A stretch of DNA of 47,405 bases, from assembly GCA_026125895.1 (NCBI GenBank), contig JAHCKG010000033.1, positions 1-47,405 on the forward strand. Direction: 5' to 3'. The notes beneath the pieces were generated by a model. That model did not search any database. It saw only the letters and a list, made by a program, of their open reading frames with translations, and was not told the origin of the DNA. Below are positions 1-47,405 of the stretch, in pieces (the first letter of the stretch is position 1; each line of letters opens with the position of its first letter). Made by a program: the position numbers and the translations under genes. This DNA comes from Pseudolabrys sp. Lineage in GTDB: Bacteria; Pseudomonadota; Alphaproteobacteria; Rhizobiales; Xanthobacteraceae.

Positions 1-1
1 G

Positions 2-706
2 GCCTGGCTCGCAAGCCATCCTGACGACGCTGCGACCGTTGCCGCCTGGCGCGCGCAGGCCGACAGTGTTCGCGCCCGCTACGGCGCGGTAGCGAACGAA
101 CCGGTGCCTGCCCGCCTGCAACTCGACAGCATCCTCGCCGATGCGCAGCCGCGCGGGCGGCGCTTCATGGGGATGGCCGCGGCGGCCGTGTTCGCCGCTT
201 TCGTCGCCGGCGGCGGCGTCGGCTGGATGGCGCATGGCGCCACCGTGACCAAGCCGTCCGGCTTCGATGCCATTACTGCGGACGCGCTGGAGGCCTATCG
301 GCTTTATGTCGTCGAGGTCCGCCATCCGGTCGAAGTGCCGGGCACCGAGCAGGCGCATCTACGGCAGTGGCTGTCGAAGCGCGTCGGCTACGAACTAAGC
401 ATCCCCGACCTGTCGTCGCTCGGACTCAAGCTGGTCGGCGGCCGGCTGCTGCCGGGACCGACCGGCGCCGCCGCGTTCTACATGTATGAAGGCCCGTCGG
501 GCGAGCGCTACACCATCTACTGCGCCAAGGCGGCGCAGCCGGAAACGGCGCTACGCTTCAAGGGCGGCGAGCGCGATGCGACGATGTCATGGGTGGACAA
601 CAAGGTCGGCTACGTCGTCTCGGGACCGTCCGATCGTGACAAGCTCGAGAACGTGGCGAAGAACGTCTACGACCAGGTGGACAAAAGCGGCGCGAAGAAG
701 AGCTGA
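2..706 (+). CDS. Anti-sigma factor, membrane-anchored (5' partial)
   Basis: The reading frame is open from the window edge, so the true start lies upstream; the first visible GTG at 104 is internal. The visible part has a charged cytoplasmic segment that looks like the end of an anti-sigma domain, one transmembrane helix rich in Ala, Val and Gly (positions about 165-245), and a periplasmic domain of about 150 residues. This is the usual plan of rhizobial anti-sigma factors that hold an ECF sigma factor at the membrane. The zinc-binding HxxxCxxC motif expected at the N-terminus is outside the window, and so would be a partner sigma gene just upstream. The gene is followed by a palindromic repeat. 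The family call is from architecture and is fairly but not fully certain. Confidence 0.75.
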   Translation, partial: AWLASHPDDAATVAAWRAQADSVRARYGAVANEPVPARLQLDSILADAQPRGRRFMGMAAAAVFAAFVAGGGVGWMAHGATVTKPSGFDAITADALEAYRLYVVEVRHPVEVPGTEQAHLRQWLSKRVGYELSIPDLSSLGLKLVGGRLLPGPTGAAAFYMYEGPSGERYTIYCAKAAQPETALRFKGGERDATMSWVDNKVGYVVSGPSDRDKLENVAKNVYDQVDKSGAKKS

Positions 707-720
707 GCGCGCACCAACTC

Positions 721-810
721 TGTCATCACCGGGCTTGACCCGGTGATCTCGCTTAGGAACGCACAGAGCCCATCCTAAGCGGGATGGCCGGGTCAAGCCC
801 GGCCATGACA
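721..810. repeat. Compound palindromic intergenic repeat
   Basis: Two inverted outer arms (721-747 and 783-810) flank an inner inverted pair, CGCTTAGGA (750-758) and TCCTAAGCG (773-781). Each outer arm is itself a palindrome: CACCGGG/CCCGGTG on the left and GGCCGGG/CCCGGCC on the right. The differences between arms keep the pairing. It fills the space between the anti-sigma gene and the convergent DnaJ-family gene, and resembles dispersed REP-like elements of rhizobial genomes. Confidence 0.8.
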
Positions 811-811
811 G

Positions 812-1819
812 CTAACCCAAATCCTTCCTTGGATCGTACGGACTATCGTCGCGCAGCTTCTCGATCTCCGTCTTGAGATCGTCGCCGACTTTGTCCGGCA
901 GCACGACGCGCACGGTGGCGAGCAGATCGCCATGCGCCTTGCCGCCTTTGGCCTTGAGACCCTTGCCCTTGAGGCGGAACGTGCGGCCGGAATTGGTGCC
1001 AGCGGGGATCGCCAGTTCGACCGCGCCGTCGAGCGTCGGCACGCGCACCTTGCCGCCGAGTACCGCTTCGTACAGCGTGATCGGCAGGTCGAGCCGCAGG
1101 TCGTCGCCGTCGGCCTTGAACAGCGGATGCGCCGCGATATTGACCGTGATGATGGCGTCGCCATTGCGCCCGAGCGGACCGGGATAGCCCTGCCCCTTCA
1201 GCCTGATCTGCTGGCCGCTGGCGATACCGGCCGGAATCTTGACCTCGACCTCCTTGCCGGTCGGCAGACTGACGCGCTTGGTCGCGCCCTTGGCCGCGTC
1301 GGTCAGCGCGATGGTCAGCGACGCGGCAAGGTCCTGCCCCGTCGCCTGCGAGCCGAAATCCTCCGGTTCGAACTCGGAGGCATAGCCGCGCGGGCCCGCG
1401 CCGGCGCGGCCGCCGAACATGCCGCGCAGCAGATCCTCGAAGCCGGAGCCGCCACCGGCACCGGGCCGGCGCTGGAAGCCGTCGGGCCCGAAGGAGAAAC
1501 TCTCGAAGCCGCCGGGGTGGCCCGAACCCTGGCCAAAGCCGCCGGCGCCGGGGTTGAAGCCGCCGCCCGGCTGGCCGGAAAAGCCCTGGAAGCGCGGCTT
1601 GCCCTCGGCGTCGATCTCGCCGCGGTCGAACGCCTTGCGCTTCTCGTCATCGCCGACGATCTCGTAGGCCGCGTTCAATTCGGCGAAGCGCGAAGCCGCC
1701 TTGGCGTCGTTCTTGTTGGCGTCGGGATGGTGCTTTTTGGCAAGCTTGCGGAAGGCGGATTTGATCTCCGCCTCGCTCGCAGTCTTGGACACCCCCAGAA
1801 CCGTGTAGGGGTCACGCAT
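812..1819 (-). CDS. DnaJ-family co-chaperone (CbpA-like, no zinc finger)
   Basis: A J-domain protein that would stimulate the ATPase of DnaK. The N-terminus (residues about 2-67) is a full J domain starting MRDPYTVLGV and carrying the HPD motif (KKHHPD). A glycine- and phenylalanine-rich linker follows (about 80-145), then a DnaJ C-terminal substrate-binding domain containing VKIPAGIASGQQIRLKGQG. There are no CxxCxGxG repeats, so this is the CbpA class rather than true DnaJ. I chose ATG 1819 because GGAG lies 9 bases upstream; a TTG at 1828 would sit directly on that same site. The protein is 335 residues. It is convergent with the anti-sigma gene across the repeat. Confidence 0.93.
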   Translation of the reverse strand: MRDPYTVLGVSKTASEAEIKSAFRKLAKKHHPDANKNDAKAASRFAELNAAYEIVGDDEKRKAFDRGEIDAEGKPRFQGFSGQPGGGFNPGAGGFGQGSGHPGGFESFSFGPDGFQRRPGAGGGSGFEDLLRGMFGGRAGAGPRGYASEFEPEDFGSQATGQDLAASLTIALTDAAKGATKRVSLPTGKEVEVKIPAGIASGQQIRLKGQGYPGPLGRNGDAIITVNIAAHPLFKADGDDLRLDLPITLYEAVLGGKVRVPTLDGAVELAIPAGTNSGRTFRLKGKGLKAKGGKAHGDLLATVRVVLPDKVGDDLKTEIEKLRDDSPYDPRKDLG

Positions 1820-1952
1820 CCTTGCCAACTCCGTGAAACTGTCGAATTGCCCCTGCCCGGCGGCCGATTGCCGCCGAATCGACCCTTAATGTGGGGTTCC
1901 GGGGCCGCTTATTCAACGGAGAGAACGGGATTCCCAGGCGGCAAGCGCCCAC

Positions 1953-2453
1953 TTACGACTGCTTCCAAGGCTTCATCGAGCGCACTTCCCAGCCGCCCTT
2001 GCGCGGCTTGCAGGCCGCCCCCTGGAGCCAGGCCTCGGAGCCGGCGTTGACGTAGCTCGCGAGGAAGTCGTGGCAGGTCTGGTCGCCGTCGGCATAGGCC
2101 TGCGAAATCGGCGTCACCGTACCGCGGGCGCCGGATACCGGATTTTCCCACGGGATACTGGAGTCCTTGTCACCGCGCGCCAGAACTTCCTTCACGGCTT
2201 CTCGCGCGAAGGCCAGGTCGGCGGCCGGCGGCAGCTTGTCCCCGCCTTTGGTGCCGGGCGGCGGGGTGATCGAGCCGGTCTGGTCGGCATTGGAACCGAA
2301 CAGGGAATCGAACTGCGACGACAGGCTGCATCCGCCCGTGCCCAGCGCGAGCACGAGCGCAGAGACGGCGGCAACGCGACGCCATAGGCGCGCGGGCGCG
2401 GTTCCCCTATATAGGGCGCTACGGCCCTGATGACGGGTCCTTCGACCGGTCAC
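1953..2453 (-). CDS. RT0821/Lpp0805-family surface lipoprotein
   Basis: A probable outer-membrane lipoprotein of 166 residues with an arginine-rich N-terminus, a short hydrophobic stretch (VSALVLALGTGG) and a candidate lipidated Cys42. The lipobox (TGGC) is not ideal. The C-terminal half, with paired cysteines and the ending AACKPRKGGWEVRSM, looks like the RT0821/Lpp0805 surface-protein family of alphaproteobacteria. No ATG exists in this frame near the signal sequence. I chose GTG 2453 because GGGGAG lies 6 bases upstream. This start is only 13 bases from the divergent pdxH start, so each promoter must lie inside the other gene or one start is wrong. The function of the family is not established. 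Confidence 0.75.
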   Translation of the reverse strand: MTGRRTRHQGRSALYRGTAPARLWRRVAAVSALVLALGTGGCSLSSQFDSLFGSNADQTGSITPPPGTKGGDKLPPAADLAFAREAVKEVLARGDKDSSIPWENPVSGARGTVTPISQAYADGDQTCHDFLASYVNAGSEAWLQGAACKPRKGGWEVRSMKPWKQS

Positions 2454-2466
2454 GTGAGACTCCCCG

Positions 2467-3108
2467 ATGTCCGACACGACTCCGATTGAACGCACAGTAA
2501 AGTTAATGAGTGGTGATTTTACGGAAGCCGACGAGCCGATGCGGCTGTTCGCCGCCTGGCTCGAGGACGCGACCAAGTCGGAACCCCGCGATCCGACTGC
2601 GATGACGCTTGCGACCGTCGACCGCGACGGCATGCCCGACGCGCGCATGGTGCTGTTGAAGAGCGCCGACGCCCACGGCTTCGTCTTCTTCACCAATACC
2701 GAAAGCCAGAAAGGCCAGGAACTCGCCGACAGCCCGAAGGCGGCGCTGGTGTTCCATTGGAAGTCGCTCAACCGGCAGATCCGCGTGCGCGGCATCGTCG
2801 AGCGGGTCACCGACGCCGAGGCCGACGCCTACTTCGCCACGCGGCCGAAGCAGGCGCAGATCGGCGCCTGGGCATCGCAGCAGTCGCGTCCGCTGGAAAG
2901 CCGCCTCGCCTTCGAGAAGGCTGTCGCGGTCAATGCCGCCAAATATGCGCTCGGCAACGTGCCGCGCCCGCCTTACTGGTCCGGATACCGTATCGTACCA
3001 TCGTCGATCGAGTTCTGGCACGACCGTCCGTTCCGCCTGCACGACCGCATCGTGTTCAAGCGCACCGAGCCGGGCGCAGCCTGGAGCAAGACGCGGCTTT
3101 ATCCGTGA
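2467..3108 (+). CDS. pdxH: Pyridoxamine 5'-phosphate oxidase
   Basis: An FMN enzyme that oxidises pyridoxamine or pyridoxine 5'-phosphate to pyridoxal 5'-phosphate, the last step of vitamin B6 synthesis and salvage. The 213-residue length is typical. Visible signatures are the FMN-binding stretch [25 protein letters not shown], the RQIRVRG strand, and the C-terminal dimerisation block [18 protein letters not shown] ending in KTRLYP. ATG 2467 has no clear ribosome-binding site; ATG 2506 is the next in frame and would remove 13 poorly conserved residues. The gene stands alone and is divergent from the lipoprotein gene. Confidence 0.97.
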
Positions 3109-3132
3109 GCTACAACAAAGAGCATTCACAAT

Positions 3133-3205
3133 CCGCTCGTCCCCGCGGATGCGGGGACCCAGACTTTGCCAAGGACTGGACCCCCGCTTTCGCGGGGGTG
3201 AGCGG
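3133..3205. repeat. Palindromic intergenic repeat between pdxH and the SDR gene
   Basis: Two hairpins face each other. CCCCGC-ggat-GCGGGG (from 3140) and CCCCGC-tttc-GCGGGG (about 3182-3197) are embedded in outer arms CCGCTC...GAGCGG and CCAG...CTGG. It is a different family from the element at 721-810, and it resembles a repeat common between rhizobial genes. It could end pdxH transcription, although there is no T-tract. Confidence 0.75.
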
Positions 3206-3224
3206 AATTAGCAGGTCCTGACTC

Positions 3225-3977
3225 ATGCCCACTTCGCAATCCAATCAGCCGCGCCGCACGCTTCTGCTCACCGGCGCCAGCCGTGGCATCGGCCACGCCA
3301 CGGTAAAGCGGTTCTCCGCCGCCGGCTGGCGCGTCATCACCTGCTCGCGCCATCCGTTTCCGGAAAACTGCCCGTGGGACGCGGGCCCCGAAGACCACAT
3401 TCAGGTCGATCTCGCCGACGAGCAGAACACCTTCGAGGCGATCGAGGAGATCAAGCGCCGGCTCGAGGGCCACGAACTGCACGCGCTGGTCAACAACGCC
3501 GCGATCTCCCCCAAGGCCGACGGCGGCAAGCGTCTCGGCTCCATCGACACCACGATGGACGTGTGGAAGCAGGTGTTCAACGTCAACTTCTTCGCGCCGA
3601 TCATGCTGGCGCGCGGCCTCGTCGATGAATTGAAGGCGGCGAAGGGCTCGGTGGTGAACGTGACCTCGATCGCCGGCTCGCGCGTGCATCCGTTTGCCGG
3701 CGCGGCCTATGCGACGTCGAAGGCGGCGCTGGCGTCGCTCACCCGGGAAATGGCTTCCGATTTCGGCCGGCTCGGCATCCGCGTCAACGCCATCGCGCCG
3801 GGCGAGATCGATACCGCGATCCTGTCGCCGGGAACCGAGAAGATTGTCGAGCAGATCCCGATGCAGCGCCTCGGCACGCCCGACGAAGTTGCCAAGATCA
3901 TCTACGTGCTGTGCACGGAGACGAGTTCTTACGTCAACGGCGCCGAGATCCACATCAACGGCGGCCAGCACGTTTGA
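3225..3977 (+). CDS. Short-chain dehydrogenase/reductase (SDR)
   Basis: A classical SDR of 250 residues, a soluble NAD(P)-dependent oxidoreductase. The Rossmann cofactor motif TGASRGIG is at residues 16-23, LVNNAAIS is the conserved NNAG-like motif, and the catalytic Tyr162 and Lys166 form YxxxK (YATSK) with the serine of TSIAGS upstream. The C-terminal IAPGEIDTAI and YVNGAEIHINGGQHV are typical of the classical subfamily. The substrate cannot be read from sequence. The gene has no operon partners: a repeat lies on each side and the next gene is convergent. Confidence 0.93.
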   Translation: MPTSQSNQPRRTLLLTGASRGIGHATVKRFSAAGWRVITCSRHPFPENCPWDAGPEDHIQVDLADEQNTFEAIEEIKRRLEGHELHALVNNAAISPKADGGKRLGSIDTTMDVWKQVFNVNFFAPIMLARGLVDELKAAKGSVVNVTSIAGSRVHPFAGAAYATSKAALASLTREMASDFGRLGIRVNAIAPGEIDTAILSPGTEKIVEQIPMQRLGTPDEVAKIIYVLCTETSSYVNGAEIHINGGQHV

Positions 3978-3997
3978 GCGGCACCGCCTTGTTGCTT

Positions 3998-4047
3998 CGA
4001 CGCGTTTTCTTCACGCGAACCGGTATCCACTTCGCTCGAAAACGCTC
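3998..4047. repeat. Dispersed rhizobial intergenic repeat
   Basis: A 50-base element containing CGCGTTTTCTTCACGCGAAC and GTATCCACTTCGCTCGAAAA. I recognise it from memory as a sequence found many times in Bradyrhizobium-like genomes. Its left half contains the inverted pair CGCGTT...CACGCG. It ends exactly where the stop codon of the convergent minus-strand gene (4048) begins. Confidence 0.65.
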
Positions 4048-4284
4048 TTATTTGAAGAAAGATGTCTCTTTCCGGACCGGCGGCGTCTCGAAGGGGCCGC
4101 GATGGCTGCCGCCGGGTCCGCTGCGCGGGCCGACGAATTTCAGATCATGCGTCTCGCCGCACGGGCACTTGAACTGCAACGGCGCCCGGAGCGGATTGAT
4201 CATGTCCTCGTAGGCAATGCGGCTGATGACCGTGATGCCGGTATCGGGACAGGTGATAACGATGCGCGGCTTCCTGTTTTGCAT
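4048..4284 (-). CDS. Small cysteine-motif hypothetical protein
   Basis: A 78-residue protein beginning MQNRKPRIVITCPDTG. It carries two short cysteine motifs, ITCPDTG and FKCPCGETH, separated by about 28 residues, which would suit a zinc-ribbon fold. The C-terminus is a basic, proline- and glycine-rich tail. The frame continues upstream to a TTG at 4320, but ATG 4284 starts where a conserved-looking domain begins. No strong ribosome-binding site is visible for either. I think it is a rhizobial conserved hypothetical protein, and the function is unknown. The stop codon touches a dispersed repeat. Confidence 0.65.
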   Translation of the reverse strand: MQNRKPRIVITCPDTGITVISRIAYEDMINPLRAPLQFKCPCGETHDLKFVGPRSGPGGSHRGPFETPPVRKETSFFK

Positions 4285-4410
4285 GCGCTGAGAACGTCGC
4301 CGCCCGGCTCCGGGTTCCAACCGGCAGGTTGAAATCCCCAGCCTTGGGGTGCGCCAAACCGATCACGCGTGCGTCATCTTGCGCAGCCGCCCGTCGAGGC
4401 GGGCGCTACC

Positions 4411-5382
4411 CTACAGCCACTTCTTCCATTTGAAGAAAAGGATCGGCCCGATCGCCGCCGCGATCATGATGACGATGGCCATCGGATAGCCGAGATTGAA
4501 GTCGAGCTCGGGCATATGCTTGAAGTTCATGCCGTAGATCGAGGCGACGAGCGTCGGCGGCATGAAGATCACCGCGGCGATCGAGAATATCTTGATGATG
4601 TCGTTTTGCTGGATCGAGACGATGCCGAGCAGCGCGTCGAGCAAAAACTGAATCTTGCCGCCGAGATAGGTCGCGTGATCGGACAGCGAGATCACGTCAC
4701 GCTGCATCGAGGTGAGCTGCAGCTTGGCGTCCTTCGGCCACTTCATTCCCTCGGCCTCGTTGGCAAGGAACGACAGCAGACGGCCGACCGAGACCTGCGA
4801 CTCACGGACCTTGGAGGTCAGGTCGCCCTTGCGGCCGAGCGTCTTGAGAACTTCATGATAAGACGGCGGGCCCGATCCAACCTCCGGCTCGAAAATGGTG
4901 TGCGAGACGGCATCGACCTCGGCGGCGATGCGCTCGAGAATATCGGCGGACCGGTCGACCACGGCGTCGAGCAGATCCATCAGCACGGTGTCGCCGGTAA
5001 CCTTCGGACCGCAGAAACGGCTTAGCTTGTGCTCGACCAGGGCGAAGGGCCGCGGCGCGTCGTAACGGACAGTGCACAGCGCGTGGTTCGACAGGATGAA
5101 AGTGACCGGCGTGGTCTTCGGCGTCGCGGTGTCGGACTGGGACATCAAGGTCGCGGTCATATAGCGCGCGCCGTTCTCCAGATAGAGTCGGCTGGAGACT
5201 TCGATCTCCTGCATCTCTTCGCGCGTCGGAATTGCAACCCCGAGGATGTGCTCGACCTGCTTGTCTTCCTGAACGGTGGGATTGACGAGATCGATCCAGA
5301 CCGGGGTCTCGGTCAGCTCGTCGCCGGGCTCGAACTGCACCCGCTCGAGCATGGTGCCACGCTGAACGAAAATCGAGAGCAT
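4411..5382 (-). CDS. corA: CorA-family magnesium/cobalt transporter
   Basis: A 323-residue inner-membrane divalent cation channel. The large N-terminal cytoplasmic domain, with long acidic helices (residues about 1-255), is followed by two transmembrane helices (about 262-281 and 300-318). The diagnostic GMN selectivity motif sits in the connecting loop as YGMNF (G284-M285-N286), and the C-terminus is basic (KWKKWL), all as in CorA. It is likely monocistronic. A weak GC hairpin (about 4386-4402) lies just after the stop and has no T-tract. Confidence 0.96.
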   Translation of the reverse strand: MLSIFVQRGTMLERVQFEPGDELTETPVWIDLVNPTVQEDKQVEHILGVAIPTREEMQEIEVSSRLYLENGARYMTATLMSQSDTATPKTTPVTFILSNHALCTVRYDAPRPFALVEHKLSRFCGPKVTGDTVLMDLLDAVVDRSADILERIAAEVDAVSHTIFEPEVGSGPPSYHEVLKTLGRKGDLTSKVRESQVSVGRLLSFLANEAEGMKWPKDAKLQLTSMQRDVISLSDHATYLGGKIQFLLDALLGIVSIQQNDIIKIFSIAAVIFMPPTLVASIYGMNFKHMPELDFNLGYPMAIVIMIAAAIGPILFFKWKKWL

Positions 5383-5603
5383 CCGTCACCCTGCCGCCGA
5401 GCGCCGCGTCATGCGCCGCGTTTGCGTGCGCCCCGCGCCTTCATGGCCAGATCGCAGCGCTGCGCGCAAGCTGGAAATTGAGCACGGTGCGCGCGCAAGC
5501 AAAGCCGCGCACATCGTTCGCGCGCGGCGTCCATGGTCCGTCGGGTGGGGAGAAAGGTGGCGGCCCTCGATGTGGGGCCGCGAATTCTAAAGCGTCAGCG
5601 CGT

Positions 5604-5783
5604 TTAGTCGCTATCGACCGGCATATAGCGCTTGGTCTCGGCCGGCTTCTTTTCCGGCTTGTGACGCACGGCCCCGGCCACCGCCGAGATACCGATCTTG
5701 CCGTAACGCTCCTTGAGCTGACTGGACGTGCCTTGCTGCTGTTGCTGCTGCGGCTGACGGTCCGAACCCTTAGGCGCGGTCAT
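5604..5783 (-). CDS. Small basic glutamine-rich hypothetical protein
   Basis: A 59-residue frame in the gap between corA and the L,D-transpeptidase gene. It starts at ATG 5781-5783 with GGAG 10 bases upstream. The N-terminus has a run of six glutamines after MTAPKGSDRQPQ, then SSQLKERYGKIGISAVAGAV and a lysine-rich tail KPEKKPAETKRYMPVDSD. The good start signal, coherent composition and high-GC third positions support a real gene. I believe similar short proteins occur in related rhizobia, but I cannot check. There is no membrane segment and no cysteine. Function unknown. Confidence 0.65.
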   Translation of the reverse strand: MTAPKGSDRQPQQQQQQGTSSQLKERYGKIGISAVAGAVRHKPEKKPAETKRYMPVDSD

Positions 5784-6165
5784 TTTACGTTGGCTCCGTT
5801 GGTCCTTGGGATTTCCTCAAGGCTCTATGTTGGCGGCAAGTGGGGCGGAATTACGCAAGTTTCTGTATTTGATCGTGGATTCGGCCCTCAGAATAAACAA
5901 TGTCCGCCCTCGCATCAGTATACCATTTGTTATGGTAAACCCTCTGTTAATACCTTGACGGCAAAGTTGTTTTTAAAGACGGCGCCCTGGTTCCGCGTCC
6001 GGGCCGTCACAAACGTGAACCAAATGCGGCATTCCTGCAACAGGTTCACAAGAAGCTGCGTCCCAAAGCTGAAGAAACGTGGCTAATGCGGGCCTTCTTC
6101 GCTTAATTGCACTGCAGAATACACAGCGACGGGCGCCACGACGGCGACCAGGAAAGAGGACTGAC
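5784..6165. other. 382-base gene-free region with an inverted repeat
   Basis: No convincing gene is seen on either strand. It is locally AT-richer than its surroundings. A perfect 6-base inverted repeat, TACCAT-ttgtt-ATGGTA, lies at 5921-5937 and could be an operator. A TTGACG at about 5956 resembles a -35 box but has no good -10 partner. The region should hold the promoters for the small minus-strand gene and for the L,D-transpeptidase gene. Confidence 0.45.
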
Positions 6166-6843
6166 ATGCGCGCTAAGGCATTGATGTTGGCGGTATTTGG
6201 CGTCGGATTGATGCTCGGGGGATGCATGCAGACGACGGTCGAACCGGCCTCGGAAGCCAGCATGACCCCGCGCGACAAGAAGCTCCTGGCGGCGGCGCCG
6301 TACGAAAAAGTAACGATTCCTGAACAGTTTCAGCGGGCTATCGTCGCCTACCACCGCAAAGAGCAGCCCGGCTCGATCGTCATCGATTCGGACGCGAAGT
6401 ACCTCTACTACGTGCTCGATGGCGGCAAGGCGATCCGCTACGGCGTGACCGTGGGCGAAGAGGCCCTCGCCTGGTCCGGCGTCGCCAAAGTCGGCCGCAA
6501 GGCCGAATGGCCGACCTGGACCCCCACCGCTGAGATCAAGAAGCGCATGGACGTGCCGAACTTCGTGTCCGGCGGCCCGCAAAACCCGATGGGCGCCCGC
6601 GCGATGTACCTCTACGAGGGCAACAAGGACACGCTGTACCGCATCCACGGCACCAACCAGCCGGAATATATCGGCCAGGCGATCTCCTCGGGCTGCATCC
6701 GCATGACCAACGAGGACGTCATCGACCTCTACAACCGGGTCAAGCCGGGCGCCGTGGTGGTGGTGCTGGCGCCGGGCCAGGGCGACGCGCCGTTCGGCTC
6801 GTCCTCGCCGCGCCTGGCGGCCGCGGGCGGCCTGTTCCGCTAA
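6166..6843 (+). CDS. L,D-transpeptidase lipoprotein (ErfK/YbiS/YcfS/YnhG type)
   Basis: A periplasmic enzyme that forms 3-3 cross-links in peptidoglycan or attaches proteins to it. The 225-residue protein begins with a lipoprotein signal ending in lipobox LGGC (Cys20). The YkuD domain covers about residues 68-202, with the catalytic pair H161 (HGTN) and C177 (SSGCIRM) in the family spacing. I chose ATG 6166 because AGAGGA lies about 6 bases upstream and the signal peptide starts there. The gene is followed by a strong terminator. It is one of two YkuD-fold proteins in the window, the other being at 11310. Confidence 0.95.
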   Translation: MRAKALMLAVFGVGLMLGGCMQTTVEPASEASMTPRDKKLLAAAPYEKVTIPEQFQRAIVAYHRKEQPGSIVIDSDAKYLYYVLDGGKAIRYGVTVGEEALAWSGVAKVGRKAEWPTWTPTAEIKKRMDVPNFVSGGPQNPMGARAMYLYEGNKDTLYRIHGTNQPEYIGQAISSGCIRMTNEDVIDLYNRVKPGAVVVVLAPGQGDAPFGSSSPRLAAAGGLFR

Positions 6844-6867
6844 GACAAGTTTCGGGGACTGAGACGA

Positions 6868-6892
6868 AACGGCGCCTTCGGGCGCCGTTTTT
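6868..6892 (+). terminator. Rho-independent terminator of the L,D-transpeptidase gene
   Basis: A perfect 9-base stem, AACGGCGCC-ttcg-GGCGCCGTT, with a stable TTCG tetraloop is followed by a T-rich run broken by a single G (TTTTTGTTTTT). It starts 25 bases after the stop codon. Confidence 0.93.
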
Positions 6893-6904
6893 GTTTTTGA
6901 GTTC

Positions 6905-7035
6905 TTGTCCCGGACGCGGTGCAGCGCGCAGCGGTGCACCGCAGAGCCGGGACCGCCGCAACTGGCAGAATTTGGAACGGCCCCGGCTCAGCATCGCACC
7001 CCTCGCTGCGCTCGCGTTGCGATGCGTCCGGGGCA
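6905..7035. repeat. Palindromic rhizobial intergenic repeat
   Basis: The ends are inverted copies: TTGTCCCGGACGC at the left and TGCGTCCGGGGCAA at the right. Internal palindromes GCGGTGCA...TGCACCGC and CCCGGCTC/GAGCCGGG lie between them. I recognise the motif as one scattered between genes in Bradyrhizobium relatives. It lies between a terminator and the convergent metallophosphoesterase gene and contains no gene. Confidence 0.7.
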
Positions 7036-7042
7036 AAAAGGG

Positions 7043-7969
7043 TTAGCCCAGCGTCACCCGCACGATTTCCGGCGGCACGCCGAGGCGCAACGGCACCTTG
7101 CTGGTGCCCAGCCCGCCGGACACGATGAGATGGCGCCCCTGCTCGACGATGTGGCCATAGGCGAAGCGCGCGCCGTACTCCGATGGCGCCCACACCGGCG
7201 GCACCAGCGGCAGCCTGATTTGACCGCCATGAGTATGCCCGGCGAGCGTCAGTGACACGCGGTCCGGAACCTGGGTGAAGATGTCGGGCTCATGCACCAG
7301 CAGGATGACCGGATCGTCGGTGTCGACCTTGCGCAAGGTACCGGGCAGATCGTCGACGCCGCGGAACCGGCCGTGGCCAATGCGATAGGCGAGCTGATCG
7401 CCGAGACCGGCAAGCCAGAACCGGGCGCCGGGTTCGCCCAACAGCACGACGTCGTTTTCCATCGGCGTCAGGCGCACGTTCTTCAGCGCGGCGCGGGTCG
7501 GCCCGATGCCGTGCCACCAGTCGTGATTGCCGAGGATCGAATAGACGCCGAGCGGCGCCTTCAGGCGCGACAGCTCGTAGGACCAGGCCTCCGGCGGCAC
7601 CACCTCGGTGATGAAACGATGCGTGGCGAAATAGTCGCCGAGCAGCACGATCAGATCGCTCGACAAGGCGTTGGCGGCGTCGACCACCTGGCGGACGCGC
7701 GCGACGCCCATGTTCGGCCCGCCGGCATGGATATCGGCGATCGCCGTGACGGTAAGACGCTGGCCGGCGCGCCAGCCGGGCGGCCGCAAGGTGTAATCGG
7801 TGATGATGAGACTGTTGGCGGCTTCCATGGCCGCATAGGCCGTCGTGCCCGGCAAGATGATGGCGCCGGCGCCGGCCAGGCCAAGGCCGGTCTTGAGCAG
7901 CCCGCGCCGCGTGATTACCCGCGACGGCGGCGCCGCCGGTGCAAAACGGCTGGGCGCGTCGATCGTCAT
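7043..7969 (-). CDS. Metallophosphoesterase with Tat signal
   Basis: A calcineurin-like phosphoesterase of 308 residues that appears to be exported. The N-terminus has a twin-arginine motif (TRRGLLK, residues 20-26) followed by a hydrophobic Gly/Ala stretch. The dimetal motifs are D79 and H81 (ADIHAGG), D112 (GDY), N148 and H149 (GNHDWWHG), and the late GHTHGG. This arrangement fits the YkuE/YaeI group, some members of which act on lipid phosphates such as UDP-diacylglucosamine-like substrates, though the substrate here is unknown. The gene follows the extensin-like gene closely (9 bases), so the two are probably co-transcribed. Confidence 0.92.
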   Translation of the reverse strand: MTIDAPSRFAPAAPPSRVITRRGLLKTGLGLAGAGAIILPGTTAYAAMEAANSLIITDYTLRPPGWRAGQRLTVTAIADIHAGGPNMGVARVRQVVDAANALSSDLIVLLGDYFATHRFITEVVPPEAWSYELSRLKAPLGVYSILGNHDWWHGIGPTRAALKNVRLTPMENDVVLLGEPGARFWLAGLGDQLAYRIGHGRFRGVDDLPGTLRKVDTDDPVILLVHEPDIFTQVPDRVSLTLAGHTHGGQIRLPLVPPVWAPSEYGARFAYGHIVEQGRHLIVSGGLGTSKVPLRLGVPPEIVRVTLG

Positions 7970-7978
7970 CCTTTGGGC

Positions 7979-9025
7979 CTAACGCAAAAGATTGAAAGGA
8001 AAGTGCACGCCTTGCCGCACTTTTCGGTGTTTCCGCGGCCGCGGCCGCGGCCGCGGCAGCGGCACGTCGACCAGCGCGATCTCGACCCGCGGCGGTTTTG
8101 CGGCAATGGCATCGGCCGGTTTGGCGGCCGCCGATTGGTCGGGAGCCGCGTCGGCGGGCGCGTCGTCATCATCATGCGCCTCCTCCGGCTTCGTCGCGGG
8201 CTTGGCCGAATCCGCTTTGGTGGAGTCGGCCTTGGCCACTTCGGCCGGCTTTACCGGCGGTGGCGGGGGCGGCGGTTCGAGTACGTTCCACTGGCAGATG
8301 CGGTAACCGTTGCGGCGCGCCGCCAGATCGACGTGGATGTGCTCCTCGTGATAGCCGTCCGACCCCGGCCCCAGCACCGTGGTGAAGCGGGCGCAGGCGG
8401 AATCGTGCAGGTCGGTGCGGATATCCTTGGCGAAGGTCTTGTCGGTGAGCATCGCCACCTTCTTGTCGGCGAAGGTGAGACTGCGCACATCGACCGCATT
8501 GCCCTTGCCGTGTTCACTGACCTTGGCGCCGAAAACGCGGTTGCGGCCGCGGCAACTGTAATCGTCGTAGGTCTCGACGCTAGCGAGCGTCATTCCGGCC
8601 TTCGCGACACGAATAGTGACATCGTCGCGTACCCATAAGGCGAATTGTTCGGCCATCTCACAGCGCAGCAACGGCGCCGGTTTGATCTCGATGCGCCGGC
8701 CCTTCTCCACCTGGACGCTTTCCAGTTCGACCATGTCGTCGGCGCCGCAAATGCCGGGCCCGATCAGCCGCGGCATGGCGGCGAGCGTCGCCATCTTTTC
8801 CAGCCGTGTGCGGCAGGGCGACGGCGCCGACGTTACCGCGGCGGAATTGAATTCGGCGCCGGCCGCCTCGCGAAACGACAGCGGCTCGCGCCAGGGCGCC
8901 GGCGCCGAAGGCTTGGCCGGCCGCGGCCTGGGCAGCGGCACATCATCGGCCAAGGCCGGGCCCGTTACGAGCGCCGCACCAAGGATCCACGCCATCGAGA
9001 TGCAAAATCTTGCCACCACCGACAT
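7979..9025 (-). CDS. Extensin-like C-terminal domain protein
   Basis: A secreted or periplasmic protein of 348 residues. After a signal peptide ending near ALADD comes a proline-arginine segment (VPLPRPRP). The extensin-like C-terminal domain (about residues 60-235) includes the conserved GNAVDVRSLTFAD and HIHVDLAARRNGYRICQW stretches; this fold is related to D-Ala-D-Ala metallopeptidases. An alanine-, lysine- and proline-rich linker follows, then a second VPLPRPRPRPRK block near the end. I chose ATG 9025 because the signal peptide starts there; ATG 9055 is possible. A cell wall role is likely from the fold and the neighbouring genes, but it is not proven. Confidence 0.85.
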   Translation of the reverse strand: MSVVARFCISMAWILGAALVTGPALADDVPLPRPRPAKPSAPAPWREPLSFREAAGAEFNSAAVTSAPSPCRTRLEKMATLAAMPRLIGPGICGADDMVELESVQVEKGRRIEIKPAPLLRCEMAEQFALWVRDDVTIRVAKAGMTLASVETYDDYSCRGRNRVFGAKVSEHGKGNAVDVRSLTFADKKVAMLTDKTFAKDIRTDLHDSACARFTTVLGPGSDGYHEEHIHVDLAARRNGYRICQWNVLEPPPPPPPVKPAEVAKADSTKADSAKPATKPEEAHDDDDAPADAAPDQSAAAKPADAIAAKPPRVEIALVDVPLPRPRPRPRKHRKVRQGVHFPFNLLR

Positions 9026-9132
9026 ACCGACCGATCTCTGCCATGAATCAGGCATTTGTGCGAGGCACAAAATCCTGAACGGACCGCAACTGACCGTTTC
9101 CACAACGCGGGCGGCCCGCTAACCTGACGAAC

Positions 9133-9151
9133 GGCTGGCGAGGGGCCAGCC
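9133..9151. other. Hairpin in the leader of the acyl-CoA ligase gene
   Basis: A 7-base perfect inverted repeat, GGCTGGC-gaggg-GCCAGCC, lies 62 bases before the ATG at 9214. It may be a leader structure or an operator half. No T-tract follows, so it is not a terminator. Confidence 0.3.
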
Positions 9152-9213
9152 CAAAAGCAACACGTTGCCGGCGACGGAAAAACCCGCGCCCAAAAAACCG
9201 GAGAGGGAATGCC

Positions 9214-10854
9214 ATGCTCGGGCTGATGCAGGACTGGCCGATGTTGCTTCACCGCATCATCGACCACGCGGCGAAGTTTCACGGCGGCCGCAAAGTGGTG
9301 ACGCGCTCGGTCGAGGGGCCGATCGTCGAGACGACCTACGCCGAAGTCCGCACCCGTTCGCTCAAGGTGGCGCAGCGGCTCGAGAAAGACGGCATCAAGC
9401 TCGGCGATCGCGTCGCGACGCTCGCCTGGAACACCTGGCGGCACCTGGAGTGCTGGTACGGCATCCTCGGCGTCGGCGCCATCTACCATACCGTCAATCC
9501 GCGGCTGTTTCCCGACCAGATCGCCTGGATCATCAACCACGCCGGCGACCGCATGATGTTCGTCGACATCACCTTCGTGCCGCTGATGGAGAAGATCCAG
9601 GACAAGGTGCCGTCGATCGAGAAATTCGTCGTGCTCACCGACAAGGCGCACATGCCGCAGACCACGTTGCGCGGCGCCGTGCCCTACGAGGAATGGATCG
9701 CCGAAGTCGACGGCGATTTCCGGTGGCGACAGTTCGACGAGAACACCGCGGCCGGCATGTGCTACACCTCCGGCACGACGGGCGACCCCAAGGGCGTCGT
9801 CTATTCGCACCGCTCCAACACGCTGCACGCCTTCATTGCGGCGCTGCCCGATTCCAAGAACCTCGCCTCGGCCGATGTCTGCATGCCGGTGGTGCCGTTC
9901 TTCCATGCCAATGGCTGGTCGCTCGCCTTCACGACGCCGATGGTGGGCGCCGAGTTGATCCTGCCCGGCGCCAAGATGGACGGCGCCTCGATCTACGAGC
10001 TGCTGACGAAGTACAACGTGACGTTCACCGCGGCGGTGCCGACGATCTGGCTGATGCTGCTTCAGGACCTGGAGAAGACCGGCGGCATGCTGCCGGACTT
10101 GAAGCGCGTCGTCATCGGCGGCTCGGCCTGCCCGCGGGCCATGACCAAGACGTTCCAGGACAAATACGGCGTCGAGGTGATCCATGCCTGGGGCATGACC
10201 GAGATGAGCCCGCTCGGCTCGCTATGCACCATGAAGCCGGAATACGCCAAGCTGACCGGCGACGCGCGCCTCGACGTCCAAATGAAGCAGGGCCATCCGC
10301 CGTTCGGAGTCGATATGAAGATCACCGACGACGCCGGCAAGGACCTGCCGTGGGACGGCAAGACCTTCGGCCGCCTCAAGGTGCGCGGGCCGGCGGTGGC
10401 CAAGGCCTATTACAAGGTCGAGCGCGATTCGGTGTTCGAAGCCGATGGCTGGTTCGACACCGGCGACGTCGCCACCATGGATCAGTACGGCTACATGCAG
10501 ATCGTCGATCGCAACAAGGACGTCATCAAGTCCGGCGGCGAATGGATCTCGACCATCGATCTGGAAAATCTTGCCGTCGGTCATCCCAAGGTCGCGGAAG
10601 CCGCCGCCATCGGCGTCATGCATCCGAAATGGGACGAGCGCCCTCTCCTCGTTATCGTCCTCAAGAAGGGCGAGAGCGCGACCAAGGAGGAGATCCTCGC
10701 CTTCATGCAGGGCAAGATCGCCAAGTGGTGGATGCCGGACGACGTGGTCTTCGTCGATGAAATCCCGCACACCGCCACGGGCAAGATCCAGAAAATGACG
10801 CTGCGCAAGCAGTTCCACGACTACCGACTGCCGACGGTGGAAGCGGCGGAGTAG
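9214..10854 (+). CDS. Acyl-CoA ligase (medium/long-chain AMP-forming, AlkK/DmdB-like)
   Basis: An adenylate-forming enzyme that joins a carboxylic acid to CoA through an acyl-AMP. The 546-residue length, the N-terminus MLGLMQDWPMLLHRIIDHAA and the overall pattern match the AlkK group of fatty-acid-CoA ligases, which also contains DmdB 3-methylthiopropionyl-CoA ligases. The P-loop YTSGTTGDPKG is at residues 184-194, GWFDTGDVA is the A8 region and the catalytic lysine is K524 in HTATGKIQK. ATG 9214 has GAGAGGGA upstream at good spacing. It is convergent with DUF1810. Chain-length preference cannot be read from the sequence. Confidence 0.92.
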   Translation: MLGLMQDWPMLLHRIIDHAAKFHGGRKVVTRSVEGPIVETTYAEVRTRSLKVAQRLEKDGIKLGDRVATLAWNTWRHLECWYGILGVGAIYHTVNPRLFPDQIAWIINHAGDRMMFVDITFVPLMEKIQDKVPSIEKFVVLTDKAHMPQTTLRGAVPYEEWIAEVDGDFRWRQFDENTAAGMCYTSGTTGDPKGVVYSHRSNTLHAFIAALPDSKNLASADVCMPVVPFFHANGWSLAFTTPMVGAELILPGAKMDGASIYELLTKYNVTFTAAVPTIWLMLLQDLEKTGGMLPDLKRVVIGGSACPRAMTKTFQDKYGVEVIHAWGMTEMSPLGSLCTMKPEYAKLTGDARLDVQMKQGHPPFGVDMKITDDAGKDLPWDGKTFGRLKVRGPAVAKAYYKVERDSVFEADGWFDTGDVATMDQYGYMQIVDRNKDVIKSGGEWISTIDLENLAVGHPKVAEAAAIGVMHPKWDERPLLVIVLKKGESATKEEILAFMQGKIAKWWMPDDVVFVDEIPHTATGKIQKMTLRKQFHDYRLPTVEAAE

Positions 10855-10855
10855 A

Positions 10856-10873
10856 CGCGGCTTCAGAGCCGCG
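10856..10873. terminator. Hairpin between convergent genes
   Basis: CGCGGCT-tcag-AGCCGCG is a perfect 7-base stem spanning the acyl-CoA ligase and DUF1810 stop codons; the loop holds the DUF1810 stop. It could work in both directions, but neither side has a T-tract. Confidence 0.4.
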
Positions 10874-11288
10874 CCAGCGTCGCGCCGTCGCCTTTGCCGC
10901 CGAAAAATTTATCGAGCGCGTCCTGAAACGCGCTCGGTCCCGGCTGCGCCGCGGCGAACAAGGTCATCGACGAGCGAAATTTCATATCGTCCGGTGCGCC
11001 GAAGATTTCGCTGATGGATCGTCCCGAGATGCCGGCCAGCCGCGTGCATTCGATCAGCCGCGGCCCAAGCAGCGGATGCGCCAGATAGGCGCGGGCTTCG
11101 TCGAGACCAGAGATGGCGTAATGCTGCGCCATGGCGCTGTGGCCAAGCCCGGCGATCTGCGGAAAGACGAACCACATCCAGTGGCTTTGCTTGCGGCCCC
11201 GCCTCAGTTCATCGCAGACGCGCTCGTAGACCGGCTCCTGCGCCGCGACGAAGCGTTGAAGATCGTGGATGTCGGGATCACGGCCCAT
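10863..11288 (-). CDS. DUF1810 family protein
   Basis: A 141-residue cytoplasmic protein of the DUF1810 (COG5579) family. Recognised by the opening DLQRFVAAQEPVYERVCDEL, the tryptophan-rich SHWMWFVFPQIAGLG, and YAISGLDEARAYLAHPLLG, all hallmarks of the family. Its biochemical role is unknown. The next gene upstream on the same strand (YkuD-fold) ends 21 bases away, so the two may be co-transcribed. Confidence 0.93.
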   Translation of the reverse strand: MGRDPDIHDLQRFVAAQEPVYERVCDELRRGRKQSHWMWFVFPQIAGLGHSAMAQHYAISGLDEARAYLAHPLLGPRLIECTRLAGISGRSISEIFGAPDDMKFRSSMTLFAAAQPGPSAFQDALDKFFGGKGDGATLARL

Positions 11289-11309
11289 CGCCGGCGCCGC
11301 GCGAAACGA

Positions 11310-12287
11310 CTAAGCCCCGCCGGGCTGCGCGCTGGCGACCACCGACGGCACAGGGTCTTCGACGTTGAGCAGCACGATGATCTTGTTGAACTTGCCGTCC
11401 TCGAAGGCCTGCAGGAACTTGTCGTAGTCACGCACCGACAGGCAGCCGTTCGAAGCGCCTTCGGCGCCGAGCAGATAGGAATGCGCCAGAATGCCGTCGC
11501 GGCCGTACATGTTGCCGCTGCCGACCGGCTTCATGCGCAGCGCGCGCACGCCATGGAACGGCTTCTCGCGGAACGAGACGGCATAGACGTTCGGCGGCGT
11601 CACGCCGAGATCCTTGCGGGCGACCGACGTCGGGTCGTCCATCCACTGGCCGAAGCCGGAATGCGCCTCGAGCTTCTCGCCGTCGGGCAGGTAAACCGCG
11701 CGCTTGCTGATGTCGTACAGCACCGTGTTCGGATTGGCGGCGAGCAAATCCTTGGCGGCGCGGTCCGGATCGCCGAACAGTTTGTCGAGAATGCCGGGCT
11801 CGCGCTGCTTCGATTGCGGCGGCAGGGAGGCTACCTGCGGCTCGATCGCCATTGGCACCGTGCGGGCCACGCCGGCGCGGGCAATCCCGTCCGGCCGCGG
11901 CAGCGGCAAGGGCGCGGTGGCGATCTCGGTATCCGGCATGCGGACGTCGCCGGCTGCGGGGAAGCTGGTTGCCAGCGCCATAGACAGCGCGAACTTCGGC
12001 ATCAGGATTCGGTTGTTGCCGAGCTGCGCGTATTCGCGGTTCCAGGTCTTGGCGACATCGAAGCCGGCGCTGTCGTCGTCCTCCAGCGTCGCCGCGGGCG
12101 TGCGCATCGCAGGGGCGTAGGCGGAACGGCTATGCGGCAGGGTCAGGCTGATCGATGCAACGGCAACGGCGCTGACACCGGCCAGGCCCATGGCGACCGA
12201 CGCCGTGGTCACCAGCAGGCGCCGCACCGTGGACAGGCGCACGGAAGCAACGAGTGCCAGAGCTCGTTCTGCCTCCACCCTCAACAT
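11310..12287 (-). CDS. DUF2778 / Tlde1-like YkuD-fold protein
   Basis: A 325-residue protein anchored by one N-terminal transmembrane helix (about residues 22-48), with a low-complexity periplasmic linker containing LPLPRPDG and a C-terminal L,D-transpeptidase-like domain. The catalytic pair appears as H269 (ILAHSYLLG) and C282 (GASNGCLSV). This matches DUF2778, a YkuD relative common in Bradyrhizobiaceae; the same fold occurs in Tlde1 effectors, but no type VI secretion gene is near, so a house role in peptidoglycan is more likely. ATG 12287 is preferred because AGAGG lies 5 bases upstream; the frame extends to a TTG at 12308. Confidence 0.87.
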   Translation of the reverse strand: MLRVEAERALALVASVRLSTVRRLLVTTASVAMGLAGVSAVAVASISLTLPHSRSAYAPAMRTPAATLEDDDSAGFDVAKTWNREYAQLGNNRILMPKFALSMALATSFPAAGDVRMPDTEIATAPLPLPRPDGIARAGVARTVPMAIEPQVASLPPQSKQREPGILDKLFGDPDRAAKDLLAANPNTVLYDISKRAVYLPDGEKLEAHSGFGQWMDDPTSVARKDLGVTPPNVYAVSFREKPFHGVRALRMKPVGSGNMYGRDGILAHSYLLGAEGASNGCLSVRDYDKFLQAFEDGKFNKIIVLLNVEDPVPSVVASAQPGGA

Positions 12288-12478
12288 CGGACCTCTGTCA
12301 GCGTGCAAAAACCACCCTCGGGGCCGGTATCCTAGCGCGCCGGCGGCGCGTTGGGAATTCCGCCCTGATGATATGGCAAACCATGCCGAAAATGTGGTGG
12401 GTCGGGCAATAGGTAAAAACCCGGGAACTCTGGCGAAAACGGGTTCCGCCGGCCGCTTTTCCCCTTGTTGGAACGATC

Positions 12479-13543
12479 TTACAGGGGCAACCGCCGCCCG
12501 GCCCCGGCTCCCGAGCCCTCCAGCGCCCGGCCGATGCGGCGGGCGCTGGCGCCGATCGTGTGGTTGAACTCGCCGATTTCGCGGAGCGCGCCGGCCAGGA
12601 TCTCCTGAAAAGCGCGCAGGTCCTCCATGAAGCCGTTGAGGCCCTCTTCGCTCTTCGACAGGCGGGCGCTTTCCATCTTGCCCATGACGCGGGTCACTTC
12701 GAGACCGGAAGCCAGATGCTTCATGCCGGCACAGTCCTCTGCGAACCGCTCGACGCGGTCGGCGATGCCGCGTAGCGCCTTCGTGGCGAGTTCGCGATAG
12801 GCCGCCTGCTGACGGTCGAGCAGCACCATGTCGTCGTGAAAGCCGCGCAGGCCGGCGGTCGCCTCGGTGCGAAAATAACTGGCGACTTCACGCTGCAGCT
12901 TGGCGACACCGATCTGGAATCGTCCCGCCTCGATGGTCGCCAGCACGTCCTTGGCGGAGGCAAAGAAGCGGTCGAGATTGTCTTTGATTTCCAGCGACAG
13001 CAGATTGTAGTTATTCGATATGGCGCCGATCGCGGCGCCGTCACGGCCGAGCTGTGCCGCCTGAATGCGCAGGTTGAGCGGGACGAAGGCATGGCTGCGA
13101 TAGGTCGCGTAGATGGCCTCGACCCGTTCGATCATGGCCGTGGCCGCACCGCTGAGCGCGTCGAAGCTTTCGTCGGTCGCATCCCGGCGAACGTGCAGTT
13201 GCGCCGCGCGTCCGGAAATCTCCTGGTTCAAGGCCGTGGCCATGAAGGCGTCGTAGTTGTCGAAGCCGAGCGTCTTGAGCCGCTCGAGCAGCAGCTTCAC
13301 CGAATCGCGGGCGCGAAGCTCGTTCTGCTTTTCCAGCGCCAGCAGCGACTGGTACTCCGCCGCGACGGTCGGCAGCAGCACGCTCGGCTTCAGCCGCACC
13401 GACAGATAACCGCCGTCGATCGGCGTCACGATGGCGAAGACCCAGTAGTAACGTCCATTCTTCGCGCGGTTCTTCACATAAGCGCCGATCGGCCGTCCGC
13501 GCTTGAGATAATCCCATAGCAGCCAGAACACGCCGCGCGGCAT
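12479..13543 (-). CDS. Aer-like PAS sensory protein, 5' end interrupted
   Basis: The largest intact frame encodes 354 residues, but it begins inside a PAS domain. The residues just before its ATG continue the domain (SRTNSSGIIVSGNSVFQRVS and ...PHNIIRHPD), as in Aer-type redox PAS sensors whose PAS domain contains HPDMP. From MPRGVFWLLW onward come the rest of the PAS domain (YVKNRAKNGRYYWVFA), then long predicted helices and coiled coil. The usual MCP signalling hairpin is not seen, so any output is unclear. An in-frame TAA at 13694-13696 separates it from a plausible original start at 13744. From the intact frame alone a full PAS domain cannot be made. Confidence 0.6.
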   Translation of the reverse strand: MPRGVFWLLWDYLKRGRPIGAYVKNRAKNGRYYWVFAIVTPIDGGYLSVRLKPSVLLPTVAAEYQSLLALEKQNELRARDSVKLLLERLKTLGFDNYDAFMATALNQEISGRAAQLHVRRDATDESFDALSGAATAMIERVEAIYATYRSHAFVPLNLRIQAAQLGRDGAAIGAISNNYNLLSLEIKDNLDRFFASAKDVLATIEAGRFQIGVAKLQREVASYFRTEATAGLRGFHDDMVLLDRQQAAYRELATKALRGIADRVERFAEDCAGMKHLASGLEVTRVMGKMESARLSKSEEGLNGFMEDLRAFQEILAGALREIGEFNHTIGASARRIGRALEGSGAGAGRRLPL

Positions 13544-13744
13544 ATCAGGATGCCGGATGATGTTGTGCGGCTTGTCGATCAGTTCGTCCCAGCTGTAGTG
13601 GCTGACACGCTGAAATACCGAATTGCCAGAGACGATGATACCGCTGCTGTTCGTCCGCGAGAAGAAAAGCTCGTCGAAACCGAACGCCGATTCTTAATCG
13701 ATGACGGTCGCAGGCTCCGTCTGCCGGTCGCGTACCAGTTCCAT
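13544..13744 (-). pseudogene. 5' remnant of the PAS gene with in-frame TAA
   Basis: Reading the same frame upstream of 13543 gives MELVRDRQTEPATVID, a TAA at 13694-13696, then ESAFGFDELFFSRTN and on into the PAS domain without a break. No ATG, GTG or TTG occurs between the TAA and 13543 in this frame. The simplest explanation is one nonsense substitution in a recently intact gene; a sequencing error, or programmed readthrough, are alternatives. A second frame (from ATG 13754) stays open across the stop, but it encodes arginine-rich nonsense. Confidence 0.6.
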
Positions 13745-14006
13745 GGACTTCCATCGCAACGTGCGTGAACTCGCGGCGACAGGCACGCGCCGCATGAGGG
13801 ATGCGGCGAAAAATAATAAAGTAGATTTGAATACTGATTTAATTGTCGGGATTGCCAGAAGTGATTACGCCTCAACCATGCGTCATTTGAATGAGTGCCC
13901 ATCCGTGGCTACCGCCGCTGCGGCAATTGCGCATAGAATACCGTTAGAAGCGCGCTCACACTGACCACCGGCCCGAAGCGCGCCGTAGCGACGACGGGAG
14001 ACTTTT

Positions 14007-14336
14007 TTGGCCACGGCATCCGATCTGCGCCGCCTCGCGCTGGCTCTCGACGGCACGAGCGCGGCGCCGCATTTCGATCGCACCGCCTTCAAGGTCGCGC
14101 GCACTTACGTGACGCTCGCCGCTGACGGCAAGTCGGCGAACTTCAAATTCACGCCGGACGAGCAGGCGCTGAAGTGCACGGTCGCGGCCGATGCCTTTGC
14201 CCCGGTGCCCAATGCCTGGGGCAAGCAAGGCTGGACCACGGCGACGCTGTCGAAGTTGAAAGTCGCCGAGTTGAAGGCGGCGCTGGAGATGGCGCACCGC
14301 CACGCCTTGCCGAAACCGAAGGCGCGCAAGCGCTAG
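14007..14336 (+). CDS. MmcQ/YjbR-family protein
   Basis: A 109-residue protein of the MmcQ/YjbR family (CyaY-like fold, proposed to bind DNA). Typical features are the N-terminal helix SDLRRLALALDGTSAAPHF, then RTAFKVARTYVTLA, the NFKFTPDEQ strand and WTTATLSKLKVAELKAALEM. The start is a TTG at 14007, supported by GGGAG at good spacing and by the absence of a better codon. The tail is basic (KPKARKR). Function unknown beyond the family. It is divergent from the PAS gene. Confidence 0.87.
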   Translation: MATASDLRRLALALDGTSAAPHFDRTAFKVARTYVTLAADGKSANFKFTPDEQALKCTVAADAFAPVPNAWGKQGWTTATLSKLKVAELKAALEMAHRHALPKPKARKR

Positions 14337-14500
14337 GCGGAGGTGACGCACCCTCGGATTGACGCGCTTTGGCAAGCGATCGCGGCGCATGGCGGTCCCG
14401 CAGGGAACCGGGAACTCATCGGCGTCGTTGTCGCGCTAGATAGGCTCAATGGCGCGGCGCAAGGCGGGCGAGCGGGCGCGCCCGACCAGGATTACAAGCC

Positions 14501-15823
14501 ATGAGCACCACGCTCGCCGCCGCGCCGCCCACAGGCGCCGTTCCTTCGCAGGACCAGATCACCAAAGTCGCCATCGCCTCGATCATCGGCTCGGTGATCG
14601 AGCAGTTCGATTTCCTCGTCACCGGCGTTATCGCTGCCACCGTCTGGGGCGAGTTGTTCTTCAAGCTGCCGGGTCTGGCGGCAGTGGCGGCCGCCATCAG
14701 CGTCTACGGCATCGGCATCATCATCCGGCCGGTCGGCGCCTACATCTTCGGCCACATCGCCGATCGCCGCGGCCGTAAGGACGCGCTGGTCTGGGCGCTG
14801 GTGCTGATGGGCGTCTCGACGCTGCTGATCGGCCTGACGCCGAGTTACGAAAGTATCGGCCTCGCCGCCCCGGTCCTGCTGATCGTCTTCCGCCTCGCCC
14901 AGGGCATTTCTTTCGGCGCCGAATTCGGCACCGCCGCGACGTGGGTAGTCGAACAGGCGGCGAATTCGAAGTATCGCGCCTTCTGGGGCGCGTGGGTCGG
15001 CTTTGCGATTCCGATCGGTCTGCTGCTCGGTTTCGGCTCGGTGATCGCCGTCAAATCGACGATGACCGCCGAGGCCTTCAGCACCTGGGGCTGGCGCATC
15101 CTCTTCGTGATCGGCTTCGTCGTCGCCATCGTCGGCCTCATCATCCGCACGCGCACCATCGACTCCTACCTGTTCGAACAGCACCGCGCCAAGGGCGCCG
15201 TGCTCGAACATCCGGCGCGCGATGTCTGGCGCGAGATGCCCGGCACCATCCTGCGCACCTCGCTGGTCAATGCCATGTTCGGCGGCGCGTTCTTTCTCTA
15301 TTTCGTGTTCGGCACCGGCTACATGAAGGCCGCCGGCTTCACGGGCTCGACGCCGGAGGTCATCGGCCTGATCGCCGCCGCTTTCATGCTGGTGTTCATG
15401 GTCATCGGCGCGCTGCTCGCCGACGCCGTCAATCGGCGCACCGTCCTGTTGATCGCGGCCGGCGTATTCTTCGTCTTCGCCATCCCCTATTTCTATCTGA
15501 TCAACACCGGCAGCTTCCTGCTCGCCACAGTCGCCGAGGTGATCGGCTTCGGTTTCGTATTCGGCTTCGGCTACGGCGCGATCCCGACGTTCTACACGGA
15601 GAACTTCCCGACGCGTTACCGCGCCTCGGGCGCCAGCGCCGGCTATCAGGTGTCGCAGGCCTATGGCGGCGGCCTCATCCCGATCATTGCCGGCGGCCTG
15701 CTCACCAAATTCGGCATTCATCAGGCCTATTTCTATATCGGCGGACTGGTGATGCTGTACGCGCTGGCAGCGATTGTCGCGATTCTCATGACGCCGGAAA
15801 CGAAAGGCGTGCGCCTCGATTAA
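14501..15823 (+). CDS. MFS transporter, metabolite:H+ symporter type
   Basis: A 440-residue inner-membrane permease with 12 predicted transmembrane helices. Signatures of the MHS group of the major facilitator superfamily are FGHIADRRGRKDAL in the first cytoplasmic loop, the RLAQGISFGAEFGTAATWVVE stretch with its GxxxG helix, and the late YTENFPTRYRASGASAGYQ motif. The family moves carboxylates, betaines or aromatic acids with protons; the substrate is not readable here. ATG 14501 has AGGA 9 bases upstream. It has no operon partners. Confidence 0.9.
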   Translation: MSTTLAAAPPTGAVPSQDQITKVAIASIIGSVIEQFDFLVTGVIAATVWGELFFKLPGLAAVAAAISVYGIGIIIRPVGAYIFGHIADRRGRKDALVWALVLMGVSTLLIGLTPSYESIGLAAPVLLIVFRLAQGISFGAEFGTAATWVVEQAANSKYRAFWGAWVGFAIPIGLLLGFGSVIAVKSTMTAEAFSTWGWRILFVIGFVVAIVGLIIRTRTIDSYLFEQHRAKGAVLEHPARDVWREMPGTILRTSLVNAMFGGAFFLYFVFGTGYMKAAGFTGSTPEVIGLIAAAFMLVFMVIGALLADAVNRRTVLLIAAGVFFVFAIPYFYLINTGSFLLATVAEVIGFGFVFGFGYGAIPTFYTENFPTRYRASGASAGYQVSQAYGGGLIPIIAGGLLTKFGIHQAYFYIGGLVMLYALAAIVAILMTPETKGVRLD

Positions 15824-15963
15824 ATGGGGAACGCCGTGGCGACGGCGACGTTGGAGACAAAGAGGCCCGCGCCGGCTGACAACCGGCCGTAATGGGGATG
15901 TTGGACGCAGGTGATTTTGCCGGTTTCTGCCTGCGGCAGCAACGCATCGGTACGCGTCGCCAT
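15820..15963 (-). CDS. Possible small protein (47 residues)
   Basis: A short frame on the minus strand that overlaps the MFS stop codon by four bases. It reads MATRTDALLPQAETGKITCV, then QHPHYGRLSAGAGLFVSNVA and a hydrophobic end. The codon use is like that of neighbouring genes. The ribosome-binding site is weak (GGGTTAG next to the ATG). A 13-base inverted repeat, GGCCCGCGCCGGC at 15864-15876 and its complement at 15974-15986, lies partly inside it, so the frame might instead be a by-product of repeat structure. No family recognised. Confidence 0.33.
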   Translation of the reverse strand: MATRTDALLPQAETGKITCVQHPHYGRLSAGAGLFVSNVAVATAFPI

Positions 15964-16344
15964 CTAACCCATTGCCGGCGCGGGCCCACGTGAGCGAAGT
16001 TTCGCGCGTCGCGTTGAGGATAGCGACTTTGATCCATTAGGAATTATCAATAACAATTCGACGGTGAGACGCAGGGACGCACGCGCGCTCATTTGCGCCG
16101 CATTTCCGCCCCGCCTGTGAAAGCGCCTGTTCCACAGCGGTGCATCACAGTTTTACATCAAAATGTAATAGGACGTGACGGCACCATCGGTTCCGCCACG
16201 GCGTTGTTTCAACACCTCGGCCGGGCATTCCGCTCGGCATCACTCTGCTGAAAGCAAGGAGATTGGGTCGCCGCGCGATGGCGTGGTGAATGAGGCATCC
16301 GTGCGCGTGCTGCGCATGATTTGAACAATAACTGGAGGGCTCCG
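15964..16344. other. 381-base gene-free region with a possible operator
   Basis: I see no convincing gene. A perfect inverted repeat, TTACAT-caaa-ATGTAA, lies at 16153-16168. Its 6-4-6 layout is that of dimeric regulators of the CRP/FNR kind, but the bases do not match the FNR consensus. It is about 180 bases before the zinc-ribbon gene. The right arm of the 13-base repeat (15974-15986) is also here. Confidence 0.4.
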
Positions 16345-16566
16345 ATGACAGCGATCAACCTGCCGCCCCTCTGCCCTATCTGCGGCGGCAATACCCGACT
16401 CAGGGAAACGCACCGCTCGCCACGTGCGGCGACGTTGACCTGTTTCTTCCGCTGCAACGAGTGTGGCACTGACTACCCGCGCTCGATCCAGGCTGAAGAG
16501 GCCGCTACGGCCGGGCTGACGGCTTTAATCGCGCCGCAAGGCGACGACCGCGATCCCGCGCTTTAG
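16345..16566 (+). CDS. Small zinc-ribbon protein
   Basis: A 73-residue protein with a clear zinc-ribbon: CPICG at about residues 10-14 and CNECG about 25 residues later, separated by strand-forming sequence (ATLTCFFR). This layout occurs in stand-alone ribbons and in RNA-polymerase or ribosome-associated proteins, but no specific family is recognised. ATG 16345 has GGAGGG 5 bases upstream, so translation should be strong; the TTG at 16321 is less likely. The C-terminal third is acidic and probably flexible. Confidence 0.75.
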
Positions 16567-16673
16567 AGGCGCAGGATCGCGGCTTCGGGACGCGGCTTGG
16601 GATTTGCCGCGGTCTCGGCTACAAGGCCGCCGAACCGATGCCCGTACCGGCATCGCTTTCACGGAGCGCCGAA

Positions 16674-17108
16674 ATGTCCCTGACCCGCCGGACCGCCCTG
16701 CTCGCCGCCTTCGCCGCGAGCCTGCCGTCCTTCTCCGCCACCGCCCAAACCGGAAAATTCATGACAACAGCCTCAGGCCTGCAAATCAAAGACACCGAAG
16801 TCGGCACCGGCGCCCAGCCCAAGCGCGGGCAGACATGCGTGATGCACTACACCGGCTGGCTCTACACCAACGGCATGAAGGGCAAGAAATTCGACTCGTC
16901 CGTCGATCGCGGCGAGCCGTTCGAATTTCCCATCGGCACCGGGCGCGTCATCAAGGGCTGGGACGAAGGCGTTGCCACCATGAAGGTTGGCGGCAAGCGC
17001 ACCCTCATCATCCCGCCGCAGCTCGGCTATGGCGAGCGCGGCGCGGGCGGCGTCATTCCGCCGAATGCGACGCTGATGTTCGACGTCGAATTGCTCGGCG
17101 TGAAATAG
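16674..17108 (+). CDS. FKBP-type peptidyl-prolyl isomerase, exported
   Basis: A peptidyl-prolyl cis-trans isomerase of 144 residues with a signal peptide ([20 protein letters not shown], with a pair of arginines) and a single FKBP domain. The conserved FKBP features are all present: [36 protein letters not shown], and [18 protein letters not shown]. It therefore probably assists protein folding in the periplasm. ATG 16674 has GGAG 8 bases upstream and starts at the signal peptide; a frame extension to 16638 adds nothing family-like. A terminator follows. Confidence 0.95.
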
Positions 17109-17133
17109 TCTCCCCCGAGGGGATCGCACAAAG

Positions 17134-17164
17134 GCCTCCGGCGCCGACGCGCCGGGGGCTTTTT
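17134..17164 (+). terminator. Rho-independent terminator after the FKBP gene
   Basis: An 11-base stem (17134-17144 with 17149-17159, one G-T pair) with a CGAC loop is followed by TTTTT. It ends just before the CtrA-type box at 17168. Confidence 0.9.
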
Positions 17165-17167
17165 GCG

Positions 17168-17183
17168 TTAAGGCCCGGTTAAC
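17168..17183 (+). promoter_or_regulatory. CtrA-type binding site
   Basis: TTAA-GGCCCGG-TTAAC matches the alphaproteobacterial CtrA consensus TTAA-N7-TTAA exactly, with the usual following C. It is 42 bases before the GTG start of the EF-hand-like gene, and after the preceding gene's terminator. CtrA is the cell-cycle master regulator that controls motility, division and cell-pole genes. Confidence 0.6.
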
Positions 17184-17224
17184 CATGATTTCTTACCGTC
17201 CGTTAACCCACCGGGAATGCAGAC

Positions 17225-18361
17225 GTGACGACGGCGATCGGCTCCAACCCCTATAGCGCCGCGGGCTCCGCCTATGGCGCGCAGACCGCCGGCACAGCGG
17301 CGGCGGCGCAGTCCCGAACCGGCAATGCTGGCAGCGACACCGCGGCAACCACGACAACCAGCACCGACACCATCGAACTGTCCGACGCCGCCAAGGCCTA
17401 CCTCGCCAGCCAGTCGAGCAATTCGGCCGACCTCGCCGCAGAGGCGCGGGAATGGTTCGACTCCCAATACAAATCCACAGGCCTGGCCTCGCCGATGCTC
17501 GACGGCAGCGTCGCGCTCGACATGACCTCCGTCAGCCGTGAGACGTTGTTCGTCGTCGCCTCCAACAGCGAAGGTTTGTTCAGCAAAGACGAGGTCCTGG
17601 CGGCCGGCGTGACCTTACAGAAGAGGTTCGACGACGCGCTGACGCCCCATGTCGTCGTTGCCCGGCACACCGGCGACTATGTCGCCCTGTACAAGGCCGC
17701 CGCCGATTACCTCGACAAGGCCGGTGCCGGTGAGCGCGCGACGCCGCTATGGATCAGCACCAGGAAGGCGGTCGATGAAGGCCTGGCGCTGGCAAAGACG
17801 TCGCCAATGCAGGCGCCGCAGACAACGAACGGCAACGACCCCGTCTCGGCGCTGCTCAAGCAGACCTCGCAGGTCGCCGCGGCCGGCGATACGGCCACCG
17901 ACGCCGACGCAGCCTCCGACGCGCGGGCGCGGCTCGATGCGCTCGCCAACAAGGCCCGCGATGCCGGCACCGAACTGGTGTTCGATGCCTCGCGCAAGTC
18001 CGGCCAGTTCGTCGATTTCTCCAGCTTCAGCAATCGGTCGCTGGCGGTCATGACGCTCAACCAGGACGGCCAGTTCTCCGTGGATGAAGCGCGCGCGGCG
18101 AAGAAAGAGCTCGACCAGCGCAACCGCACCAGCCTCTTGGCGGTATTCAACGGCTCGAATGGCGACGTCGGCAGCCAGAGTCTGGCGCTGCTCAGCCACT
18201 ACAGCAACATGAGTGCCGCCGAAAAACTCGCATCCGGCTACAACAACGACCTGGAGAGCCGGCTGGTCCGGAACTACCGGCTGGCCTCGATGTTTGGCGG
18301 TGGCGCGGCTGCGGGCTCCGGCAGCGGCAGTAACCGCAGCCTGCTCAGCTATTTGAGCTGA
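17225..18361 (+). CDS. Duplicated EF-hand-like hypothetical protein, likely CtrA-controlled
   Basis: A 378-residue protein rich in alanine, serine and threonine with no cysteines and no obvious membrane helix. It contains two similar modules (about residues 95-160 and 262-330), each with a loop resembling an EF-hand: SNSEGLFSKDE near 113 and LNQDGQFSVDE near 279. Position one is not acidic, so calcium binding is doubtful. The low-complexity N-terminus and lack of cysteine are like flagellar or surface proteins. A CtrA box precedes it. GTG 17225 has GGGAA upstream. No known family recognised; function unknown. It overlaps the convergent metallopeptidase gene by 17 bases. Confidence 0.75.
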   Translation: MTTAIGSNPYSAAGSAYGAQTAGTAAAAQSRTGNAGSDTAATTTTSTDTIELSDAAKAYLASQSSNSADLAAEAREWFDSQYKSTGLASPMLDGSVALDMTSVSRETLFVVASNSEGLFSKDEVLAAGVTLQKRFDDALTPHVVVARHTGDYVALYKAAADYLDKAGAGERATPLWISTRKAVDEGLALAKTSPMQAPQTTNGNDPVSALLKQTSQVAAAGDTATDADAASDARARLDALANKARDAGTELVFDASRKSGQFVDFSSFSNRSLAVMTLNQDGQFSVDEARAAKKELDQRNRTSLLAVFNGSNGDVGSQSLALLSHYSNMSAAEKLASGYNNDLESRLVRNYRLASMFGGGAAAGSGSGSNRSLLSYLS

Positions 18362-19493
18362 CGGCGCGGCGCTTCCAAGGCAGCAGGCTGCCGAGCAGCG
18401 CGTCGGCCAGCGAGGTCGATGGCGCCTCGCTCTTCCGACCGTCATGCACCAGCTGGTGGATGAAGCCCAGTTTTCGGATCACCGCGGGCGACAGCACGAA
18501 GGGATAAAGATCGCGGGCGCCGATGGCGCGGCTGACATTGTTCATGGCGAAGACATAAGGCAGCCAGGCATCGATGATCTGCTCGATGCTGTCGGCGCGA
18601 TAAGGATCGAACGTTACCTTGGCGGCGAAGTCGCCGGTGTCATCGACTTTTGGGCGAACCGACATGCCGGAGGCCGCGACCATCTCCAGCGTATCGACGA
18701 TGTGCAGATAATGCGCCCAGGTTTCCGCGAAGTCCTCCCACGGATGGCTGGTCGCGTAGTTCGATACATAGTTGTCCTGCCAGTTCGGCGGCGCACCGTT
18801 GGCGTAGTGCCGCTGCAACGCCTCGCCATAGTCCTGGCTGTCGTCGCCGAACATGGCGCGACAGGCCTCGAGTTTGCCGCCGTCGCGCACCAGCACGTCC
18901 CAGTAATAGTGACCGATCTCGTGGCGGAAATGGCCGAGCAAAGTGCGATACGGTTCGCCCATGGCGACCCGGCGCCGCTCACGCTCGGCGTCGTCGGCCT
19001 CGACCAGCGCGATGGTAATCTTGCCGTTGTCGTGGCCCGTCATCACCTTCGGCGCGCCTTTGACCGGCGGATCGGCCAGGAATTCGAACGACAACCCGTG
19101 CTCCGGATCGTCGATCACCGTCTTGAGCGGCAGGTTCAGCCGCAGCAGCGAGTAGAACAGCCGGTGCTTGGCCATCTCCAGCACCTGCCAGGCCGCCAGG
19201 TGTCCCGGCACCGACAGATCCGGCACCACGGCGTTGTGCCGGCAGGCCAGGCAGAAGGCGTCGGTGGTGCCATCCGGCACGAACCAGTTGCAGGCGTCGT
19301 GCTGGGCGTTAACGCACAGCAGGCGCTTCTGGTCCGGCGCGTTCAGCGGCTTCCACCAGTTGTCGCCGAGCGGCTCGATCGCCGTCATCTCGGCGCGTGC
19401 CGGTCCATAGGCGAGCCGGTGACCGCAAACCTCGCAGGAGCGGTTTTCGAAATAGACGATGTTGCCGCAGGACTGGCACTTGAAGAGCTTCAT
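18345..19493 (-). CDS. Putative zinc-binding metallopeptidase
   Basis: A 382-residue protein with an N-terminal zinc-ribbon (CQSCG...CEVCG, residues 6-24), a second cysteine-rich stretch (LCVNAQHDAC...FCLACRHN), and a gluzincin-type HEIGH motif at H191-E192-H195. This pattern matches the rhizobial 'putative zinc-binding metallo-peptidase' family (Peptidase_Mx). The protease substrate is unknown and a cytoplasmic place is likely as no signal peptide is present. I chose ATG 19493 because the zinc-ribbon starts there; no strong ribosome-binding site is visible. Its 3' end overlaps the EF-hand-like gene by 17 bases. Confidence 0.88.
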   Translation of the reverse strand: MKLFKCQSCGNIVYFENRSCEVCGHRLAYGPARAEMTAIEPLGDNWWKPLNAPDQKRLLCVNAQHDACNWFVPDGTTDAFCLACRHNAVVPDLSVPGHLAAWQVLEMAKHRLFYSLLRLNLPLKTVIDDPEHGLSFEFLADPPVKGAPKVMTGHDNGKITIALVEADDAERERRRVAMGEPYRTLLGHFRHEIGHYYWDVLVRDGGKLEACRAMFGDDSQDYGEALQRHYANGAPPNWQDNYVSNYATSHPWEDFAETWAHYLHIVDTLEMVAASGMSVRPKVDDTGDFAAKVTFDPYRADSIEQIIDAWLPYVFAMNNVSRAIGARDLYPFVLSPAVIRKLGFIHQLVHDGRKSEAPSTSLADALLGSLLPWKRRAVSSNS

Positions 19494-19584
19494 AGGCAGG
19501 CCGTTTTGAAGGTATTGCCGGCGATTCGGGCTTGCGAGAACGCCGGCCTCAGCGCGGAGTTCCGCATTCGGCGCTATCAAGACA

Positions 19585-19618
19585 AAGGCCGCGTCCTTTT
19601 TCGCGGACGCGGCCTTTC
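19585..19618 (-). terminator. Rho-independent terminator of the RpfF-like gene
   Basis: A perfect 13-base inverted repeat (AAAGGCCGCGTCC and its complement, 8-base loop), 26 bases after the stop codon of the rpfF homologue. On the minus strand the stem is followed by TTTGTCTTG. It should separate rpfF from the downstream metallopeptidase gene. Confidence 0.85.
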
Positions 19619-19644
19619 AACCAGATCTCCGTTGCGTCGTGCGG

Positions 19645-20700
19645 TTATTCCGCCGCAACCGGCGCCTTCGGCAGCTTGTCCTGCGCCGACACCAGCCGGC
19701 GCATGATCTTGAGGTCGCGGTCCGACAACTGGAGGCAGGCGTCGGCCCAGACGCGCACGATGCGATCGAGTTCGTCGAGCGACAGCGGCATCACCTGGCG
19801 GCCGGCCTCGAACACGGCCCGGGCGCCGATATGGCGCCGCTTGCTGCGCTCCATGTAGTCGCGCGCGGCGGCAAGGCCCTGCCCCGGCTCGACGACCATG
19901 TGGACCAGACCCGCATCCTTCATTTCCTGCGCGGTGTAGGTCCGGCCGGTCAGCATCATCTCCTCGGCGAAGGCCGCGCCACAGCGCCGCGCGACGAGGC
20001 TGTAGGCACCCATGCCCGGGAACAGTCCAAACAACGTCTCCGGGAAGCCGAACTTGGCTTGGCTCTCGGCGATGATGACGTTGAACGACAGCAGGGATTC
20101 GAAGCCGCCGCCGAGCGCGTCCCCCTGCGCGAGGCCAATGGTGATCATCGGCAGACCGAGCGTGTACATGTTCCGGTGCAGAATGCGCACGCAGGACTCG
20201 CCATAGCCGATCAGGGCCTGGCGGTCGCGCTTGCGGATCAACTGCGCGAAAAGGTCGAGGTCGCCGCCGAGGTTGAAGACGCCGTCGGTGCGCGAGCCCA
20301 GCAACAGGTAGTTGAGCTCGCCGGGCCGATCCTTGAACTCCGCGACAATGCCGCGTTGCCAGGCGTGGAAGTCCTCCAGCAGGTCGGGATTGTAGCTTGG
20401 CCGTCCCCGCGGACGCATGAACGTCCACAACGCGCCCAGCTCCTTCTCGAAGCTGACTTCGAGCTGCTCGAGTTCGAACAGCCGGCGCGCATCGGTGGTG
20501 CGCCTGAGGTCGATGACGTTGGAGTCGGTGACCAGGGCCTCGGTCGTCTTGGAATAGACGACGTTGAGGGCGGTCGGCTTGAGGTCAAAACCGTTAACTG
20601 CCGGACCGAAACCCGGCAGGTCAGATCGCGCGTCGCTACGGACTACCGGCTTGGCGCCGGCAGGCCCGGGATTGGAATACGCAAACATCGACACTTCCAT
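19645..20700 (-). CDS. rpfF: DSF synthase RpfF homologue (crotonase superfamily)
   Basis: RpfF makes cis-2-unsaturated fatty acid signals (DSF family) by acting as both dehydratase and thioesterase on 3-hydroxyacyl-ACP. This 351-residue protein aligns by eye with Xanthomonas RpfF along its whole core: NPDLLEDFHAWQR, VFNLGGDLDLF (residues 141-151), QGDALGGGFESLL with E201, GFPETLFGLFPGMGAYS with E221, and the C-terminal DRDLKIMRRLVSAQ. The glutamates correspond to the two catalytic glutamates of RpfF. It has an N-terminal extension of about 60 residues of unknown role. ATG 20700 is given; ATG 20688 has a better-placed GGAAG. It is divergent from a membrane PAS-GGDEF-EAL gene and has its own terminator. 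The family call is strong; the product's chain is not known. Confidence 0.85.
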   Translation of the reverse strand: MEVSMFAYSNPGPAGAKPVVRSDARSDLPGFGPAVNGFDLKPTALNVVYSKTTEALVTDSNVIDLRRTTDARRLFELEQLEVSFEKELGALWTFMRPRGRPSYNPDLLEDFHAWQRGIVAEFKDRPGELNYLLLGSRTDGVFNLGGDLDLFAQLIRKRDRQALIGYGESCVRILHRNMYTLGLPMITIGLAQGDALGGGFESLLSFNVIIAESQAKFGFPETLFGLFPGMGAYSLVARRCGAAFAEEMMLTGRTYTAQEMKDAGLVHMVVEPGQGLAAARDYMERSKRRHIGARAVFEAGRQVMPLSLDELDRIVRVWADACLQLSDRDLKIMRRLVSAQDKLPKAPVAAE

Positions 20701-21043
20701 ACGCCCGTTAACTGTCTCTTTACCCTAACAGAATCCTAAGCGTTCAGCAATAAATCGCTACCTCCGATTGCATGGGTGACCCGCCATTGCCGCGGCGGAA
20801 GCCGACAATTAACAGCTAGAATGGCCCATATTTCGAACGTTAACTAAGATTGCGGAAAGCGAGTCGCGGGCGACCTCAAGTTCCATGGCCGAGACGGCAC
20901 CGGGGTGCCGCCTGACAACCGCTTAAACTTTAGGCGTAGTGTTTGGCATTTCTTCAGCACGTCTCCAGTTTGAAACCGGCGTTTGCGTCCTGTTGAGCAG
21001 ACGTGTGTAGCCTTCGGAGGTCCAAAACGGCGCACAAAGCGAC
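20701..21043. other. Shared 343-base control region of rpfF and the GGDEF-EAL gene
   Basis: No gene is convincing here. It must hold divergent promoters for both. GTTAAC occurs at 20707-20712 and near 20838, and a near-match to a CtrA box, TTAA-CTGTCTC-TTTAC, lies at 20708-20723, almost on the rpfF ribosome-binding site. A GGAGG at 21016-21020 is too far (23 bases) to serve the ATG at 21044. Confidence 0.45.
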
Positions 21044-23377
21044 ATGCTGATCAGGAAGCTGCTGCAAACTCGAAAGGCCGACGCCAATCTCCCCACGGAG
21101 ATCCGGGCGGCGCTGATCGACGCCCTGTTCGCACCGATCGCCTCGCTGATCGTCGGCGCCGTCGCCTGTTCGATCATCGGCGCCGCCGTGGCCTTCCGGG
21201 CTGGCGACCCCTCGCTGCTGGCGGTCTCGACCACGATCCTGGCGGTCGGGCTGATCCGCGTGATCTCGGCAATCCTGTACAAGCGCTACAAGCTGATCGA
21301 CCACGGCGCGACCAAGTTCTGGGAACTGGTGTACGAGTATGGCGCCTGGGCATTCTCCGGCCTGCTCGGCCTGCTGTGCTGGCTGACCATCACCCACACC
21401 ACCGATTCCGCCTTGCAGATGGCCGTAACGACCGTGTCGGCCGGCTACGGAGCAGCCATCTCCGGCCGCAACGCCGCCCGCCCCTTCATCGCCGTTGGCC
21501 AGCTCACCTTGTGCACGCTGCCGATGGCCGTCGCGCTCCTGATCTACCCGGATTGGCTGCACCGCACGCTGGGCTTCGTGGTGCTGCTGTTCATGTACGG
21601 CATGATGGATATCACGCTCTGCATTCGTGAAATCATCATGCAGGCGCTGACCATGACGCGGAAGGAAGCGGCGCTTGCAGCCCGCTTCGAGGAGCAGGCC
21701 AACCGCTTCGACGTGGCCCTCAACAACATGTCGCACGGCCTGTGCATGCTCGACGCGCAGGACCGGCTGCAGGTCTGGAACGAGCGATTCCTTGAACTGC
21801 TGCATTTGCAGAACGCGCCGGTGCGCGTCGCCATGCGGCTCACCGAACTCATCCGCTATAGTCTGCGGGCGCGCAACTACACCTCCAAGAGCGTGAAAAC
21901 CGTGGTCAGCGAACTGGTGCGCGGGCTTCGCCAGGACAATTTCGACCAGTTCCAGATCTCGCTCGACGGCGCCCGCACCATCGCGATTTCACGACGGATG
22001 ATGCCGGACGGCGGCTCGGTCATCATCTTCGAGGACGTCACGGAGCGGAACAGCGCTCAGGAGCGCATCGCACATCTGGCCCGTTTCGACGAACTCACGG
22101 GGCTGGCCAACCGCACGCAATTCCGCGAACGCATCGCGGCGACGCTGGCGGCGGTGCAGGAGCGCGAAAACCATATCGCCATCCACCTCATCGACCTCGA
22201 TCGTTTCAAGGCCATCAACGACACGCTAGGCCATCCGATCGGCGACATGCTGCTGAAGGAGGTTGCCGAACGGCTGCGCGCCATCGTGACCGGCGGCGAC
22301 ATGATCACCCGTTTCGGCGGCGACGAGTTCATCATCCTGCAGAGCGCAACTCCGCGGCAGCAGGACGCCAATGCCCTGGCCTTGCGCATCGCCAACACGA
22401 TCCGCGAGCCTTTCGAGATCTCCGGCCATCGCATCGATATCGGGGCATCGATCGGCATCGCCATGGCGCCGCACGATGGGGTCGACGCCGACGAGCTGCT
22501 GAAAAAAGCCGACATGGCGCTCTATGCCGCCAAGAACGTCGGCGGCGGCGGCCATCGTTTCTTCGCCATCGACATGGAAGACGCCGCGCAGGAGCGCCGC
22601 GCCCTCGAGCTCGACCTGCGCGAAGCCATCGCGCTCGACCAGTTCGAACTGCACTATCAGCCGCTCGTCGACCTGCACACCGGCAGGATCACGAGCTGCG
22701 AAGCGCTGATGCGCTGGACCCACCCGATGCGCGGCAATATTCCGCCATCGGTGTTCATCCCGGTGGCGGAAGAAACCGGCCTGATCATCGCGCTCGGCGA
22801 ATGGGCGCTTAACCGCGCCTGCGCCGACGCTTCAGGCTGGCCGCGCGACATCCGCGTCGCCGTCAACCTGTCGCCGGTCCAGTTCCGCGATCAGGGTCTC
22901 GGCCTGCAGGTGGTGGCGGCGCTGGCGAAGTCGGGCCTGTCGCCGCATCGGCTCGACCTCGAAGTCACCGAACGGCTACTGCTCGAGGACAACGACAGCA
23001 CGCTCAAGACCATGCAGCAGTTGCACGGTCTCGGCGTCAGCCTGTCGCTCGACGATTTCGGCACCGGCTATTCCTCGCTCAATTACCTGCGCAAATTCCC
23101 GTTCCACAAGATCAAGATCGACCGCTCGTTCATCGCCGACCTCGGCGACGGCCGCGATGCGCGCGCCATCATCGGCGCGGTGGCGGCGCTGGGCGCCGGC
23201 CTCGACAAGACCGTCGTCGCCGAAGGCATCGAGACCGAGGAGCAGATGAACCTGGTGCGCTCGCAAGGCTGCCAGGAAGGCCAGGGCTATCTCTTCGGCA
23301 AACCGATGAGCGCCACCGACATCCGGGCCCGCCTCGAGGCGCCGGTTGTGCCGCTTAAGCGGGTGCGCGTGGCCTGA
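21044..23377 (+). CDS. Membrane PAS-GGDEF-EAL cyclic di-GMP enzyme
   Basis: A 777-residue protein for making and breaking cyclic di-GMP. The N-terminus has about six predicted transmembrane helices (residues about 25-205), then a PAS domain (about 218-335: FDVALNNMSHGLCMLDAQDR), a GGDEF domain with intact GGDEF (residues 425-429) and an EAL domain with intact E553-A554-L555, NLSPVQF, DDFGTGYSSL, IKIDRSFI and VAEGIET. Both activities look possible. The I-site RxxD before GGDEF reads TGGD, so feedback inhibition is probably lost. It is divergent from the rpfF homologue, so it is a candidate receptor or output for the fatty acid signal. ATG 21044 is the only good start. Confidence 0.92.
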   Translation: MLIRKLLQTRKADANLPTEIRAALIDALFAPIASLIVGAVACSIIGAAVAFRAGDPSLLAVSTTILAVGLIRVISAILYKRYKLIDHGATKFWELVYEYGAWAFSGLLGLLCWLTITHTTDSALQMAVTTVSAGYGAAISGRNAARPFIAVGQLTLCTLPMAVALLIYPDWLHRTLGFVVLLFMYGMMDITLCIREIIMQALTMTRKEAALAARFEEQANRFDVALNNMSHGLCMLDAQDRLQVWNERFLELLHLQNAPVRVAMRLTELIRYSLRARNYTSKSVKTVVSELVRGLRQDNFDQFQISLDGARTIAISRRMMPDGGSVIIFEDVTERNSAQERIAHLARFDELTGLANRTQFRERIAATLAAVQERENHIAIHLIDLDRFKAINDTLGHPIGDMLLKEVAERLRAIVTGGDMITRFGGDEFIILQSATPRQQDANALALRIANTIREPFEISGHRIDIGASIGIAMAPHDGVDADELLKKADMALYAAKNVGGGGHRFFAIDMEDAAQERRALELDLREAIALDQFELHYQPLVDLHTGRITSCEALMRWTHPMRGNIPPSVFIPVAEETGLIIALGEWALNRACADASGWPRDIRVAVNLSPVQFRDQGLGLQVVAALAKSGLSPHRLDLEVTERLLLEDNDSTLKTMQQLHGLGVSLSLDDFGTGYSSLNYLRKFPFHKIKIDRSFIADLGDGRDARAIIGAVAALGAGLDKTVVAEGIETEEQMNLVRSQGCQEGQGYLFGKPMSATDIRARLEAPVVPLKRVRVA

Positions 23378-23502
23378 GCGGCTGCGTCGCGGGGTCCGTA
23401 TCGGCGCGCATGGCCCGACATTGCACGGCCCGGCCATAGGCTTTATCCCTCTCCCTGACCGTCGAAACAAACCGGAAGCCGCGCGCAACGACGCCGGCCG
23501 AA

Positions 23503-24348
23503 GTGAGAGCCGTGGCGCGCCGCCCTTATATCGAAGAGAACCCATCGCCCTGGGCGGTATGGTCGTCGCGACTGGCGCTGTTCGGCCTGGCGGTCGGCCT
23601 GCTGTCAGGCATCATCCTGGCCACTGGCTTCCTCGAATTCGGGCCGGCGCTGGCCACGCTCGTCGCGGCCCTCGCCTTTGCCGCCGTCGCCATCCTTTTC
23701 GCGTTTGCCGCCTTTGTCTCGATCTGGCGGCAGGGGGTCAGCGGCCTGGGCCGGGCGCTGCGCGGTCTGTTTCTCAGCCTGCTGCTGCTCGCTTACCCGG
23801 CCTATCTGGCCCAGCGCGCCTACAAACTGCCCGCCATCAACGACATCTCGACCGACACAACGAACCCACCCCGCTTCGTCGCCCTGGCGCCGCAGCGGCC
23901 GGCCGACCATATCGATTACCCCGGCGGCACGACGGCCGGCCGGCAGCGCGCGGCCTATCCGGACATCAACCCGCTGCAGATCGACCTGCCGGTGCGCAAC
24001 GCCTACGCGGTGGTGCTCGGCGTCGTCCAAGGCCACAAGTGGCCGATCGCCAATGCCCAACCGCCGGGCGGGACGCGGCGCGACGCCGTGATCGAGACGA
24101 CGGCGCGATCGATGGTGCTCGGCTTCCGGGAAGATATCGTCATCCGCATCACGCCGGCCGGCAGCGGCTCGCGGATTGATCTGCGTTCGGCCTCGCGCGT
24201 GCCGGCGCCCGATCTCGGCACCAACGCGGCGCGGCTGCGCGGCCTGCTCGACGACATCGACGAAGCCGCATCAAATGCGCCGGAGCCGCGCCCAGAACCC
24301 AAACCGCCGGAAGAGAAGAAGCCGGCGCCGCGACGGCCGCGGCGCTAG
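23503..24348 (+). CDS. DUF1499 membrane protein
   Basis: A 281-residue protein with three predicted transmembrane helices in the first 105 residues, then a DUF1499 domain (about 120-250: AYPDINPLQIDLPVRNAYAV, IETTARSMVLGFREDIVIRI). The C-terminus is a proline-, lysine- and arginine-rich tail (EPKPPEEKKPAPRRPRR). DUF1499 has no known function and occurs alone or with such helices in alphaproteobacteria. GTG 23503 is the furthest start; GTG 23512 is also possible. It follows the GGDEF-EAL gene by 125 bases and is convergent with the MBL-fold gene (8 bases), so a shared transcript with the GGDEF-EAL gene is possible. Confidence 0.88.
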   Translation: MRAVARRPYIEENPSPWAVWSSRLALFGLAVGLLSGIILATGFLEFGPALATLVAALAFAAVAILFAFAAFVSIWRQGVSGLGRALRGLFLSLLLLAYPAYLAQRAYKLPAINDISTDTTNPPRFVALAPQRPADHIDYPGGTTAGRQRAAYPDINPLQIDLPVRNAYAVVLGVVQGHKWPIANAQPPGGTRRDAVIETTARSMVLGFREDIVIRITPAGSGSRIDLRSASRVPAPDLGTNAARLRGLLDDIDEAASNAPEPRPEPKPPEEKKPAPRRPRR

Positions 24349-24356
24349 CGTGTCGC

Positions 24357-25274
24357 TTACGCGCTCTTCAGCCTGAACACGCCGTCAATGGCGGCAAGGC
24401 CATCGGTCTCGACGACGCCGCGCGCCACCAGATCCTCCATATGCGCCAGCACCGACAGGCCGGCGGCGCCGGTGAGCCGCGGATCGATGCCGATGTAGAT
24501 GGCGCGCACGATGGTCGGGATATCGGCGGCGCCTTTGCCCAGACGATGCAGAATCGAGTCTTCGCGGGCGAGGCGATGCAGAATGTAATAATTGACGAAG
24601 CGCACCGCATCCGGGATCGCCGGGCCGTGGCCCGGGTAATAGATCTGCTCGGGACGTGCCGCGAGCTTGCGCAGCGACGCCATGTAATCGCTCATGGCGC
24701 CGTCGGGCGGCGCGACGATCGAGGTGGCCCACCCCATCACATGATCGCCGGCGAACAAGGTGTCAGCACCCTTGAGCGCAAAGGCCATGTGGTTGGCGGT
24801 GTGGCCGGGCGTCGTAACGGCCTCGACTGCCCAGCCGTCGCCTTCCACGACCTCGCCGTCCTTGAGATAGACATCCGGGACGAAGTCGCGGTCGCCGGAT
24901 GAATCCAGCGGATTGAGTTCACCGATGTGCAGCGGCCGCGCCGCGCGGTGTACGCCTTCGGCATATACGGTGGCGCCGGTCGCGTGCTTGACCGCCGGCA
25001 CGGCCGGCGAATGATCGCGATGGGTGTGGGTGACGAAGATGTGCGTCACCGTCTCGTTTCGTACGGCATCGAGCAGGGCCGCGACATGGGCCGGATCGTC
25101 CGGGCCAGGATCGACGATCGCCACCTTGCCTTTGCCGATGATGTAGCTGACCGTTCCTTTGAAGGTGAAAGGCCCCGGATTGTTGGCCATCACCCGGCGT
25201 ATACCGGGTGCAACCTCGTCGACCGTATCGGGCGCGAGATCGAGTTTCTTATTGAAGGGAATGTCGTCGGCCAT
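24357..25274 (-). CDS. MBL-fold metallo-hydrolase (LACTB2-like)
   Basis: A 305-residue metallo-beta-lactamase-fold hydrolase. The metal motif is THTHRDHS (H83, H85, D87, H88), with TTPGHTANHMAF and FAGDHVMGW later, and YPGHGPAI near the end. It has the C-terminal winged-helix-like region (residues about 235-295) of LACTB2-type proteins, which may be nucleases or thioesterases. It lies 70 bases downstream of the dehydratase gene on the same strand, with a GC hairpin between, so joint transcription is uncertain. Confidence 0.9.
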   Translation of the reverse strand: MADDIPFNKKLDLAPDTVDEVAPGIRRVMANNPGPFTFKGTVSYIIGKGKVAIVDPGPDDPAHVAALLDAVRNETVTHIFVTHTHRDHSPAVPAVKHATGATVYAEGVHRAARPLHIGELNPLDSSGDRDFVPDVYLKDGEVVEGDGWAVEAVTTPGHTANHMAFALKGADTLFAGDHVMGWATSIVAPPDGAMSDYMASLRKLAARPEQIYYPGHGPAIPDAVRFVNYYILHRLAREDSILHRLGKGAADIPTIVRAIYIGIDPRLTGAAGLSVLAHMEDLVARGVVETDGLAAIDGVFRLKSA

Positions 25275-25317
25275 TGGGCACCCGCTGCGTTACCGGCCGA
25301 TGCCTAGCGAAGCGCGA

Positions 25318-25338
25318 TGGCCGGCACAAGGCCGGCCA
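25318..25338 (-). terminator. GC hairpin after the dehydratase gene
   Basis: A perfect 8-base stem, TGGCCGGC-acaag-GCCGGCCA, in the 70-base gap between the dehydratase and MBL-fold genes. No T-tract follows on the minus strand, so it is a weak or Rho-aided terminator at best, or a repeat. Confidence 0.4.
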
Positions 25339-25344
25339 ATTTGA

Positions 25345-27072
25345 TCAATGAATCTCCGGCTCCGGCACCTTGCCCGGCGCGACGAGGAAATCGAAATCGC
25401 AGCCGTCGTCCGCCTGGCCGATGTGATCGGAAAACAGTGCGCCGTAGCCGCGCGGATAACGAGGCGCCGGCTTCTGCCAGGCCGCCTTGCGGCGGGCGAG
25501 TTCAGCATCCGAAATATGCAGATGAATCTTGCGCGCCGGCAGGTCGATCTCGATCTCGTCGCCGGTCTGCACGAAGGCCAGCGGACCGCCGACGAAGCTC
25601 TCCGGCGCGACGTGCAGGATGCAGGCGCCGTAGGACGTGCCGCTCATGCGCGCGTCGGAGATGCGCACCATGTCGCGCACGCCTTGCTTCACCAGCTTCT
25701 TCGGAATCGGCAACATGCCCCATTCCGGCATACCCGGACCGCCTTGCGGACCGGAGTTCTTGAGCACGAGGATGTGATCGGCGGTGACGTCGAGATCGTC
25801 GCGCTCGACCTCGCGCGCCATGTGGTTGTAATCCTCGAAGGCGATGACCTTGCCGCGATGTTTGTGCAGTCGTTTCTCGGCCGCCGACGGCTTGATGACG
25901 CAGCCGCGCGGCGCGATGTTGCCAGTGAGCACGGCGGTGGCGCCATCGCGCGATACAGGGTCGTTGAGAGATTTGATGACGTCGGGCTTATAGACCTCGG
26001 CGCCTTCGATGTTCTCGCCGAGACTCGCGCCGGTGACGGTCCTGGCGCGGAGATCGAGCACGCTGCGCAACTGGCCCATCAGCGCGCGCAGGCCGCCGGC
26101 GTAATAGAAGTCTTCCATCAGATAGGCGCCGGACGGCCGCACATTGGCGATCACAGGCACCTCGCGCGAGAGCTCGTCGAAGCGGCTCATCTCCAGCTTG
26201 ATGCCGGCGCGGCGCGCGATGGCGACGAGATGGATGATGCAGTTGGTCGACCCGCCCATCGCCATGTGTACCTTGATGGCGTTGTCGACCGAGTCCTTGG
26301 TGATGATGTCGGACGGCTTGAGGTCGTCCCACACCATCTCGACGATACGGCGGCCGCTCTGCGCCGCCATGCGCGAATGGCTGGCGTCGGCGGCGGGAAT
26401 CGACGAGGCGCCGGGCAGGGTCATGCCGAGTGACTCGGCGACCGCCATCATGGTGGCGGCGGTGCCCATGGTCATGCAGGTGCCGAAGGAGCGCGCGATG
26501 CCGTTCTCGATCTCGCTCCACTGCTCTTCGGTGATCTTGCCGGCGCGCTTTTCGTCCCAGTACTTCCACGCATCGGAACCGGAGCCGAGCACCTGGCCGT
26601 GCCAGTTGCCGCGCAGCATCGGTCCCGCCGGCACGAACACCGTCGGGATGTCCATGCTGATGGCGCCCATCAGCAAGCCGGGCGTGGTCTTGTCGCAGCC
26701 GCCCATCAGGATGGCGCCGTCGATCGGCTGGCTGCGCAGCAATTCCTCGGTCTCCATCGCCAGCATGTTGCGATAGAGCATCGTCGTCGGCCGCATGAAA
26801 GATTCCGACAGCGACATCGCCGGCATTTCCAGCGGGAAGCCGCCGGCCTGCAACACGCCGCGCTTCACTTCTTCCGCCCGCGTGCGCAGGTGCACGTGAC
26901 AGGGATTGGCGTCGCTCCAGGTATTGATGATGCCGATGACGGGCTTGCCGCCCCAGTCTTCGCCGTCATAGCCCATCTGACGCATACGCGAGCGATGGCC
27001 GAACGAACGCAGGTCGGTAACGCCCAGCCAGCGATGGCTGCGCAGATCTTCAGGACGCTTCTTGGCGGACAT
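25345..27072 (-). CDS. IlvD/Edd-family sugar-acid dehydratase
   Basis: A 575-residue iron-sulfur dehydratase. Three cysteines match the [2Fe-2S] ligands of sugar-acid dehydratases: C58 (NPCHVH), C126 (GGCDKTTP) and C199 (GTCMTMGTAAT). The size and the GYLMEDFYYAGG-like and SGTSYGACILHVAPE stretches match L-arabinonate dehydratase-type enzymes more than biosynthetic IlvD. It should convert an aldonic or similar hydroxy acid into its 2-keto-3-deoxy derivative. The start is ATG 27072; a much longer frame on this strand runs into the TRAP permease gene but is not real. It follows the TRAP permease by 23 bases, probably in one operon. Confidence 0.92.
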   Translation of the reverse strand: MSAKKRPEDLRSHRWLGVTDLRSFGHRSRMRQMGYDGEDWGGKPVIGIINTWSDANPCHVHLRTRAEEVKRGVLQAGGFPLEMPAMSLSESFMRPTTMLYRNMLAMETEELLRSQPIDGAILMGGCDKTTPGLLMGAISMDIPTVFVPAGPMLRGNWHGQVLGSGSDAWKYWDEKRAGKITEEQWSEIENGIARSFGTCMTMGTAATMMAVAESLGMTLPGASSIPAADASHSRMAAQSGRRIVEMVWDDLKPSDIITKDSVDNAIKVHMAMGGSTNCIIHLVAIARRAGIKLEMSRFDELSREVPVIANVRPSGAYLMEDFYYAGGLRALMGQLRSVLDLRARTVTGASLGENIEGAEVYKPDVIKSLNDPVSRDGATAVLTGNIAPRGCVIKPSAAEKRLHKHRGKVIAFEDYNHMAREVERDDLDVTADHILVLKNSGPQGGPGMPEWGMLPIPKKLVKQGVRDMVRISDARMSGTSYGACILHVAPESFVGGPLAFVQTGDEIEIDLPARKIHLHISDAELARRKAAWQKPAPRYPRGYGALFSDHIGQADDGCDFDFLVAPGKVPEPEIH

Positions 27073-27095
27073 TGTTTGCTTTGCTTCTTGCGGAA

Positions 27096-29015
27096 TCAGG
27101 TGGACTTCGCCGGCACCGTCCGTGGCGTGTTGCGCCGGGCGGCGATCTGGGTCGCGATCACCACCGCGGCGATCAGCGCCCCGATGATGTCGGTTTCCAG
27201 GCCGGGCTTGATCAATAACAGGCCGCCGATGATGAGCAAAGCCCGTTGCCAGAGGGTGGTCGCGGTGAGGAAGTAGCCGTGCAGGCCACCCGCAAACATC
27301 AGGATGCCGAAGGACGAGGTCAGGAAGGCGCCGATGATCGTCGGCCAGTCGCCGATCATCAAAAGACCGGGCTCGTAAATGACCATGAACGGCACGATGA
27401 AACCGGCGGCGCCGACCTTCACGGCGGCCCAGCCGGCTTGCCAAAGGTCGGCCTTGGCGATGCCCGCAGCGGCGAACACTGCGAGCGCCACCGGCGGCGT
27501 GATCGCCGACAGTACGGCGAAGTAGAGAGCGAACATGTGCGCGGCCGGCGGAATGACGCCAAGCTTGATGATCGCCGGCACCAGCAGCGCCGTCATGATG
27601 ATGTAGGCCGGAGTCGTCGGCATGCCCATGCCCAGGACGATGCCGGCGCACATGGTCAGCACGAGGGCCAGCAGCAACGTGTGCTCGGAGACGTGGGTGA
27701 CAAACTGCGTGAAAACGATGCCGACGCCCGACAATGTCACGACGCCGATGACGATGCCGGCGCAGGCGCAGGCGGTCGCCACGCCGAGCGCGTTGCGCGC
27801 ACCATCGACAAAGGCATCGAGGATGTTCTTGATGTTGACGTAGTCGCGGGTGGTCTTGCGCAAGGCCGCCACCGGGAAACAAGCCAGCGTGCCGACCAGC
27901 GCGGCGAGCGGCGCGCTGTAGCCTGAATACATGACCACCAGAATGAGGATCACCGGAATGAAAAGGTGACCGCGCACCCGCAATGTCTCGCCAAGGCGGG
28001 GCAGTTCGGAACGCGGCAGGCCAAGCAGGCCGCTGCGCTTGGCCTCGAAATGAACGGCGGCAAAGCACGACACGTAATAGAGGATCGCCGGAATGATCGC
28101 CCACAGAACGACCTGCCCATAGGACACGGCGAGAAACTCGGCCATCACAAAGGCGGCGGCACCCATGATCGGCGGCATGATCTGCCCGCCGGTCGAGGCG
28201 GTCGCCTCGACGCCTGCCGCGAAATGCGGCGCGAACCCGGAGCGCTTCATCAGCGGGATAGAGATCGGGCCATCGACCATCACGTTGGCAACCGCGCTGC
28301 CGGAGATGGTGCCGAACAGGCTCGACGACACCACCGACACCTTGCCCGGCCCGCCCGCGGTGTGGCCGGTCAGGCTCATGGCGAAGTCCATGAACAACTG
28401 TCCGGTACCGGTACGCTCCATGAACGAGCCGAACAATACGAAGATCAGGACGTAGCCGGCCGACACCGACAGCGGAATGCCGAAGATACCCTCGGTCGTC
28501 ATATAGAGCTGGTCGAGCAGCCGCATCGGCTCGAGTTTCGCGAAGAACAAGCCATAAATCAGGAAGACGATGGCGGTGACTGGCAGCGCCCAGCCGATGA
28601 CGCGGCGTGTCGCTTCCAGGACGACCAGCGTCATGATGACGCCCATCGTCATGTCCATCGGCGTCAGGTCGTCGATGTAGAAGATACGATTGACGATATA
28701 GTCGTAATTGACGAACAGATAGACGATCGGGGTGGCCGCCACGACCATCAGGACATAATCGAGAGCGCCAGGCAGCGACAGCTTGGCTTCGCCTTCGACT
28801 TGCGCGCCCTGCGCCAACTCCATGTCTTCGGTTTTCGAGCCGAAACGGAACAGCAGAAACACCAGCACCAGCGCGAACAGCAGATGCGTGCCGCGGAACA
28901 GCACCGCCTCCGGCGAACCGAAGGCAATAGCCCACATGTGATAAAACGCCATCGCGATCGAGATGGCGTAAAGGGCAAGCCGCAGGAGCCCGCGATAGCT
29001 GGTGTCGATCTGCAT
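27096..29015 (-). CDS. TRAP transporter, fused 4TM/12TM permease (TAXI type)
   Basis: A 639-residue inner-membrane protein joining the small DctQ-like (first four helices) and large DctM-like subunits of a TRAP transporter, as in TAXI systems. Typical stretches are FGTISGSAVANVMVDGPISI, TASTGGQIMPPIMGAAAFVM, and MGMPTTPAYIIMTALLVPAI. It moves a carboxylate using a sodium gradient and the periplasmic receptor encoded just upstream. ATG 29015 has GGGGG 6 bases upstream; the frame extends further to 29072 but only into basic low-complexity sequence. The dehydratase gene follows after 23 bases. Confidence 0.95.
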   Translation of the reverse strand: MQIDTSYRGLLRLALYAISIAMAFYHMWAIAFGSPEAVLFRGTHLLFALVLVFLLFRFGSKTEDMELAQGAQVEGEAKLSLPGALDYVLMVVAATPIVYLFVNYDYIVNRIFYIDDLTPMDMTMGVIMTLVVLEATRRVIGWALPVTAIVFLIYGLFFAKLEPMRLLDQLYMTTEGIFGIPLSVSAGYVLIFVLFGSFMERTGTGQLFMDFAMSLTGHTAGGPGKVSVVSSSLFGTISGSAVANVMVDGPISIPLMKRSGFAPHFAAGVEATASTGGQIMPPIMGAAAFVMAEFLAVSYGQVVLWAIIPAILYYVSCFAAVHFEAKRSGLLGLPRSELPRLGETLRVRGHLFIPVILILVVMYSGYSAPLAALVGTLACFPVAALRKTTRDYVNIKNILDAFVDGARNALGVATACACAGIVIGVVTLSGVGIVFTQFVTHVSEHTLLLALVLTMCAGIVLGMGMPTTPAYIIMTALLVPAIIKLGVIPPAAHMFALYFAVLSAITPPVALAVFAAAGIAKADLWQAGWAAVKVGAAGFIVPFMVIYEPGLLMIGDWPTIIGAFLTSSFGILMFAGGLHGYFLTATTLWQRALLIIGGLLLIKPGLETDIIGALIAAVVIATQIAARRNTPRTVPAKST

Positions 29016-29077
29016 GGATTGCCCCCGTCGCAAAAAGAAGCGCCGGCCGCGTCGGCCGCGGCCGGCGGTCACAATTG

Positions 29078-30043
29078 TCAGTGACTCGTAACCGTGATGC
29101 CGGCTTCCTTGTAGAACTTGGCGGCGCCGGGATGGAACGGCACGCCGATGTCTTCGGCCATGCCCTTCGGCGTCAGATCCGAGATCGACTTGTTGACCGC
29201 GGACATCGAGGCGATGTTATTCGCCATTGCCTTGGTCATCGCGTAGACCGTGTCGGCGGGCAGCTTGCACGACACGACGATGTGCGTCGCGTAGCCGATC
29301 ACCTTCACTTCGCTGTCCTGCTTCGGATAGGTGCCCTTCGGGATGCTGACGAGGGTGTAGCCCGGGTTGAGCTTGCGCATCGCATCGAGCTGGTCGGCGA
29401 GGTCGAGAATGGTGACCGGTCGGGCCGCAGCCAGATCCATCACCGCGCCCGACGGAATGGTCGTGCCGAGCCCAAAAGCGACGGCGTGGCCGTCCTGCAT
29501 CTGCGTCACCGAGTCCGTGTACGACACGAAGCTCATCTTCACGTCGTTGTAGGACATGCCGTTGACCTTGAGCAGTTGACCGGTGATCAACTCGCCGGTG
29601 TTGCCGCGCTGCTGCGTGGTGACACCTTTGCCCTTGAGGTCCTTGACGGACTTCACGCCGGAATCGGCGGAAACGACAAGTTGGTAGTACTGCGGGTAAA
29701 GCGTCGCGACGTTGCAGACGTTCGCCGTCGGCTTGGTGAACGGCGCATTGCCCTTGAGCCCGTCGACGGTCGAGATCGAATTGCCAAAGCCGACGTCGGC
29801 CTTGCCCTCGTCGACGCCGCGCACATTGGCGATGCCGGCGCCGGGCAGCGACTGCACGTTGAGGCCGGGCACGGCCTTTTCCCACATGTCCTTGAGCTGG
29901 CCGCCAAGCGGCACCCAGACGCCGCCCTGCGGGCCGGTCATCAGCTTGATGTCCGCCGCAGCCGCAGGCTGCGCAACAGCCACGGCAAGACCCGCCGCAA
30001 GCCCCAGATTCAAGACAAATTTCGAGTGTGAAGATTTCATCAT
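29078..30043 (-). CDS. TAXI-family TRAP transporter solute receptor
   Basis: A 321-residue periplasmic binding protein with a signal peptide (cleaved about residue 29, AAA-ADIK). The mature protein begins IKLMTGPQGGVWVPLGGQL and includes PGAGIANVRGVDEGKADVGF, features of the TAXI (TRAP-associated extracytoplasmic immunogenic) receptors. It delivers substrate to the fused permease encoded 62 bases downstream. The start at 30043 has GGAGGAGG upstream; ATG 30040 follows at once. It is the first gene of the minus-strand operon and is divergent from the RraA-like gene. Confidence 0.95.
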   Translation of the reverse strand: MMKSSHSKFVLNLGLAAGLAVAVAQPAAAADIKLMTGPQGGVWVPLGGQLKDMWEKAVPGLNVQSLPGAGIANVRGVDEGKADVGFGNSISTVDGLKGNAPFTKPTANVCNVATLYPQYYQLVVSADSGVKSVKDLKGKGVTTQQRGNTGELITGQLLKVNGMSYNDVKMSFVSYTDSVTQMQDGHAVAFGLGTTIPSGAVMDLAAARPVTILDLADQLDAMRKLNPGYTLVSIPKGTYPKQDSEVKVIGYATHIVVSCKLPADTVYAMTKAMANNIASMSAVNKSISDLTPKGMAEDIGVPFHPGAAKFYKEAGITVTSH

Positions 30044-30163
30044 CGTCGCCTCCTCCAGCGCCCGCTTGTGACGTGCGGGCTTTCGTTTTCGCCTCGATGG
30101 GCGGCTTTTTCAGCCGAGCGCCGACCTTACTTGGCGAGCGGGCTGTCGCACAAGGCCAAATTT

Positions 30164-30178
30164 ACAACTCTTGACAAC
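30164..30178 (+). promoter_or_regulatory. Possible operator and -35 region of the catabolic locus
   Basis: A direct repeat at one helical turn, ACAAC-tcttg-ACAAC, overlaps a perfect -35 hexamer TTGACA (30171-30176). It is 57 bases before the RraA-like start codon in the divergent 191-base region. A GntR-type regulator is encoded downstream and could bind here. No good -10 box is visible, so the promoter call is weak. Confidence 0.35.
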
Positions 30179-30234
30179 ATTGCTCCGCCGGGACGTAGTG
30201 TCGTCATCAACCAAACGTCATTACTGAGGACGCC

Positions 30235-30945
30235 ATGCGCGAGACCACTAAATCCAAACTGATGGCGGTCTCGACCGCGACCCTGACGACCGTGCTGTTC
30301 AAGCGCGGGTTCCGCAACGTCTTCATCGGCGGCATCCACCGCATCAATGCCGGCGACAAGCCAAACATGGTGGGGCCCGCCTATACGCTGCGCTACATCC
30401 CGGCGCGCGAGGATCTCGATCATCTCGGCGTGTTCGAGGACCGCAGCCATCCACAGCGCAAGGGCATCGAAGAGTGCCCGCCGGGCGCCGTGTTCATGAT
30501 CGACAGCCGGCGCAATCCGTCGGCCGCCTCGGCCGGCAACATCTTGCTGACGCGGCTGTGGAAGCGCGGCGCGGCCGGCATCGTCACCGACGGCGGCTTC
30601 CGTGATACGCCGGAAATCGCCGCCATGCCCTTCCCCGCCTATCATGCCCAGCCGGCGGCGCCGACCAACCTGATCAAGCACCACGCCATCGATCTCAACC
30701 TGCCGATTGCATGCGGTGAAGTGGCGGTTTATCCCGGCGACATCATCGTCGGTGATGCCGAGGGCGTCGTCGTCATTCCGCAGCACATCGCCGATGACGT
30801 CGCCGATGAAGCCTTCGAGCAAACCGCCTTCGAGGATTTCGTGCAGGAGAAGGTCATGGAGGGCAAAAGCATCTTCGGCATCTATCCTCCATCTCCCGAA
30901 GCGAAGGAAGAGTTCGCCCGCTGGCGTACGGCGAACAAGCGCTGA
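30235..30945 (+). CDS. RraA-like aldolase/regulator family protein
   Basis: A 236-residue member of the RraA family, which includes 4-hydroxy-4-methyl-2-oxoglutarate and related class II pyruvate aldolases, and E. coli RraA, an RNase E inhibitor. The metal and substrate motif VTDGGFRD is present (D119, R123, D124), as is the IACGEVAVYPGDIIVGD region. The gene is beside a dehydratase and a transporter, so an aldolase role on the dehydratase product is the better guess. It heads the plus-strand operon with the GntR gene 11 bases later. The catalytic step is inferred. Confidence 0.88.
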   Translation: MRETTKSKLMAVSTATLTTVLFKRGFRNVFIGGIHRINAGDKPNMVGPAYTLRYIPAREDLDHLGVFEDRSHPQRKGIEECPPGAVFMIDSRRNPSAASAGNILLTRLWKRGAAGIVTDGGFRDTPEIAAMPFPAYHAQPAAPTNLIKHHAIDLNLPIACGEVAVYPGDIIVGDAEGVVVIPQHIADDVADEAFEQTAFEDFVQEKVMEGKSIFGIYPPSPEAKEEFARWRTANKR

Positions 30946-30956
30946 GGCCTCGCCTC

Positions 30957-31679
30957 ATGCCGATCGAGAGATCAGCAGCGACGATCCCCTTGAGCGAGGC
31001 GCGGCGCAGCACCGCCATCTATCAGCGCATCTTCGAGACCATCGTTGGCGGGGAATTCGCGGTCGATTCCCGGCTGCCATCGGAAACCGACCTCGCAACG
31101 CGCTTCGGCGCCTCGCGGCCGGTGGTGCGGGAAGCGCTCGCCCGCCTGCGCGATGACGGCATGATCGTCTCGCGCCAGGGCTCGGGCAGCTATGTGAAAC
31201 GACGGCCGGACGTCGCGGTGCTTCGCTTCACGCCCGGCGGTTCGATCGACGACGTGCAGCGCTGCTTCGAATTCCGCCAAGCGATCGAGGGCAGCGCCGC
31301 GGCGCTGGCGGCGGAACGCCGGGAAGACACCGACATTGCCGAGATCCGCGCCGCCTTCGAGGCACTCGACGTCGTAATTCGGCAAAACGAGGTCGGTGTC
31401 GAAGCCGATGAACGCTTTCATCTCGCCATAGCCAAGGCAACCTATAACCCCTATTACGTCTCGATGCAGAGCTCGCTACAACCGCACATCCGTTACGGCA
31501 TGAACCTGACCCGCAACCTTTCGCGGCTGCGCAAGGCCGAACGCGTGCTCGCGGTGCAGGACGAACACCGGATCATCCTCGGCGCGATCGAGGCGCGCGA
31601 CGCGGAAGCCGCGCGCCGCGGCATGCAAGAGCATATCGCCAATGCGCGGCGGCGCATGTTCGACAACGTGCCGGCATGA
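30957..31679 (+). CDS. GntR-family regulator (FadR/FCD subfamily)
   Basis: A 240-residue repressor with a winged helix at residues about 18-82 (the motif SETDLATRFGASRPVVREAL and the wing VSRQGSGSYV) and an all-helical FCD ligand domain (FEFRQAIEGSAAALAAERR; the metal-binding DERFHLAIAKAT). Such regulators bind small carboxylates and control neighbouring catabolic genes, so it likely controls this whole locus. It lies between the RraA-like and DMT genes, and its stop overlaps the DMT start by four bases (ATGA). Confidence 0.94.
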   Translation: MPIERSAATIPLSEARRSTAIYQRIFETIVGGEFAVDSRLPSETDLATRFGASRPVVREALARLRDDGMIVSRQGSGSYVKRRPDVAVLRFTPGGSIDDVQRCFEFRQAIEGSAAALAAERREDTDIAEIRAAFEALDVVIRQNEVGVEADERFHLAIAKATYNPYYVSMQSSLQPHIRYGMNLTRNLSRLRKAERVLAVQDEHRIILGAIEARDAEAARRGMQEHIANARRRMFDNVPA

Positions 31680-32620
31680 CCACGATGGACGGCGCCAGGC
31701 CTTGGCTCGACCGCATGGTCAGAGCGCTCGGCAATCCCTATCTGTTACTGGCGCTGACGTCGCTGTTCTGGTCCGGCAATCACATTGTCGGCCGCGCCGC
31801 CGGCGGCGTCGTGCCGCCGCTGGCGCTGTCCACCTTGCGCTGGTTCATCCCGAGCGCGCTGCTGTGGATCGTGGCGCGAAACCACATCATGCGCGACTGG
31901 CCGACGATCCGCACGCACTGGAAGATCTTGCTGTGGTTCGGCGTGACCGGCGGCGTCTTGTTCACGTCGCTGCAATATGTCGGCCTGCAATACACCAGCG
32001 CGCTCAACGTCTCGGTGCTCAATTCGCTGGTGCCTGTCCTCATTCTGGCGACAGGCGCTCTCATCTTTCGCGACCGCGTCACGCGGCTGCAATTGACCGG
32101 CATCCTGGTGTCGTCGGTCGGCGTCATCGTCATCATCGCTCACGGCGATCTGTCGACGCTGCGTCAGCTCGCCTTCAACTGGGGCGACCTCATCATCGTC
32201 TTCAACATGGCGGTGTTCTCGATCTACGCCGTCTATCTGCGGCTGCGGCCGGCGATCCACCCCTTGAGCCTGCTTTTCATGCTCGGCGCCGTCTCGACGG
32301 TCGGCACGCTGCCCTTCGCGGTGGCGGAAAGTCTGGCCGGCTATACGCTGACGCTGAACTGGATGACGGTCGGCGTGGTCGGCTATGTCGCTATCTTTCC
32401 CAGCCTGCTTGCCTATGCCGCCTGGAACCGTGGCGTTGAACTGATCGGCGCCAACCGCGCCGGGCCGTACCTGCACCTCATCCCGGTCTATACGGCGGCG
32501 CTCGGCTACACGCTGCTCGGCGAGCACCTCTACCCCTTCCACGTGCTCGGCTTCGTACTGATCCTGGTCGGCGTCTATCTCGCCTCGCGCAAAGGTGCGC
32601 CGGACGCCAAGGCGGCCTGA
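31676..32620 (+). CDS. DMT-family transporter (EamA)
   Basis: A 314-residue inner-membrane protein with ten predicted helices forming two EamA repeats (about residues 18-150 and 162-305). The first repeat has SLFWSGNHIVGRAAGGVVPP and TSALNVSVLNSLVPVLI; the second has YAAWNRGVELIGANRAGPYL and LGEHLYPFHVLGFVLILVGV. The ATG overlaps the GntR stop codon, so the two are translated together. The substrate is unknown; its position suggests export of a metabolite or amino acid linked to the catabolic locus. Confidence 0.92.
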   Translation: MTTMDGARPWLDRMVRALGNPYLLLALTSLFWSGNHIVGRAAGGVVPPLALSTLRWFIPSALLWIVARNHIMRDWPTIRTHWKILLWFGVTGGVLFTSLQYVGLQYTSALNVSVLNSLVPVLILATGALIFRDRVTRLQLTGILVSSVGVIVIIAHGDLSTLRQLAFNWGDLIIVFNMAVFSIYAVYLRLRPAIHPLSLLFMLGAVSTVGTLPFAVAESLAGYTLTLNWMTVGVVGYVAIFPSLLAYAAWNRGVELIGANRAGPYLHLIPVYTAALGYTLLGEHLYPFHVLGFVLILVGVYLASRKGAPDAKAA

Positions 32621-32637
32621 CAGGCGCCAAAACGATC

Positions 32638-32651
32638 AAATTCCGGAATTT
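32638..32651. repeat. 14-base palindrome between the DMT gene and tRNA-Pro
   Basis: AAATTCCGGAATTT is a perfect palindrome, just beyond the tRNA 3' end on the minus strand. The run TTTTTCCC next to the tRNA end on that strand may end the tRNA transcript. The palindrome could be an operator or a weak hairpin; no regulator is implied. Confidence 0.35.
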
Positions 32652-32664
32652 TCGAGGGAAAAAC

Positions 32665-32741
32665 TGGTCGGAGTGGCAGGATTTGAACCTGCGACCCCCT
32701 CGTCCCGAACGAGGTGCGCTACCAGACTGCGCTACACTCCG
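32665..32741 (-). tRNA. tRNA-Pro (anticodon CGG)
   Basis: The reverse strand folds as a complete cloverleaf. The acceptor stem CGGAGTG pairs with CACTCCG, the T arm has GGTTCAAATCC, and the anticodon loop is TTCGGGA, giving anticodon CGG for proline codon CCG. The 3' CCA is encoded. 77 bases including CCA. No introns. Confidence 0.97.
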
Positions 32742-32871
32742 ACTGTGGCGGGCCTTATAACCGCCCCGTCTAAAACCGCAAGCATGACAACGCCGAGCAT
32801 CGCCCGGCCGGGACAAAAGGGCGGGACGGGCCGATCCGCCGCCGCCATGACTGCACTGGGATAGCGAGACC

Positions 32872-33846
32872 ATGAGCGCCGAGCCGCAGACGCGGGTATT
32901 GCCAGCCGATCCGGACGCGGTCCGGACCGCCGCCGCCTGCCTTACCGCCGGCGGGCTGGTGGCCTTCCCGACCGAGACCGTCTACGGCCTGGGCGCCGAC
33001 GCTACCCAAGGCGAAGCCGTCGCCCGGCTCTACGCCGCCAAGGGCCGCCCCGCGTTCAATCCGCTGATTTCCCACATCCCGGACCTCGCTGCCGCCCGCC
33101 GCCTCGCCCGCTTCAATGCCGAGGCCGAAAAGCTCGCGGCCGCCTTTTGGCCGGGGCCGCTGACGCTGGTGCTGCCGAAGCAGCCGGACTGCCCGGTATC
33201 GGACCTCGCCACCGCCGGGCTGGACAGCATCGCCCTCAGAGTTCCGGCGCAGCGCACCGCGCGGGCGCTGCTCGAAGCCTTCGGCAAGCCGGTGGTGGCG
33301 CCGTCAGCCAACCGCTCCGGCCACGTCTCGCCGACCGACGCCAAACACGTCCTCGCCGATCTGCGCGGCCGCATCGACCTCATCCTCGACGACGGCCCCT
33401 GCCCGGTCGGCGTCGAATCCACCATCGTCGCCCTGCTCGGCGAGCCGACCCTGCTGCGGCCCGGCGGCCTGCCGCGCGCCGACATCGAGCGCGTGCTCGG
33501 CCGGCCGCTCGCCAGGCCCGACCGCGCCATCGATGAGGACGCGCCGCGCGCGCCTGGCATGCTCGCCTCGCATTACGCGCCGAAGGCGGCGGTGCGCCTC
33601 AACGCCGACGCGCCGCGCGACGGAGAGGCGCTGCTGGCCTTCGGCCCGCCACCGGCCTTCGCCGGAACGATGCTCAATCTGTCGCCGACCGGCGATCTGG
33701 TCGAAGCCGCGGCCAAGTTGTTCTCGCATCTGCGCCGGCTCGATGCCGCCGGCGTCAGGATAATCGCGGTCATGCCGGTGCCGAACGAAGGCCTCGGCGA
33801 AGCCATCAACGACCGCCTTGCGCGGGCCGCCGCGCCGAAGCCATAA
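32872..33846 (+). CDS. sua5: L-threonylcarbamoyladenylate synthase, Sua5 type
   Basis: Makes threonylcarbamoyl-AMP from threonine, bicarbonate and ATP, the precursor of the t6A base at position 37 of ANN-decoding tRNAs. The 324-residue length and second domain mark it as the Sua5 (long) form. The YrdC domain covers residues about 15-205, with FPTETVYGLGADA, YAAKGRPAFNPL, PGPLTLVLPK and SANRSGHVSPT; the C-terminal Sua5 domain has APGMLASHYAPKA. ATG 32872 opens a good frame; the ribosome-binding site is weak. It is followed 26 bases later by the dehydrogenase gene. Confidence 0.95.
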   Translation: MSAEPQTRVLPADPDAVRTAAACLTAGGLVAFPTETVYGLGADATQGEAVARLYAAKGRPAFNPLISHIPDLAAARRLARFNAEAEKLAAAFWPGPLTLVLPKQPDCPVSDLATAGLDSIALRVPAQRTARALLEAFGKPVVAPSANRSGHVSPTDAKHVLADLRGRIDLILDDGPCPVGVESTIVALLGEPTLLRPGGLPRADIERVLGRPLARPDRAIDEDAPRAPGMLASHYAPKAAVRLNADAPRDGEALLAFGPPPAFAGTMLNLSPTGDLVEAAAKLFSHLRRLDAAGVRIIAVMPVPNEGLGEAINDRLARAAAPKP

Positions 33847-33872
33847 GAAGACTGCATACGAAGGAAGCGTCC

Positions 33873-35297
33873 ATGAACTCGCCGTTGCGCCATTCGCCCG
33901 CGCCCGATGTGCTGTCCCGTTTCGCGGCCATTGTCGGCGACAAATACGCCATCACCGACGCGAACGATCTGGCGCCGCATCTCATCGAAGGGCGCGGCCT
34001 CTATCACGGCCGCACCGCGATGATGCTCCGGCCGGGATCGACCGCGGAGGTCGCGGCGATCCTCAAGCTCGCCAACGAGACGCGCACCGCGATCGTACCG
34101 CAGGGCGGCAACACCGGGCTCGTCGGCGGCCAGATTCCGTTCGACGGCGAACTCATCCTGTCACTGCAACGACTCGACAAAATCCGCGAGGTCGATGCGC
34201 AGTCGAACACCATGACCTGCGAGGCCGGCGTCGTGCTGCAGAAGGCGCAGGAGGCGGCGGCCGCGGTGGACCGCCTGTTTCCGCTGTCGCTCGGCTCGGA
34301 AGGCAGCTGCACCATCGGCGGCAACCTGTCGTCGAACGCCGGCGGCACCGGCGCGCTGGCTTACGGCATCGCCCGCGAACTCATGGTCGGCGTCGAGGTC
34401 GTGCTCGCCGACGGCCGTGTCATGAACCTGCTGCGCAAACTGAAAAAGGACAACACCGGCTACGACCTGCGCCATCTGTTCGTCGGCGCCGAAGGCACGC
34501 TCGGCATCATCACCGCCGCCGTGCTCAAGCTCTTTCCGCGGCCGCGCGCCATCGAGACCGCATGGCTCGGCGTGCCCTCGCCGGAGGCAGCGGTGAAGCT
34601 GCTCAATCTGGCGCAGTCGCAGCTTGCCGGCACGGTGACCGGCTTCGAACTGATGGTCCGCGGCATTGTGGAGTTCGCGCTCAAGCACGGCCACAATGTG
34701 CGCGATCCCTTGAGCTCACCGCATCCGTGGTACGTGCTGATGGAAGTATCGTCGCAGCAGGCCGAAGGCTTGCGCGACAATGTCGAGGAATTCCTCGGCA
34801 ACGCCATCGAGCAGGAACTGGTGAGCGACGCCACACTCGCCGCCAATCTCGATCAGGCGAATTCGTTCTGGCACATGCGCCACACCTTGACCGAAGTGCA
34901 GAAGCCGGAAGGCGGTTCGATCAAGCACGACGTGTCGGTGCCGGTGGCCGCGATCCCCGCCTTCCTCGCCGAAGCGTCCGACGCCGTGGTCAAGCTCATC
35001 CCCGGCTCGCGGCCGGTGCCGTTCGGCCATCTCGGCGACGGCAACATTCACTACAACGTCAGCCAGCCGATCGGCGCCGACAAGGACGCGTTCCTGGCGC
35101 GCTGGAAGGACGTCAACGCCGTGGTGGACAAGATCGTGCTGCAACACCACGGTTCGATTTCGGCCGAGCACGGCATTGGCAAGCTCAAGCGCGACTCGCT
35201 GCCGAAGGTGAAGGATCCGGTGGCGCTTTCGCTGATGCGCGACATCAAGGGCCTGCTCGATCCGAACGGCATTCTCAATCCCGGCAAGGTGCTCTGA
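33873..35297 (+). CDS. FAD-binding D-2-hydroxyacid dehydrogenase (D-2-HGDH/D-LDH type)
   Basis: A 474-residue flavoprotein of the FAD-linked oxidase C family. The N-terminal PCMH-type FAD domain includes VPQGGNTGLVGGQ and SEGSCTIGGNLSSNAGGTGA; the C-terminal substrate domain includes PFGHLGDGNIHYN and the closing HHGSISAEHGIGKLKRD. This pattern matches D-2-hydroxyglutarate dehydrogenase and relatives that oxidise D-2-hydroxy acids. ATG 33873 has AAGGAAG at good spacing. It is 26 bases after sua5 and 3 bases before the GNAT gene, so the three may form an operon. Confidence 0.92.
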   Translation: MNSPLRHSPAPDVLSRFAAIVGDKYAITDANDLAPHLIEGRGLYHGRTAMMLRPGSTAEVAAILKLANETRTAIVPQGGNTGLVGGQIPFDGELILSLQRLDKIREVDAQSNTMTCEAGVVLQKAQEAAAAVDRLFPLSLGSEGSCTIGGNLSSNAGGTGALAYGIARELMVGVEVVLADGRVMNLLRKLKKDNTGYDLRHLFVGAEGTLGIITAAVLKLFPRPRAIETAWLGVPSPEAAVKLLNLAQSQLAGTVTGFELMVRGIVEFALKHGHNVRDPLSSPHPWYVLMEVSSQQAEGLRDNVEEFLGNAIEQELVSDATLAANLDQANSFWHMRHTLTEVQKPEGGSIKHDVSVPVAAIPAFLAEASDAVVKLIPGSRPVPFGHLGDGNIHYNVSQPIGADKDAFLARWKDVNAVVDKIVLQHHGSISAEHGIGKLKRDSLPKVKDPVALSLMRDIKGLLDPNGILNPGKVL

Positions 35298-35300
35298 GCG

Positions 35301-35738
35301 ATGAGTGAACTGATCATCGGCCAGATGACCGAGGCCGACGTCGAACCCGTGGTGGCGCTATGGCTGGCCTGCGGCCTGACGCGCCCCTGGAACGATCCGC
35401 GTTCGGATATCGATTTTGCCCGCAAGGGCGCCAATTCGGTCATCCTCGTCGGTCGCAATGACGGCAGGATCGCGGCGTCCATCATGGTCGGTCACGACGG
35501 CCATCGCGGCTGGTTCTACTATCTCGCCGTCGATCCAACCTGCCAGAAGCGCGGTTACGGCCGCATCATGGTCGGCGCCGGTGAGCAGTGGCTGTCGGCC
35601 CGCGGCATCGTCAAGGCGATGCTGATGGTGCGGCCGGACAATACCGGCGTGAAAACCTTCTACGAGAAGCTCGGCTATTTCGATCAGCCGCGCACCATTC
35701 TGGCGCGCTGGCTCGACGGCCGCGATCCCACGCCCTGA
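35301..35738 (+). CDS. GNAT-family acetyltransferase (YpeA-like)
   Basis: A 145-residue GCN5-related N-acetyltransferase. The acetyl-CoA motif A is present as YLAVDPTCQKRGYGRIMVG (R/QxxGxG/A), followed by the usual VRPDNTGVKTFYEKLGY region. The overall form matches the YpeA group; the target amine is unknown. It begins 3 bases after the dehydrogenase stop, so it is almost certainly translated from the same mRNA. It is convergent with the SRAP gene, with only 3 bases between stops. Confidence 0.93.
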   Translation: MSELIIGQMTEADVEPVVALWLACGLTRPWNDPRSDIDFARKGANSVILVGRNDGRIAASIMVGHDGHRGWFYYLAVDPTCQKRGYGRIMVGAGEQWLSARGIVKAMLMVRPDNTGVKTFYEKLGYFDQPRTILARWLDGRDPTP

Positions 35739-35741
35739 GCG

Positions 35742-36506
35742 TCAGAACAGACGGCCCTGCCCGTCGCTCGCTTTCGGTTTGGCCGCTCGTTTAGGTGCGG
35801 CCGCCTGGCGACGTTGCGGCGGCTGTGGGGCGTCGGCCACGAGTTCGACGCGCTCGACCAGATGCGCGTCGTCATTGGCGACGCGATTGACGTCGGTGGA
35901 CACCGGCCAGACCTCGAGCAAGTCCTCCGGCGCCGGCGCGATCAGCGCCGCTGCCGTCTTCGCATCGACGTGATCGGCATTGAGCCAGAGATCGAAGGCA
36001 TCGGGCGCCACGATCACCGGCATGCGGTCATGCAGCGGCCGCAGCGTGCGATTGGCGTCCGTTGTGACGATCGCCACGGTATCGAGCTCTTCGCCGTTCG
36101 GACCGGTCCAGGTCTCCCACAGGCCCGCAAAGGCCAGCGGTTCGCCCGACTTGGCGTGGATGAAATAAGGCTGCTTGCGCGTGCCGCCCGCCTTCCACTC
36201 GTAGAAGCCATCCGCCGGTACCAGGCATCGCCTCCGCTTCATTGCGGCGCGGAACGCCGGCTTTTCGATGACGTTCTCGCCGCGTGCATTGATGATCAGC
36301 GAAAACGCCTTCGGGTCCTTGACCCAGGAAGGCAGCAGCCCCCAGCGCATCAGCGCGAACTTGCGCTCACCGTTGATCAAACAAACCACCGGGATCGGCT
36401 GCGTCGGCGCCACGTTATAGCGCGGCGGAAAATTGGGCTGCTCGGCGTAACGGAACAGCGCACGCAGCGCTTCGGGCGACGAGGTGAGGGTGTAGCGGCC
36501 GCACAT
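35742..36506 (-). CDS. SRAP/YedK-family abasic-site response protein
   Basis: A 254-residue SOS-response-associated peptidase (HMCES/YedK family), which crosslinks to abasic sites in single-stranded DNA through the N-terminal cysteine. The key residues are all visible: Cys2 (MCGRYTL), N73 (INARGEN), E103 (DGFYEWK) and H159 (LHDRMPV). The C-terminal 30 residues are alanine- and lysine-rich and probably flexible. No LexA box (GTTC-N7-GTTC) was found upstream of the start. The upstream region shares a CtrA-type box with the divergent gene at 36600. Confidence 0.95.
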   Translation of the reverse strand: MCGRYTLTSSPEALRALFRYAEQPNFPPRYNVAPTQPIPVVCLINGERKFALMRWGLLPSWVKDPKAFSLIINARGENVIEKPAFRAAMKRRRCLVPADGFYEWKAGGTRKQPYFIHAKSGEPLAFAGLWETWTGPNGEELDTVAIVTTDANRTLRPLHDRMPVIVAPDAFDLWLNADHVDAKTAAALIAPAPEDLLEVWPVSTDVNRVANDDAHLVERVELVADAPQPPQRRQAAAPKRAAKPKASDGQGRLF

Positions 36507-36531
36507 GGTTTGACCTGTTTCGGCGGCCCGC

Positions 36532-36548
36532 TTAAGCGCGCCTTAACC
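36532..36548. promoter_or_regulatory. CtrA-type binding site
   Basis: TTAA-GCGCGCC-TTAACC fits the CtrA consensus TTAA-N7-TTAA exactly. It lies between the divergent SRAP and 36600 genes, 26 bases before the SRAP start and 52 bases before the ATG at 36600, so it could control either. Confidence 0.55.
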
Positions 36549-36599
36549 TGGATGAATATAACAAATTATGGCGACAGAACATTCAGGATCCAGCGGTCG

Positions 36600-37133
36600 A
36601 TGAGGCATCAGATCGGCGCGATTGGTGTGCCGGACGCAGACCGCAGCGCTGGCGGCCGGGCGGCCGCGGCGGCGCGGCCTGCCGATGCACATATAAATCC
36701 CGCGACCGGTCTTGCAACGGATTACCTCAACCATTTCAACGAGGCGATCATGCTGCTCGACATGGTCGCCGACTGCCCGGAATGCCGCGACGATCTGCGC
36801 GCCTGGCAGCGCCGCAGCTACCGCGAACACTTCCGGCAGTCCGGCCTCAAGGCCAGCGACGTGGCAATCGCCGCTTATGACACGGCCGATCCGGTGGCGC
36901 GCGACATGCTCGACGCCCTCGCGGGAACCATGACCACGGTGATCGAACATGCGCGCACGCGGCTCGACGGCGAAGCCGACGCCAAGCGCGCCGGCATCAT
37001 CGCCGACCGCGCAACCGCCTGGCTGCGCCTGCTGGTCGCACAGGCCGGCGCCGTCATCAACAATCAGCACCTCGCCGCATCCGGCGCGCCGCCGCAGGAT
37101 GCGATCGACCGCGCCATGAAGGTGGCCGGTTGA
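36600..37133 (+). CDS. Conserved alphaproteobacterial hypothetical protein
   Basis: A 177-residue protein of mainly helical sequence. The stretch NPATGLATDYLNHFNEAIML and the later ECRDDLRAWQRRSYREHF look like a conserved hypothetical family I associate with rhizobia. It has two nearby cysteines (CPEC). There is no signal peptide or membrane segment. A CtrA box lies 52 bases upstream. An 11-codon upstream frame (36568-36603) ends in TGA overlapping this ATG (ATGA), so translational coupling is possible. No strong ribosome-binding site is seen; a later start at the MLLDM stretch is an alternative. Function unknown. Confidence 0.72.
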   Translation: MRHQIGAIGVPDADRSAGGRAAAAARPADAHINPATGLATDYLNHFNEAIMLLDMVADCPECRDDLRAWQRRSYREHFRQSGLKASDVAIAAYDTADPVARDMLDALAGTMTTVIEHARTRLDGEADAKRAGIIADRATAWLRLLVAQAGAVINNQHLAASGAPPQDAIDRAMKVAG

Positions 37134-37190
37134 CCCCGCCGGCCGGACGACCGCGTGCGTGTCCCGACAACGCCGTGTAGCATCGGCCTC

Positions 37191-37634
37191 ATGAACGACG
37201 CCCGCGCCTATCCCTCACACCCTTATCTCGCCGTGTCCGCCGCCATCATCCGCGACGGCAAGGTGCTGGCAGTCCGCCGCGCCCGCAAGCCGGCGCTCGC
37301 TCATTACACTTTGCCCGGTGGTGGTGTGGAAACCGGCGAAACCTTGCACGAGGCGGTGTGCCGCGAGGTCATGGAGGAGACCGGGCTCGAGATCGAGCCC
37401 ATCGCGCTCGCCGGTCATCGCGAAGCGATCGTCCCTGACGCTCAAGGCGCGGTCAAACTTCACTTCGTCATCTTGTGCTTCGCCAGCCGCCTGACCGGCG
37501 GCGAGCTCAGCCTCAACGACGAACTCGACGATGCGCGCTGGCTGGTGCCGGCCGAGCTGGCCACCCTGAAGACGACCGAAGGTCTCGCCGAGATCGTCGA
37601 AGCGGCGATCGACCTCGTCGAACCAAGGCGTTAG
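37191..37634 (+). CDS. Nudix hydrolase
   Basis: A 147-residue pyrophosphohydrolase. The Nudix box is complete: GGGVETGETLHEAVCREV, then MEETGLE, matching Gx5Ex7REUxEExGU with the catalytic glutamates. The sequence is closest to small ADP-ribose or NADH-type pyrophosphatases, but the substrate is not readable. ATG 37191 starts the domain; a GTG at 37155 adds 12 unlike residues. The ribosome-binding site is weak for both. The gene is 57 bases after the hypothetical gene. Confidence 0.93.
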   Translation: MNDARAYPSHPYLAVSAAIIRDGKVLAVRRARKPALAHYTLPGGGVETGETLHEAVCREVMEETGLEIEPIALAGHREAIVPDAQGAVKLHFVILCFASRLTGGELSLNDELDDARWLVPAELATLKTTEGLAEIVEAAIDLVEPRR

Positions 37635-37696
37635 CCGCCTTGCGCAGGACCGCGGCCCAGCGCATATCTCCGCCAAGATCAAACAAGGGCCCGCCC

Positions 37697-38098
37697 GTGA
37701 GCCGACTGACCGCGACCGCCTTGCTCCTGCTCAGCCTCGCCATGGCCGGGCTACCGGCGCGCGCGCAGACCGCAGCGCCAGGCCAGGACACGCCGGCCGC
37801 GCCCTACGATGCCGATCTGCAGCGCCTCGCCGAAATCCTCGGTTCGCTGCAATATCTGCGGACGGTATGCGGGGCCAACGAAGGCCAGAAATGGCGCAAC
37901 GAGATGCAGGCGCTGATCGACGCCGAGGCGCCGGGCGGCGAACGGCGGCGCCAAATCGTCGCCCGCTTCAATCGCGGTTACCGCGGTTTTGAGCAGACCT
38001 ACCGCACCTGCACACCGGCTGCCGATCTGGCCATCCGGCGCTATCTGGAAGAAGGCGCCAAGATCGCCCGCGATATCACGGCCCGCTACGCCAACTGA
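37697..38098 (+). CDS. TIGR02301-family exported protein
   Basis: A 133-residue protein with a signal peptide (LTATALLLLSLAMAGLPARA, then QT) and a small helical domain with two cysteines (TVCGANEG and TYRTCTPA) likely to form a disulfide in the periplasm. I recognise the rhizobial TIGR02301 family; its function is unknown. The start is GTG 37697, with AAGGG upstream at fair spacing. It follows the Nudix gene by 62 bases. Confidence 0.85.
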   Translation: MSRLTATALLLLSLAMAGLPARAQTAAPGQDTPAAPYDADLQRLAEILGSLQYLRTVCGANEGQKWRNEMQALIDAEAPGGERRRQIVARFNRGYRGFEQTYRTCTPAADLAIRRYLEEGAKIARDITARYAN

Positions 38099-38260
38099 TC
38101 CCGGCTCGGCCTCGCACGGCCCGGACCCGCCGGTTCCGATTTAGTCACAGGCATTAACCTTTCCTTTAGGTGTGGGCTATTGCCGCAAGGCCCCCGTGGT
38201 AGGCTCAGCCTGGAATTTGGACTGACGTCCCGGAGCCGGGGGTCAGAGGGACGGGTTATA

Positions 38261-38527
38261 ATGGACACTGCCGAGCGATCCACGCACAGCCGCGAGCCGG
38301 TGCCGGACCACGAGCAAAAGCGCGTGGCGCTGAGCTACCTGAACGAAGCCTGGGCGGAAGCGCGCCTCGATGGCGTCGACGGCGATTGCCTGGCTCAGGC
38401 CTGCCTGTTCACGGCGCTGGCTGAGTTCGTCTCCACCTATGGCGAGGAAGCCGCCGCGACCTTCACCGAAGGGCTTGCCGGCCGCATCCGCAACGGCGAA
38501 TTCTCGATCGACCAATTGCGTCAATAA
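38261..38527 (+). CDS. Conserved small hypothetical protein (88 residues)
   Basis: An acidic, helical 88-residue protein (SYLNEAWAEARLDGVDGDCL, then a repeat of alanine-rich helix and EEAAATFTEGLAGRIRNGEF). No signal peptide or membrane helix. It may be a rhizobial orphan family. ATG 38261 has ACGGG upstream. A near-match to a CtrA box (TTAA-N7-TTTA, one mismatch) lies at 38154-38168. It is convergent with a two-receiver response regulator, with which it may share a process, but there is no evidence. Function unknown. Confidence 0.7.
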   Translation: MDTAERSTHSREPVPDHEQKRVALSYLNEAWAEARLDGVDGDCLAQACLFTALAEFVSTYGEEAAATFTEGLAGRIRNGEFSIDQLRQ

Positions 38528-38566
38528 GCGTCGTCGCCTCACCGCTCCGGCACACCGCACGCAATT

Positions 38567-39307
38567 TCAGTTCGGCGTGAAGCCGTAATAACGGTCGAGC
38601 ACGCGATCGATGTCGGCCGGATAAAACGGTTTCTTCAGGAACCCGAAAGCGCCCGCCGCCATCGCCCGCTCGACCACGGGCTCATCGACCGTGGTCGTCA
38701 TCATCACGACGGCGACATCCGGCGTTTCCCGCTTGATCTCGCACAAGGTCGCCAGGCCATCGAGGCCAGGCATGTTGTGATCGAGAAAGACCATTCCGAA
38801 ATTGTCCCGGCGCAGACGTTCGAGCGCGGCAAGTCCCTCGCCGGCCTCGTGCGTATCAAGCAAGAAGCGGCTCGCCGACAGAATCTTGCGCACGATGCTG
38901 CGCATCGTGCTGGAGTCATCGACGATCAGAACGCGGGTCGGCAGCCTGGTGCGCAGACAGCGTTCCACGATCTGCCGGGCCTCATCGACATTCGCCGGCA
39001 TTTTCAGCACCGACATGACGCCGGACGGCCGCGGACAATCGCGCGACGCGCAGACAAACACATGAGGAACCGGCTTCAGCGCCTTGATGGACGCGAGCGC
39101 CGCCGTCGTCTCCGGTTCCGGCAGCGTGCCGTCGAGGATGACGATGTCGATGCCGCCGCTGCCGAGCGTAGCGATGCGCGATGCGCCATCGCAAATCGAA
39201 AAATCGACGGGAATGCTCGACATGGTCGCGGCCTCGCGCCAGAGCTCGCGCTCCGAGCCCGTCATTCCGATGACCATCATCGTGAGCGACACGAGATCGT
39301 GGCTCAT
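38567..39307 (-). CDS. Response regulator with pseudo-receiver and receiver domains
   Basis: A 246-residue protein made of two CheY-like domains. The second (about 122-240) has the full set: VDDSS at the acidic pair, D176 as phospho-acceptor (FLDHNMPG), TTT and K226 (FLKKPF). The first (about 5-118) has a receiver-like fold but lacks the acidic pair and the lysine motif, so it looks like a pseudo-receiver. No output domain exists, as in CheY-type or adaptor regulators. The start is ATG 39307. A hairpin (39335-39360) lies in its leader. A partner kinase is not in the window. Confidence 0.88.
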   Translation of the reverse strand: MSHDLVSLTMMVIGMTGSERELWREAATMSSIPVDFSICDGASRIATLGSGGIDIVILDGTLPEPETTAALASIKALKPVPHVFVCASRDCPRPSGVMSVLKMPANVDEARQIVERCLRTRLPTRVLIVDDSSTMRSIVRKILSASRFLLDTHEAGEGLAALERLRRDNFGMVFLDHNMPGLDGLATLCEIKRETPDVAVVMMTTTVDEPVVERAMAAGAFGFLKKPFYPADIDRVLDRYYGFTPN

Positions 39308-39653
39308 GGGTGCCCCCGCGCCCCAATGTGCGAACACACCAACGCCCCGCCGCTGGTGTGAAACTACCGTTAATCAGGCCCGCCCCAGGTTGGCAATATG
39401 ACTTCGACATCGCCCGATGAAAAAAATTTTCAAATAACAGCGCCGTCGTCGATGAATAAGTTGGCCCGCGGCGGGTTCGTTTGATCCAGCTTTTTCCGCC
39501 TATATTTTCGAGATCCAGATGCCGGCGACCACGCCGCTGTCGCGGGAACTTCTCGTCATAAGGCCGGGGTTGAGGAAACCGCCCCAACGCTTATGTTCGC
39601 CTTCCGAGTTCCACCGGTTCCAGCCGGTACGTCATTCATCGAGGACGCGACAT
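39308..39653. other. 346-base gene-free region with leader hairpin
   Basis: CACACCA at 39335-39341 and TGGTGTG at 39354-39360 form a 7-base hairpin in the 5' leader of the response regulator (minus strand). The rest includes an AT-rich patch near 39420-39440. Promoters for the response regulator and the divergent ygfZ gene are expected here. A frame from 39519 runs into ygfZ but adds no family-like sequence. Confidence 0.45.
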
Positions 39654-40544
39654 ATGCAGACAGCGCTGCTTCCCGACCGGGGCGTCATCAGGGTGACGGG
39701 CGAGGATGCCCGGCGCTTCCTCAACGGCGTCGTCACCAACGACATCGAGAAACTAACGCCCGGCAATGCACGCTATGCCGCGCTGCTGACCCCGCAGGGT
39801 AAGATCATCGTCGATTTTCTGGTGGCCGAGGCCGGTTCCGAGGACGGCGGGGGCTTCTTCATCGACGCGCCCAAAGCGCTGACCCCGACCCTGGTCCAGA
39901 AGCTCGGCTTCTACAAGCTGCGCGCCAAGGTCACGATCGAGGACCTGTCGGACCGGCTCGCCGTGATGGCGCTGTGGGACGGCGCCAGCGACACCGAATA
40001 CGGCCTGTGCTTTGCCGACCCCCGCCTGCCCGATCTCGGCATTCGCGCCATCGTGCCGCCGCAGGTCGCCGAAGAAGCGGCGGCCGACTTGGGCGCCACC
40101 TTGAGCGAGGCCGAAGCCTATGAGGGGCATCGCATTGCGCTCGGCGTGCCGCGCGGCGGCGAGGATTTCGTCTATGCCGACACCTTTCCGCACGAAGCGG
40201 ACATGGATCAACTTCACGGCGTCGACTTTCACAAGGGCTGTTACATCGGCCAGGAAGTGGTCTCGCGCGTCGAACATCGCGCGACCGCGCGCAGCCGCAT
40301 CGTTCCCGTGACGTTCGAGGGCGCGGCGCCGATGCAGGGACTCGACATCACCGCCGGCGACAAGCAGATCGGCATGATGGGCTCCGCCGCCAAGGGCCGC
40401 GGCCTCGCTCTGCTCCGGCTCGACCGCGTCGCCGACGCAATCGCCGCCGGCACCTCGATCGAGTCCGGCGGCGTCGTTCTGCGCGTGACGAAGCCAAGCT
40501 GGGCCGGCTTCGCCTTCCCCGGTGAGAATAAGGCCGCCGAATAG
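39654..40544 (+). CDS. ygfZ: Folate-binding protein YgfZ
   Basis: A 296-residue tetrahydrofolate-binding protein of the GcvT/YgfZ superfamily that helps make and repair iron-sulfur clusters such as that of MiaB. The signature KGCYIGQE holds its conserved cysteine at C196. N-terminal RFLNGVVTNDI and the ALLTPQGKIIVDFL stretch are typical. ATG 39654 has GAGGA 8 bases upstream. It stands 62 bases before a LysR gene on the same strand. Confidence 0.95.
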   Translation: MQTALLPDRGVIRVTGEDARRFLNGVVTNDIEKLTPGNARYAALLTPQGKIIVDFLVAEAGSEDGGGFFIDAPKALTPTLVQKLGFYKLRAKVTIEDLSDRLAVMALWDGASDTEYGLCFADPRLPDLGIRAIVPPQVAEEAAADLGATLSEAEAYEGHRIALGVPRGGEDFVYADTFPHEADMDQLHGVDFHKGCYIGQEVVSRVEHRATARSRIVPVTFEGAAPMQGLDITAGDKQIGMMGSAAKGRGLALLRLDRVADAIAAGTSIESGGVVLRVTKPSWAGFAFPGENKAAE

Positions 40545-40567
40545 AAGGCTCGCCACCCGTACGCTCG

Positions 40568-40602
40568 CTCGATATTATCGAGGCCAATCGTACGGATATC
40601 CG
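40568..40602. promoter_or_regulatory. Two palindromes before the LysR gene
   Basis: CTCGATATTATCGAG (40568-40582), a 15-base perfect palindrome containing the LysR-type T-N11-A motif, and CGGATATCCG (40593-40602), a 10-base palindrome that ends 4 bases before the ATG at 40607. They look like a binding site and a promoter-proximal site for LysR autoregulation. Confidence 0.55.
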
Positions 40603-40606
40603 AACA

Positions 40607-41506
40607 ATGGCACCGGTCAATCTGAGCGATCTCGACGCCTTCATGGCCGTCGCCCGAGCGCGCAGCTTCCGCGGCGCGGCGGGCCTGCGCAACGTCTCGG
40701 CATCCTCGCTGAGCGAGGCGCTGAAGCGGCTGGAGGCCGATCTCGGCGTGCGCCTGCTCAACCGCACCACGCGCAGCGTGACGCCGACCGAGGCCGGCGA
40801 GCGCCTGCTGCAACAACTCACACCGGCGCTGTCCGATATCGAAGGCGCGCTGGCGGCGGCGAAGAGCGAGCGCGACCGGCCGGCCGGGACGCTGCGCCTC
40901 AACGTGCCGGTAATCGTCGCCGCCAAGGTGCTGCCGCCGTTGGTCAACACCTTCCTCTCCCAGAATCCCGGCATCACCTTGGAGATTGCGGCGAGCGATC
41001 CCTTCGTCGACGTCTTCGCCGCGGGCTTCGACGCCGGCATTCGCTACGAGGAGAAACTCGAGCGCGACATGATCGCGGTGCCGATCGGCCCGCGCACGCA
41101 GCGCTACGTCGCTGCGGCGGCGCCCGCCTATCTCGCCGCGCGCGGCACGCCGCGCCATCCGCGCGATCTCGTCAACCACGCCTGCATCCGTCACCGCTTT
41201 TCCAGCGGACGCTCGCTCGACTGGGAGTTCGAACGCGGCGGCAAAACCGTCAAGGTCGCGACCACCGGACCCTTGGCAAGCTCCACCGTCGAAATCGAAA
41301 TCGAGGCCGCGATCGCCGGGCTCGGTGTCGTCTACACATTCTCGGAGTTCACGGCGCCGGCTCTGGCGCGCGGCGAGCTCGTCGAAATCCTGCCCGACTG
41401 GTCGATCAGCTTCCCCGGACCCTATCTCTATTTCCCGAGCCGGCGGCACATGCCGGCGCCGCTGCGCGCCTTCGTCGATTTCATTCGCAATGAACGGCCG
41501 GCCTGA
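40607..41506 (+). CDS. LysR-family transcriptional regulator
   Basis: A 299-residue regulator. The N-terminal winged helix-turn-helix (residues 3-62) has LSDLDAFMAVARARSFRGAA and the recognition helix SLSEALKRLEADLGVRLLNR; TRSVTPTEAG follows. The C-terminal inducer-binding domain starts near residue 85. No adjacent divergent target gene exists: the neighbours are ygfZ and tag on the same strand, so the target is unclear. Two palindromes lie just upstream. Confidence 0.94.
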   Translation: MAPVNLSDLDAFMAVARARSFRGAAGLRNVSASSLSEALKRLEADLGVRLLNRTTRSVTPTEAGERLLQQLTPALSDIEGALAAAKSERDRPAGTLRLNVPVIVAAKVLPPLVNTFLSQNPGITLEIAASDPFVDVFAAGFDAGIRYEEKLERDMIAVPIGPRTQRYVAAAAPAYLAARGTPRHPRDLVNHACIRHRFSSGRSLDWEFERGGKTVKVATTGPLASSTVEIEIEAAIAGLGVVYTFSEFTAPALARGELVEILPDWSISFPGPYLYFPSRRHMPAPLRAFVDFIRNERPA

Positions 41507-41542
41507 CGGGACAAGGCGAAAGAGAGGCGTTATATCTTCGCC

Positions 41543-42172
41543 ATGCCCGTTCAAAAGACGATTCTGCATCCCGACGGCTTGAAGCGCTGCCCTTGGCCCG
41601 GAGCCGACCCGTTCTACGTCGCCTATCACGACCATGAATGGGGCGTCCCCGAATGGGACGACCGCGCGCTGTTCGAGAAGCTCATCCTCGACGGCTTCCA
41701 GGCTGGTCTGTCGTGGATCACGATCCTGCGCAAGCGCGAGAATTTCCGCAAAGCCTTCGATGGCTTCGAGCCCGAGAAGATCGCGCGCTATACGCCGAAG
41801 AAAGTCGAGCGCCTGATGCAGGACGCCGGCATCGTGCGCAACCGCGCCAAGATCGAGGGCGCGATCCTGTCGGCGCGCGGCTATCTGAAAATCATGGAGA
41901 GCGGCCCCGGCTTCTCCGCAATGCTGTGGGATCACGTCGGCGGCAAGCCGATCGACACCAGGCTGCGCGGCGGCCAGAAGCCCGCCGCCGAGACGCCGGT
42001 ATCCAAGGCGATGTCGAAACAGCTCATCGGCCATGGCTTCAAGTTCGTCGGCCCGACCATCGTCTATGCCTTCATGCAGGCGGTCGGCATGGTCAACGAC
42101 CACGAAGTGACGTGCTGGTGCCACGCCGAGTGCAACAAGCTGGCCACCAAACACGCCAAGAAGAAGCGATGA
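41543..42172 (+). CDS. tag: DNA-3-methyladenine glycosylase I
   Basis: A 209-residue base-excision repair enzyme that removes 3-methyladenine from DNA. The family signatures are visible: KRCPWPGADPFYVAYHDHEW at the N-terminus (zinc Cys and His), SWITILRKRENFRKAF, and the C-terminal VTCWCHAECNK (zinc His and Cys). The C-terminus is lysine-rich. The stop codon overlaps the next gene's ATG (ATGA), so tag and the HD gene are translated together. Confidence 0.97.
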   Translation: MPVQKTILHPDGLKRCPWPGADPFYVAYHDHEWGVPEWDDRALFEKLILDGFQAGLSWITILRKRENFRKAFDGFEPEKIARYTPKKVERLMQDAGIVRNRAKIEGAILSARGYLKIMESGPGFSAMLWDHVGGKPIDTRLRGGQKPAAETPVSKAMSKQLIGHGFKFVGPTIVYAFMQAVGMVNDHEVTCWCHAECNKLATKHAKKKR

Positions 42173-42822
42173 AGAAGCCTGCCCCCGCAACGAGCGCGGC
42201 GCCGCTGCCGCCCGCCAAATCCGTTCGTGCAAAGTCTGTACGGGCTTGGCAGCGCATGTTGTCCGGCCGCCGGCTCGACCTGCTCGACCCCTCGCCGCTC
42301 GACGTCGAACTCGACGACATCGCCCATGGGCTGGCCCGCGTCGCGCGCTGGAACGGTCAGACCAAGGGCGCGCATATTTTTTCGGTGGCGCAGCATGTGC
42401 TGCTGGTCGAGACTTTGGCTCGCGCCAAATCGCCCAATCTCGACAACCGCATGCGTCTGGCCATCCTGCTGCACGACGCCGCCGAATACGTGATCGGCGA
42501 CATGATCTCGCCCTTCAAGGCCGTGATCGGCGATAGCTACAAGGTCGTGGAAAACCGCCTGCTCGCCGCCATCCATCTGCGCTTCGGCTTGCCGGCCAAA
42601 CTGCCGGAAACCTGGACCAAACTCATCAAGGCCGCCGACCGCAACGCGGCGTATCTCGAATCGACGCGCCTTGCCGGTTTCGAGGAGGCCGAGGCCCGCA
42701 AATTCTTCGGCCAGCCGCCGAAGTTTTCGGCCGCCATCGAGCGCGATTACCTCACCCCCTGGCCGGCGTCCACCGCGGCCAGGCGCTTTGCCGAACGGGT
42801 GGAAAAACTGCTACGGAACTGA
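42169..42822 (+). CDS. HD-domain hydrolase (YfbR-like)
   Basis: A 217-residue protein with an HD-type metal-dependent phosphohydrolase fold. The conserved pair is in ILLHDAAEYVIGD (H and D), with HIFSVAQHVLL supplying an earlier histidine. The family includes dNMP 5'-nucleotidases such as YfbR, and ppGpp hydrolase relatives; a nucleotidase role would suit the overlap with the DNA repair gene tag. The N-terminus is proline- and alanine-rich. Translation is coupled to tag by a four-base overlap. Confidence 0.9.
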   Translation: MKKPAPATSAAPLPPAKSVRAKSVRAWQRMLSGRRLDLLDPSPLDVELDDIAHGLARVARWNGQTKGAHIFSVAQHVLLVETLARAKSPNLDNRMRLAILLHDAAEYVIGDMISPFKAVIGDSYKVVENRLLAAIHLRFGLPAKLPETWTKLIKAADRNAAYLESTRLAGFEEAEARKFFGQPPKFSAAIERDYLTPWPASTAARRFAERVEKLLRN

Positions 42823-42860
42823 GCCTTCTCAAGCCCGCCGGTTCGGCATAGATAGACGTT

Positions 42861-43367
42861 ATGATCCATGTCTGCTCGTTGGCACGTCTTTATAAAACGG
42901 TCGAAGAGACCAAGGCGCTGCACATCGTCACGCTGCTGCGCCTGACCGACCGCGTGACGCGGCCGGCGCATATTACGGCCGATAATCACCTCATTCTCGC
43001 GGTTGATGACATTGTCGATGCCGAAGACGGTTTTACCGTGCCGGCGCAGGAGCACGTCCTGCGCCTGATCGATTTCGCGCAAGCCTGGGACCGTTCGACG
43101 CCGATGGTGGTGCATTGCTTCGCCGGCATCAGCCGCTCGACCGCGGCGGCCTTCACCGCCGCCTGCGCGCTGAGCCCGCAGCGAGATGAAGCCTACATTG
43201 CACGCGCCATCCGCGCCGCCTCTCCGACCGCCGCGCCCAACAAACGCATCGTCGCCATCGCGGATGACATCCTCAAACGCGATGGCCGCATGATCCGCGC
43301 CGTCGAGGCGCTCGGCCGTGGCCAGGAAGCCATGGAAGGCCATCCGTTCCGTCTGGAGCTGACATGA
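42861..43367 (+). CDS. Protein tyrosine phosphatase-like protein
   Basis: A 168-residue phosphatase of the dual-specificity/tyrosine group. The active-site loop HCFAGISRS has the CX5R motif (C86, R92). The upstream aspartate that would act as general acid is probably in AVDDIVDAE, as in rhizobial members. It is 38 bases after the HD gene, and may be in the same operon. Its substrate is unknown. The C-terminal third is poorly conserved. Confidence 0.88.
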   Translation: MIHVCSLARLYKTVEETKALHIVTLLRLTDRVTRPAHITADNHLILAVDDIVDAEDGFTVPAQEHVLRLIDFAQAWDRSTPMVVHCFAGISRSTAAAFTAACALSPQRDEAYIARAIRAASPTAAPNKRIVAIADDILKRDGRMIRAVEALGRGQEAMEGHPFRLELT

Positions 43368-43410
43368 ACGAAGGCAGCGTGTGGTCAAGCTTGCACGCGG
43401 GGGGCAGAAC

Positions 43411-43887
43411 ATGACGACACTGCACTACGGACTGGTCGATCCCGAAGTTCTCCGTTCCCATGACGGGCTGAGCTTTCTCAAGGGCATCATTGCGGGCGAC
43501 ATCCCGCAGCCGCCGATCTCGGAAGTGCTCGGCTTTCATCTGGCCGAGGCGGAGCCGAACCGCGTTGTGTTCGAAGGCCTGCCGGAGTTGCGGCACTACA
43601 ATCCAATCGGCACCGTTCACGGCGGCTTCGCCGCGACCCTGCTCGACTCGGCGCTCGCCTGCGCGATCTATACGACCATGCAGAAGGGCGATAGCTGGAC
43701 GACGCTCGAACTGAAGCTGAATTACGTGCGGCCGCTGACCAAGGATACCGGCCCGGTGCGCGCCGAAGGCCGTGTCATCCATCGCGGCCGCAGCGTGGCG
43801 ACGTCGGAAGGCGATCTAAAGGATCTGAGCGGCAAGCTCTACGCCCACGCCACGACGACCTGCATGGTGTTTCCGGCGAAGGCGTAA
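43411..43887 (+). CDS. PaaI-family hot-dog thioesterase
   Basis: A 158-residue acyl-CoA thioesterase of the PaaI group. The hot-dog helix motif is present as GTVHGGFAATLLDSA with the catalytic acid position, and later LKLNYVRPL and GRVIHRGRSVATSEGDL. ATG 43411 has a G-rich Shine-Dalgarno (GGGGGG) 6-8 bases upstream; a GTG at 43381 adds 10 unlike residues. It starts 43 bases after the phosphatase gene. Convergent with the next gene. Confidence 0.93.
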   Translation: MTTLHYGLVDPEVLRSHDGLSFLKGIIAGDIPQPPISEVLGFHLAEAEPNRVVFEGLPELRHYNPIGTVHGGFAATLLDSALACAIYTTMQKGDSWTTLELKLNYVRPLTKDTGPVRAEGRVIHRGRSVATSEGDLKDLSGKLYAHATTTCMVFPAKA

Positions 43888-43890
43888 GCG

Positions 43891-44349
43891 TCAGTTGTTT
43901 CCAGCCGCGAAGGACGAGCGCAGTTTCAGCGGCCCGTTATCCTCCGACACGCTGGCCGACCGCGTCGGCCGCCGCGTGAATTCGCAGTAGGCAAAGCCAA
44001 GACCCGAGATCGCGCCGCGGAAGGTGTATTCGTCGACCTTGGTGACGCGGAAGCACGGCTCGATTGGCAGGCCCTTGAGCGTCGCGCAGACCGAACCGTC
44101 CTTCACGTGCAACGTGTTGGCCGGCAGCGCTGCGTAGCGCACCTTGCCGGCGCCCTGGAATTGAATCGAACCGACCACGGAGCCGTCATGCAACACGCGG
44201 CCGCGGCCGCGGGTGCCTTCAAAGCAGCTATAATTGAAGGTCTTGCCAACAACGAAGTGCCGGGCCTGCTCCGCCGTCAGTTCTTCGGCCGAAGCCATCG
44301 ACGGCAGCGCGGCCAACAGGCCGATCACGCAAGCACCCACACGCAACAT
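43891..44349 (-). CDS. Exported conserved hypothetical protein
   Basis: A 152-residue protein with a signal peptide (VGACVIGLLAALPSMASA, then EEL) and four cysteines likely to form disulfides in the periplasm (YSCFEG, VCATL, EPCFRV, YCEFT). It has a repeated beta-strand feel, such as GRVLHDGSVVGSIQFQG. I do not recognise a known family. ATG 44349 with GGAG 7 bases upstream is preferred over the GTG just before it. Function unknown. Confidence 0.75.
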   Translation of the reverse strand: MLRVGACVIGLLAALPSMASAEELTAEQARHFVVGKTFNYSCFEGTRGRGRVLHDGSVVGSIQFQGAGKVRYAALPANTLHVKDGSVCATLKGLPIEPCFRVTKVDEYTFRGAISGLGFAYCEFTRRPTRSASVSEDNGPLKLRSSFAAGNN

Positions 44350-44382
44350 CACGGAACTCCGACTGACGCCACAACAGAAGAT

Positions 44383-44402
44383 TAGCGGGCTTCCGCCCGC
44401 TA
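44383..44402 (-). terminator. Hairpin between the exported protein gene and acuI
   Basis: TAGCGGGC-ttcc-GCCCGCTA is a perfect 8-base stem 54 bases after the acuI stop on the minus strand. The following minus-strand sequence (ATCTTCTG) is moderately T-rich. A likely but weak terminator of acuI. Confidence 0.55.
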
Positions 44403-44455
44403 GAAAACATGTTGCGGATTATGCCTAACGATCGTTGGCAAATCCTGAATGGAGT

Positions 44456-45442
44456 TTACCCGATCTTGACCACGACGCGACCCCGGATCTGCCCGGCAAC
44501 GATGTCGGCCGCAGCCTGGGGCAGATCGGAAAGGCCGATTTCCCGGGTCATGGCGGCCAATTTTTGGCGGTCGAGGTCGTTTTCCAGCCTTTTCCAAGCT
44601 TCCTGCCGCTTCGGCAGCGGGCACATCACCGAGTCGATGCCCAAAAGACACACCCCGCGCAAAATGAAAGGCGCAACCGATCCCGGCAGATCCATGCCAC
44701 TGGCGAGGCCGCAGGCGGCGACCGCCCCGCCATAGCGGATCATCGACAGCAGGTTGGCGAGCGTGGTCGAGCCGACGGAATCGACGCCACCGGCCCAGCG
44801 TTCCTTGGCCAGCGGTTTCACCGGGCCGGTGAGCGCGGCGCGCTCGACGATTTCGGAGGCCCCCAGCCCTTTCAGGTAGTCGGCCTCCGCAGGGCGCCCG
44901 GTTACCGCGCTCACCGAGAACCCAAGCTTGGAGAGGATCGATACCGCGACCGAGCCGACGCCGCCGGCGGCACCGGTGACAGCGATCGGGCCGCTTGCCG
45001 GCGTCAGGCCGTGCTTCTCCAGAGCCATGACGCACAGCATTGCCGTGAAGCCGGCAGTACCGATGGCCATCGCCTCGCGTGTGCTCATGGTCGCCGGCAG
45101 GCGCACGAGCCAGTCGCCCTTGACCCGCGACTTCTCGGCGAAGGCGCCGAGATGGGTTTCGCCGGTGCCCCAGCCGTTGAGGATGACCTTGTCGCCCGCC
45201 TTCCAGTCCGGATGATTCGAGCTCTCGACGGTGCCGGCGAAATCGATACCGGCGATCATCGGGAAACGGCGCACCACGGGCGCCTTGCCGGTGAGCGCCA
45301 GGCCGTCCTTGTAATTGACGGTGGAGTATTCGACCCGGACGGTGACATCCCCGTCCATCAGGTTGGCTTCGTCGAAATCGGCCAGCGCCGCCTTGGTGCC
45401 GCTGTCGGCCTTCTCGATGACCATAGCCTTGAATGTCGACAC
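44456..45442 (-). CDS. acuI: Acrylyl-CoA reductase AcuI / YhdH-type MDR oxidoreductase
   Basis: A 328-residue zinc-free medium-chain dehydrogenase/reductase that reduces acryloyl-CoA with NADPH in the AcuI/YhdH family. Recognised from the N-terminus, VNYKDGLALTGKAPVVRRFP, AGIDFAGTV, and the nucleotide motif GAAGGVGSVAVSILSKLG. The C-terminal RGRVVVKIG is typical. The enzyme detoxifies acrylyl-CoA from acrylate, 3-hydroxypropionate or propionate metabolism. It is 72 bases after an MFS gene on the same strand, and may share its transcript. Confidence 0.93.
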   Translation of the reverse strand: MSTFKAMVIEKADSGTKAALADFDEANLMDGDVTVRVEYSTVNYKDGLALTGKAPVVRRFPMIAGIDFAGTVESSNHPDWKAGDKVILNGWGTGETHLGAFAEKSRVKGDWLVRLPATMSTREAMAIGTAGFTAMLCVMALEKHGLTPASGPIAVTGAAGGVGSVAVSILSKLGFSVSAVTGRPAEADYLKGLGASEIVERAALTGPVKPLAKERWAGGVDSVGSTTLANLLSMIRYGGAVAACGLASGMDLPGSVAPFILRGVCLLGIDSVMCPLPKRQEAWKRLENDLDRQKLAAMTREIGLSDLPQAAADIVAGQIRGRVVVKIG

Positions 45443-45486
45443 GTCTGCGCCTCGCTCAGTTTTCGTGAACCTGGGCGCAGGTTGTC

Positions 45487-45507
45487 GCGCGCGGCGGCGC
45501 CGCGCGC
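45487..45507 (-). terminator. GC hairpin between the MFS gene and acuI
   Basis: GCGCGCGGC-ggc-GCCGCGCGC is a perfect 9-base inverted repeat just after the MFS stop codon. No T-tract follows, so termination is uncertain. Confidence 0.35.
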
Positions 45508-45514
45508 AACTGTT

Positions 45515-46759
45515 TTAGGCCGCCGCCGGAACCAGCGGCCGCGCCACCGGTTTCTCGACGATCGGCAGGTTGATGATCGCGGACAGGACGCCCAAGGCGA
45601 CCCCGAGCCACCATACCGGATTGTAAGTGCCAAAGTGGTCGTAAGCGAGACCGCCAAGCAGCACGCCGAGGAAGCCGCCGACCTGGTGGCTGAAGAAGGC
45701 GATGCCGAACAGCATGGCGAGCCAGCGCGTGCCGAACATCACCGCGACCAGTGACGACGTCGGCGGCACCGTCGACAGCCACAACAGACCCGTCACCGCG
45801 CCGAAGATCAGCGTTGTCGTTGTCGTCACCGGCAGCAACACGAAGGCGGCGATCGAGGCAGCGCGGCCGAAATAGATGATCGACAGGATGTAGCGCTTCG
45901 GCATGCGCGAGCCGAGATAGCCCGATGTGATCGAGCCGACGATGTTGAACAGACCGATCGCCGCCACTGTCCAGCCGCCGACCTCCGCCGACAGGCCGCG
46001 ATCGAGCAAATAGGCCGGCAAGTGGACGGTCGTGAAGGCGAGCTGGAAGCCGCAAGTGAAGAAGCCGAGCACCAGCAGCACATAGCTGCGATGGCCGAAC
46101 GCCTCCGTCAGGGCCTGCTTGTAGGACTGCGCCGGAGCAGCCGCCGCGGCAGTTGCCGCCTTGGGCGGCGCCGCCAGCACGATCGACAGCGGCAGGATGA
46201 TCAGCATCAGCACCGAGAAGACGATCAGCGCCCCGTACCAGCCGACCGAGCCGATCAGTGCGACCGCCAGCGGCGAGAACAGGAACTGACCGAACGAGCC
46301 GGCTGCGGTGCCGAGGCCGAAAGCCGTCGAGCGCCATTCATCCGGCAGCAGCTTGCCGAAGGCACCGACCACGATGGTGAAAGAGCAGCCCGACAGGCCG
46401 AAACCGATCAGCACGCCGGCGGACAAGGTGAGTGTCGTCGGCGTGGTCGAATAGGCCATCAGGAACAGACCCGCCGCGTAGAGCAGCGTGCCGCCCGCCA
46501 GCACCCGGGTCGGGCCGTAGCGGTCGGCGATGGCGCCGGCAAAAGGCTGACCGACGCCCCACAGCAGGTTCTGCACCGCCAGGGCAAAGGCGAACACGTC
46601 GCGGCCCCAGTTATGGAGCTGCGACATCGGGGTAAGGAAGAAGCCGAGCGCGGAGCGCGGTCCGAAACCGAGCAGCGCGATGATGCAGCCGCAGACGATG
46701 ATCACGGCTGGCGTGCGCCACCCCATCGAGGACGAAGGTGCTGCGGTTTGGGCGGACAT
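45515..46759 (-). CDS. MFS transporter (OFA/monocarboxylate type)
   Basis: A 414-residue inner-membrane permease with twelve predicted helices. It has the MFS loop motif in GAIADRYGPTRVLAGG, GFGLSGCSFTIVVGAFGK, and the second-half pattern VGSITSGYLGSRMPKRYI, FFSHQVGGFLGVLLGG. The overall form resembles monocarboxylate or oxalate:formate antiporter-type proteins common in alphaproteobacteria. The start is ATG 46759. acuI follows it on the same strand; the pair may handle a short-chain carboxylate, but this is inferred only from position. Confidence 0.88.
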   Translation of the reverse strand: MSAQTAAPSSSMGWRTPAVIIVCGCIIALLGFGPRSALGFFLTPMSQLHNWGRDVFAFALAVQNLLWGVGQPFAGAIADRYGPTRVLAGGTLLYAAGLFLMAYSTTPTTLTLSAGVLIGFGLSGCSFTIVVGAFGKLLPDEWRSTAFGLGTAAGSFGQFLFSPLAVALIGSVGWYGALIVFSVLMLIILPLSIVLAAPPKAATAAAAAPAQSYKQALTEAFGHRSYVLLVLGFFTCGFQLAFTTVHLPAYLLDRGLSAEVGGWTVAAIGLFNIVGSITSGYLGSRMPKRYILSIIYFGRAASIAAFVLLPVTTTTTLIFGAVTGLLWLSTVPPTSSLVAVMFGTRWLAMLFGIAFFSHQVGGFLGVLLGGLAYDHFGTYNPVWWLGVALGVLSAIINLPIVEKPVARPLVPAAA

Positions 46760-46934
46760 CGGCGGGCTCCGGCGAATCTGTGTGGCCGCGTCAAACTAGC
46801 GCGGAGGCGCAACATAGTAACGCACACCCGGCGGACCCAAACGAATATTCGTGATCAAAGCCATATGCAGGATGCATGGCTGCTGCGGAAATGATTGAGG
46901 AAAATCGGTTCGGACCGCCGCGCGGGCTGACGGT

Positions 46935-47405
46935 CTAGCGGCCGGCCGAACCAAAGACCTCGTTGAGGCGGCGGGTTTCAAGCCGGGTGAACTTGGCGTC
47001 GCCCCACTTCGGCTCTTCGGCGCCGTCGCCCCAGTTGCGCGGCCGGTAGAAGATGAGGCCGCCGAGCTTGTCCATCTTCTTCATTTCGCGCACCCAGTTC
47101 GGATGTGCCCAGTCGTCGTGATAGTGCGTCGACTTGGCCACCTCGGGCATCCACAATTTGCCGTCGAGCGAATCGCGGGCGATGCTCATGGCGCGGTCGT
47201 AGGCTTCGGGCTCCTTGATCGCTTCGGACTTGCCGTCGCAGGCGAAGGTGAACTGGCAGGCCAGATGCCGGTGCTTGTTCTGATAGACGACGCCACAGAC
47301 GTCGTTCGGATAGTACGGCGAGAAGACGCGGTTGAGGACGACCTGCGCCACCGCGATCTGCGCCGTCACGGGTTCGTCGCGCGCTTCGAAATAGATCGCG
47401 TGGGC
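46935..47405 (-). CDS. Cell wall hydrolase, SleB family (5' partial)
   Basis: The frame is open to the window edge, so the N-terminus is missing. The visible 156 residues start AHAIYFEARDEP, matching the hydrolase_2 (SleB) domain, with conserved AQVVLNRV, CGVVYQNKHRHLACQFTFAC and the CxxxYxN-like region, and the later THYHDDWAHPNWVREM. The catalytic glutamate is in YFEAR. It would cut peptidoglycan and is likely exported through the missing part. An earlier GTG at 47369 is internal. Confidence 0.92.
   Translation of the reverse strand, partial: AHAIYFEARDEPVTAQIAVAQVVLNRVFSPYYPNDVCGVVYQNKHRHLACQFTFACDGKSEAIKEPEAYDRAMSIARDSLDGKLWMPEVAKSTHYHDDWAHPNWVREMKKMDKLGGLIFYRPRNWGDGAEEPKWGDAKFTRLETRRLNEVFGSAGR

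Follow-up and report, generated by a model that had tools for sequence, protein, structure and literature searches.

A candidate DSF-type signalling pair in Pseudolabrys: an RpfF-family synthase gene beside a gene for a membrane PAS-GGDEF-EAL protein

The window, i.e. the whole stretch of 47,405 nucleotides of Pseudolabrys sp. DNA analysed here (contig JAHCKG010000033.1 of assembly GCA_026125895.1), bears two divergent open reading frames which match those originally described (Table 1). One encodes a crotonase of the RpfF family and the other a six-helix membrane PAS_7-GGDEF-EAL protein, which we call TMGE. The start codon of rpfF is putative, as the first 60 or so residues match poorly in most relatives. 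A conserved operator between the two genes was sought in an alignment of 12 intergenic sequences, and the candidate was rejected, only short scattered conserved columns being found. A PHROGs scan of both proteins gave no matches.

Table 1. Features of the rpfF-TMGE locus (positions in the window)
Feature	Position	Strand	Extent and basis
RpfF-family crotonase	19645..20700	-	351 aa
Glu201 codon (GGGFE) of the crotonase	20098..20100	-	alignment with 3m6m
Glu221 codon (GFPE) of the crotonase	20038..20040	-	alignment with 3m6m
Divergent intergenic region	20701..21043		343 bp between the start codons
TMGE gene, membrane PAS_7-GGDEF-EAL protein, candidate cognate receptor and output enzyme	21044..23377	+	777 aa
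TMGE membrane domain, six predicted helices	21137..21628	+	about residues 32-195
TMGE RNAARP motif, helix 4/5 turn	21467..21484	+	residues 142-147
TMGE PAS_7 domain	21719..22063	+	residues 226-340; Pfam
TMGE GGDEF domain, motif intact at 425-429	22082..22543	+	residues 347-500; Pfam
TMGE EAL domain, EAL and DDFGTG motifs intact	22613..23305	+	residues 524-754; Pfam

The crotonase scored 357 bits against the NCBIfam model NF006452 (cut-off 177) and 82 bits against the best model of ordinary enoyl-CoA hydratases. Two control RpfF proteins, L254 (adjoining RpfC and REC-HD-GYP) and L257 (adjoining RpfR), obtained 412 and 411 bits, respectively, with NF006452. Against the RpfF equivalog NF053515 the window protein reached 206 bits, below the cut-off of 550; L254 passes this model (580) and L257 fails it (181). 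Because an RpfF lying beside an RpfR that passes PRK10060 scores only 181, NF053515 is narrow: it covers Xanthomonas-type RpfF, and the window protein is not filed under this equivalog. The top PDB chains (185 to 167 bits) were 7zq7 (crotonase/enoyl-CoA hydratase family protein), 3m6m (RpfF protein), 6dgn (RpfF) and 5fus (putative enoyl CoA hydratase), of which 3m6m is presumably the Xanthomonas enzyme and 6dgn an RpfR-type enzyme. All the core motifs that had been claimed for the window protein (E201, E221, VFNLGGDLDLF and MRRLVSAQ) were found in it, and its two glutamates align with two Glu residues of 3m6m, which we take to be the catalytic pair. Two TMGE-linked synthases (L137 and L138) have Asp in place of the first Glu and fall below the NF006452 cut-off. 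RpfF is described as having two conserved catalytic glutamates in PMC4504480.

The RpfF tree, for which 99 of 139 RpfF rows were kept, is a quick tree with long branches flagged, and its outgroup consists of three of the seven proteins sought for this purpose. In it, 101 RpfF rows separate from three ordinary enoyl-CoA hydratases of the window's own genome with an SH-aLRT of 99, and the window synthase lies inside the RpfF family, grouping with the two solved RpfFs used as anchors and with relatives that adjoin either RpfC and HD-GYP genes or RpfR genes. Partners were labelled by hand: TMGE for L001, L009-L030, L046 (whose assembly splits the partner between two reading frames) and L101 (partner cut by a contig end), and RpfR for L256-L261 and L263, with L257 confirmed by PRK10060 and the genomes of L256-L259 by the RpfR model. 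TMGE-partnered RpfFs do not form one clade; they occur in several places and require five label changes, so this tree does not demonstrate that the pairing arose only once. It might be supposed that the crotonase serves fatty-acid metabolism as a lipid-modifying or housekeeping dehydratase or thioesterase, that TMGE senses the altered membrane, and that no cell-to-cell signal is involved. The NCBI name of NF006452 members, which is only crotonase/enoyl-CoA hydratase family protein, would allow this, and so would the occurrence of TMGE homologues without rpfF; nevertheless, the position of the synthase among solved RpfFs and relatives beside RpfC plus HD-GYP or RpfR, together with the retained Glu pair, makes this explanation quite improbable.

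In TMGE, the PAS_7, GGDEF and EAL domains exceed their Pfam cut-offs, PAS_8 is sub-threshold and nothing else was detected, with neither a REC (receiver) nor a histidine kinase or HPt domain among the Pfam results. Both catalytic motifs are intact (GGDEF at 425, EAL at 553, and DDFGTG at 670), and an RxxD I-site is absent, the corresponding residues being TGGD. The AlphaFold model (mean pLDDT 67, pTM 0.55, PAS part poor) has six helices within residues 31-190, a block with pLDDT of 73-92, so that domains, motifs and model all agree with the original description of the partner as a six-helix PAS-GGDEF-EAL protein. The membrane domain has no Pfam match, a Foldseek search against the PDB returned no known fold for it at E<=0.001, and no convincing PDB relative of the PAS domain was found by sequence.

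Within the genus, the two genes come and go together. In 22 of 36 genomes rpfF and TMGE are both present, side by side and divergent, and the remaining 14, some of which are only 83-91% complete, have neither. All 13 of the pair-less sites that were read still have DUF1499, MBL and IlvD as neighbours but neither gene of the pair; two of these sites have another GGDEF-EAL gene beyond MBL, which is devoid of the TMGE membrane domain. One genome (G018) carries the pair at a different site. That rpfF and TMGE are alike missing from 14 of the 36 genomes, some of them of lower completeness (83-91%), also speaks against a housekeeping role of the crotonase.

Outside the genus, we found 15 linked loci in seven other families, selected for having the pair, and none of them retains any of the eight other window neighbours. 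Across eight families there are four arrangements of the pair, three of them beyond that of the window, so that the predicted divergent layout holds in the window's genus and not as a general rule. In the order, 55 genomes had an rpfF match at E<=1e-40 (53 above the family cut-off), and flanks were examined for 54, the window's own genome being excluded; TMGE adjoins rpfF in 17 of these 54, including one (G259) with only the C-terminal part of TMGE before the contig end. In G216, rpfF and TMGE lie at contig ends that have 32 identical bases in common, inverted with respect to each other, and five further loci of the order have no partner within 4.5 kb of rpfF. In the class, flanks were examined in 20 of 24 genomes with rpfF (omitted were the window's own genome, one already covered, one in which a stop was present and one that was partial), and from 63 such genomes of the phylum 20 were chosen by hand for family spread, eight others being already covered. 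One may ask whether the two genes are neighbours by common ancestry alone and do not work together. The wider region is indeed syntenic in the closest relatives (L038-L040, L038 being the locus of Pseudolabrys sp. Root1462); on the other hand, the pair is kept in four orders and also at loci without the other neighbours tested, it is jointly present or absent in the genus, and it sits at another site in G018. This explanation is thus already contradicted and we regard it as highly improbable; conservation of the pair extends beyond position. As the tree also places the synthase in the RpfF family, neither of the two outcomes originally named as refuting the prediction was obtained.

A short motif in the membrane domain accompanies linkage to rpfF. 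RNA[AG]RP is carried by 32 of 33 rpfF-linked rows, and in most typed unlinked six-helix homologues a Y or F comes after R[NTA] at this position. The proteins typed were 18 linked ones, 12 unlinked ones plus three further in the TMGE tree, and 60 segments, one of which was a linked control. Among the other 59 segments, four have membrane domains of the RNA[AS]RP type, and all four come from genomes with no rpfF match; on account of these counterexamples, the idea that RNA[AG]RP marks rpfF-linked proteins exclusively was rejected. In a tree of the membrane, PAS and GGDEF parts (38 rows), 23 linked TMGEs separate from 15 unlinked homologues with support of 97/95. A tree of the membrane domain alone, to which the four RNA[AS]RP proteins from rpfF-less genomes and f64 rows were added, places 29 RNAxRP rows and 24 others on opposite sides of a supported branch (97/90); with these added rows, a single clade of rpfF-linked TMGEs was rejected (AU p 0.0002). 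In two of three rpfF-positive f64 genomes an RNAGRP-type protein lies away from rpfF, and the third gave no match. The wider membrane-domain family is found in many rpfF-less genomes, and because of this it need not bind DSF. The presence of receptor-type membrane domains in four rpfF-less genomes counts, in itself, against a strict link between rpfF and the receptor.

We consider it probable that rpfF and TMGE form one signalling unit in which a DSF-type acid is made, read by TMGE and converted into a change of c-di-GMP. In this scenario, the RpfF-family enzyme would make a free cis-2-unsaturated fatty acid of the DSF type from acyl-ACP, and this acid would enter the inner membrane and be read there by the neighbouring six-helix protein. 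TMGE would then respond within the same polypeptide by altered c-di-GMP turnover, most likely through a switch of its EAL phosphodiesterase, and would alone do the job of RpfC plus RpfG in Xanthomonas or of the soluble RpfR in Burkholderia. The sequences show the family of the synthase, intact active-site motifs, joint inheritance of the pair and a lack of RpfC- and RpfR-type receptors in the genomes tested; what the signal is, its binding by TMGE, the part that binds it (PAS_7 or the membrane domain) and the direction in which TMGE would respond are inferred. It is also conceivable that the pair is functional with control reversed or exerted by contact, TMGE mainly regulating or anchoring RpfF and sensing something else, while the RpfF product acts elsewhere. 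The same co-inheritance data fit this possibility, the RNAxRP motif at the helix 4/5 turn lies on the cytoplasmic side in the predicted topology, and both the FI domain of RpfR and the REC domain of RpfC are reported to restrain RpfF (PMC6361424 and PMC4504480). However, as only 31 residues precede helix 1, TMGE has no room for an FI-like domain, no REC was found in it, and the intact motifs of its EAL and GGDEF domains argue for an enzymatic output; we therefore judge reversed control unlikely.

Understood as a signalling unit, the pair most likely represents a third core design of the DSF type, consisting of a synthase and a one-component membrane c-di-GMP enzyme. We give roughly even chances to a broader proposal, namely that TMGE stands for a third core class of DSF receptors, which would sense the fatty acid within the membrane by means of six helices that bear no relation to the RpfC domain and carry RNA[AG]RP at the cytoplasmic helix 4/5 turn, would take the place of RpfC in several Hyphomicrobiales families and, in the window's genus, would be present or absent jointly with rpfF; in a few genomes lacking rpfF, such a receptor would persist and might pick up signals of other species. 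Among the matches listed in a search of titles and abstract starts of openly licensed PMC papers, there was no description of a membrane PAS-GGDEF-EAL partner of rpfF. Known DSF receptor designs come mainly from pathogens, and TMGE is a candidate third one, from environmental bacteria. If this is true, a fatty-acid signal is tied to c-di-GMP through one membrane protein, which suggests that DSF synthases have repeatedly been joined to c-di-GMP enzymes via unrelated sensors. The occurrence of the pair in Pseudolabrys and some related families, in differently arranged genomes, likewise suggests a third way to read such a signal, with the membrane domain of TMGE and its motif as named candidates for fatty-acid sensing.

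Two core DSF receptor designs, RpfC/RpfG and RpfR, are described in PMC4504480, with both pathways ending in c-di-GMP enzymes, and the contrast originally drawn between this membrane protein and both the soluble RpfR and the membrane kinase RpfC agrees with that source. The RpfF/RpfR system of Burkholderia and Cronobacter likewise has an RpfF-family synthase adjoining a PAS-GGDEF-EAL protein, and the GGDEF-EAL part of TMGE is 39% identical to that of an RpfR control. RpfR, however, is soluble with an FI domain at its N-terminus (PMC6361424), while TMGE has six predicted membrane helices and no space for FI; the control has PAS_9/PAS where TMGE has PAS_7. With PRK10060 (Gmr/RpfR), TMGE scored 392 against a cut-off of 782 and over residues 331-762 only, i.e. 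the GGDEF-EAL part, and the RpfR control scored 1200 across its length. Identity of TMGE with RpfR was rejected on this score, the membrane helices and the missing FI domain. The RpfR model exceeded its cut-off in none of 26 tested genomes with a TMGE-type receptor (and in 4/4 controls); these 26 belong to the 42 such genomes screened for the RpfC input domain, which was found in none of the 42 and in all six controls.

With RpfF/RpfC/RpfG of Xanthomonas, the TMGE system shares an RpfF-family synthase, the proposed reading of the signal in the membrane and a c-di-GMP output, but it lacks a kinase, a phosphorelay and HD-GYP. The hypothesis that its membrane domain is homologous to the input domain of RpfC was rejected: hhalign gave a probability of 0.47% against 56 RpfC N-termini, a score no better than that of unrelated membrane controls against each other, and therefore signal binding cannot be argued by homology. 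A further comparison for the membrane domain is an unnamed six-helix GGDEF-EAL family of Hyphomicrobiales, whose membrane domain is homologous to that of TMGE and whose members are mostly of similar length. DSF sensing is reported for a five-helix membrane domain in PMC6536496; this protein, the DSF-sensing membrane kinase PA1396 of Pseudomonas aeruginosa, uses a multi-helix membrane domain as a sensor, as proposed for TMGE, and differs from it, according to the same source, in having five RpfC-type helices and a histidine kinase.

Both members of the proposed signalling pair, a crotonase gene of the RpfF family (rpfF) and a gene for a membrane PAS-GGDEF-EAL protein (TMGE, the putative receptor), are present as described in the original prediction. 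The crotonase scored 357 bits against the family model NF006452 and no more than 82 bits against ordinary hydratase models, it matched the solved RpfF chains 3m6m and 6dgn, and its glutamates E201 and E221, singled out earlier, align with the two glutamates of 3m6m. Among RpfF-family loci, near-copies included, each of these positions holds glutamate in 137 of 139; aspartate occurs at the first in L137 and L138 and at the second in L272 and L273. The proteins of L137 and L138 are the most diverged of the TMGE-linked RpfF-like proteins and fall below the NF006452 cut-off. On the RpfF equivalog model the window protein stayed below the cut-off, as did an RpfF adjoining a true RpfR. In TMGE we found PAS_7, GGDEF and EAL domains, six predicted membrane helices and complete active-site motifs, in agreement with what had been claimed for it. 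The window’s genome (4.5 Mb, 82% complete) encodes an RpfF 92% identical to that of a genome of the genus, Pseudolabrys sp. Root1462 (G026). A 378-aa protein encoded near the pair (the 17225 protein) had no match in Pfam, NCBIfam or PHROGs at E<=0.001.

Positions of the pair and of other genes mentioned in the text
Feature	Sequence	Position	Strand	Remark
Crotonase gene (rpfF)	window	19645-20700	minus	ORF as originally predicted
PAS-GGDEF-EAL gene (TMGE)	window	21044-23377	plus	ORF as originally predicted
17225 protein gene	window	17225-18361	plus	
GGDEF-EAL gene	L397	9392-12031	minus	pair-less site
GGDEF-EAL gene	L403	9630-11852	minus	pair-less site

Conservation of the pair in related genomes was borne out by presence and absence, site, neighbours and gene order. 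With orthologues called at E below 1e-130 for rpfF and below 1e-60 for the N-terminal part of TMGE, the same 22 of 36 genus genomes (the window’s own included) carry both genes, divergent and on one contig, and the other 14 have neither at these levels. By a plain count the odds of such agreement are 1 in C(36,14), about 3.8 billion, a figure that is no true probability, given that the genomes share ancestry and not all of them are complete. The TMGE gene of G017 is split over two frames, and G018 carries the pair at a distance of about 1.9 Mb from the site of the DUF1499, MBL and IlvD neighbours. These three neighbours were found in 13 of the 14 pair-less genomes, with the pair missing from the site; the fourteenth, G007, gave no DUF1499 match. 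Two pair-less sites, L397 and L403, hold between MBL and IlvD another GGDEF-EAL gene, whose product lacks the membrane domain of TMGE.

At 17 near-relative loci (flanks of up to 8 kb, four titled Pseudolabrys) the pair occurs in all 17, DUF1499 in 12, MBL in 11, IlvD, MFS (one weak) and FKBP in 5 each, pepMx in 4, the 17225 protein in 3 and TRAP in 2, and at 5 of these loci the pair is the sole window feature kept. None of the eight other window neighbours was found in the available stretch of 15 TMGE-linked loci from 7 other families, which were picked for having the pair. The two genes are divergent in the window’s genus and convergent in families f14, f5, f50, f6 and one f42 genome; TMGE is followed by rpfF in f29, and rpfF by TMGE in f23 and three f42 genomes. 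In G216 they lie near two contig ends sharing 32 identical bases, inverted, which is consistent with a convergent pair.

The assignment to RpfF also stood in a quickly built 104-row tree, in which 101 RpfF-family rows were split from three enoyl-CoA hydratases of the window’s own genome (SH-aLRT 99). Here 3m6m groups with a locus that encodes RpfC and a REC-HD-GYP protein; the loci grouping with 6dgn encode a soluble GGDEF-EAL protein, which we treat as RpfR. The neighbourhood calls thus recover the two known systems. The window RpfF falls inside a 28-row set (support 93) with an inner set of 23 (support 99). A TMGE neighbour is present in 26 of the 28; L123 is cut at a contig end, and L243 (family f64) has its TMGE elsewhere in the genome. 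Since six more TMGE-neighboured rows (f29, f23, f42) lie outside this set, where long branches are flagged, and 5 label changes are needed, a single origin of the pairing is not established.

Partner classes were set by single-sequence phmmer matches and motifs. At 54 order-level loci outside the own genome, TMGE adjoins rpfF in 17 (L101 shows the C-terminal part only), an RpfC-type kinase with a soluble REC-GGDEF-EAL protein in 29, and an RpfC-type kinase with a REC-histidine-kinase protein in 2, with no partner within 4.5 kb in 6, G216 among them. The 20 class-level loci comprise 14 with RpfC and a REC-kinase, one with RpfC and REC-GGDEF-EAL, and five with neither, among them two at the end of a contig and one where a REC protein stands alone; the 20 from the phylum comprise eight with RpfC and REC-HD-GYP, seven with RpfR, one with another soluble GGDEF-EAL protein, three with RpfC alone and one with another kinase.

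In the 29 Hyphomicrobiales loci where rpfF faces an RpfC-type kinase and a REC-GGDEF-EAL protein (L091-L096, L098-L100, L102-L104, L107-L108, L110-L112, L115, L117-L118, L120-L121, L124, L126-L129, L139, L141; Pfam domains checked in one example, L099), GGDEF-EAL appears to replace the HD-GYP output of RpfG. At 16 alphaproteobacterial loci (L133, L136, L235, L236, L238-L242, L244-L250) the partner of the RpfC-type kinase is a REC-histidine-kinase protein in place of RpfG. Among the matches listed in the phylum search, 14 rpfF matches of family f231 are each interrupted by a single in-frame stop codon (TAA, TAG or TGA), which decay, assembly error or match overrun might explain.

The search for other receptors took in 42 genomes that have the TMGE receptor type: two belong to f64, and the remaining 40 carry the pair, if G216 (genes at contig ends) and the partly seen G259 are counted. 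The RpfC input domain was found in none of the 42 and in every one of the 6 controls (the profile includes rows from two of the controls). The RpfR model, applied to 26 of the 42, exceeded its cut-off in none, and it did so in all 4 controls. Among the core receptor types, known or proposed, that these searches covered, TMGE is therefore the sole candidate found there; accessory kinases of other kinds, such as RpfS and BCAM0227, are described in PMC4504480. Seven diverse RpfC-type input domains (alignment A3: L055, L092, L099, L124, L136, L262, L266) all share a glutamate near the N-terminus, in the column of E31; it resembles the E19 of RpfC reported in PMC6536496.

The membrane domains of two linked TMGE sets form one family (hhalign 99.94%). 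Kinship to RpfC was rejected, the domain being unrelated to 56 RpfC N-termini (hhalign 0.47%). The wider, unnamed membrane-domain family occurs in 113 of 397 order genomes; with a profile built from proteins of rpfF-positive genomes, the 18 best matches (at least 238 bits) all lie in rpfF-positive genomes, and the next scored 174. The motif RNA[AG]RP stands at residues 142-147 in 32 of 33 linked rows, near-copies included, the remaining one reading RNAGRL; at this site, R[NT] and then Y or F is read in the 15 unlinked proteins of the initial comparison. Another 59 unlinked segments, of which 39 come from rpfF-negative and 20 from rpfF-positive genomes, include four with RNA[AS]RP, all of them from rpfF-negative genomes. 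These carriers, L320 (genome G384) and L332, L336 and L339 (G265, G141 and G105), come from genomes with no NF006452 match at E<=1e-40 and are possible orphan receptors. Two of the three rpfF-positive f64 genomes encode an RNAGRP-type protein apart from rpfF: in G575 a distance of 208 kb separates the two genes, and in G929 they are on different contigs. Neither protein took part in defining the motif. The membrane-domain tree separates 29 RNAxRP rows from 24 others (97/90), and an exclusively rpfF-linked clade was rejected in it. The own genome holds one further, weak relative of the domain (39-bit), and a plain protein search gave PAS-part matches only.

The most likely route is one in which RpfF would make a cis-2 fatty acid that partitions into the inner membrane, where TMGE would read it through the six-helix domain or PAS_7 and then alter c-di-GMP turnover. 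Because the EAL motifs are intact, we favour, judging from sequence, a phosphodiesterase output. TMGE might also touch RpfF, but it has neither space for an RpfR-type FI domain nor a REC domain. As precedents, BDSF at the PAS domain of RpfR switches on its phosphodiesterase according to PMC6361424, and DSF sensing by PA1396 requires two of its membrane helices according to PMC6536496. Two core DSF pathways are named in PMC4504480, and among the matches listed in open-licence literature there was no description of the RpfF-TMGE combination. The components are of known kinds; what appears new is the variant that combines RpfF with a membrane TMGE.
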